Shown here: one piece after another, positions 1-42,129 of the stretch
Numbering within the stretch: the stretch's first letter is position 1
How the letters are laid out: each line of letters opens with the position of its first letter
Assembly (NCBI GenBank): GCA_031269165.1
Contig: JAISZQ010000248.1
Location: 1-42,129 of the forward strand
Origin: Spirochaetaceae bacterium
Lineage (GTDB): Bacteria > Spirochaetota > Spirochaetia > Treponematales > Breznakiellaceae
Direction of reading: 5' to 3'
DNA length: 42,129 nucleotides
Translations under genes and position numbers: made by a program
The notes under the pieces: model-generated
Told to the model about the DNA's origin: nothing
The model's database searches: none
What the model saw: only the letters and a program-made list of their open reading frames with translations

Positions 1-115
1 TTAAGCGAAAAGAAAAGAAAGGTCCGCGGATTTTCGCGGATTAACACGGATCGAGCGGGGTATAATCCGTGAAAATCCGCGTCAATCCGCGGACAAAATT
101 CTTAAGTTGTTGACA
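1..115. mobile_element. MITE-like element, copy 1 (left end cut by window edge)
   Basis: About 115 bp matching 20867-20981 with about 3 differences; long internal stem (gtccgcggatttt...aaaatccgcg...ccgcggac); ends in cttaagttgttgaca. Confidence 0.75.
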
Positions 116-290
116 GTGGTGTGCTACCTGCCTATCGACCCGTTACCATACAAAAAAGACAAACGCTACCAGCCTACCGACAAATTGAGGCAACCAACAC
201 GAACGGAAAAAAGTTCGTGTCTGTTCGTGGTGATTTAAACGATGTTCCCGTCCAAAACCCCTGCCGCAAAGTTACCAAATAGCGCAAGCG

Positions 291-1934
291 TCAGAAAACA
301 TACTTGACTCCCAATCCCACCCAGCCCCCGAATTCGTCATTGTCCCCATGGTTTGCGTTCAGGGTCGCGCCGCCGCCCGCCTCTGCGGAAAGCGTAACCT
401 GCGGGAAAGGCTTCCATTCCACGCCCAACGACGCGGTTACCCTTTTTTCCGGCGTTCCGGTGGGGGTTTGTTCAGCGGCGAAGGAGCTTCCCCGGTCCCA
501 ATCCCAGTAGATCCTGTGTTTGCCGTGAATGACAAAGGACACATCGGCTGAAAACGCAAGGCGGGCCGTGGAAAAACGCGAACCGGCGGCGAACACGACG
601 GCGTCCCGGCCTTCGGGATGACCCATCCAGCGGTAGCGGGATTTTATTGATCCCCGGTTTACACGGCGCATCAAGACAAAGGCGGCAAAAGGGCTGTTGT
701 CAACATAGAGGTACGGTTCGGTGTACGCCGCCTCGCCGTAAAATTGCGCCGCAAAATTGCGCCCCCATACGCCAATCGCACGGCTGTATTCAACACCGGC
801 CAAATAACCCATGCCTCTCGGCGACATATTGCCTGACTCCCCCGCGACTTCCCAGGGCAGCGTAAATTCGTCGATAACGATCTGCGTGTGAAAGGAAAAC
901 GCCGAAACCGGCGTCCAGTTAACGTCAATGGAAAAGATCGAGCTGTTCATCATGTTTTGGGACTTTTTGCCCCAAGAGGGATAATCTTCGCCGGACCAGA
1001 GATTGTGCATGATCAACAGGGGATTAAGATACCGTATCTCAAGCGGAGCGTCGCCAACGCTCGTTCCTTCGGTTATACCGATGGCTACTTTATTCAAAAT
1101 TTTGAAATCAAGCCGGTGGATATAGATATACCGCTGTACTGATTCTTTCGTAACACCGTCCGCTAGGCCGTGCGGATCGTAGTAGCGGGGCGACAAATCA
1201 AGCGGATTCTGGATGGCCATCGTGGAATACTTGAAGTGACGGGAAAAAAAAGATAGCCGCGCAAAATCGTAAAAATCGGGCGTGTCGGACAGCAGCAAGT
1301 TGCCGGTACGCGCCGTGCCGAAAGAAACCTGATCCCGCCCGATCTCGAAATGCCACCATTTCCCGCCCGCTGCGGCAAAGGCGCGAAACGGGAAAAACCT
1401 GTCGGTTCGTTCCAACTGGTAGGGAACATTGGTAAGAAAACGACCGTCCGCCTCGTTAAAGGTCGGATCGAGATTCAACGTCGGTTCAAGGTTGAGGTGG
1501 ACAACGTCGGCAAAATAAAAGTCAAGGGGCAAGTGCAAAAAAGCGGGCCTCTGAACCCCGTCCGCATCCCCCGAAGCCCAAAGAATCGCCGTATTCGAGC
1601 GGAAGGCGGCCTCGGTTTGTACCACGGCATGAAACGACAGCCCAAAAAAATCCTCGGTAAAACGCATCGGGGGGTTAAGCCGTTCCCGAATCCGCCTCAA
1701 CGCTTCCTGTGCCGGAACCGATAGCGTTTCCGTTTCCACCCCGGCGAGCAGCGTTTCAATCTCATCCCGTGAGAGCGGCGGCGTAAAAGAAAGAATCGCG
1801 ACACCGGCCTCCCGCGCGACATAGCGAATGTCGTCCAGCACGGGATCGCCCGCCGACACCGTTACCTGCGGAGACGCGCCCAGTCCCGCCGCAATACCCA
1901 GAGCGCACAGCAAGGCGCATACGTATAACCTCAT
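291..1934 (-). CDS. Predicted outer-membrane beta-barrel protein (capsule-assembly/Wzi-like flavour)
   Basis: 547 aa ORF with signal peptide, many aromatic-rich alternating beta segments and C-terminal ...VGLGVKYVF. Confidence 0.6.
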   Translation of the reverse strand: MRLYVCALLCALGIAAGLGASPQVTVSAGDPVLDDIRYVAREAGVAILSFTPPLSRDEIETLLAGVETETLSVPAQEALRRIRERLNPPMRFTEDFFGLSFHAVVQTEAAFRSNTAILWASGDADGVQRPAFLHLPLDFYFADVVHLNLEPTLNLDPTFNEADGRFLTNVPYQLERTDRFFPFRAFAAAGGKWWHFEIGRDQVSFGTARTGNLLLSDTPDFYDFARLSFFSRHFKYSTMAIQNPLDLSPRYYDPHGLADGVTKESVQRYIYIHRLDFKILNKVAIGITEGTSVGDAPLEIRYLNPLLIMHNLWSGEDYPSWGKKSQNMMNSSIFSIDVNWTPVSAFSFHTQIVIDEFTLPWEVAGESGNMSPRGMGYLAGVEYSRAIGVWGRNFAAQFYGEAAYTEPYLYVDNSPFAAFVLMRRVNRGSIKSRYRWMGHPEGRDAVVFAAGSRFSTARLAFSADVSFVIHGKHRIYWDWDRGSSFAAEQTPTGTPEKRVTASLGVEWKPFPQVTLSAEAGGGATLNANHGDNDEFGGWVGLGVKYVF

Positions 1935-2115
1935 GCCCGTATTATACCACAGACATTCTTGCCGTAACAGGCCTTTTCAAGAACCATTGCGCGGAAAGGC
2001 CAGGATAAACGCATATTCCGTGTAATCAGGGCAATCCGTGGACTTTTTTCGCGTTTTTCGCGGTCTGACTAAAGCAATACAAGGGACAATCGCATAATAA
2101 GAGCGGGGGTATGCT

Positions 2116-3678
2116 ATGTTTGTGTATTCGTATATTCGTTTCGGGTTTGACGGGATTTTGGTTCGCATTGAGGCCGATTTGCGGCGGGGGATTCCGGGCG
2201 TGGACATCACGGGGCTTGCTTCCGGCGCGGTGCGGGAGGCGCGGGAACGGGTGCGTTCGGCGTTTCGCAACTCGGATTTCCGGTTTCCGCAGGAACACGT
2301 CCTCATCAACTTGGCGCCGGCGGAGGTGAAGAAGGAGGATGCGGCCCTTGACCTGCCTATCGCGCTGGTGATGCTCGCTGCGTCGGGACAAGTCCCCCCG
2401 GTCGGCGGTATCATGGCGCTCGGCGAACTTGAGTTGTCGGGGCGGCTGCGTCCGGTGAAAGGCGTATTGGCGGCGGCGGCGCGGGCCTTGAACGAGGGGG
2501 TCGACTCGATGATTGTTCCGTCCGCGAACCTGAAGGAGGCGGCGCTTCTCATGCCGGGGAAGGTTGCCGGGGTGGAAAACCTGAAGGAAGCGGCGGCGGC
2601 CTTCTTATACCACGCGAAACAGGGGTGTTTTCCGGCCTCCCCATCCGGCGGCGACACGGTCGCGGGAACGCCGCTCTATACCGGGGATTTTGCCGAGGTT
2701 CGGGGACAGGAACGCTTCAAGCGGGTGCTGGAGATTGCGGCGGCGGGCGGGCACAACGTGCTGGTGTTCGGGCCGCCGGGAGCGGGGAAGACGATGCTTG
2801 CCCGCCGGTGGACCACGATCTTTCCCGACCTTGACCCGGAGGACACCGTGACCGTGACGCGGCTCTACAGTCTTGCCGGACTCCTCTTCGGAGACGAACC
2901 CGGCTCGCCCAACGGGCTGGCGCGGAGGCCGTCCTTCCGTTCTCCGCACCACACGGCTAGTGCCGAGGGAATTCTGGGCGGCGGGAAGCACCTCACGCCC
3001 GGCGAGGCGAGTCTGGCCCATGCCGGGGTGCTTTTCCTCGATGAAGCGCCGCAGTTTCGGGTCAACGTGCTTCAGGCCCTGCGCGAGCCGCTTGAAGAGA
3101 AGCGGGTGCGGATTGCCCGCGCTTCCGGCCAAGTACAACTGCCCGCCGATTTCCAGTTGCTGCTCGCGGCCAATCCCTGTCCCTGCGGCAAACTGGGTAC
3201 GGCGGCGGGGGACTGCTTCTGTTCCGGCGAGGAGATCTACCGGTACTGGCGGCGGTTCGGCGGAGCGCTCCTCGATCGGGTGGAGTTGCGGACTGCGGTA
3301 CGCGCGCCGGACATCGACGCGCTTGCGGCGGGCGGGAACAGCGGGGAATCCAGCGCCGTGATACGCGAGCGGGTAACCGGCGCCGTTGCCGCCGGGAAAG
3401 ACCGGTTCAACCATGCGGGTAGCCGGGTCCGGCGGAATGCCGGGATGCCGCCGCCGCTCATCGACCAGCACTGCGCTCTCGACGACCATGCGCGGAGGGC
3501 GTTGAAAACGGCGGTTGAAAAACTGGGGCTTTCGGGCCGCGCCTACCACGGCATCCTGCGGGTTTCCCGGACGATCGCCGACTTGGAAGGCGGGGATGCG
3601 ATTAGCGCGGAACACATTCTCGAAGCCGTCCAGCACCGCCGCACAGGCGATGACCCTTACGACGTGTTTCATGCGTAA
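2116..3678 (+). CDS. comM: YifB/ComM family Mg-chelatase-like AAA ATPase
   Basis: N-terminal GIPGVDITGLASGAVREARERVRSAFRNS, Walker A GPPGAGKTMLARR, Walker B LFLDEAPQF, AANPCPCG. Confidence 0.93.
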   Translation: MFVYSYIRFGFDGILVRIEADLRRGIPGVDITGLASGAVREARERVRSAFRNSDFRFPQEHVLINLAPAEVKKEDAALDLPIALVMLAASGQVPPVGGIMALGELELSGRLRPVKGVLAAAARALNEGVDSMIVPSANLKEAALLMPGKVAGVENLKEAAAAFLYHAKQGCFPASPSGGDTVAGTPLYTGDFAEVRGQERFKRVLEIAAAGGHNVLVFGPPGAGKTMLARRWTTIFPDLDPEDTVTVTRLYSLAGLLFGDEPGSPNGLARRPSFRSPHHTASAEGILGGGKHLTPGEASLAHAGVLFLDEAPQFRVNVLQALREPLEEKRVRIARASGQVQLPADFQLLLAANPCPCGKLGTAAGDCFCSGEEIYRYWRRFGGALLDRVELRTAVRAPDIDALAAGGNSGESSAVIRERVTGAVAAGKDRFNHAGSRVRRNAGMPPPLIDQHCALDDHARRALKTAVEKLGLSGRAYHGILRVSRTIADLEGGDAISAEHILEAVQHRRTGDDPYDVFHA

Positions 3679-3864
3679 ATTGGGTCATGGTACTGTTTTG
3701 CTCGATAAGATAACCCGGCTAACGGCGCGTCCCTCTGGAGACGCGTCCACCAAAAGGCGCGTTGTCGTGACGCGGGTGCCGTTGGGTGAGCCTCGCGTCC
3801 TTCCGGCAATCGTACCGTTTGGTTTTGGAGGATGGGGCCAACTGCTATACTTCAAGGAGAAACC

Positions 3865-4776
3865 ATGATAAGAATCAGCGAAACCGATGATCCGGTCAAT
3901 ATTTGCTATGACAATGTGTTCAAGGCGGTGTTCACGAAAGACTCGCCTGAATCGCGGGGCGCGCTGTCAAAACTGCTTTCCGCCGTCATAGGCCGCGAGC
4001 TGACCGTGATTTCCATCACCGCCAACGAGCCGGCCCCCGACAGCATCCGGGACCGGCAGATACGCTTTGACATGAACTGCAGGGCGGACGACGGGAGCCG
4101 TTCAAACGTGGAAATGTCGCTCAATCCCGACAAGTTCGAGCCTGTCCGCATGGAGTTCCACGTGGGGAGGCTGTTCACCGGGCAGGACATACGGGGCAAG
4201 GATAAGTCTTATGGCAGCCTGAAGGCCGCTTACCAGATAGCGTTTCTGGTAAACGGGCGGTTTTTTGCTGGAGATGACTTCCTGCATCATTTTGAGTATT
4301 ATGACAAGGAGCGGGGCGTCCCGCTTGGGGGCCGGACGCGCGTCATCACGCTGGAACTTGCCAAGCTGGATTATCTGCTTGACCGGCCGGTTGCGGAAAT
4401 GACCGCGCCGGAACGGTGGGCGTTTTACTTCCGGTTCCTGACAGACAAGGAAAAACGGGATAAAATAAACGAAATAATCGAGTACGAGGAGGGCATCGCT
4501 ATGGCGAGCGAAGTGTTAATGACGATAAGCAGGGACGAGATCGAGCGCATGCGGCTGGAAAGCGAATTCAAATACGAACTGGACACCCAAAGCCGTATAA
4601 CCTACGCCAGACAGGAGGGTCGGCAAGAGGGTCGACAAGAGGGCTGGCAAGAGGGTATACGGAAAGGCGAACAGAAGGGTTGGCAGGAAGGCCAACTGGA
4701 GATACTAAAACTCTTGGAATCAGGCTATTCGGCTGAGGATCTCAAAGAACGCCTAAGAGCGGAACGCGGAAGATAA
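3865..4776 (+). CDS. Rpn family recombination-promoting nuclease / PD-(D/E)XK nuclease family putative transposase
   Basis: N-terminal DNVFKAVFTKDSPESRGALSKLLSAVIGREL, core RQIRFDMNCRADDGSRSNVEMSL, C-terminal RQEGRQEGWQEG tail; SD aaggag before ATG 3865. Confidence 0.85.
   Translation: MIRISETDDPVNICYDNVFKAVFTKDSPESRGALSKLLSAVIGRELTVISITANEPAPDSIRDRQIRFDMNCRADDGSRSNVEMSLNPDKFEPVRMEFHVGRLFTGQDIRGKDKSYGSLKAAYQIAFLVNGRFFAGDDFLHHFEYYDKERGVPLGGRTRVITLELAKLDYLLDRPVAEMTAPERWAFYFRFLTDKEKRDKINEIIEYEEGIAMASEVLMTISRDEIERMRLESEFKYELDTQSRITYARQEGRQEGRQEGWQEGIRKGEQKGWQEGQLEILKLLESGYSAEDLKERLRAERGR
4501..4776 (+). other. Candidate internal ORF (C-terminal segment of the Rpn protein, 91 aa)
   Basis: AGGAGG at 4487-4492, 8 nt before in-frame ATG 4501 (MASEVLMTIS...). 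The same start context opens both downstream duplicates. Confidence 0.5.
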
Positions 4777-4793
4777 ACGAGGAGGGCATTGCG

Positions 4794-5057
4794 ATGGCAA
4801 GCGAAGTGTTAATGACGATAAGCGGGGACGAGATCGAGCGTATGCGGCTGGAAAGCGAATTCAAATACGAACTGGACACCCAAAGCCGCATAACCTACGC
4901 CAGACAGGAGGGTCGACAAGAGGGCTGGCAAGAGGGCATGCGGAAAGGCGAACAGAAGGGTTGGCAGGAAGGCCAATTGGAAATACTAAAACTCTTGGAA
5001 TCAGGCTATTCGGCTGAGGATCTCAAAAAACGCCTAAAAGTGGAATGCGGCAGATAA
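4794..5057 (+). CDS. Free-standing duplicate of the Rpn C-terminal segment (87 aa)
   Basis: MASEVLMTISGDEIERMRLESEFKYELDTQSRITYARQEG..., near-identical to the tail of the upstream Rpn gene; AGGAGG at 4780-4785. Confidence 0.7.
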   Translation: MASEVLMTISGDEIERMRLESEFKYELDTQSRITYARQEGRQEGWQEGMRKGEQKGWQEGQLEILKLLESGYSAEDLKKRLKVECGR

Positions 5058-5073
5058 ACGAGGAGGCATTGCG

Positions 5074-5289
5074 ATGGCGAGCGAAGCGTTCATGACGATA
5101 AGCAGGGACGAGGTCGAGCGTATGCGGCTGGAGAGCGAATTCAAATACGAACTGGACACCCAAAGCCGCATGACCTACGCCAGACAGGAGGGCATACGGG
5201 AAGGCGAACGGAAAGGCCAATTGGAGATCCTAAAACTCATTAAGGCGGGTTGCTCATTGGAGGAGATAAAGGCACGTCTTCGGGAATAG
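5074..5289 (+). CDS. Second free-standing duplicate of the Rpn C-terminal segment (71 aa)
   Basis: MASEAFMTISRDEVERMRLESEFKYELDTQSRMTYARQEGIREGERKGQLEILKL...; AGGAGG at 5061-5066. Confidence 0.65.
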   Translation: MASEAFMTISRDEVERMRLESEFKYELDTQSRMTYARQEGIREGERKGQLEILKLIKAGCSLEEIKARLRE

Positions 5290-5353
5290 GCACTCATTCC
5301 CTGTTCATCCTTCGTCATTGCAAAAGACCACCCGTCATGGTGAGCGGACATCT

Positions 5354-5462
5354 CGTCATTGCGAGCGGAGCGAAGCAATCCAGCGGGGCATTTCCTGCCG
5401 GGATTGCTTCGTCGCTAATGGCTTGGCTACCGACGGTAGCTCGCCGCCTCCTCGCAATGACG
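5354..5462. repeat. CGTCATTGCGAG...CTCGCAATGACG dispersed inverted repeat, copy 1
   Basis: cgtcattgcgagcggagcgaagcaatcc...ggattgcttcg...cctcgcaatgacg, long inverted repeat. Confidence 0.8.
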
Positions 5463-5514
5463 GGCTCATCGGCCTGTTCGTATCGTTCGTGGTTCAGTTT
5501 CCATTATGCGTTTA

Positions 5515-5537
5515 CCATTTTCCATTCCCCGAAGGGG
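5515..5537. repeat. Inverted fragment of the CCCCTTCGGGGAATTGAAAATGG repeat tail
   Basis: ccattttccattccccgaagggg is the reverse complement of the tails at 10714 and 29802 apart from one base. Confidence 0.6.
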
Positions 5538-5676
5538 TATGTGGTTCTTTCTTCAAAAAAACGCATCGGCAACGTTTTGTGCCGTTTTGCCTTTGTTTTT
5601 CGACAAAATATGCCGATGATAGATAGAGGGTCGGTACGCAAAAAAGATTTTAGGACTGTCCCAAGAGGGGTCTCGC

Positions 5677-8580
5677 ATGAAGAAGCTTTTTGTTGTCTGT
5701 TTTATATTAATTTTTTGCTCAACGAGCGTTTTCGCCGGGAGAAAGAAGCCGGAAGCGCCGAAAGAGACGCCTCCTCCCGTGGCCGAACAGACCGAGCCAA
5801 CGCCCGCGCCGGTGGTGGCCCCGCTTACTCCGGCCGACGAGGTCTGGGAACTTATCCAGAGCGGCAGGATAAACGAAGCGCAGGCCAAGTTTCTCGCTTT
5901 GGAGAACCCGGAGGCGGTCGATTCCCGTGGACGCACGTTTCTTCATCAGGCAGCAGACGCGGCCAACCCCCCGATCGCGGATTTCTTTTACCGGCAGGGA
6001 GTCCCCGTTGACACGAAGGACAACGAAGGGAGGACGCCCCTCAGTATCGCGACCGACACGATGAACAGCGAGATGGCCGCTTTTTTTGTCAAACAAGGAG
6101 CATCCATCCACAACACGACGCCGCAGGGGAACACGACGGCGACGAAGGCCATTGCTCAGAACAACACGACTTTTCTCAAAGCCATTCTCACCCCGGCTTC
6201 GCTTGCGTCATCCGACGCGACCGGACGCACGATCATCCACCTCGCCACAGAACAGGGCAAGACGGCGGCTTTGGATACGATCATCGAAGCGGCCGGGTTT
6301 GACTTTATTCCCCAGATCGTCAACAAGCGCGATGCCGCCGGAAAAACGGCGCTTGATATTGCCTACGCGCACCGGGATTCCGAAGCTCATGCGGACTGCG
6401 CGCGTTCTCTCATCATGGGCGGCGGCGTCTCTGCCGATCCGTTTAACAACTATTTTGCGCCGGCCGTCAAGAGTTTGAACTACAATCTTAGGTCGGAAAA
6501 CGGGATGTCCCCGCTTCATTACGCGGTACAGGAAGGCTATACCGGGTATATTCGCTTTCTCTTGAAAAAAAACGCCGACCCGAACATCACCAATGCGGAT
6601 GGGGAAACGCCGTTGCATACGGCGATGAAACGCGGTGAAATTGCGGTCATGAAAATGGTTATTGACGGCGGAGCGAAGGTTGACGTGCAGGACGGCAGGG
6701 GTAATGCTCCGATGCACATCGCCGTACCCGAAGAGATTCATGCCGAGGCGCTTTCCGTCCTGCTGGCTTCCCGCGCCAACCCCAACCTCCGTGACGAAGC
6801 GGGCAATACGCCGCTTCAGTCTTTCGTACTTTTGAATCGGCCGCCGCTCGTCATTGAGACGTTATTGAAAGGCGGCGCGAGTGTTACCGCCCAGAACAAC
6901 GAGGGGAAAACCGCGCTTTTCATCGCCGTTGAGGAAAAACGGATTACGCTCATTCCGGTGCTGTTGGCCTATGGCTCGGATATTTTTTCGGTTACGGCGA
7001 CCGGGGTAACCCCATTTGGAAAGGCGCTCGCCGACAACAGTCCGGTGCTTATGGGGCTCATAACCGAGAAAACGGTTCGGGCAATCGACACCGAAGGCAA
7101 CACCCCGTTGCTCGTGGCGATGAAATCCGAGGCGAACATTGACATCATCCGGGCAATCCTTGAAAAGCAGGCGGAGGTAAACGCGCAAAACAAGGAGGGG
7201 GATAGCGCCCTCCATGTCGCGGTACGCAATAATCAGGCGGATATTGGCGCGCTCCTCTTGGAAAGCGGCGCGAATATTTTTCTTGCCAACGCGCGAAGTG
7301 AAACGCCCCTTTTTCTTACTTTTTACGCGAGCGCGGGAAGTCAGCGGGCGGGCCGCGAAATCCGTATGTTTATGCTGAACCCCGCAGTGATGTCCTCCCG
7401 CGACAGTCTGGGAAATACCGTTCTTCACCACGCGACGCTGTGGAGGATCGACTCGGTGATTCAGGTGATTGTCGAGCGCGGCGCGAATACGGAGGCGGTC
7501 AATATTTCGGGGGAAACGCCGCTTTTCATCGCGGTTAAGGCAAACGCGGCATCTACCGTCCGCGCTCTGCTTCAGGCGGGCGCGTCTCTTACCGGCCGTG
7601 ATTCGCTGGGGAACACCGCGCTACATACGGCGGTACGTTCCAACGCGCCTCAGGCGGCGGAAGCCTTGCTTGACGCGAACATCAATATTGACGCATACAA
7701 CCTCTATGGACAGACACCGTTGCATGACGCGGTTCGTCTTGGCGCCTACGACGCGCAAGTTATCCTTGTCCGGCGGGGCGCGAATATTGAAGTGCGGGAC
7801 AACGAAGGCAACACGCCGCTCCTTCTCGCCGTCCGCATGGGGAATTTTCGTTCCGCCGAACACATCATCACGTCGGGCAGCGACATTAACACCCGGAACA
7901 ACTCAGGCGACACCGCCCTGCACCAAGCGGTACGAGACGAACGGAGCGATATTGTCGCGTTGTTACTGCAAAACGGCGCGTCAATCTATTCGCAGAACGC
8001 GGACGGGGACTCTCCGTTTACCATCGCGCTTTCCTTTAGCGACGACCGAAATCAGAGCGGCACGTCCCGCATGGTTTCAACGCTGTTGACCACCGATCGT
8101 TTGAGAATCGCGGACGACGAAGGCCGCAGCCCGTTGCATATCGCGGTTTTGCGGAACATGAGTGTTGCCAAACTGGAGATCATCGTCAATCAGGGCGGCC
8201 GGGTCAACTCGGTTGAACGCGAGGGCCGCACCCCGCTCCGCCTCGCCGTCGATATGGACAACTGGGAGGCGGCAAAGTACCTCGTCGGCGCGGGTAGCGA
8301 TGTATTTGCCGTCGCCCGTGACGGCCGCAGTCCTGCCGAAATCGCCCTCGGACGCGGCACGACAGCCGTTCGCGCCGTTTTTAGCGGCAAGGCGATCACC
8401 GCCCGCGATTCGTCCGGCAACACGGTACTCCACTACGCCGCCCGGAACGGCAACCGCGACTTGGTGGGCCTTCTCTTGGAACTCGGCGCCGACCGCACCA
8501 TCCGCAACACCGCCGGAGAGAGCGCGGCGGACATAGCGGAACGGTGGGGAAACACGGCAGCGGGCAATCTGTTACAATAA
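5677..8580 (+). CDS. Exported ankyrin-repeat protein
   Basis: 967 aa; signal peptide MKKLFVVCFILIFCSTSVFA; proline-rich linker; about 25 ANK repeats (G.T.LH.A......iv..LL..GA). Confidence 0.92.
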   Translation: MKKLFVVCFILIFCSTSVFAGRKKPEAPKETPPPVAEQTEPTPAPVVAPLTPADEVWELIQSGRINEAQAKFLALENPEAVDSRGRTFLHQAADAANPPIADFFYRQGVPVDTKDNEGRTPLSIATDTMNSEMAAFFVKQGASIHNTTPQGNTTATKAIAQNNTTFLKAILTPASLASSDATGRTIIHLATEQGKTAALDTIIEAAGFDFIPQIVNKRDAAGKTALDIAYAHRDSEAHADCARSLIMGGGVSADPFNNYFAPAVKSLNYNLRSENGMSPLHYAVQEGYTGYIRFLLKKNADPNITNADGETPLHTAMKRGEIAVMKMVIDGGAKVDVQDGRGNAPMHIAVPEEIHAEALSVLLASRANPNLRDEAGNTPLQSFVLLNRPPLVIETLLKGGASVTAQNNEGKTALFIAVEEKRITLIPVLLAYGSDIFSVTATGVTPFGKALADNSPVLMGLITEKTVRAIDTEGNTPLLVAMKSEANIDIIRAILEKQAEVNAQNKEGDSALHVAVRNNQADIGALLLESGANIFLANARSETPLFLTFYASAGSQRAGREIRMFMLNPAVMSSRDSLGNTVLHHATLWRIDSVIQVIVERGANTEAVNISGETPLFIAVKANAASTVRALLQAGASLTGRDSLGNTALHTAVRSNAPQAAEALLDANINIDAYNLYGQTPLHDAVRLGAYDAQVILVRRGANIEVRDNEGNTPLLLAVRMGNFRSAEHIITSGSDINTRNNSGDTALHQAVRDERSDIVALLLQNGASIYSQNADGDSPFTIALSFSDDRNQSGTSRMVSTLLTTDRLRIADDEGRSPLHIAVLRNMSVAKLEIIVNQGGRVNSVEREGRTPLRLAVDMDNWEAAKYLVGAGSDVFAVARDGRSPAEIALGRGTTAVRAVFSGKAITARDSSGNTVLHYAARNGNRDLVGLLLELGADRTIRNTAGESAADIAERWGNTAAGNLLQ

Positions 8581-8628
8581 TAGAAGAAAACATGACGATG
8601 CCCGATCAACGAGAACGAAGAGAGAAGC

Positions 8629-9792
8629 ATGGCGAGTCTGTTTGATTATCTTGCATGGCGGGGGGATTTGCGATTCTCGGCAGCCCCCTTTAACCCGGTG
8701 GATAATATTCTGTTTTCCATTCTTTCCTATTGTCTCTGGGAGGGCATCGTTGGCGGTATCGGCGGCGATGACAACGAGACGAGGAGTACCGTCACGATAG
8801 GGGAGGCCGCTACCGTCCTGCTCGGCGAGATTGCAGAGAAACGAAAGCGGTTAAACATGACGTTTATCTTTAAGGAGAACCTGCGGCATCTGCTCGAAGT
8901 GATAAGAGACGCGCCGCGCTTTGCGGACACAAGACTCCGCGCCTATGTGAACCATTTTGACAAGAAGATCGAGAAGCAGTTTTCCGCGATAACGTTTATC
9001 CCGGAAGCCGGGGACCCCTACATCGCGTTTCGCGGCACCGACGACAGCATCATCGGCTGGAAAGAGGACTTTAACATGGTCTTCTCCGAGGCCATCCCCG
9101 CGCAACGCGAGGCTGTAGATTATCTGGAAAAGGCGGCCCGCCTATTCAGGGGAACGTTCAACACAGGCGGCCATTCCAAAGGCGGCAACCTCGCCGTCTA
9201 TGCGGCCACGTTTTGTTCCAAGCGTGTGCGGAAGCGGATACGCAACATCTACAACAACGACGGGCCGGGTATAACCGGCAGCATCGCCGCGCGGCCTGAA
9301 TACGCCGAAATCATGCCCCGCATCATCACCTTTATCCCGCAAACCTCGATTGTCGGGCTCTTATTCGAGCACAAAGACGACTATATTGTCGTGGAAAGCA
9401 CCGAGAAGGGCATCCTCCAGCACAATCCTTTTTCGTGGAACGTCATGCGGAACGATTTCCGCCGCCTTGATTCCGTGACTGCCGAAAGCCGCTCCATCAA
9501 CGAGACCCTGACTCATTGGCTCGCCGGCATGGACCAGAAACGGAGACGACATTTTATCGACGCGCTTTTTGCCGTTTTCAAAGAAACCGGCGTATCCTCA
9601 ATCGACGATCTGACCGCCGACCGGCTGAAAAGCGCGGCAAACATCATCAAGGCCGTTCAACGCTACGACAAGGAAACCAAAGAGATGCTGTTTTCCACCT
9701 TCGCCTCGCTGTTTGACATCGTGAGTAACCGGTTTAGGTCCATCCTGAAAAAAAGCGTAAAAAACGCGCGCCTGAAACTGCCGTTGCCCTGA
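8629..9792 (+). CDS. Mbeg1-like (DUF2974) alpha/beta-hydrolase family protein
   Basis: N-terminal FDYLAWRGDLRFSAAPFNPVDNILFSILSY, IAFRGTDDSIIGWKEDFNM, nucleophile elbow GGHSKGGNLAVYAA. Confidence 0.85.
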   Translation: MASLFDYLAWRGDLRFSAAPFNPVDNILFSILSYCLWEGIVGGIGGDDNETRSTVTIGEAATVLLGEIAEKRKRLNMTFIFKENLRHLLEVIRDAPRFADTRLRAYVNHFDKKIEKQFSAITFIPEAGDPYIAFRGTDDSIIGWKEDFNMVFSEAIPAQREAVDYLEKAARLFRGTFNTGGHSKGGNLAVYAATFCSKRVRKRIRNIYNNDGPGITGSIAARPEYAEIMPRIITFIPQTSIVGLLFEHKDDYIVVESTEKGILQHNPFSWNVMRNDFRRLDSVTAESRSINETLTHWLAGMDQKRRRHFIDALFAVFKETGVSSIDDLTADRLKSAANIIKAVQRYDKETKEMLFSTFASLFDIVSNRFRSILKKSVKNARLKLPLP

Positions 9793-9947
9793 ATCTTTCT
9801 CAGGGCAACGTCGTTTACTTTGATAACGGGTCGATGCCGATAGCACACCGCCTCGGGGCAACGTGTTACCGGCTGAGAGCCGTACCAAACAGCACTTGGG
9901 ACAGATACGGTTGAGCGAGCGGCTATCGGGATGGAATCAGTGTTTGC

Positions 9948-10511
9948 CTAACTGTTCACCCGCTCGACATACTCGTTGGTCTCGGTATTGACGAGAATCT
10001 TTTCGCCCTGCTTGATGAAAAGCGGCACGCGCACGGTGAGGCCGGTCTCGGTAACAACGGGCTTGGTTGCGCCGGACACCGTGTCGCCTTTCACATAGTT
10101 TTCGCTCTCCGCGACCGTGAACACCACTTTGAAGGGAATCTTGATGTCGATGACGTTCCCTTCCCAGATGGTAAGTTCGTAGTTTTCACCCTCTTTCAGG
10201 TAATACTTTGTATCCTCATGGTCGGCGATACTCACCTCGTACTGGTCGTAACTCTCGTTGTCCATGAAGTGATAGTTATCCTGATCGGCATACTGGAACT
10301 GGCACTTGTGCGTGTCAACCTGCGCGTCCTCCACCTCCTGTTGCGTGGGAATCGTCATCGACAGCACCGAACCGTCCTTGATGCTCTTCATCTTGATACG
10401 GGCAATCGCCGTACCCTTGCCGGGGGTATGGAACTCGCGCTCGACAACCAGATACGGCTGCCCCTTTTGCAACAGACACGTCCCCTTTACAATTTCTCCG
10501 CCTCTAATCAT
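9948..10511 (-). CDS. efp: Translation elongation factor P
   Basis: N-terminal MIRGGEIVKGTCLLQKGQPYLVVEREFHTPGKGTAIARIKMK and C-terminal VSGATKPVVTETGLTVRVPLFIKQGEKILVNTETNEYVER. Confidence 0.93.
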   Translation of the reverse strand: MIRGGEIVKGTCLLQKGQPYLVVEREFHTPGKGTAIARIKMKSIKDGSVLSMTIPTQQEVEDAQVDTHKCQFQYADQDNYHFMDNESYDQYEVSIADHEDTKYYLKEGENYELTIWEGNVIDIKIPFKVVFTVAESENYVKGDTVSGATKPVVTETGLTVRVPLFIKQGEKILVNTETNEYVERVNS

Positions 10512-10571
10512 AATCCTTCCTTCGTGTATACTTCATATTCAAACGAGTCAACATCGCTTCTTAATTCGAGT

Positions 10572-10844
10572 AAAAGGGGGAGGGCAACAAGTTGCCGCGT
10601 CTCCCCCTCGCTCCAGACTTGCTCCGGTCGAGTTCAAACCTACGGTTTGAACCGCTCCCTCCGCAATTCTTACGCTACCCCCTCTCCTAGGGGCTCCGCC
10701 CCTAAAACCCCGCCCCTTCGGGGAATTGAACATGGAACAGGCTCAAATGATACCTTGAAAATGATAAGAAGCAAAACGCGCAGTCTTCACGCCCCGATCA
10801 TTATCCATTTTCAATTTCCCATTTTCAATTCGCGCACCGCGCGC
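10572..10844. repeat. Modular palindrome-cassette repeat, copy A (full composite)
   Basis: aaaagggggag-GGCAACAAGTTGCC-gcgtctccccct, GTTCAAACCTACGGTTTGAAC, ccccttcggggaattgaacatgga ... tccattttcaatt ... cgcgcaccgcgcgc. Confidence 0.7.
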
Positions 10845-11083
10845 TAAAGCACTTTTTCCCGCACCGCCTCTATTCCCAGCGCGGGCAGTCTTGTCGTCTG
10901 CGTGGCGGCGGCGGCCTGATTTTCCGCCTTGATCAAATCAAACACTTCCTGCCGGTAGACCTTCACGTGTTTGGGCGCGTCCACGCCGATACGGATCTGG
11001 TCGCCCCGGATTTCGATGACGGTGATCGAGACATCGTCGCCGATCATAATTTTTTCGTTTGCCTTACGGGATAGGATTAACAT
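10844..11083 (-). CDS. csrA: Carbon storage regulator
   Basis: [48 protein letters not shown]. Confidence 0.97.
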
Positions 11084-11613
11084 GACATCCCCCCGCCTTT
11101 GACCGAACCCGCCGCGTTTTCCGAAAGTTCTTTCAGTATGTCATGCCTCGTCTTCCAGCGCGGATCGGTGAGCACGATCTGCTTGCCGATCCGCCGCTCG
11201 CGGTTGATCACGATCGGACCGGCAAGATTGGCCGTCATCGGCGAACCGTCGTCGGGCACCGTTACGATGCTGAAGACCAGCGCCTTCCCCGGGTTCGTGA
11301 GGCCAATCGCGGCAAGCTCCTCGTCGGCGACATCAATCTCGTAATCGGGGCGAAAGAGAAACGGCTTCAACAGGATAAACATCGCCCCCTGCGTTTCGAC
11401 CGATTGCAAATAATAGTAGGGCTGTTGTTCGGCATCCAGCAGAACATAAGTTTTGAACGCCTCGAATCCATAGAGACCTTCGGGAAACACGATCTGCTGC
11501 CGCTCATCGACATCAATCACCCCATACGCTTTTGTGACTATTTTCAAAATAATATCCTTGTATTGATCTTCGCATACCCGCAACGTTTTGTCAACACACC
11601 TTATTGACAGCAC
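11077..11613 (-). CDS. fliW: Flagellar assembly factor FliW
   Basis: [20 protein letters not shown]...[21 protein letters not shown]; stop overlaps csrA start (ATGTTAA). Confidence 0.92.
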
Positions 11614-11696
11614 ATTACGTCAAAATGCGGGGCAACGTCATTTCCTTCCGTTCGCTAAAAGAGGAGCGTTTTCCCCGGCATCTGATGAATTTTTGA

Positions 11697-12686
11697 TCAA
11701 TGGTATAACGGAGTCCCGCCCCGGTACAGCATGGCGATGTCTTTGGCGACGATCTGCGGATTAGCCCGGACAAATTCTTCCAGCACCGCCCTGCCGGCGT
11801 TACCCTCCATTGGCCCCTTTCTGGTCACCGCCTTTGCCCCGGCGGCGTTACCGTAAAGGGCTGCGGTCCGTATGTCGGCGCCGCCGAGGAACAGGGCGAG
11901 GAAGGCGCCGTCAAAACTGTCCCCCGCCCCGGTGGTATCAACCTCGATTGCCGGAAAGGCCGCGATCTTGAAGGCCTCCCGCCGGGTATACACATAGGTG
12001 TTCTTCGCGCCGTCCTTTATGACAATGATCCTGTCCTTCTGCTCAAGCAGTCTGGTAACCGCCGATTCGATGTCAAGGTACAGATACGCCAGTTCGCTTT
12101 TTCCCGTCAGCAGAATGTCCGCTGTGTCCATGAGTTCCTTATAGTAATCCATGATCTTTCCCTTCAGCAGTTCCAGCCGGATATTCGGATCAAAGCTGAC
12201 GGTAACCCCGTGCTTTTTTGCCAGACGGACCGCCTTCATGATGGCTTCCCCCAAACTGGGGCTGCCGGTGACAGAACAGCCCATGATATGCAGACAGCGG
12301 GTGTTTTTCACCAATTCCCCATCTATGTCGGGGGGAGCAAGCTCGCCGCAGGCAGCATGGGTAAAATGAAAAATGAATTTTCTGCTGCCGTTTGAATAAT
12401 AGGTAACAAAGGCGGTTCCCGTAACGTTGTCCGCCGTCTCGATAATAGGGGAAATATCCACCCCGTCCCGTTGAAGTCTGGTTTTGTTCAGTGCCCCGAA
12501 GTCATCGGTGCCGATTTTCGCCACAATCGCCGTTTTGGCCCCCATCAGGGCGGCCTGATCAATGGCAATCGCCGGTGCCCCGCTGGGAAAAGGTCCCAGC
12601 AGGGTTCCCGGATCGCTGAATTCCTGATTCACCCGTTCCGCGAGTATTTCTGCAAGTATTTCCCCTATGGTAATAACGTCGTACAT
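11697..12686 (-). CDS. PfkB-family sugar kinase
   Basis: MYDVITIGEILAEILAERV..., C-terminal DTTGAGDSFDGAFLALFL; start taken at ATG 12686 rather than the longer ORF. Confidence 0.9.
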   Translation of the reverse strand: MYDVITIGEILAEILAERVNQEFSDPGTLLGPFPSGAPAIAIDQAALMGAKTAIVAKIGTDDFGALNKTRLQRDGVDISPIIETADNVTGTAFVTYYSNGSRKFIFHFTHAACGELAPPDIDGELVKNTRCLHIMGCSVTGSPSLGEAIMKAVRLAKKHGVTVSFDPNIRLELLKGKIMDYYKELMDTADILLTGKSELAYLYLDIESAVTRLLEQKDRIIVIKDGAKNTYVYTRREAFKIAAFPAIEVDTTGAGDSFDGAFLALFLGGADIRTAALYGNAAGAKAVTRKGPMEGNAGRAVLEEFVRANPQIVAKDIAMLYRGGTPLYH

Positions 12687-12970
12687 GGCATCCTCCGTCG
12701 ATACGGCCTCACGGCTACAGAGAAGCCCCGGAAATTGAGGGTTCCAAGATTCCCCACGCCACGATATTAAGGATATATAAAAAGGGAGAAAGTAACAACC
12801 CGTCCGGATTGAAAGGGCGGACGGGAAATTTTTTTTCAACAAACCACCGGCAAGAGGATAATTATGGGAAATATTTCGGAAAATCACTGGAGAGACGGGT
12901 GTCTGTGAAATAATTTTTTGTGAAATAGGGCAGATATGAAGATTTTTACGAAAAAATCTTTCTTTTTCTC

Positions 12971-12999
12971 TTGACATTCCAGAAAAAACGCTCTATAAT
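12971..12999 (+). promoter_or_regulatory. Sigma-70 promoter of the sugar ABC operon
   Basis: TTGACA (12971-12976), 17-bp spacer, TATAAT (12994-12999); SD aaggagg before ATG 13029. Confidence 0.85.
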
Positions 13000-13028
13000 A
13001 GCATATCACTTTCCAAGGAGGAATGAGA

Positions 13029-14012
13029 ATGAGAAAGATTTGTGTGTGTTTGCTGATTGTTATGACACTGTTTGCGTTGAACGGTTGTAACAGAAAAAAA
13101 GAGGCCGCCACCAGTAAAATTACCATGGCGGGTATCGTTTTTCAGGATGATGAGTTCATGAATGACCTGATTAACGGCATGAAGAAGGCCGCCGAAGAAG
13201 AGGACATTGACCTCTCAACGGCCAATACCAATGCCGACCAATCGAGGGAGGTTGAGCTGATCAATACCTATGTCAACCAAAAGGTGCAGGGGATCTGCAT
13301 AGCGCCCCTGGATCCCGTTACCTCAATCGCCACGCTACGGGTTGCTTCGGAGCAGGGGGTGAAAATCGCCACCGTTAACATGCAGTTGAGCAATGTCGAT
13401 TTTCTGAGTGGCGGGTATTGTTCCGACGACTACCTCAACGGCCATCTGGTGGGCGAAAACGCGGTACTCTGGATTAAACAGCGGTACAATCGCCCGGTAA
13501 ATATAGCCCTGATGTTTTTTGACAGCGTCCCCACCCAAGCAAAAGCCCGTTACGACGGTTTCTTCACAGCCTTGGACGAAGGGGGCATCGAATACAATAT
13601 CGTTGCCAGGCAGGCTGCCGATCAGATAGATTTGGCCTTTGCCGCCGCCACGGATATCCTTACGGCGAATCCTAACGTGGATTTTTTCTTTTGCGCCCAC
13701 GGGTTGAGTATGCTCGGCGCAATACAGGCGGTTGATCAAGGGGGATTCGCGGGGAAGTATTTTGTGTTTGGCTACGATGTCAATCAGCAGGTAGCGGAGA
13801 TGGTATTGGAGGACAAGAATATCCTCCAGGCTTCCATCGCGCAGGATCCCTATAATCAGGGCTACAATGCCATAAAACTGCTCAAGAAAATTGTTACCGG
13901 CGAGACCCAGCCTGTTGGAAAGACGGACCCTGTTCCGGGGATAGTGCTGTCCCGAACCGATCCCGGCAATGTCAAGAAATTCCTGAAAGACAAATATGGA
14001 GTTGACCGGTAA
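13029..14012 (+). CDS. Sugar ABC transporter substrate-binding lipoprotein (RbsB/AlsB-like)
   Basis: Lipobox LNGC; periplasmic binding fold, MAGIVFQDDEFMNDLINGMKKAAEE, IAPLDPVTS, GYDVNQQVAEMVLE. Confidence 0.9.
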   Translation: MRKICVCLLIVMTLFALNGCNRKKEAATSKITMAGIVFQDDEFMNDLINGMKKAAEEEDIDLSTANTNADQSREVELINTYVNQKVQGICIAPLDPVTSIATLRVASEQGVKIATVNMQLSNVDFLSGGYCSDDYLNGHLVGENAVLWIKQRYNRPVNIALMFFDSVPTQAKARYDGFFTALDEGGIEYNIVARQAADQIDLAFAAATDILTANPNVDFFFCAHGLSMLGAIQAVDQGGFAGKYFVFGYDVNQQVAEMVLEDKNILQASIAQDPYNQGYNAIKLLKKIVTGETQPVGKTDPVPGIVLSRTDPGNVKKFLKDKYGVDR

Positions 14013-14093
14013 ACCGCCGGATTGTAGACGTGAATTCCATCAATATGCCGCACGGCCCCGCAGTGCGGCATTTGATGGAGAAGGGGCGGTCCC

Positions 14094-15620
14094 ATGAAAC
14101 TTGTTGGCAGAAATATAACGAAAGATTATCCCGGTACGCGGGCCCTGAACAATGTGTCCATAGAACTTGAAAGTGGAAAGATACACGCGTTGCTGGGGAA
14201 AAACGGATCGGGCAAGTCCACGCTGGTAAAGCTCTTTGCCGGCGTAATCGCGCCGACCGACGGCGAGTTGTACATGGACGGTGAAAGGCTTATGCTCAAT
14301 TCCCCAGCCGATGCCCATGCCCGGGGAATTGTGACCGTGTATCAGGAGACCAGCCTTGTTCCCAATATGAGCGTGGCGGAGAATATCTTTCTCAATAAAA
14401 TGCCGAAACGCGGACCCGTGATCGACTGGCACGGAGTGTATGATCAGGCGGAAAAACTGTTAAAAACCATGGATGTGGAAATTGACCCCCATAATACCAT
14501 CGCCCGGTTGAGCATGTGGCAACGACAGATTGTCGAAATAACAAAGGCCATGAGTTTTAATCCCAAAGTGCTGATGCTGGACGAGCCTACCAGCGCATTG
14601 GCCCAGCATGAGGTGCAAAATCTGCTGCGGTTTATTCGCAGTTTAAAAGAAAAAGACATTGTGATTATCTATATTACTCACAAGTTGCAGGAGTTGAAGG
14701 ACATCGCTGATGATATTACCGTCCTCCGGGACGGGAACTACATTGGTACCGTGCCGATGCGTGAAACGGATCACAAGGGTATTATCAGCATGATGTTCGG
14801 TCAGGTCTCCGTCCGTTCCCGTCCTCGGGATATTACGGTAAAGGACGAGGTGGTGATGGAGGTAAAGCATCTTGCCCGCCGTAAACACTACAGCGACGTC
14901 TCGTTTAAACTTGGGAAAGGGGAGATACTGGGGATCGCCGGTATGCTGGGATCGGGCAGATCAGAACTGTTGCGGGGGATCTTCAGGGCGGACCCGGTCT
15001 CGAGCGGCGAAGTGATCGTAGGGAACAAGGTAATTACCGGAGGTAATCCGATAAAGATGATACAACTTGGACTTGGCCTTACCCCGGAGGATCGCAAGAC
15101 CGACGGTCTTATACTTTTTAATTCTATAAGAGACAATCTCTGTTATGCCAGCATGAGACAGACTACTATCGCCGGATTTATTGAAAACAAAAAGAAGCGT
15201 AATTACTATGCCCGGCGGCAGATCGATACCTTGGGTATCCGTACTTCCAATATGGAAAACCCCTGCAATTCCCTGTCGGGGGGAAATCAGCAGAAGGTGG
15301 TGGTCGGCAACTGGCTGAATACGGAACCCCTCATCATGCTGTACGATGAACCGTCCCGGGGTATTGATGTGAGCGCGAAACAGCAGATTTTCGAGATCAT
15401 GTGGGAAGAGGCACGGAAAGGGGTGTCTTCCATTTTTGTCTCTACCGAACTTGAAGAGTTGCTTGAGGTGTGCCACCGGATACTGGTCATGAAAGGGGGA
15501 AGTATCATCGGCGAGGTAGATCCCGATGTATGCGGTGTAGAGGATTTGTATGCCGCCTGTATGTCCGGCGATGTGCCGGAAAAAATAACCTTTGGTAAGG
15601 AAAGGAGTGTCTCGACATGA
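14094..15620 (+). CDS. Sugar ABC transporter ATP-binding protein (RbsA-like, two ABC domains)
   Basis: GKNGSGKSTLVKLFAG, MLDEPTSAL, second domain LSGGNQQKVVVGNWL, YDEPSRGIDVSAKQQI. Confidence 0.95.
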   Translation: MKLVGRNITKDYPGTRALNNVSIELESGKIHALLGKNGSGKSTLVKLFAGVIAPTDGELYMDGERLMLNSPADAHARGIVTVYQETSLVPNMSVAENIFLNKMPKRGPVIDWHGVYDQAEKLLKTMDVEIDPHNTIARLSMWQRQIVEITKAMSFNPKVLMLDEPTSALAQHEVQNLLRFIRSLKEKDIVIIYITHKLQELKDIADDITVLRDGNYIGTVPMRETDHKGIISMMFGQVSVRSRPRDITVKDEVVMEVKHLARRKHYSDVSFKLGKGEILGIAGMLGSGRSELLRGIFRADPVSSGEVIVGNKVITGGNPIKMIQLGLGLTPEDRKTDGLILFNSIRDNLCYASMRQTTIAGFIENKKKRNYYARRQIDTLGIRTSNMENPCNSLSGGNQQKVVVGNWLNTEPLIMLYDEPSRGIDVSAKQQIFEIMWEEARKGVSSIFVSTELEELLEVCHRILVMKGGSIIGEVDPDVCGVEDLYAACMSGDVPEKITFGKERSVST

Positions 15621-16609
15621 AAATTTTTAGCAAAAACCAATGGAAACTTCTCCTCTTGGATAATATCATTCTGATCTTGATACTTATTGTGGTTATTGGC
15701 ATGTGGATCGCAAAGCCGGTCTTTATGTCATTGAACAACATATTGAATATTTTCAGAAGCATGTCCATACGGGGGGTAATTGCCTTCGGTATGACCATGG
15801 TGATACTTTCGGGACAGATAGACCTTTCCGTTGGTTCCATCATCGGCCTTTCGGGGGTTATTGTCGCCTGGGCCTGCAAATTTTTGCCGGGTATCTTGGG
15901 GGTCAGCGTGACCGTATCCTGTATTATGGGCATAGTTGCCGCAGTGGTCTTAGCCGTGGCGGTCGGCTGTTTTCACGGCTATATGCAACACAGGTTTACC
16001 ATGCCCTCGTTTATAGTCACCCTGGCTACTCAGCTTCTTCTCTATGGACTTGCCGGTCTTATCTGCGGCGGATTCCCTATTTCCAGCGTGTTCCCCGACT
16101 GGTTCATCACCGTAGGATTCGGCCGTATAGGACCGGTGCCCATTCCCGCGATAATCCTGGTGGTTTCTTTTCTTATTGTCATGTTTATTGTAAACTATAC
16201 CAATATCGGTCGTTCAATCTACGCGGTAGGGGGCAATGAGGAGGCCGCCCGGCTTTCGGGAATCAATGTGCTACGGACAAAGATAGTGAGCTTTGTTACT
16301 GTCGCGCTGTTAGCGACCCTGAGCGGATTGATGAATTCGGCACAGGTCCTTTCCGCTACCTACAGTTTTGGCCGGGGCTGGGAAATAGACGTGATTTCTG
16401 CGGTGGTCATTGGCGGGACCAGTATGGGTGCCGGCATCGGTAAAATTTCGGGGACCTTTTTGGGCGTCCTATTCCTCGGGGTAATGATAAATGGCATGAC
16501 CTTGCTGGACATCAGCCTGTATATGCAGTATGTAATTCGGGGCATCCTGTTATTTTCGTCGGTCCTGCTCAGCATTTTCTTGCCCAAATTAAAACAGAAA
16601 ATGTATTGA
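15617..16609 (+). CDS. Sugar ABC transporter permease (RbsC-like)
   Basis: Multispanning; MTMVILSGQIDLSVGSIIGLSG, NEEAARLSGINV, VVIGGTSMGAGIGKISGTFLG. Confidence 0.94.
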   Translation: MKIFSKNQWKLLLLDNIILILILIVVIGMWIAKPVFMSLNNILNIFRSMSIRGVIAFGMTMVILSGQIDLSVGSIIGLSGVIVAWACKFLPGILGVSVTVSCIMGIVAAVVLAVAVGCFHGYMQHRFTMPSFIVTLATQLLLYGLAGLICGGFPISSVFPDWFITVGFGRIGPVPIPAIILVVSFLIVMFIVNYTNIGRSIYAVGGNEEAARLSGINVLRTKIVSFVTVALLATLSGLMNSAQVLSATYSFGRGWEIDVISAVVIGGTSMGAGIGKISGTFLGVLFLGVMINGMTLLDISLYMQYVIRGILLFSSVLLSIFLPKLKQKMY

Positions 16610-16643
16610 GGTTGTTTCAAAACTTCAATTTTTGAACGACCTT
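16608..16643. repeat. Degenerate copy of the GAGGCTGTTCCAAAAC palindrome
   Basis: gaggttgtttcaaaacttcaatttttgaacgacctt, overlapping the permease stop codon. Confidence 0.5.
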
Positions 16644-16681
16644 TCTGAATTATGAACAGAACGGAATCGAGGGGCATTTGA

Positions 16682-17653
16682 ATGTATACGAATAGTCGTT
16701 ATTATTTAGCGTTGGATATTGGAGGGACAAAAACCTCCGGGGCATTGTTTACGGCCGATGCTGTTTTGGTAGATGACTATGTATACACAGTGGAATCCCA
16801 AACCTTCAAGGGAGAGGAGGCGGTATATCACAATTCAAAGGGGGTACTCGATCATGTCATCCGGCATTTTGCGCTGAAAAGAGAGGAGATAGCGGGAATC
16901 GGTGTCGGAAGCCCCGGACCGCTGGATTCCAAAAGGGGCGTTATCATCCATGCGCCCCTTATGAGGTGGCGGAACTTTCCCCTCGTGGAACGCCTTAAGG
17001 CCGATTTTGAAACGGCAGTCATGCTGGACAACGACGGCAATTTGGGCGCCCTTGCCGAGCAGCGTTGCGGCGCGGCAAGGGGCTTGGAGAATGTGCTGTA
17101 TATGACCGTCAGTACCGGTTGCGGGGGCGGGTTTGTGCTGAACGGCCGGATATACCGTGGCCATGGCGGCGGCGCGGGAGAGGTTGGGCACATGAGCCTC
17201 GATCCCGATGGTCCGCCCTGTCCATGTGGCAGCAGAGGCTGTTTTGAACTGTACGCTTCGGGTACTGCCATGAACCGCATGATGAGGGAGGATATGAAGC
17301 GGGGAGTGGAAAGCCGCGTGTTTGAATTGGCGGAGGGTGAACCGGAAAGAATCAGCGGAAAGGTACTCCATCAGGCGGCTCTTTTGGGGGATTGGTATGC
17401 GCTTGACTTGTTGCGCGGCGAAGGACGACTTTTGGGACGGGGCATCGCCAACCTCTTCAATCTGCTGGATCCCGATGTGATCGTGCTTGGCGGCGGCGTT
17501 ACCAAATCCCGTGCCTTTTTTCACGACGAATTGATGGACAGCCTTAAGAAGTATTGCATCCAGCAAATATCCGGTGATTCAGTCCGCTATTCGGTCCTGA
17601 ACGACAGGGTCATACTCTACGGAGCCTTTTATCTTGTATCTGAAAGCATATAA
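16682..17653 (+). CDS. ROK-family sugar kinase/regulator
   Basis: LALDIGGTKTSGAL, GVGSPGPLDSKRGVI, CPCGSRGCFELYASGTAM zinc motif. Confidence 0.93.
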   Translation: MYTNSRYYLALDIGGTKTSGALFTADAVLVDDYVYTVESQTFKGEEAVYHNSKGVLDHVIRHFALKREEIAGIGVGSPGPLDSKRGVIIHAPLMRWRNFPLVERLKADFETAVMLDNDGNLGALAEQRCGAARGLENVLYMTVSTGCGGGFVLNGRIYRGHGGGAGEVGHMSLDPDGPPCPCGSRGCFELYASGTAMNRMMREDMKRGVESRVFELAEGEPERISGKVLHQAALLGDWYALDLLRGEGRLLGRGIANLFNLLDPDVIVLGGGVTKSRAFFHDELMDSLKKYCIQQISGDSVRYSVLNDRVILYGAFYLVSESI

Positions 17654-17693
17654 ATGCTAATATAACAAAGTACGAAAAACATAGGAGTAAGAT

Positions 17694-18551
17694 ATGCCAT
17701 TGGTAACATTGAAAGAGATACTTGCAGGAACCCGCGAAGGGCATTATGCCGTCGGGGGATTCAATTTTAACGGATACGAAGATGCTCAAGGGATGATCAA
17801 TGGGGCTGCGGAGAAACGGTCTCCCATTATCCTTATGGCGTCCTTAAGTGCCTGTAGGTATATCGGCCTCAAGCAGACTGTCGGGATGATCCGCGGCATG
17901 GCCGAGTCGGTTGACATTCCGGTCTGTCTGCATCTGGACCACGCTACCGATTATGATTATATCAGGGCGGCGGTCAGGGAAGGGTTTACCTCGGTCATGA
18001 TTGACGCTTCCGCGCTGGATTACGAGACAAACATCCGTGATTCACGGGCCATCGTCGATTTTGCGAAACAGTACCACTGCTCGGTTGAGGCGGAGTTGGG
18101 CAAAGTCGGCGGCAAGGAAGATCATGTCGTCGTGGATGATATGTCCGCAACCTTTACCGATCCTGAGGATGTGCCCCGTTATGTGGAGGAAACCGGCATT
18201 GACGCGCTGGCCATTGCCTTCGGTTCCGTGCACGGTTTCTACAAGAGAGAACCGAAACTTGATTTTCCCCGTCTTGAAAAGATCGTCTCCCTTACCCCCT
18301 GTCCGCTGGTTCTGCACGGCGGTACCGGCATACCGGTTGAGGACTTCAAAAGATGCGTCCGCATGGGGATGAGCAAAATCAATGTAGGAACGGAATTCAA
18401 GAAAGCCTTTACCGATACCCTGCGGAAAATGTGCGCGGTACTGCCGGAAAGCCAGGTGGATACGAAAAAGTATATGCAGCCGGTAAAGGATGTATGCGCC
18501 GAAATCGTAAAGGGAAAAATAGATATTTTTGGCAGTGCGGACAGGGCATAG
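17694..18551 (+). CDS. Class II ketose-bisphosphate aldolase (Fba/GatY/KbaY family)
   Basis: AVGGFNFNGYEDAQGMINGA, HLDHATDYDYI, AFGSVHGFYK, LHGGTGIP, INVGTEFKKAF. Confidence 0.93.
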   Translation: MPLVTLKEILAGTREGHYAVGGFNFNGYEDAQGMINGAAEKRSPIILMASLSACRYIGLKQTVGMIRGMAESVDIPVCLHLDHATDYDYIRAAVREGFTSVMIDASALDYETNIRDSRAIVDFAKQYHCSVEAELGKVGGKEDHVVVDDMSATFTDPEDVPRYVEETGIDALAIAFGSVHGFYKREPKLDFPRLEKIVSLTPCPLVLHGGTGIPVEDFKRCVRMGMSKINVGTEFKKAFTDTLRKMCAVLPESQVDTKKYMQPVKDVCAEIVKGKIDIFGSADRA

Positions 18552-18560
18552 AAACAGCGC

Positions 18561-19520
18561 ATGAATATTGGTGTGATTACAAGCGGCGGGGATGCGCCGG
18601 GCATGAATCCCTGTCTGGCCCAGATTGTAAAGAACGCGGCGGCAAAAGGGCACCGTGTCTTCGGATATCGCCGGGGTTTCTGCGGTATCCGTGACAACGA
18701 TTATGCCGAGCTTCGGGTCAAGGACGTGGGCGGATGGTACAAACGGGGCGGGACTGTTCTTCAGACAAGCCGTATGCCGGAACTCAAGGAAGAATTCTGG
18801 CAACGGAAACTGATCGAACAGCTTGAAAAAAACAGTATTGAGGCACTACTGGTGCTGGGCGGAGACGGCAGTTTTCGCGGTGCCTTGGACCTGCACAGGA
18901 TCGGACAAGGACTGAATTTCATCGGAATTCCCAGCACCATAGACAACAATATTTATGGTAGCGAATATACCTTGGGTTTCGATACGGCTATCAATAAGCA
19001 AATGGCGTATATCGACGATATTTCCGATACCGGTTTTTCTGTCCCCGGCAGGATCTTTTTTGTCGAGACGCTGGGTGCTTGGGACAGTTATCTGACCAAC
19101 AGTTCCGTCCACATGGGTATGGCCGATTTTGGCGTCCTAGCCGACCGGCCCATGTCGGATGAGGAAATCCTCGACAAGATAAAAACCGTCAGGGCCGCCG
19201 GAGAAAGGGACTATGTTTTGGTGACCTTTAGCGAGGGGACGCCTGAGAACAGCATTCACCGGATGCTCCGTACCGCTGAATATGTACGGAAGAAATTGGA
19301 TGTAAATGTAAAATGCAATGTGCTTGGATATCAGCAACGGGGAGGAGTCCCGACGGCACAGGAACGGTTGCATGCGGCAGGCTTTGCCAAATACGCGGTG
19401 GAGGCGGCGGATAAAAAAATCATGAATAAATATGTGGTTTGGTACAAGGGCAGGTATGCCTATGTCGATTTGGCAAACGCCGACAAGAAAAAGAATTTCA
19501 GTGACTATGAGGAGCTGTGA
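18561..19520 (+). CDS. PfkA-family 6-phosphofructokinase-like protein, divergent active site
   Basis: ITSGGDAPGMN, LGGDGSFRGA, PSTIDNNIYGSEYTLGFDTA, VLGYQQRGGVP. Confidence 0.88.
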   Translation: MNIGVITSGGDAPGMNPCLAQIVKNAAAKGHRVFGYRRGFCGIRDNDYAELRVKDVGGWYKRGGTVLQTSRMPELKEEFWQRKLIEQLEKNSIEALLVLGGDGSFRGALDLHRIGQGLNFIGIPSTIDNNIYGSEYTLGFDTAINKQMAYIDDISDTGFSVPGRIFFVETLGAWDSYLTNSSVHMGMADFGVLADRPMSDEEILDKIKTVRAAGERDYVLVTFSEGTPENSIHRMLRTAEYVRKKLDVNVKCNVLGYQQRGGVPTAQERLHAAGFAKYAVEAADKKIMNKYVVWYKGRYAYVDLANADKKKNFSDYEEL

Positions 19521-19526
19521 CGGATC

Positions 19527-20366
19527 ATGAATATTGTCGATTCTCCCATAGAGAACATCAGGCTGAATTCCCGCGAGTTGTTTTCGGCGGAAAAAAAAGT
19601 CGCTGATTATATTCTGAGCCATGTTGAAGATGTGGTACATTTGAACGGCGGGGAACTGTCGCAGATTTGCGGCGTAAGCGAGGCTACCATTGTTCGCATG
19701 TGCAAACATTTGGGCTACAAGGGTTTTTACCAGCTTAAAATTATGCTTGCCCATTATGTTGGAAAAACCAGGATTATCGGCATTGAAAACGAAGATGCCG
19801 AAGTGACCACCGTGTCCGAATTTTTTCAGGGTGTTGCCAACAATATGTACCTTATCGGAAAAATGATAGACAACGATACCATGCAGAATTGTGTAGGGCT
19901 GATCGCAAAAAGCAATACCATTCATGTGATTGCGTCGGGAAATACCATCCCTTCCGCCCTTGACTTTTCGTTTCGGCTTGGCAGAATAGGAATTGCCACT
20001 ACGAGTTCTTTTTCCGATGAACTGGCGTTGAGCAACATCAACCTTGCTCGTTATGGTGATATTGTTATTGGCATCTCCCATTCCGGTGGATCAAGCGCGG
20101 TAATAAAGGCTTTCAAGACAGCCCGGCAGAAGGGCATTACCGCCATTGCGGTTACCGACATTCTCGACTGTCCCTTAAACAAAACAGCCGATTATGCGCT
20201 GACGTCGGGGGTGGAAACTTCAAAGGTCTATGTCTTTGGCGCCGAATCCCACATCAATACGTCGGCAATTCTTGACGCCCTGCTGTTTTTTTTGGGCAAG
20301 CTGAAACGTACCGAAAAGGGCCTTGAGATGTTCCTGCCGGAGACGAAGATCGACGGTGATTTTTGA
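19527..20366 (+). CDS. MurR/RpiR family transcriptional regulator (HTH-SIS)
   Basis: FSAEKKVADYILSHVEDVVHLNGGELSQICGVSEATIVRMCKHLGYKGFYQLK; SIS segment DIVIGISHSGGSSAVIKAFKTARQKG. Confidence 0.94.
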   Translation: MNIVDSPIENIRLNSRELFSAEKKVADYILSHVEDVVHLNGGELSQICGVSEATIVRMCKHLGYKGFYQLKIMLAHYVGKTRIIGIENEDAEVTTVSEFFQGVANNMYLIGKMIDNDTMQNCVGLIAKSNTIHVIASGNTIPSALDFSFRLGRIGIATTSSFSDELALSNINLARYGDIVIGISHSGGSSAVIKAFKTARQKGITAIAVTDILDCPLNKTADYALTSGVETSKVYVFGAESHINTSAILDALLFFLGKLKRTEKGLEMFLPETKIDGDF

Positions 20367-20856
20367 CGCGATGTTCAGTGCAACGAATCCCTTGAGAACG
20401 AGGCATTTTCCAATCTACATCATCATGTATTATTTTACATACACAATGACGTAAATGTTGAATGCTTATATGTACATCACGGAGAGCCACAGGATGCTCT
20501 TCGCCATAGAACTCAATTTTACACAAAAATTTACATCAGCATGTATATAAATGTATATGTCATGATATAAATCTCAATGTACAACACATTTACAAACTCG
20601 GTAATGCCTACTTAAGTTCACATCATATAGAGGAAAGGAGGGAGACCGTTGTATAATCGGCGCGTTGGTGATAACCTACGAGGAAAACGTCCCCCTCGAA
20701 TGGAAAAAACAGGCACTGAATCGGTGGACTTTTTTCATGCGACAACGTAACCGTTACCGCCACCTTTAGAACAGCCAAGCAATAAGTTGGTGTCCCTCGG
20801 CATCAGCCGGGGCACCCTCGCACCGTAGTTCTTAAGCACGGCACACCGATACCCAC

Positions 20857-20981
20857 TGTCAACAACTTAAGCAAAAAGAAAAGAAAGGTCTGCGGATTTT
20901 CGCGGATTAACACGGATCGAGCGGGGTATAATCCGTGAAAATCCGCGTCAATCCGCGGACGAAATTCTTAAGTTGTTGACA
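20857..20981. mobile_element. MITE-like element, copy 2 (complete, 125 bp)
   Basis: Perfect 15-bp terminal inverted repeats tgtcaacaacttaag / cttaagttgttgaca; interior matches 1-115. Confidence 0.8.
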
Positions 20982-21148
20982 ATGCCGAGATACCCCCTGT
21001 TTTAGAAAGCGGAACCCCGGCGTTCTCCATCAGGGCGCAGTTGCCGAAAACCCGAACACCGACATAACGGTGACGGCTCGCCCATTCTCCATTCGCGCTA
21101 GCGCGCCCGCATTCCCTTTTATCTCGTTTTTCGATATACTCTTTTATT

Positions 21149-21727
21149 ATGACTCTTGCTGATAAAATTACCACCGTCAGGCTCATGCTCGTGCCCGTGT
21201 TTTGCGTCATCTACTTTTTCGACGGGACATGGACGGCGCCCATGCTCTTAGCCGTTTTTGTTATCGCCGAAATAACCGACCTGCTTGACGGCAAAATCGC
21301 CCGAAAACGCGGAGAAACATCCGATTTTGGGAAACTCTTTGACCCCTTTGCCGATACTCTCGTCCGCATCACCTATTTTTTCCTCTTTGTATTCGACGGG
21401 TTGCTCCCGGCGGCCGGCCTCATCGTCGTGCTGTGGCGCGAGTTTTCTATCCTGTTCGTGCGCAATCTCATGCTCCGCAAAGGCGTCACGATGGGGGCTC
21501 GCTGGGGCGGAAAAGTCAAAGCCGTCGCCTACATGGCCGCCGGGGCGTTCTCGCTACTCGCGTCGTGCGTCCGCCGTCTGGGAATCGCCGCCGACTTCCC
21601 GCTTTACGACGTGTTCCGCTGGACCGGTATCGGCATATTCTTGGTGTCAATCGTCCTCGCCGTCACCTCGTTTTTTGACTATGTAGAGGTCTACCGGAAA
21701 GCCCCGCCTGTTGTAGAGGTCTCTTGA
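21149..21727 (+). CDS. pgsA: CDP-diacylglycerol--glycerol-3-phosphate 3-phosphatidyltransferase
   Basis: MTLADKITTVRLMLVPVFCVIYF; CDP-alcohol motif DLLDGKIARKRGETSDFGKLFDPFAD. Confidence 0.92.
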   Translation: MTLADKITTVRLMLVPVFCVIYFFDGTWTAPMLLAVFVIAEITDLLDGKIARKRGETSDFGKLFDPFADTLVRITYFFLFVFDGLLPAAGLIVVLWREFSILFVRNLMLRKGVTMGARWGGKVKAVAYMAAGAFSLLASCVRRLGIAADFPLYDVFRWTGIGIFLVSIVLAVTSFFDYVEVYRKAPPVVEVS

Positions 21728-21752
21728 CATACGTATCTTTTACCCCTATACT
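21724..21752 (+). promoter_or_regulatory. Sigma-70 promoter for hicAB
   Basis: TTGACA (21724-21729), 17-bp spacer, TATACT (21747-21752); overlaps the pgsA stop codon. Confidence 0.7.
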
Positions 21753-21758
21753 TTACCT

Positions 21759-21941
21759 ATGACGGTTCGGGAAGTTTTGAGGCTTTTACGTGATGACCGC
21801 TGGTTTGTGTATGAGCAGAGCGGTTCTCATGTACAACTGAAACATCTGGTTAAGAAAGGCCGCGTAACGGTTCCGAACCATAAGGGCGACCTGAAGAAGG
21901 GCACCCTGCACAGCATTCTGAAGCAAGCCGGTTTAGATTGA
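21759..21941 (+). CDS. hicA: HicA family toxin (mRNA interferase)
   Basis: 60 aa; VREVLRLLRDDRWFVYEQSGSHVQLKHLVKKGRVTVPNHKGDLKKGTLHSILKQAGL. Confidence 0.93.
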   Translation: MTVREVLRLLRDDRWFVYEQSGSHVQLKHLVKKGRVTVPNHKGDLKKGTLHSILKQAGLD

Positions 21942-21971
21942 TACGAAAGGGGAGGGGGAAAGGAGATTATT

Positions 21972-22364
21972 ATGCGTAAAGTTACCTATCTTGCTGTTTT
22001 TGAAACTGACGAGAATCCCGGAATCAGCGTCTATTTTCCTGACGTGCCGGGATGTGTTTCCTGTGGGGAAACCTTCGACCAAGCCCTGTGTATGGCCAAG
22101 GAGGCGTTGTCTCTGCACATTTACGGCATGGAAAAAGACGGAGAACCGTTGCCCCCGCGAACCGACATCATTCCCGACTCAGGCGGCATGGTTGTTCCCA
22201 TATCCGTTTTCCCTGACATTGTCAGAGACGGGATGAACAACCGCAGGGAGAAGACCACGGTTACCATACCTCGTTGGCTCAAAGATGCCGCCGAAACGGA
22301 AGGGCTTAACTATTCCCGGCTACTGGAAAGCGCAATCAAAGAAACTTTGGAGATCGCTTCCTAA
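21972..22364 (+). CDS. hicB: HicB family antitoxin
   Basis: YLAVFETDENPGISVYFPDVPGCVSCGETFDQALCMAKEALSLHIYGME plus C-terminal DNA-binding segment; SD aaaggag. Confidence 0.93.
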   Translation: MRKVTYLAVFETDENPGISVYFPDVPGCVSCGETFDQALCMAKEALSLHIYGMEKDGEPLPPRTDIIPDSGGMVVPISVFPDIVRDGMNNRREKTTVTIPRWLKDAAETEGLNYSRLLESAIKETLEIAS

Positions 22365-22369
22365 CAAAA

Positions 22370-22406
22370 GAGGCTGTTCCAAAACCTCAAGTTTTGGAAC
22401 AGCCTC
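22370..22406. repeat. 37-bp palindromic repeat
   Basis: gaggctgttccaaaac-ctcaa-gttttggaacagcctc; exact reverse complement of 26457-26493. Confidence 0.85.
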
Positions 22407-22722
22407 GTTGGTTAAAAAAGGAAATGACGTTGCCCTGTGGGGTTCTATCCTTTGAGGTTCGCCGTTCAACTTCCTAGTAGACAGAATATACATTATTAGA
22501 AGTGAAGTGTAACCAGAAGTGTACGGCATACCGTAAATTCTATGGACGAACCGCAAAACGGGAACAAAGAATTTCCATTCGAACCGCATAACTTACATAA
22601 GATATGTATGATTTATATTACATGGCAATGTAGATCGTAACTATTCGGCCCGTTTCAAAATTTTATAAGCGTTATTCAATCGGGCAATCGGGCGTCCCCC
22701 GACAAGTTACCCATAAAAGCGG

Positions 22723-24033
22723 TTAGTGCTGGAACCTTCTCACGTAGACGGAAAGGCAGAGGCCAATACCCGCCATCGCGGAGAGGAGCGCCGAACCGCC
22801 GTAGGACATGAACAAGAGCGGAATGCCGGTGATCGGCATGATGCCCATCGTCATACCGACGTTGATGATGAAGTGAAAGAAATAGACCGAACAGACGCCC
22901 GTCGTGAGATATATGCCGAAGGGATCGGAGGTCGATTTCAAAATCCTCGTCAGCCTGAAAAAGATGAGCAGAAACAGCACAAACACGAATATGCCGCCCA
23001 CGAGCCCCGCTTCTTCCGCGAAAATCGAGAAGATAAAGTCCGTGCTCTGTTGGGGCAGGAATCGGTAGTGGCTCTGCGTTCCCTGTTTGAAGCCCTTCCC
23101 GTAAAGGCCGCCTGAACCGATGGCGGTCATCGACTGGATGATGTGCCAGCCTGAACCGCGCGGGTCGATGTTCGGGTCGAGAAACACGAGGAGGCGCATG
23201 ATCTGGTAGTCTTTCAGCACTTTGCGCCCCAGAAACGAAAGACACAAAGAAATAGCCGTGACGCTTGAGCCGTAGTCGATCCAGTAAAAATACTTTTTCT
23301 TGGAGGTCAAAAAGCCGATGAATGCCAGGACGAAAATGAGCGTCAAAAGCAGGACGGCAAGCAGAAAAAATGTTCGGCCAGCCAGCATATCGACAAGAGC
23401 GAAGTTCGTGTTCAGAATAAACTCTTGCCAGAGCGGGAGGACGAGCAGGATGCCGGAAAGCGCGATGCACAACACCATGAACACGATATACCGGGTCGCG
23501 ATTCCGGCAACGAACGTCATTGACAAGAGAATCGGGATAAACACGAGCGAAGTGCCGAAATCGGGTTGCAACAGTATCAGTGCCATCGGCACAAAGACTA
23601 TCATACAGGAAAGGATGAACCTGGCCGGCTCGTTTTTTGCGCGTTTTGAGCTATCGAGATATTGGGCGAGGAATATGATCGTGGTGAGTTTGGCAAACTC
23701 AGACGGCTGAACACCGAATCCACCGATGCCGATCCACGCCCTCGCGCCGCCGACATAGCGTCCGGCCACGCAGGTATACACCAGCAAAGCAAGCGTCCCG
23801 AGGTAGAGATAGCGGGATAGGTGGTATATCCGCCGGTAGTCGATCAGGGCTAAGAACAGCACGAGAAGCAAGCCACTCGAACCCCAGACGATTTGCTTGA
23901 TATACTCGTCCGACACTAACTCGCCGGTTGACGTTATACCGGACGAATAGATGAAGAGGATGCCAAAGACCGTCAGCACAATCGAGGCAATGAGCAGGGG
24001 AAAGTCAATCTCGGTTATATCTTTGAGTCGCAT
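22723..24033 (-). CDS. rodA: Rod shape-determining protein RodA (SEDS)
   Basis: SEDS motifs WIGIGGFGVQPSEFAKL, IIQSMTAIGSGGLYGKGFKQGTQSHYRFLPQQSTDFIFSIFAEEAG. Confidence 0.96.
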   Translation of the reverse strand: MRLKDITEIDFPLLIASIVLTVFGILFIYSSGITSTGELVSDEYIKQIVWGSSGLLLVLFLALIDYRRIYHLSRYLYLGTLALLVYTCVAGRYVGGARAWIGIGGFGVQPSEFAKLTTIIFLAQYLDSSKRAKNEPARFILSCMIVFVPMALILLQPDFGTSLVFIPILLSMTFVAGIATRYIVFMVLCIALSGILLVLPLWQEFILNTNFALVDMLAGRTFFLLAVLLLTLIFVLAFIGFLTSKKKYFYWIDYGSSVTAISLCLSFLGRKVLKDYQIMRLLVFLDPNIDPRGSGWHIIQSMTAIGSGGLYGKGFKQGTQSHYRFLPQQSTDFIFSIFAEEAGLVGGIFVFVLFLLIFFRLTRILKSTSDPFGIYLTTGVCSVYFFHFIINVGMTMGIMPITGIPLLFMSYGGSALLSAMAGIGLCLSVYVRRFQH

Positions 24034-25922
24034 TATTCCCGCCGTCCTGCCACCGGCATTAAATACTGGAAACCGAGCGCGCGTACCGCCTCTTCATAAC
24101 TCTGGTTTGCGAATATTCCCTGAAAGATGATGGAAGAAGCGTACACCGCCCACCATTCCCACGTGTTGACCGCTTCCACGATGACGGAAATGGCGAACCG
24201 CTCGTCGGGGTTGTCCGTTTGGTAGGGCGCGTAACCGGCAAACCACGAGTGCCATTGGTCGGCAAGCCCCACCTCGCCCGTGCCGGTTTTTCCCGCAATT
24301 TCCACCGCCTTGATACCCAGCGGATACTGCGCGGTACCCTCGCTGATGACCGAGCGCATATTCGCCTTTACCGTATCAAACACGTCTTTCTTGATGTCGC
24401 TCTGATAAAGCACTTCGGGCGGCACCGTTGTTTCGATGACACCGCTTGCCGGATCCCGGACTTCTTTCAGGATGTGGGGCCGATAGATCACCCCGTCGTT
24501 CACAACCATCGAAACCATGTTCACCATCTGCAAAGGCGTCACGAGGGTGTAGCCCTGCCCTATCGACATATTCATCGTGTCGCCCGACTGCCAGCGTTCG
24601 TGCATCCGCCGTTCCTTCCAGCCCGGCGTCGGGATAAAACCGGCTATCTCACCGGGCAGATCAATGCCGGACGCTTTCCCAAAACCGAATTCATTCGCGT
24701 AGGTAACGATCCGTTCCACGCCTAAGTTGTCGCGGCCAACCGTCCAGAAATAGATGTCGCAGGACTGGGCCAGAGCCTGATTCAGATTGAGCCTCCCGTG
24801 GCCCGTTTTGATGTGGCAATGCCAGATCCGGTTCCCGTAGTCGAGTTCTCCCCGGCACAATATGGTCTGGTTTTCGGGAAAAAGGTCTTCGTTGAGGATA
24901 CCCGTCGTCAAGACGACTTTGAAGGTCGAGGCCGGGGGATAACTGGACTGTATCGCGCGGTTGAGGAGCGGCTTGTTGGGATCGTTGACGAGCCGTTGAT
25001 ATTCAGAAGTCGAGTCATTGCCGACAAAGATGGCCGGGTCATACCACGGGTACGACACCATCGCCAGAATCTCCCCCGTCGAGGGCCGCGACACCACGAC
25101 GGCGCCCATGCGTTCTCCCAGCGCCTGTTCGCTCAGTTTCTGGATCCGCGCGTCAAGGGACAGCACGAGGTTCTTCCCCATGACCGGGTTCACCCGATCG
25201 ACCGGACTACCGCCCGCCATTCTGCGCCCGCGAGCGTCAACGACCCGGGTTTCCTTGCCGTCTGTGCCGCGCAGTACCTTGTCATACTGCCGTTCGACCC
25301 CGCTTTTCCCGATGATGTCGCCCTGGATATAGCCTTCGTTGTACATGACGGTGAGTTCTTCACGGGTAATGTCGCCCACATAGCCGACGACGTGCGCGAT
25401 GCTGCCGGTTTCAGGGTAGGTGCGGACCGGCTTGGACTGCCACGAAACGCCGGGCAGAGCGTGAACCTGTTCGGCCAGGATAGCAACCGAGGCGAAACTG
25501 ATGTTGGAGGCGACTTCGACCGGCTGAAAGAGCGCGTACATCTGGGGCGTGAGTCTCCGTTCCAACTGGGCAAGAGGAATGTTCAATATTGCGCCTAACC
25601 GTTCCAGCGTGGCGGGAATGGCCCCCTTTTCCACCTCCGCCGGAACCACAAAGACCGCAAAAGAATCGGTGTTGTGTACGATGGGCTGGGAAAAGTTCCG
25701 GTCGTAGATCTCGCCCCGCTGTGAAGGAATCGTAACTGTCCGTCGCGCAATATCCTGGGCCCGCGTCCGGTAGACTTCACCGGATAAGACCTGCATGGAG
25801 AAAAGCCGCACACTAAACAGAACGAACACGACGACAAAGAGCGCCTGCATCACCTTGATGCGGAACTGCGGCTTCGTATCGCCGGAAAGCCCGTTGGACG
25901 GTACCTCGGACGGGGCATTCAT
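24033..25922 (-). CDS. mrdA: Penicillin-binding protein 2
   Basis: RGEIYDRN, SSYPPASTFKVV (SxxK), SCDIYFW, AGKTGTGEVG. Confidence 0.96.
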   Translation of the reverse strand: MNAPSEVPSNGLSGDTKPQFRIKVMQALFVVVFVLFSVRLFSMQVLSGEVYRTRAQDIARRTVTIPSQRGEIYDRNFSQPIVHNTDSFAVFVVPAEVEKGAIPATLERLGAILNIPLAQLERRLTPQMYALFQPVEVASNISFASVAILAEQVHALPGVSWQSKPVRTYPETGSIAHVVGYVGDITREELTVMYNEGYIQGDIIGKSGVERQYDKVLRGTDGKETRVVDARGRRMAGGSPVDRVNPVMGKNLVLSLDARIQKLSEQALGERMGAVVVSRPSTGEILAMVSYPWYDPAIFVGNDSTSEYQRLVNDPNKPLLNRAIQSSYPPASTFKVVLTTGILNEDLFPENQTILCRGELDYGNRIWHCHIKTGHGRLNLNQALAQSCDIYFWTVGRDNLGVERIVTYANEFGFGKASGIDLPGEIAGFIPTPGWKERRMHERWQSGDTMNMSIGQGYTLVTPLQMVNMVSMVVNDGVIYRPHILKEVRDPASGVIETTVPPEVLYQSDIKKDVFDTVKANMRSVISEGTAQYPLGIKAVEIAGKTGTGEVGLADQWHSWFAGYAPYQTDNPDERFAISVIVEAVNTWEWWAVYASSIIFQGIFANQSYEEAVRALGFQYLMPVAGRRE

Positions 25923-25938
25923 GATGTTGCGTTCTCCA

Positions 25939-26442
25939 TCACGTTACCTTCTCCATTACCAGCAACTTGCCGAAAAGATTGAATAGCCAGAAGAGAAAGG
26001 GTGCCAGCACCGTGTTCATCGCCAGCTCGATCCAGAAGGAAGGAGCCTGGAAATTGTAGACGGGAATCGCGCCGGCAAACAAGAGGTTCAATACAAAAAG
26101 AATACCCGCCTTGAGGAATGTCGCTCCCGCACACAGTGCCGCAGGCAGGAACACCCTATCCAGAAAAAACACGCCCCGGAGGAGTCCAACGAGGTATCCG
26201 GTGACGGTGCGTACGAATATGTTTAAGCCAAGAGGCGCGAACGAGACAAAATCAAGCAAGAGCCCTCCGAAAAACCCGGTGGTCTGCCCCATGAGGCTCC
26301 CGTTGACATAGGACACAAACACCAGAATGAGGAGCGCGATGTCCGGCACCGCATGGTAAATCGAAAGCCGGAAGAACAGCGTCGATTGCAACAACGCGGC
26401 AATGAGGATCAGCAAAAGCGCAAAGAGTATTTTTTTAATCAC
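25939..26442 (-). CDS. mreD: Rod shape-determining protein MreD
   Basis: Small multispanning protein between mreC and mrdA; likely GTG start at 26442 (VIKKILFALLLILIAALLQS). Confidence 0.82.
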   Translation of the reverse strand: MIKKILFALLLILIAALLQSTLFFRLSIYHAVPDIALLILVFVSYVNGSLMGQTTGFFGGLLLDFVSFAPLGLNIFVRTVTGYLVGLLRGVFFLDRVFLPAALCAGATFLKAGILFVLNLLFAGAIPVYNFQAPSFWIELAMNTVLAPFLFWLFNLFGKLLVMEKVT

Positions 26443-26456
26443 CGTTTGTATTCCTT

Positions 26457-26493
26457 GAGGCTGTTCCAAAACTTGAGGTTTTGGAACAGCCTC
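26457..26493. repeat. 37-bp palindromic repeat inside the mre operon
   Basis: gaggctgttccaaaac-ttgag-gttttggaacagcctc between mreC and mreD. Confidence 0.85.
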
Positions 26494-26606
26494 CCTTAAC
26501 ACCTGCAATTCGATAAAAACCACGAACTTCACGAACCAACACGAACAAATGCGTCTTGTGCTTGTCCGACGCGCTTTCGCCGTGCGCCGAGCCCAAGGAA
26601 AGGACC

Positions 26607-27461
26607 TTACGGTCTCTCCTGCGAGGCTACGATAAACACATATTCTAGCCGCGAGAAATCGATAGAAGGGGCAAGTTCTATCTCCAGCGACGTTAACCCT
26701 TCCTCAAAATAGAGATTATTGGCCCGTCCAATGGCGATCCCCGCAGGATACACACCGCCCAGCCCGCTGGTGATGACAAGGTCGCCTTCCTGTATCTCAT
26801 CGCGGGCCCGTTTGGTGATGAGCCGCATCCGCAAAGGCAGGTCGATCGCGCCCTGCCCCTCCACCAGCCCCTCGTAACGGGATTGCGCGAAACGGGCGGA
26901 CACATAAGCCTTGTTGCTGTACACCGGCATGATAAGGCTCTCGAAAAGCCCCGCCTGCACCACGGTACCGACAAGCGCTTCGGTGCCGTTTTGATAGGCG
27001 GTTACGCACATATTGGTCTCTATGCCGTGCTTCGTTCCCTTGTTCACCGAAAACGCCTGGTAGAGGTTATCGGGATCGCGGCCCGTGATCTCGGCGGCCG
27101 TGTGCTTGTATTGCAGGGACCGGGAAAAATCAAGCTGTTCTTTGAGCCTGAAATTTTCCTGCCGTATTTCGGCGGTCGTCCGCTCAAAAATCTCATACCG
27201 TTCCATCTTTTCGGCAAGCTCGGCATAATCACGGCGGAGCCGCGCAAGTTCTTTGACCGCGTTGACCGTTCTCCCGAAGAATGAAAAAACCACAGAGGCG
27301 CCTGAGCGGATCCCGGAAAAGGCGGAGAACCCCGCGTCACGGAAATCGACGACAAAACTCCGCGTAGAAAACAAGAGGCAGAAAAACGAAATGAAGCACA
27401 AACCGATGAACACATAATGTTCCCGGCGAGGCCGCTTTCCTTCCTGTTTGTCGGTTCGCAT
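26607..27461 (-). CDS. mreC: Rod shape-determining protein MreC
   Basis: Single N-terminal TM, coiled coil, AEITGRDPDNLYQAFSVNKGTKHGI, DLVITSGLGGVYPAGIAIG. Confidence 0.93.
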   Translation of the reverse strand: MRTDKQEGKRPRREHYVFIGLCFISFFCLLFSTRSFVVDFRDAGFSAFSGIRSGASVVFSFFGRTVNAVKELARLRRDYAELAEKMERYEIFERTTAEIRQENFRLKEQLDFSRSLQYKHTAAEITGRDPDNLYQAFSVNKGTKHGIETNMCVTAYQNGTEALVGTVVQAGLFESLIMPVYSNKAYVSARFAQSRYEGLVEGQGAIDLPLRMRLITKRARDEIQEGDLVITSGLGGVYPAGIAIGRANNLYFEEGLTSLEIELAPSIDFSRLEYVFIVASQERP

Positions 27462-27490
27462 CCTCGAGCCCCCTGCCCTACCCTATCCTG

Positions 27491-28519
27491 TCAGGAGTTC
27501 AGGTTGTCGTAGGTGCTGCGCCCCAAGTCAAAATTGCGTACATACTCGAAATACTTTCCGGCCCCCTGCGCCACGCAGTCGAGCGGGTTTTCCGCGAGAA
27601 TGACCGGAACCCCGGTCTCTTTGGAAATAAGTTTGGGTAAGCCCTTGAGCAACGAACCGCCGCCGGTCATCACGATACCCTGTTCAACAATATCCGCCGC
27701 CAGTTCCGGGGGCGTTTGCCCCAGCGTAACCTTCACCTGTTCAATGATCTGCGCGACCGGCTCCTTCAGCGCCTCGCGGACTTCCACCGAGTCGATCTCA
27801 AGACGGCGCGGAAGCCCGGTGATCGCGTCGGTCCCCTTGATCTCCACCTTCTCGATTTTCTCCTCGGGCGCGGCGTTCCCGATCTCGATCTTGAGCTTTT
27901 CAGAGGTCTGTTCCCCGATGATAAGATTGTGTACCCCGCGCACATACTTGACGATTGCCTCGTCAAACTCATCACCCCCCAAGCGGATGGCGTTGGTGAC
28001 GACCATGCCCCCCAGCGATATGACGGAAATCTCGGACGTGCCGCCCCCGATGTCGCAGACCATGTGGCCGGCAGGTTCAAAGATCGGGATATTTGCCCCG
28101 ATCGCCGCCGCCCGGCTTTCCTCGATGAGCAACACCTCGCGGGCCCCTGCCTTCGCCGCGCATTCCTCTATGGCGCGTTTCTCAACCTCGGTGATACACG
28201 AGGGATACCCGATGATCATACGCGGACGCCTGAGCTGATAGCGCGGGATCACCTTCGAGACAAAATGCCGGATCATCTTCTCGGTGGATTCGAGATCCGC
28301 GATCACCCCGTCCCGCATAGGCCGTATTGCGATGATGTTGGCCGGAGTCTTCCAGAGCATACGCTTCGCATCGGCCCCCACCGCCATCACCTTCTTCGTA
28401 CCGCGCTCCACGGCCACAACGGACGGCTCGTTTACCACGATACCCTTACCCCGGATATAAATGAGCGTGTTGCAGGTACCGAGGTCCATTCCTATGTCAG
28501 ACGCATTAAAACCAAACAT
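27491..28519 (-). CDS. mreB: Rod shape-determining protein MreB
   Basis: [47 protein letters not shown]. Confidence 0.98.
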
Positions 28520-28682
28520 ATATTCCCTTCATTATACAACTATAACATAAAACATACAACTATAACGATACAACGCACCCCGGCCTTTGATCCACGCCAT
28601 CACGAACATTTCGCACGCGGTTTGTTCCATTCGTGTCGGGGGACTATCCCTCGTGGTTCATTCCTTTTCTCTGAACAGGCTC

Positions 28683-29627
28683 TCACGGAAGACGCTCGTT
28701 GATGCGGGCGATGGACGGCGCGAAGGCCGGGTCGATCCGGTTTGCCTTGCGCCATTCGGCACGGGCCCGCGCAATATCCCCTTGGGCGAAGTACAACTCG
28801 CCCAATTCGTGACGAGCGGCGGCCTTTTCCCCGGCCTCGGCAAGAATCGCCAAGTACTGCTTTTCCGCCCCGTCATAGTCGTCCCGTCCGCGCATGAGAG
28901 CGCCCAGCATAAGCCGCGCCTCGACCGCCGTATCAACGTCCCTGCTCGTTTCAAGACACCGGACGAGGTAACTCTCCGCGATCGCGTTCTCCCCAAGCTC
29001 GACATAGGACCGCGCGATAGCGAGAAGCAAGGTCTCAGGCGGATGCTCCCCCGCCGTGTTCAGGGCCTCGGCAAACGCCGCGACACTCGCCCGATAATCC
29101 TCAAGCCGCGCATAGGAGAGCCCCAGATACTCGGCACTGTCGTTCGCGTCCCAGCCAAGCGCTTTCGCCTTTTCCAGATACTCGACACAGGCGTCCGCAT
29201 ACTCCGCTCCCTTGAAATAATACGCTTTTCCCAGCACATAGTATACCCGCCCGTCCTTTATCCCTTCCGGCGTCTGCGCCGCCTTCCGCAGGGCAAAGAT
29301 AGATTCGTCGATATAGCGCACCATCTCGCTCGTGTTAATCTGTGAAATCGCCAGTTGAAAAGCCGAATCGCCATAGATCCTCAGAAAAAAGTAATCCATC
29401 GGCGCGGATTGCAACTGAACGCCGCTTGCGCGAAACGCCTCGGCATAGTCTCCCGCCTGCCAATACCCGACCGTCTCCGACCGTTCCCGGTTGACCTTGG
29501 ACTGCAACGTCCTCACCGAGAACACCGCTCCCACCAAAGCCGCCACCGCCACGACCGCGATGACCAGCTTGAGGAGTTTCTTCCGCCTAAATGTTACCCC
29601 ATACGGGGACCGCTTGCTCATACCCAT
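28683..29627 (-). CDS. Membrane-anchored tetratricopeptide-repeat protein
   Basis: N-terminal TM LLKLVIAVVAVAALVGAVFSV; repeated TPR-like helices (VYYVLGKAYYFKGAEYADACVEYLEKAKALG). Confidence 0.8.
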   Translation of the reverse strand: MGMSKRSPYGVTFRRKKLLKLVIAVVAVAALVGAVFSVRTLQSKVNRERSETVGYWQAGDYAEAFRASGVQLQSAPMDYFFLRIYGDSAFQLAISQINTSEMVRYIDESIFALRKAAQTPEGIKDGRVYYVLGKAYYFKGAEYADACVEYLEKAKALGWDANDSAEYLGLSYARLEDYRASVAAFAEALNTAGEHPPETLLLAIARSYVELGENAIAESYLVRCLETSRDVDTAVEARLMLGALMRGRDDYDGAEKQYLAILAEAGEKAAARHELGELYFAQGDIARARAEWRKANRIDPAFAPSIARINERLP

Positions 29628-29679
29628 TTCGCCGTCTTGAAACCGCTTTCCTTATTTCCTTCCTTAATATAAAGACTTA

Positions 29680-29923
29680 AAAAAGGGGGAAGTCTCCCCC
29701 TCCGCTCCGGCCGACGCAAACCATTGCGGTACCCCGCAATGGTTTGCGTCGGCCTCCGCTTACCCCCTCTGCGGGGGACACCCCCGCAACGCCCCCTACC
29801 CCTTCGGGGAATTGAAAATGGAAAGTGGACAATGGAAAATTACAGGAATGAACCGCCCAATCTCCCAATCCCAATCATTATCCATTTTCAATTATCCCTT
29901 TTCCATTCGCGCGACACGCGCGC
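29680..29923. repeat. Modular palindrome-cassette repeat, copy B (full composite)
   Basis: aaaagggggaagtctccccct, ccgacgcaaaccattgcggtaccccgcaatggtttgcgtcgg, gcgggggacacccccgc, ttcggggaattgaaaatgga ... tccattttcaatt ... cgcgcgacacgcgcg. Confidence 0.75.
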
Positions 29924-29948
29924 CCAGTGCCTCCACGGCAGGTGGAAA

Positions 29949-30345
29949 CGATGAATCTGTAAGCCGGGTTCTGTCCAAAACACCCTTACCTGTTAAACAG
30001 AAAAGATGCCTTGTGGTTACCATCTGTCTATCGCCGCCCTTGCGGACAACGTATCGGCAGTCTACCCGCGCGTATCGGACGGGCCGCCCAACGCGCTGTT
30101 TAACTTTACTCCTGATGAGGCTTGTCACCTCAGGCATTACTGCCGTAAGAGGTGGTCTCTTACACCGCCATTTCACCCTTACCCGGCCGACGGTACTGTC
30201 GCAACCGGGCGGTATCTTTTCTGTTACGCTGTCTGTGACCGCCCGCTTACGCAAACGGTCCCCGGCCGTTAGCCGGCATCATGCCCTGCGGAGCCCGGAC
30301 TTTCCTCCCGGCGGTTAAACCTCCGGGCGGCAACCCGATTCATCG
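29949..30345 (-). ncRNA. rnpB: RNase P RNA (bacterial class A type)
   Basis: Minus strand: 5' P1 CGATGAATC pairs exactly with 3' GATTCATCG; GAGGAAAGTCCGGGCTCC near the 5' end; ACAGAACCCGGCTTAC near the 3' end. Confidence 0.93.
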
Positions 30346-30384
30346 TACAATGCTCTCAAAAACCACGAACCTCACGAACCAATG

Positions 30385-30432
30385 CGTCATTGCGAGCGGC
30401 GGCAACCATGTTGCCACGGGTTCGCAATGTCG
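30385..30432. repeat. CGTCATTGCGAG repeat, short copy 2
   Basis: cgtcattgcgagcggcggcaaccatgttgccacgggttcgcaatgtcg. Confidence 0.6.
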
Positions 30433-30531
30433 AAGAACTCCCTTCGACAGGCTTTAGTGACCTTCGGCACGCCCGGTTCGTGTGGTTCTCAAGGTTGTCC
30501 TTTGATCCCTCTTTTTTGCCTCATCAACCCG

Positions 30532-31386
30532 CTAGTCTTCAAAGTTAACGGTTGCTTCCTCCTCGTCTTCATCATCGTCGTCGTCTTTTTCTTCGTCCAA
30601 ATCGTCGAGGTCGGCAAGACTCCCCACGCTTTCGGTGTCGAAGAGAATCACCTCATCCTCGGAGGCTTCCTCGTGGTAGAGAATACGCGAACAATACGGG
30701 CAAAAGACGATTTCCTTCCCCTCATGCACATCGTTGGCAAACTGGGCGGGCAGTATCATGTGGCAACCCGTGCAGACCCCGCCCCGGACGGAGACGATAC
30801 CCCTGCCCTTCTTGTTGCGGATGATGCGGTCAAACTTGAAGAGCAACTCCTTGTCCATGTCCTCGGTGAGGGCCTCTTCCCGTTTTTGAAGGACATCCAC
30901 CCGCTGCTTTTTTTCCGCCATCTCCGCCTCGGTCTTGGCGCGGCGCTCGTTGAGCTCAGCCTCCTGCTGTTCGATAAACGCCTCGCTCTGCTTCATCTGT
31001 TCGTCGAGCCCGGCGATTCGGCGTTCTTCCTGCTGGAGGTCTTTCCGGTACTGGGCCTCGCGTTCGGACGCCTCGTGAATTTCGCGGTCAAGCGCCTCGT
31101 ATTCACGCTGCGTACTGATGCTGTCCATCTTCTTTTCGGCCTCTTCACGCGCCGTCTCGGCTTGGGCCAGCATCTCGCGGAACTCCGCCTCGGCAACCTT
31201 CGCCGCCTCGTAATCCTGGTTCTTCTCGATAAACGACTTCTTGAGCCGCACGATCAACTCGTTCTGAGCGGTAAACATCTTGGGAACGCTCTCGATCTCT
31301 TGCTCAAGCTCGATCTTCTCCGAAAGAAGATCCTGCAAATCGCGCAATTTTTCAAACGTTGCCGCTATTAACGTAACACCTAACAT
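30532..31386 (-). CDS. C4-type zinc-ribbon coiled-coil protein
   Basis: Long coiled coil then VSVRGGVCTGCHMILPAQFANDVHEGKEIVFCPYCSRILYHEE; acidic tail. Confidence 0.88.
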   Translation of the reverse strand: MLGVTLIAATFEKLRDLQDLLSEKIELEQEIESVPKMFTAQNELIVRLKKSFIEKNQDYEAAKVAEAEFREMLAQAETAREEAEKKMDSISTQREYEALDREIHEASEREAQYRKDLQQEERRIAGLDEQMKQSEAFIEQQEAELNERRAKTEAEMAEKKQRVDVLQKREEALTEDMDKELLFKFDRIIRNKKGRGIVSVRGGVCTGCHMILPAQFANDVHEGKEIVFCPYCSRILYHEEASEDEVILFDTESVGSLADLDDLDEEKDDDDDEDEEEATVNFED

Positions 31387-31399
31387 AACACCCCATCTC

Positions 31400-33271
31400 C
31401 TATCTATCCAAATAATCTTTAATCTGATTGCTTCTACGCGGGTGGCGAAGCCGGCGCAACGCCTTCGCCTCAATCTGCCTGATACGTTCCCGCGTCACGT
31501 TAAAATAGAGCCCGACTTCCTCAAGCGTGAGCGAATAGCCGTCGTCCAGACCGAAACGCATCTTCAGCACTTCCTGCTCGCGAGGCGGCAATGTCGAGAG
31601 CACGCCGAAAAGCTGCTCCTGCAACAGCGTGAACGCCGTCCGGTTCGCCGGATTCTCCACATCCTTGTCCTCGATGAACTCGCCGAGAGAGGAATCCTCC
31701 TCCTCGCCAATCGGCGTTTCCAGTGAGATCGGCTCGCGGGCGACGTTCTTCACGATCTTGACCCGCGCCGCCGTCCAGCCGAGTTTCTCGGCGATCTCCT
31801 CGTCGGTCGGATCGCGGCCCAGCGTTTGCAACAACTGCCGGGATTCCCGCACCACCTTGTTGATCTGCTCGATCATGTGAACCGGCACCCGGATCGTCCG
31901 CGCCTGATCGGAAATCGAACGGGTGATCGCCTGCCTGATCCACCACGTCGCGTAGGTGGAAAACTTGAACCCCTTCTGGTATTCAAATTTTTCAACCGCC
32001 TTGATAAGCCCGATGTTTCCTTCCTGCACGAGGTCGAAAAAGTGAAGCCCCCGGTTGGTGTACTTCTTGGCGATAGACACGACAAGGCGCAGGTTCGCCG
32101 TGATGAGCCGGTCTTTCGCGTTCTTCATCATCACCCGCCCGCGCTTTATCTCCTTGGAGAGTTCCTTGATTCGCTGAATCGGTTCCTCAAACTCAATCTC
32201 GTACTGGCGGAGTTTTTTCTGCGTAAGCTGGATGTGCTGAATCTTTTCCTTAATCTCGTCGGCGGAAAGTCCCAGATGTTCCTCGATGCGTTCTTTCTCT
32301 TCCTTGTTCGTGAGCCCGCGTCCCAAGGCGCGCAACTCCCGCGCCGACTCGACCCGCAAACGCTTCTCGATCTTGTCCTGTTCCCGTTCATACCGTCTGA
32401 TTTTTTTCTCAACGAGAACAAATTTCTCGGAAAAATCATAGATTTCGTCCGGGTGGATATGCGTTTCTGCCAGCATCCCGAACAATTTTTGCCTGAGATT
32501 CTGCAACCCGCGATCTTCAAGAAAATCAAGCCCCCGGTTGATAAAATGCCGCTTGGAATCCATGTAAGCCTTGAGGTCGGGCCCTATCGTCCGCAACGCG
32601 TCCCGGTAACAGGAAATGAGACGGCGCCGCTCGGCAAGATACTCGGTGAGTTCCTTCTTGGTCAACGCAAGCTCACGCGGGTCTTTCTTGGAAAACGCCT
32701 TCTGCGCGATCCTAAAAAACTCGGTGATGAGGAGCCCCGATTTTTGGATGACCCCCTTGATGATGTTCTCCCCGTCTTCCATTTCCTTGGAAAGCTCGAT
32801 CTCCTGTTCGGCGGTCAAGAGATTTTCCCTGCCTATCTCGCGGAGATAGAGCTTGATCGGATCGTCCAACGGCGCGTCCTTTTCACTGTAGACAAGCCGC
32901 GCCTTTTCCTTCTGGCCGTTTTTTTTGTGGTCGGAGGGTTCTTCTACCGCGTCTTCTTCGATCAAATGAATGTCGTGCCGGGCGAGTATCGAGAAAATAG
33001 TTTCTATCTTATCGGATGCGACAATCTCTTCGGGCAACACGTCGGTAAGTTCGTCGTAGGAGAGCGTCTTCCTCCCGTCGGCAATCTCAAGCACCTTCGC
33101 CGCCGCCGCTTCCACAATAGCCGCGCTCTCATCGACAGCCTCGCCGGTCGCACTGTTTTCACCCGCCGAAATGGTCTCGCCGGTCGTGACCGTTTCCACA
33201 GGGTTTACCGGTTGCCACCCCTCGCCCGCTATGGGCACGGCGGACTTGTCTTCTATAGTATCATCACTCAT
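31400..33271 (-). CDS. rpoD: RNA polymerase sigma factor RpoD
   Basis: [115 protein letters not shown]. Confidence 0.98.
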
Positions 33272-35106
33272 TACTTTTTTACCTCCAGTTCCCGCTGTAA
33301 TTCTCGGTCGATGTACATCTTATCCTCAAGTAATTCCTCTGTTTCCCTTCCGGCCTTGTTGCCCAGCAACCGCAGTTTCTGGACAATGTGTTTTCGGCGC
33401 GCCTCAAGACGCTGTTTCCGCACGTTGTGCAAACTCTCCGCAAAGAGCCGTTCGGCATCAAAGGCAAACTCTTCCCCCCCGCATTTTTGCATGGCAAAAG
33501 CCCGTAACGGCTGGGGCCGTATATAGGGAAAAATGCCTCCGATCCCCGCACTCTCCTCCCCGCTTCGCAGCCATTCCTCGACGGCGATATAGAGTTCTTT
33601 CGCATTCGCATCGTTAATCTCTTCGATAGACAAAGCCCCCCTCAGCTTGGCAAGAAATTCAGGATGACTTTCCCTGTTGGCGACAACCGTCATAAGCAAA
33701 AAAAGCTCTTCCGTAAGGCGAACCGGCGCAACTACCCCGTTTTTTCCTTTCGGCAAAAAAACGCCCGGCGCGCCCGAAAGCCACACCCGGTAATCACGCG
33801 ACAACGCCGCGCTGTCGCACAAGAAAGCATCCGCTACCGCGAGAAGAGCGTCCGACCGTGCAAGCTCAGATTCAATTATCTTAATATAGGGGAACAAGGA
33901 CTCTATTGCCTTTTGTTTCCCGCCGGGGTCTGAGATGTCATAAAGGGTACGGCTCCTCGCGATCAAAAACGGTAAGGGAAGTATACCACATCTTATTATT
34001 TTTTTCAAGTACTCTGCCCCATTTTTTTGCAAAATTTCCGCAGGATCCTTCTTTTTTTCGTCTAATTTTGCATCCGGCTCCGCGTCCGTCCCCTCGGCTA
34101 TGATCACCCGGCACTCCAGCCCCGCCCCAGTGCAGGTCATGATCCCTTTCTCTATCGCTTTCTGCCCGGCCTCGTCCGTATCGAAAAAGAGCAATGCCCG
34201 GTCGGCATAGCGGCGGAGCAGTTTCGCCTGGTCCTCGGTAAACGCCGTTCCCAGCGGCGCGACGGTATTGGTTATCCCCGCCTCGTGCATGGCGATCACA
34301 TCCATGTACCCCTCGACGAGAAAAACCTCTTTCGTCCGCCGGATCTCAGGCAGCGCGAAATCCAGCGCGAAGAGGTTGTCCCGCTTCCTGAAAATCACCG
34401 ACTCGGACGAGTTCAAATACTTAGGCCCCTCCTCGCCCGCAAGGAGTCGCCCGCCAAACGCCACCGTTTTTCCCTCACGGTTATGAATCGGAAACATGAG
34501 TCTTCCTGAGAAAAAAGATAACGATGTATACTTTTTTCCAAACAATCCGCTCTCGGCGAGAAAGTTTTCCGAATAGCCTTTATGGGTAAGAAAATCAAAT
34601 AGCCAGCGGCGGTCAGGCGGCGCATAACCCAAGTTGAACCGCTTGATCATCGCTTCGCTCACCTCCCGTCCCGCGAGATAGGCCCGTGCCGTTTCCCCGA
34701 GGGGCTTTTCCGTCAAAATATAGTGGTAACTTTTCGCCACCCGTTCGTAGAGGTCTTTGAGCGCGTCGCCCTGTTTTCGTTCTTCCGCGACCGCCTCACC
34801 GTCCACCGCATCGTACACGATCTCGACCCCGCTCTTTCGCGCAATCAGCTCGATGGCCTCAGGATACGAAAGTTTGTCGATATTCATCACGAAGTTGACG
34901 ATGCCGCCCCCCTCTCCGCAACCGAAACAGTGATAAAACTTTTTATCGGGATCAACGGTAAACGAAGCCGTCTTCTCATGGTGAAACGGGCAGAGCCCCC
35001 AGAAACGCCCGCCCCGGTTCTCAAGCCGCACATAGTCCCCCACTATGGCCAGAGCGTCCATACGCTCGTTGACTTCCCGGATGGTCGATTCAGAGATACG
35101 AGGCAT
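33271..35106 (-). CDS. dnaG: DNA primase
   Basis: Zinc motif [29 protein letters not shown], Toprim [14 protein letters not shown]; start at ATG 35106. Confidence 0.97.
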
Positions 35107-35524
35107 ACCTCCATTATACCAGAAAACCCGCTTGCCGTGGAGAGGTCGCGTTCCGTCCCCGATTTGCAGGGCAATATCATTTACTTTCAACCGCCATAGA
35201 ACGGCTGTTTGTGTGGTGTACACTTTCGTTGAGGGTCTCAGGTTACATCAAAATTATGTCGGCGTATGACGTTGAGAGGGCGAATTTTCTCTGTGGACTT
35301 TTGCCTATGCCGCTCTTTTTGTCTATTGTTTATCAATTACATTATCATGTATACTTTTGTATTCATGGCAGTGTATTTTATCGCACGTATATCGTTTTAG
35401 GTTGCCGACAGCCAACATCATGCGATATACATTAGTATACATATCAATGTATATTATAGTGTGCATCGATTATACTAAAGACGGAGAGAAGAAATTCCGG
35501 CAGAAACGCTTTTAGGGAAGGCGG

Positions 35525-35667
35525 TGGGCTTTTAACCAGTGGGATAAACTTACCGCCTATCTTTTGACCGCGCTTGAACTAACTCCCGACAACAACATCA
35601 GTGAAAACGCACTACACCCGTTTGTTGTAGGGAGAAAGAACCGACTGTTTTATAAAAGCCGACCGAT
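35525..35667 (+). pseudogene. IS66-family transposase C-terminal remnant
   Basis: In-frame WAFNQWDKLTAYLLTALELTPDNNISENALHPFVVGRKNRLFYKSRP, matching the IS66 TnpC C-terminal signature (DNN.aE.aiRP.VvGRKNwLF). Confidence 0.85.
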
Positions 35668-35744
35668 TTATCAGGAAAGCCGCCTCTCTTCGCCTTCGCA
35701 AGCCTCCCCCCGCTTTGTCTCCTGAGACCCAATACGAACAAGTT

Positions 35745-36962
35745 TCAGTGCTTCTCTGCCTCCTTAACGGACGCTTCCAGTATCGCGTATGCCGCATCGC
35801 AGTCGGCCTTTGTTACCGTGAGGGGCGGCACCATGCGGATGAGCCGGTCGCCGATTGCCGTAACAAGCAACTTCCGGTCGAGAGCGGCGTGTTTCACGGC
35901 AAGGCTGATCGGAGAATCAAACTCCGCCCCGACGAGGAGACCCTTGCCCCGCACCGTCTTCACATGGGGGAGGCTTTTTAGTTTTTCCATGAAATACGCG
36001 CCGGTTTCCGCCGCTTTCCCGGCAAGGTCGTTGTCGAGCAACTCGTTTATCTGGGCGAGAGCCGCCGCGCAACAGACCGAGTTGCCGCCGTAGGTGGAGC
36101 CGTGCGAGCCCTTGTTGAACGCCTTGCCGATCTTTTCGCTCGTGCAAATCGCCGAAATCGGAAAGCCGCCGCCCATCGCCTTTGCCATCGAGAGAATGTC
36201 TGGGCGCACACCGTAATGCTCGTAGGCCATCACCTTGCCCGTCCGGCACCAGCCCGTCTGAATCTCGTCCAGAAGAAGCAATAGCCCGTTGTCGTCGCAG
36301 AGCGTGCGGATGCCGGTCAGAAACTCATGCGTCGCCGGGTGAACGCCTCCCTCGCCCTGAATCGGTTCCAGCATAATGGCGATCGTGTCAGGCGTCACCT
36401 TCGCTCTAAAGTCGTCGAGATTGTTAAACTCGGCGTAACTAAAGCCCGGCAGCATCGGCCCAAACCCGATCTGGCAGACGGTATGCGGCTGACCGGTCGC
36501 CGCAAGAGCCCCCATCGTCCTGCCGTGAAAACTGTCCTTCGCGCTGATGATGTGGTAGCGGTTCGGGCCAAAGTTCTCAATGCCGTACTTGCGGGCCATC
36601 TTTATCATCGCTTCGTTGGCCTCCGTGCCGGAATTCTGGTAAAAAATTTTCTCAAACCCCAGCGTCGTGCAGATTTTTTCCGCGAGCAACGCCTGTGGGA
36701 CGAGGTACGGATAGTTAAACGTGTGAATCACGTCGTCCATCTGCTCCTTCGCCGCGGCAATCACCGCGGGGTTGCGGCTTCCGGCACTGTTCACCGCGAT
36801 CCCCCCGTAAAAATCGAGGTACGCGCTCCCTTTTTCGTCGTAAAGGTAGTTGCCCTCCGCCCGCTCGCACACAAAATCGTAGCGCTCATAGGTCTCGATC
36901 AGGTACTTGTTCGTCAAATTCTTGATCTCGGCCACCGTCTTTCCAATGTCCTTCAATTTCAT
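35745..36962 (-). CDS. Class III aminotransferase (acetylornithine aminotransferase-like)
   Basis: YLDFYGGIAVNSAGSRNPAVIAA, NSGTEANEAMIKMARK, LLLDEIQTGWCRTGKVMAYEHYGVRPDILSMAKAMGGGFPISA. Confidence 0.93.
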   Translation of the reverse strand: MKLKDIGKTVAEIKNLTNKYLIETYERYDFVCERAEGNYLYDEKGSAYLDFYGGIAVNSAGSRNPAVIAAAKEQMDDVIHTFNYPYLVPQALLAEKICTTLGFEKIFYQNSGTEANEAMIKMARKYGIENFGPNRYHIISAKDSFHGRTMGALAATGQPHTVCQIGFGPMLPGFSYAEFNNLDDFRAKVTPDTIAIMLEPIQGEGGVHPATHEFLTGIRTLCDDNGLLLLLDEIQTGWCRTGKVMAYEHYGVRPDILSMAKAMGGGFPISAICTSEKIGKAFNKGSHGSTYGGNSVCCAAALAQINELLDNDLAGKAAETGAYFMEKLKSLPHVKTVRGKGLLVGAEFDSPISLAVKHAALDRKLLVTAIGDRLIRMVPPLTVTKADCDAAYAILEASVKEAEKH

Positions 36963-36997
36963 CCTATATCTCCTAAATTAAAATACCTCTCTTTATG

Positions 36998-37208
36998 TGG
37001 GGGGAAGTCTCCCCCCTCGTTCCGGCAACGGGCAAAATGCCCGCCGCCTCCACTACCCCCCTCAGCGGGACAAAACCATACGGTGTATGGTTTTGTGGGT
37101 GCGTCCCAAGCGTCCACGGATGGACGCAAAATAGAGCGCACCCCGCCCGGAAGTCCGAAACAGGATGTTGAGGACTGTAGGGTCCTGCCCCCGCAACGCC
37201 CCCGGCTT
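36998..37208. repeat. Modular palindrome-cassette repeat, copy C
   Basis: ggggggaagtctcccccc, gggcaaaatgccc, aaaaccatacggtgtatggtttt, gcgtccacggatggacgc, cccccgcaacgccccc. Confidence 0.8.
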
Positions 37209-37226
37209 GGATCCCGTGCTTAACCC

Positions 37227-38585
37227 TTATCCCGTTTTTTTAACCGCATACTGGATGCTGGTTTTCAGTATTTCAAGCCCCCGTTCAAGCTGGGCGTCCG
37301 TCACCACGAGGGGGCACAAAAACCGGATGACGTTTCCGTAGGTACCGGCGCTCTCGATGATAAGGCCATTCCGCGCGGCCTCGGCAACGGTCTCGGTTAC
37401 CAGTTCTGGCCACGGGGTCTTCCGCTCGTCCTTCACAAACTCAATCCCCAGCATCGCGCCGATGCCCCGCACATCGCCGATGGCCGTGATGTCCTTTTGC
37501 CACGCGGTGAAAGCGGCGCGGGCTTTGCCGGCTATGGCGCGCGCCCGTTCCGGCAACTTGTCCCGTTCCATGATCTCGATGACCTTCAACGCCGACGCGC
37601 AGGACAACGCGTTCCCGCCGAACGTGCCGCCGATGGTGCCGGGGGCCACCTTGGCGTAGATTGACGCGCCCGCAGTAATGGCACCCAAGGGAAGGCCTCC
37701 GGCGATCGACTTTGCCATGGCGATAATGTCGGGCGGGCAGCCCCACTCTTCCCAGTAGTTGGACACGAACAAGCGTCCCGAACGGCCAAAACCGGTCTGC
37801 ACTTCGTCGGCAATGATTAAGATGCCGTGCTTGTCACAGATTGCCCGCACCGCCTTTATCCACGCTTCGGGCACGGGAATAAAGCCGCCTTCGCCCTGAA
37901 CCGGCTCGATGACTATCGCCGCGACGTCCTCAGGCGGGGACGCTTCTTCAAAAACCGCGTTGAACCTGCCGAGGTAGTACTCGACCGCCTCGTCCTCCGT
38001 CAACCCTTTGGGCGCGCGGTAGAGATAGGGGAATTCGGCGCGATAAATGCCGTCGGGCAGGGGCCCCATGCCGTGGTAATAGGCCTTCTTGCTCGTCATC
38101 GTGGCGGTGAGCAAGGTCCGCCCGTGAAAAGCGCCCGAAAACACGATAATGTTCGGACGGCCCGACGAACTGCGGGCAATTTTTACCGCATTTTCCAACG
38201 TTTCCGCCCCGGAATTGGTAAACATCGTCCGCCGTTCCTGTTCTTTCACCGGAACAATCGCGTTGAGCTTTCCGGCAAGGGCAACCGCGCCTTCGTGCGT
38301 GATGATGTTGACCATCGCGTGGAAGTACCTGTCGGCCTGTTCCCGTACCGCCTTGACCACATCGGGGTGAGAATACCCGATGTTCAACACGCCGACACCG
38401 CCTACCCAGTCGAGGAATAGATTGCCGTCCACATCCTCCACCATCGCGCCTTCTCCCCGGCTGATCACCACCGGATAGGCGCACCGGATTGCGGACGGCA
38501 TGACCGCCGCCCGTTGCTCGATGACCGCTTTTGCCTTCGGCCCCGGCAACGTTGTTTTTACGCGGGGCAATTCATCTTTTAACAT
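37227..38585 (-). CDS. Class III aminotransferase (4-aminobutyrate aminotransferase-like)
   Basis: FLDWVGGVGVLNIGYSHPDVVKA, TNSGAETLENAVKIAR, IIADEVQTGFGRSGRLFVSNYW; start at MLKDELPRV. Confidence 0.92.
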   Translation of the reverse strand: MLKDELPRVKTTLPGPKAKAVIEQRAAVMPSAIRCAYPVVISRGEGAMVEDVDGNLFLDWVGGVGVLNIGYSHPDVVKAVREQADRYFHAMVNIITHEGAVALAGKLNAIVPVKEQERRTMFTNSGAETLENAVKIARSSSGRPNIIVFSGAFHGRTLLTATMTSKKAYYHGMGPLPDGIYRAEFPYLYRAPKGLTEDEAVEYYLGRFNAVFEEASPPEDVAAIVIEPVQGEGGFIPVPEAWIKAVRAICDKHGILIIADEVQTGFGRSGRLFVSNYWEEWGCPPDIIAMAKSIAGGLPLGAITAGASIYAKVAPGTIGGTFGGNALSCASALKVIEIMERDKLPERARAIAGKARAAFTAWQKDITAIGDVRGIGAMLGIEFVKDERKTPWPELVTETVAEAARNGLIIESAGTYGNVIRFLCPLVVTDAQLERGLEILKTSIQYAVKKTG

Positions 38586-38652
38586 ACCGTTTTCCTCATC
38601 ACAACGAACCAACACGAATAATAACCACAAACCTCACGAACGAAAAAACGCC

Positions 38653-38744
38653 CGTCATTGCGAGCCGTTCCTGAGAGCGAGCGAAGCAATCCGGTAAGAG
38701 GCCACCCTCGTCTGGATTGCTTCACCCTACGGGTTCGCAATGAC
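38653..38744. repeat. CGTCATTGCGAG repeat, copy 3
   Basis: cgtcattgcgagccg...gcgaagcaatccgg...tggattgcttcaccctacgggttcgcaatgaca. Confidence 0.8.
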
Positions 38745-38774
38745 ACATCTTACCTTATTGCGGGCGAGCTCCCC

Positions 38775-38854
38775 TCGTCATTGCGAGCGTAGCGAAGCAA
38801 TCCAGTAAGAGATCCCCCTCGCCTGGATTGCTTCACCCTGCGGGTTCGCAATGA
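38775..38854. repeat. CGTCATTGCGAG repeat, copy 4
   Basis: cgtcattgcgagcgtagcgaagcaatccag...ctggattgcttcaccctgcgggttcgcaatgac. Confidence 0.8.
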
Positions 38855-38868
38855 CACCTCTTACCTTA

Positions 38869-40023
38869 TCACAGCGCGTCCCGATAAATCTGCTTGATCT
38901 CTTCCAGGCCGAACACGACCGGGTGATTTGCGATGCCCGCCGCCGAAACTTTCAGCGCGTTTTCCGCAAGCCAGTCAACGTCCTCGCTCTTAATGCCCTG
39001 TTCGCCAAGCGTCATTACCAAGTCTATCTCTTGCAAAAACCGCTTGATCGAGGCCGTACAGTCCTTCTCGTTCTTGCCGCCCAGACAGCGCGAGATCACC
39101 GCGTACTTTTCACGCGCACGCGCACTTGTGCCCGCGCCGATACCGGCAATCGTCCGGTCGGTGATGACCGGCGTAAGCGCGGCCAGCCCTCGGCCGTGCT
39201 GGATGTTGCGGATGCCCGAAGGCGGATGCTCGATGCCGTGCGGCGCGGTAACCCCGGCGACGCCTATGACCATGCCGCCCAGCGTGCTTGCCCAGGTAAC
39301 GTTTTCCCACGCCTCGCCGTCGCCCGTTCCCCGGTAGAGCGGGATAAGGTTTTCGCTCACGAGGCGCATCCCTTCCAACGCCATGATGTCGGTGAGCGGG
39401 GTGGCCGCCGCCGAGATGTAGGCTTCCATCGCGTGGCAGAGCGCGTCAAACCCGACGCTTGCCAGCACGGACCGGGGCATCGTCTTCATCAGTTCCGGGT
39501 CGATGATCGACAGTTTGGCAATGATCATGGGGCCGCGCAACGATTTCTTGTCGCCGGTCTTGGGATCGGTGATGACCGCGAACCCGTTCCCCTCGCTGCC
39601 GGTACCGCAGGTTGTCGGCACAAGGATGATGGGCAGGGCCTCGGTGGAGACCGTGCGCCCATACACATAGTCCATCAGGTCGCCTGAATTTTTCGCCATG
39701 AACGCGGATGCTTTGGCCGCATCCATCATGGAACCGCCGCCCAGCCCGATGACAAGACCGGCCTTTTCCGCTTTGACGAGGGCGGTACACTCAGAAATCG
39801 CGTCCGTCGTGGGGTTGGGTGCAACCTTGTCATAGACCGCGCTTTCCACACCGGCCTTTTCGAGCAACGAGAGCACCCGGTCGAGCAGTCCCGATTTTTT
39901 CGTGCTGCCCCGGCCCGTTACGATGACGGCTTTCCTGCTGTACGCCGCCGCCCGCACGCCGATTTCTTCAATAACGCCGTTGCCAAACAGCAGGTTGACC
40001 GGCAAATGAAACGCAAACTTCAT
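38869..40023 (-). CDS. Iron-containing alcohol dehydrogenase
   Basis: LGGGSMMDAAKASA, PTTCGTGSEGNGFAVITD, GFDALCHAMEAYIS, APHGIEHPPSG metal-site histidines. Confidence 0.94.
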   Translation of the reverse strand: MKFAFHLPVNLLFGNGVIEEIGVRAAAYSRKAVIVTGRGSTKKSGLLDRVLSLLEKAGVESAVYDKVAPNPTTDAISECTALVKAEKAGLVIGLGGGSMMDAAKASAFMAKNSGDLMDYVYGRTVSTEALPIILVPTTCGTGSEGNGFAVITDPKTGDKKSLRGPMIIAKLSIIDPELMKTMPRSVLASVGFDALCHAMEAYISAAATPLTDIMALEGMRLVSENLIPLYRGTGDGEAWENVTWASTLGGMVIGVAGVTAPHGIEHPPSGIRNIQHGRGLAALTPVITDRTIAGIGAGTSARAREKYAVISRCLGGKNEKDCTASIKRFLQEIDLVMTLGEQGIKSEDVDWLAENALKVSAAGIANHPVVFGLEEIKQIYRDAL

Positions 40024-40092
40024 ACTTATTTCTCCTCATACTTTTTTTAGTAACTATTCAGCCGCCTGCTACCGGAAACCAAGCCGCCACCG

Positions 40093-40339
40093 GGAAGGGG
40101 GCGTTGCGGGGGCTCCCCCTACAGTCCTCAACATCCTGTTTCGGACTTCCGGGCCGGGGTGCGCTCTATTTTGCGTCCATCCGTGGACGCTTGGGACACA
40201 CCCACAAAACCATACACCGTATGGTTTTGTCCGCTGAGGGGGGTAGCGGAGGACGGCGCAAACACACAAGCCCGGCTTGTGTGTTTGTGCTGTCCGTAGC
40301 GAGGGGGGAGACACGGCAACCTGTTGCCGTCCCCCCACC
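40093..40339. repeat. Modular palindrome-cassette repeat, copy D (inverted relative to C)
   Basis: The reverse complement carries the same modules as copy C; about 135 bp (40097-40232) is nearly identical to 37068-37203. Confidence 0.8.
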
Positions 40340-40349
40340 TGAATAGGTA

Positions 40350-41762
40350 TCATGCTTTGTTTCTATACTTGATGGGCTGCCAGATACCCGGCGCCTCACC
40401 GAACTGATCTCCGTATTTTATCTTGGCATAAACGCCCATCACAAGCCCCAGCCCGGTCGCGATGAGGAATATGACCACCTCCTGCGGGGTAAGACCGGCG
40501 GGCATTCCGGGGATGTAGAGGATAAACATGAACACCGTCATCGCGATGGCAATAACGCCGACCAGAAGCCCGCAACGCACCTTGTAGGGCCGTTCCATGT
40601 CCGGCTCGGTGAACCGGAGGATAACATAAGAGGCCGCGACAAGCATATACGCGATAACCGTCGCCGCGCTTCCCGCGTCAACCAGCCACACCAGCATTCG
40701 CCGCCCAAAGAAGGGCGCGATGAAGCAGATTGCCCCGATGAGGATAACGGCCCGTGTCGGCGTTTTGTATTTCGGGTGAATCGAGCCCAAGAAGGCGGGT
40801 AGCATCTTGGCCTCGGCCATCGCGTAGATAGCGCGGCTCCCGCCGACAAAGAACGAGTTCCAACTGGTGATAATGCCCGCCATACCGCCGATGATCAGCA
40901 CGTTTGCCGCCGCCTGAGAGTTAAAAAACGCCTTCTTCATCGCGTCCGCTGTCGCCAAAGAGGATGCGCCGAGGTCGTCTTTGGTCATTATCAAGGAAAC
41001 CGCGATAATGATCATCACATAAAAGACCACCGCCATCAAAATAGAAAGGATGAGGAGGCCGCCGATCTTCTTTGCCGGAATGTCGATCTCTTCCGCCGCT
41101 TGCGGGATCACGTCGAAGCCGACAAACATAAACGGCGTCATAACCGCCACGCCCATGATGCCCTTTATTCCGTTGTCAAAGAGCGGCTCCATCGTTGCGG
41201 TGTCACCATTGACCGCTGAGGCCGCGACGAGAATGATGCCGACTCCCGCAATCACGAAGGTGAGGATCGTGTTGAAAATCGCCGCCGGTTTGATGCCGAT
41301 ATAGTTGAGCACCGTGATAGCCACGGACAGCACCAGCCCGACAATCATCCACGAGAGATAGACATCGAATCCCGCGACCGTATACAGGTACCCCTTCATA
41401 AATCCGGGAAACAGATACTGTACGACCGTCGGAAACGCGCAGGCCTCAAACGCGGCGACGCCGATGTACGCCACAATGATTGCCCACGTACAGACGAAAG
41501 AACCTGTCTTGCCGATCGCCCGCATCGAAAAAACGTGTTCGCCGCCGCACTTGGGCATGGCCACCGTCAATTCGGCGTAGGTCAACCCGACAAACAAGAC
41601 GAGAACGCCGCCGATCACAAACGCCAGCACCGCGCCCAGCGTCCCCGCCGTTGTGATCCAGTCACCCGTGAGAATGACCCAGCTCCAGCCGATCATCGCG
41701 CCGAAGGCGAGGGCAAAGACCTCTTTCTTGTTCAAAACCTTCTTAAAATGAGATTCTTCCAT
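40350..41762 (-). CDS. APC-family amino acid permease
   Basis: VFALAFGAMIGWSWVILTGDWITTAGTLGAVLAFVIGG; 12 or more TM segments. Confidence 0.92.
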   Translation of the reverse strand: MEESHFKKVLNKKEVFALAFGAMIGWSWVILTGDWITTAGTLGAVLAFVIGGVLVLFVGLTYAELTVAMPKCGGEHVFSMRAIGKTGSFVCTWAIIVAYIGVAAFEACAFPTVVQYLFPGFMKGYLYTVAGFDVYLSWMIVGLVLSVAITVLNYIGIKPAAIFNTILTFVIAGVGIILVAASAVNGDTATMEPLFDNGIKGIMGVAVMTPFMFVGFDVIPQAAEEIDIPAKKIGGLLILSILMAVVFYVMIIIAVSLIMTKDDLGASSLATADAMKKAFFNSQAAANVLIIGGMAGIITSWNSFFVGGSRAIYAMAEAKMLPAFLGSIHPKYKTPTRAVILIGAICFIAPFFGRRMLVWLVDAGSAATVIAYMLVAASYVILRFTEPDMERPYKVRCGLLVGVIAIAMTVFMFILYIPGMPAGLTPQEVVIFLIATGLGLVMGVYAKIKYGDQFGEAPGIWQPIKYRNKA

Positions 41763-41828
41763 AATATCACCCCTTTTTCCCGAGGCGTTTCCCCTCTGTT
41801 GGGAACGCCTTCATGGTTTGTTTCGCTT

Positions 41829-41857
41829 ATAATACCACGCATACAAAAAAGTGTCAA
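41829..41857 (-). promoter_or_regulatory. Sigma-70 promoter for the APC permease
   Basis: Minus strand TTGACA, 17 bp, TATTAT, about 65 bp upstream of the ATG. Confidence 0.7.
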
Positions 41858-42013
41858 GAGAAAACCATCAATTTTGAAGGATTTTTTTCATTTTTTATAT
41901 TATTTTACGTAGGCGAATGATAATTATTCGTTTCTATAATAAATTACGTATATGTAGTTTTGTTGTGTTGCAAAAAAACGAGCGGGCTGCTTAGAGTCTG
42001 TTCAACAACCCAG

Positions 42014-42129
42014 CAAAAGGGGGAACGGCAACAGGTTGCCGCGTCTCCCCCTTCGCTCCGGTCTTCGCCCTCCGCTATCCCCCTCTACGGGGACAAAACC
42101 ATGCGGTGCATGGTTTTGTGGGCGTACCC
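42014..42129. repeat. Modular palindrome-cassette repeat, copy E (cut by window end)
   Basis: aaaagggggaacggcaacaggttgccgcgtctccccct ... ggggacaaaaccatgcggtgcatggttttgtggg. Confidence 0.8.

Follow-up and report, generated by a model that had tools for sequence, protein, structure and literature searches.

An RpnL-RpnS-like locus with two additional tail genes in a Spirochaetaceae bacterium

The window analyzed here, a 42,129-nucleotide stretch of DNA from a Spirochaetaceae bacterium, contains a gene of the Rpn family (rpnL) with a predicted internal start for its C-terminal tail, followed directly by two further genes that encode such a tail alone. This three-unit repeat is far beyond chance, and the locus is a real feature that resembles the RpnL-RpnS loci of E. 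coli, with two extra tail genes; the likeness to E. coli is an anatomical one. Our leading explanation, which we hold with roughly even confidence, is that it represents a module of the RpnL-RpnS type, in which the free tails most likely provide other inhibitor specificities or replacement tails for the nuclease gene, and less likely a greater dose of the same inhibitor. The features of the locus are as follows:

3672..5552, no strand: block not aligning beside the comM or the ankyrin gene in G001 (comparison with a same-genus relative)
3854-3859, upstream of rpnL: Shine-Dalgarno (SD) AAGGAG of rpnL itself
3865..4776, + strand: rpnL, full-length PDDEXK_2 (Rpn family) protein, 303 aa (PF12784 match)
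4067..4119, + strand: predicted catalytic core D69, E83-M84-S85, with D16 upstream (alignments)
4438..4466, + strand: promoter-like site within rpnL, CTGACA-17-TAAAAT (consensus match only)
4486..4493, + strand: internal Shine-Dalgarno GAGGAGGG (sequence, codon conservation)
4501..4776, + strand: predicted intragenic RpnS, 91 aa, 6 four-residue repeats, C-terminal type A (in-frame ATG)
4621..4692, + strand: four-residue repeats of rpnL, RQEG RQEG WQEG IRKG EQKG WQEG
4780..4785, + strand: SD AGGAGG of the first free tail gene
4794..5057, + strand: first free tail gene, 87 aa, 5 four-residue repeats, type A
5061..5066, + strand: SD AGGAGG of the second free tail gene
5074..5289, + strand: second free tail gene, 71 aa, 2 four-residue repeats, C-terminal type B

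A repeat search recovered three direct copies of the tail unit in the window, starting at 4484, 4777 and 5057; over 184 nt compared without gaps, unit 1 is 89% identical to unit 2 and 74% identical to unit 3. The tandem units, the AGGAGG-ATGGC starts, the MASE(V/A)(L/F)MTIS opening of all three units and the in-frame internal start described in an earlier note on this DNA are all present. That note had put the unit at about 290 bp, repeated twice; the number of copies stands, but the copied unit measures ~280-293 bp, and the last of the three is shorter, carries fewer four-residue repeats than the others and differs in its C-terminal segment. Inside rpnL, the ATG at 4501 shares the reading frame of the gene and is preceded by GAGGAGGGCATCGCT, while the starts of the first and second free tails are preceded by AGGAGGGCATTGCG and AGGAGGCATTGCG respectively, the gap between SD and ATG being one base less in the second. 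Both tail-only ORFs (4794-5057 and 5074-5289) are intact and retain their ribosome sites. The genes are separated by only 16-17 nt, the SDs that follow the internal start are strong, and as only a few bases lie between each stop codon and the next SD, the three tails appear to be linked in translation. Collapse of identical reads was rejected as a cause of the repeat, since the three units are not identical and are located within a contig of 42 kb.

The rpn block is neighbored by comM (2116-3678) on one side and an ankyrin-repeat gene (5677-8580) on the other. In the same-genus genome G001 the block at 3672-5552 is absent from both flanks within the reach of its contigs, the flanks being on two contigs. 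As regards the terminal inverted repeats of an insertion sequence, the repeat search, which covered long repeats, showed none on either side of the block. An intergenic repeat with GTCATTGCGAGCGGAGCGAAGCAATCC occurs at 5313-5416, immediately 3' of the tails, with several further occurrences close to another tail array of the same genome (C311; L016).

Sequence profile comparisons indicate that the rpnL product is an Rpn-type PDDEXK protein, in agreement with the family assignment in the earlier note. Its nuclease part matches the Pfam profile PF12784 (PDDEXK_2; E=1.2e-24, 87.8 bits) above the cut-off of 27.4, but falls under the cut-off of 52.1 for the NCBIfam profile TIGR01784 (E=8e-12, 45.5 bits); these profiles belong to the "Rpn family recombination-promoting nuclease/putative transposase" group.

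Several lines of evidence point to strong sequence selection on the internal start at 4501. The internal Met is present in 65/65 homologues, and GAG is used for the two Glu residues encoded by the SD in 52/58 and 55/60 genes (90-92%), versus 39% for upstream Glu codons of the same genes (binomial p ~1e-15 and ~1e-17, with relatedness ignored). A control that shares the relatedness of the SD columns is provided by ranking 15 conserved Glu columns by their GAG content: the two SD columns rank first and second, and the next reaches 67%. Furthermore, where Glu-Glu-Gly has been replaced by Glu-Gly-Gly, four of the five variants read GAG-GGA-GGx, i.e. the protein is changed and GGAGG is retained. 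The SD is likewise retained on nearly all tail copies in the window's genus and in G019, a genome from another genus of the same family. Both the sequence and this evidence of selection are consistent with an in-frame internal start whose ribosome-binding site would yield the C-terminal tail, as the earlier note had proposed. In E. coli, rpn genes also possess an internal transcription start for a short mRNA (Zhong et al. 2023, PMC10327210). A sigma-70-like site, by which we mean a consensus match only, scores at least 9/12 in 17/65 genes, with its -35 element starting exactly 63 nt 5' of the internal ATG and a 17-nt spacer. The window's site scores 10/12, that of the paralogue C228 reads TTGACA-17-TAAAAT, and in 7 loci the site beats synonymous-codon shuffles at p<=0.01. 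The site is not general, being missing from most G019 genes.

The closest precedent comes from E. coli, where translation of the Rpn tail from an internal start yields an inhibitor of the full-length protein, and where RpnS also occurs as a separate gene, namely ypaA 3' of rpnE and a copy 3' of rpnC, which are of independent origin; the YpaA product has been detected (Zhong et al. 2023, PMC10327210). As free-standing downstream RpnS genes are thus already described from E. coli, the arrangement is not new in kind. The earlier note's notion of an amplified internal inhibitor survives in that the tail-only ORFs represent extra copies of the internal product, with ribosome sites that are mostly intact, but the idea itself was anticipated by that study (PMC10327210). 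As in ypaA, the tail-only ORFs of the window lie directly downstream with their own SD and a start matching the internal ones; in K-12 the same AAAAGGAGAGATTAATGACTATTGC is found inside rpnE and ahead of ypaA, and the same start is repeated. The window's locus resembles rpnE-ypaA and rpnC-rpnCS in having an internal SD and start in a unit repeated directly 3' as a small ORF, in its varying repeat number, in duplication independent to each lineage, and in the linkage of copy loss to tail swap or fusion. According to Zhong et al. 2023 (PMC10327210), RpnS can be lost through deletion or fusion, and in the E. coli strains FDAARGOS_1250 and CFT073, the two examined strains without ypaA, rpnE ends in a ypaA-type C-terminus. 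The K-12 rpnE-ypaA stretch is matched in 5,391/5,426 E. coli genomes, with at least 80% of it covered at one place in 4,749. The E. coli loci differ from the window in having one copy rather than two and a PF04754-type Rpn with an intact E-x-Q, and in belonging to a different phylum. The RpnA, RpnB and RpnP2 L/S pairs of E. coli share the intragenic tail product and the repeat-containing dimerization helix; inhibition is demonstrated for them, whereas we infer it in the window, and no extra tail genes have been described for them. ypaA (NC_000913.3 2357816-2358001) is annotated as a pseudogene in K-12 despite its reported product, and in many E. coli records it is labeled "hypothetical protein, missing N-terminus".

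To this precedent may be added the other loci in which tail-only copies follow an rpn gene, a search for which the earlier note had proposed; these were found in the same genome, in G019 and in other assemblies. We retrieved 79 loci, nearly all from Treponema or other Spirochaetaceae/Spirochaetia assemblies, for which a termite-gut origin is a reading of the isolate names only. A downstream tail copy is present in 8/62 assessable full-length genes and lacking in 54/62. Within the window's genome, C228 has rpnL, one intact tail and one frameshifted tail; C311 has a tail, an intact tail and a stub, its rpnL being cut by the contig end with the tail complete; and C244, a contracted array, has the end of rpnL and a stub. 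In G019, tail copies occur at C73, C65 (plus a stub) and C2, and the junction starts at a more 5' point of the gene than it does in the window's genus. L107 and L109 (from one Treponema MAG), L137 and L146 (labeled Fibrimonadaceae) also possess tail copies, with differing junctions and varying decay: the L109 copy has stops and no start, and the L107 copy runs on without an SD. To judge by the differences among these junctions, the tail may have been duplicated separately at least four times in this clade. Among the other loci, L154 (G019:C73) has two full-length rpnL genes in tandem before the free tail, and G019 as a whole encodes more than 10 near-identical rpnL paralogues with different tails. 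In L162, L179, L175, L123 and L126 the nuclease frame is broken and the tail unit is still open; the tail may outlast the nuclease in these cases. Close rpnL relatives at L138 and L146 come from assemblies labeled Clostridiales and Candidatus Fibrimonadaceae, of the same kind of metagenome series, and their placement reflects either horizontal transfer or a binning error.

Comparison of the tails reveals a mosaic structure. Between the window's rpnL and its second free tail, pS is 0.14 over the first 38 codons and 0.90 over the C-terminal 24 codons; in the former stretch, a single nonsynonymous change separates the first free tail from that of rpnL. The two C-terminal types of the window recur across C228, C311 and C244. 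In ten G019 paralogues the nuclease parts are 90-96% identical and the C-terminal segments 48-97%, the two being uncorrelated (Mantel r 0.02). At its C-terminal segment, the free tail of C73 shows 100% DNA identity to the C65 rpnL. The C244 rpnL carries the type B tail, the type found elsewhere on downstream tails, with only a stub after it, a layout that would be expected after loss of an intervening unit. This mosaic pattern, together with the ypaA-type rpnE ends of the two E. coli strains, fits recombination within arrays that might move tails onto the nuclease gene.

The same instability allows another reading, doubtful in our view but the strongest of the alternatives, according to which the copies are recombination debris: tails would duplicate by repeat slippage, lack a function and be lost again, the intact ones being recent. 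The frameshifted third unit of C228, the stubs in C311, C244 and G019 C65, the L107 and L109 copies described above and the occurrence of a copy in just 8/62 genes are in line with this, as is a relaxed pN/pS in the window's genome, where the pooled value for rpnL versus its own tails over the first 38 codons is 0.40, versus 0.18 between rpnL tails of different loci. Against it stand the two intact ORFs of the window with their retained SDs, the detection of YpaA in E. coli (PMC10327210), the C311 rpnL tail, which differs from a free tail by 0 non-synonymous and 2 synonymous changes, and a pooled pN/pS of 0.04 in G019, though this last value may include time spent inside rpnL. Taken together, the pN/pS values, stubs and frameshifts indicate high tail turnover and at best moderate constraint in the window's genome. 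Decay of the tails, which the earlier note had held to speak against its proposal, is thus seen in the third unit of C228, the C311 and C244 stubs and L109, but not in the two tails of the window.

A different alternative concerns the nuclease itself. The positions D11, D63, E82 and Q84 mutated in RpnA (Kingston 2017, PMC5350276) were mapped to D16, D69, E83 and S85 of rpnL by motif, not by joint alignment. Of the signature D...D...E-x-Q/K, rpnL keeps D16, D69 and E83, which are invariant in alignment A1, and has Ser as the third residue. Ser, Thr or Cys occupies this position in 65/65 full-length clade members, setting the clade apart from the PF12784/TIGR01784 family, and more distant Rpn paralogues of the same genome have Gln. 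Because the catalytic Gln is replaced, the nuclease activity of RpnL, which would be expected from its family, is uncertain. It might be argued that this E-x-S/T clade is no longer a nuclease but a DNA- or protein-binding oligomer, with the tails modulating assembly rather than toxicity; the uniform substitution, next to Gln in paralogues of the same genome, favors this. We consider it improbable, given the invariant acidic residues and the observation that RpnA Q84A is still toxic and SOS-inducing, though Q84K is neither (Kingston 2017, PMC5350276), so that loss of the Gln alone does not mean a dead enzyme. The AlphaFold model of RpnL (pLDDT 74.6) has a mixed alpha/beta core and a long C-terminal helix (223-285) that holds the repeats, followed by a short last helix. 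Foldseek comparison of this model with the PDB gave no match at E<=0.001, and the PD-(D/E)XK enzymes EcoT38I, EndoMS and EcoO109I appear only among its weak matches; the tail model (pLDDT 69.9), compared for the RpnAS fold (PDB 7TH0), gave no Foldseek match. A PDB sequence search with the RpnL profile returned chance-level matches only, and a scan of viral contigs with the RpnL alignment gave no confirmed relatives.

As in RpnL-RpnS proteins, the long tail helix bears hypervariable four-residue repeats, and their numbers bear on what the free tails are for. In the window rpnL has 6, the first tail 5 and the second 2, and the repeat number is unequal in 7/7 pairs with a readable unbroken RpnL frame. 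Counts or lengths are also unequal in C228, C311, G019 C73, G019 C65 and L146; in the sole matched pair, G019 C2, rpnL is split by a frameshift. E. coli records with both genes have unequal counts in 11/11 cases (six distinct combinations); in K-12, RpnE and YpaA are one repeat apart. As the repeats are hypervariable and chance mismatch is common, these data show only that matching is not maintained, and for this reason the proposal that mismatch is selected for was dropped. For RpnC of E. coli, inhibition was abolished when one partner alone was extended by a single four-residue repeat (PMC10327210). The unmatched repeats weigh against a dosage role, which we regard as the least probable of the alternatives, in which free tail genes would add more of the same inhibitor for tighter control of the linked RpnL: the close spacing, the strong SDs and the near-identity in protein of the first tail to that of rpnL over 38 codons would suit it, but it needs copies compatible with the linked nuclease, and the second tail is moreover of a different C-terminal type. 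Of the earlier note's suggestion of a dosage or specificity escape, the first half is accordingly disfavored, and the second can be reconciled with the data.

Taken together, the arrays, the unmatched repeats, the mosaicism of the tails and the E-x-S/T clade favor different specificity or a reservoir of tails over dosage. Under our preferred RpnL-RpnS type reading, full-length RpnL would be a nuclease, as judged by its family, and translation from 4501, where selection on the start is apparent, would yield the tail alone (RpnS), whose long helix would pair with the RpnL tail and, by analogy with E. coli, hold the nuclease inactive. Tandem duplication of the tail unit would then have added two tail genes, probably cotranscribed with it on one short mRNA. 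These free tails could be inhibitors of a differently matched RpnL (paralogues, former or incoming versions), and could donate replacement tails to rpnL via recombination within the array; other specificity appears most likely because the repeat numbers differ (6 versus 5 and 2). A more elaborate form of this idea, which we offer tentatively and think rather unlikely as it stands, is that the tandem tails constitute a recombining repertoire of antitoxin specificities, in which silent or expressed cassettes immunize the cell against differently tailed Rpn proteins and can be swapped onto rpnL. If true, a tail swap onto rpnL would change toxin and inhibitor in one step, and the same logic would also explain E. 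coli rpnE-ypaA.

What is new here is a spirochaete clade in which Ser, Thr or Cys takes the third catalytic position, the arraying of tails in twos or more, the apparently independent origin of tail copies at least four times in this clade, and the mosaic tails themselves. Free inhibitor copies derived from the Rpn tail appear to arise recurrently, far from E. coli and in arrays, and they are generally unmatched in repeat number to the adjoining nuclease. The purpose of downstream RpnS copies, a question not previously asked, thereby becomes testable, by setting YpaA against its own RpnE or an RpnE with another tail. If YpaA inhibits only the differently tailed RpnE, the intragenic toxin-inhibitor pair would possess an inherent means of altering toxin and inhibitor at once.
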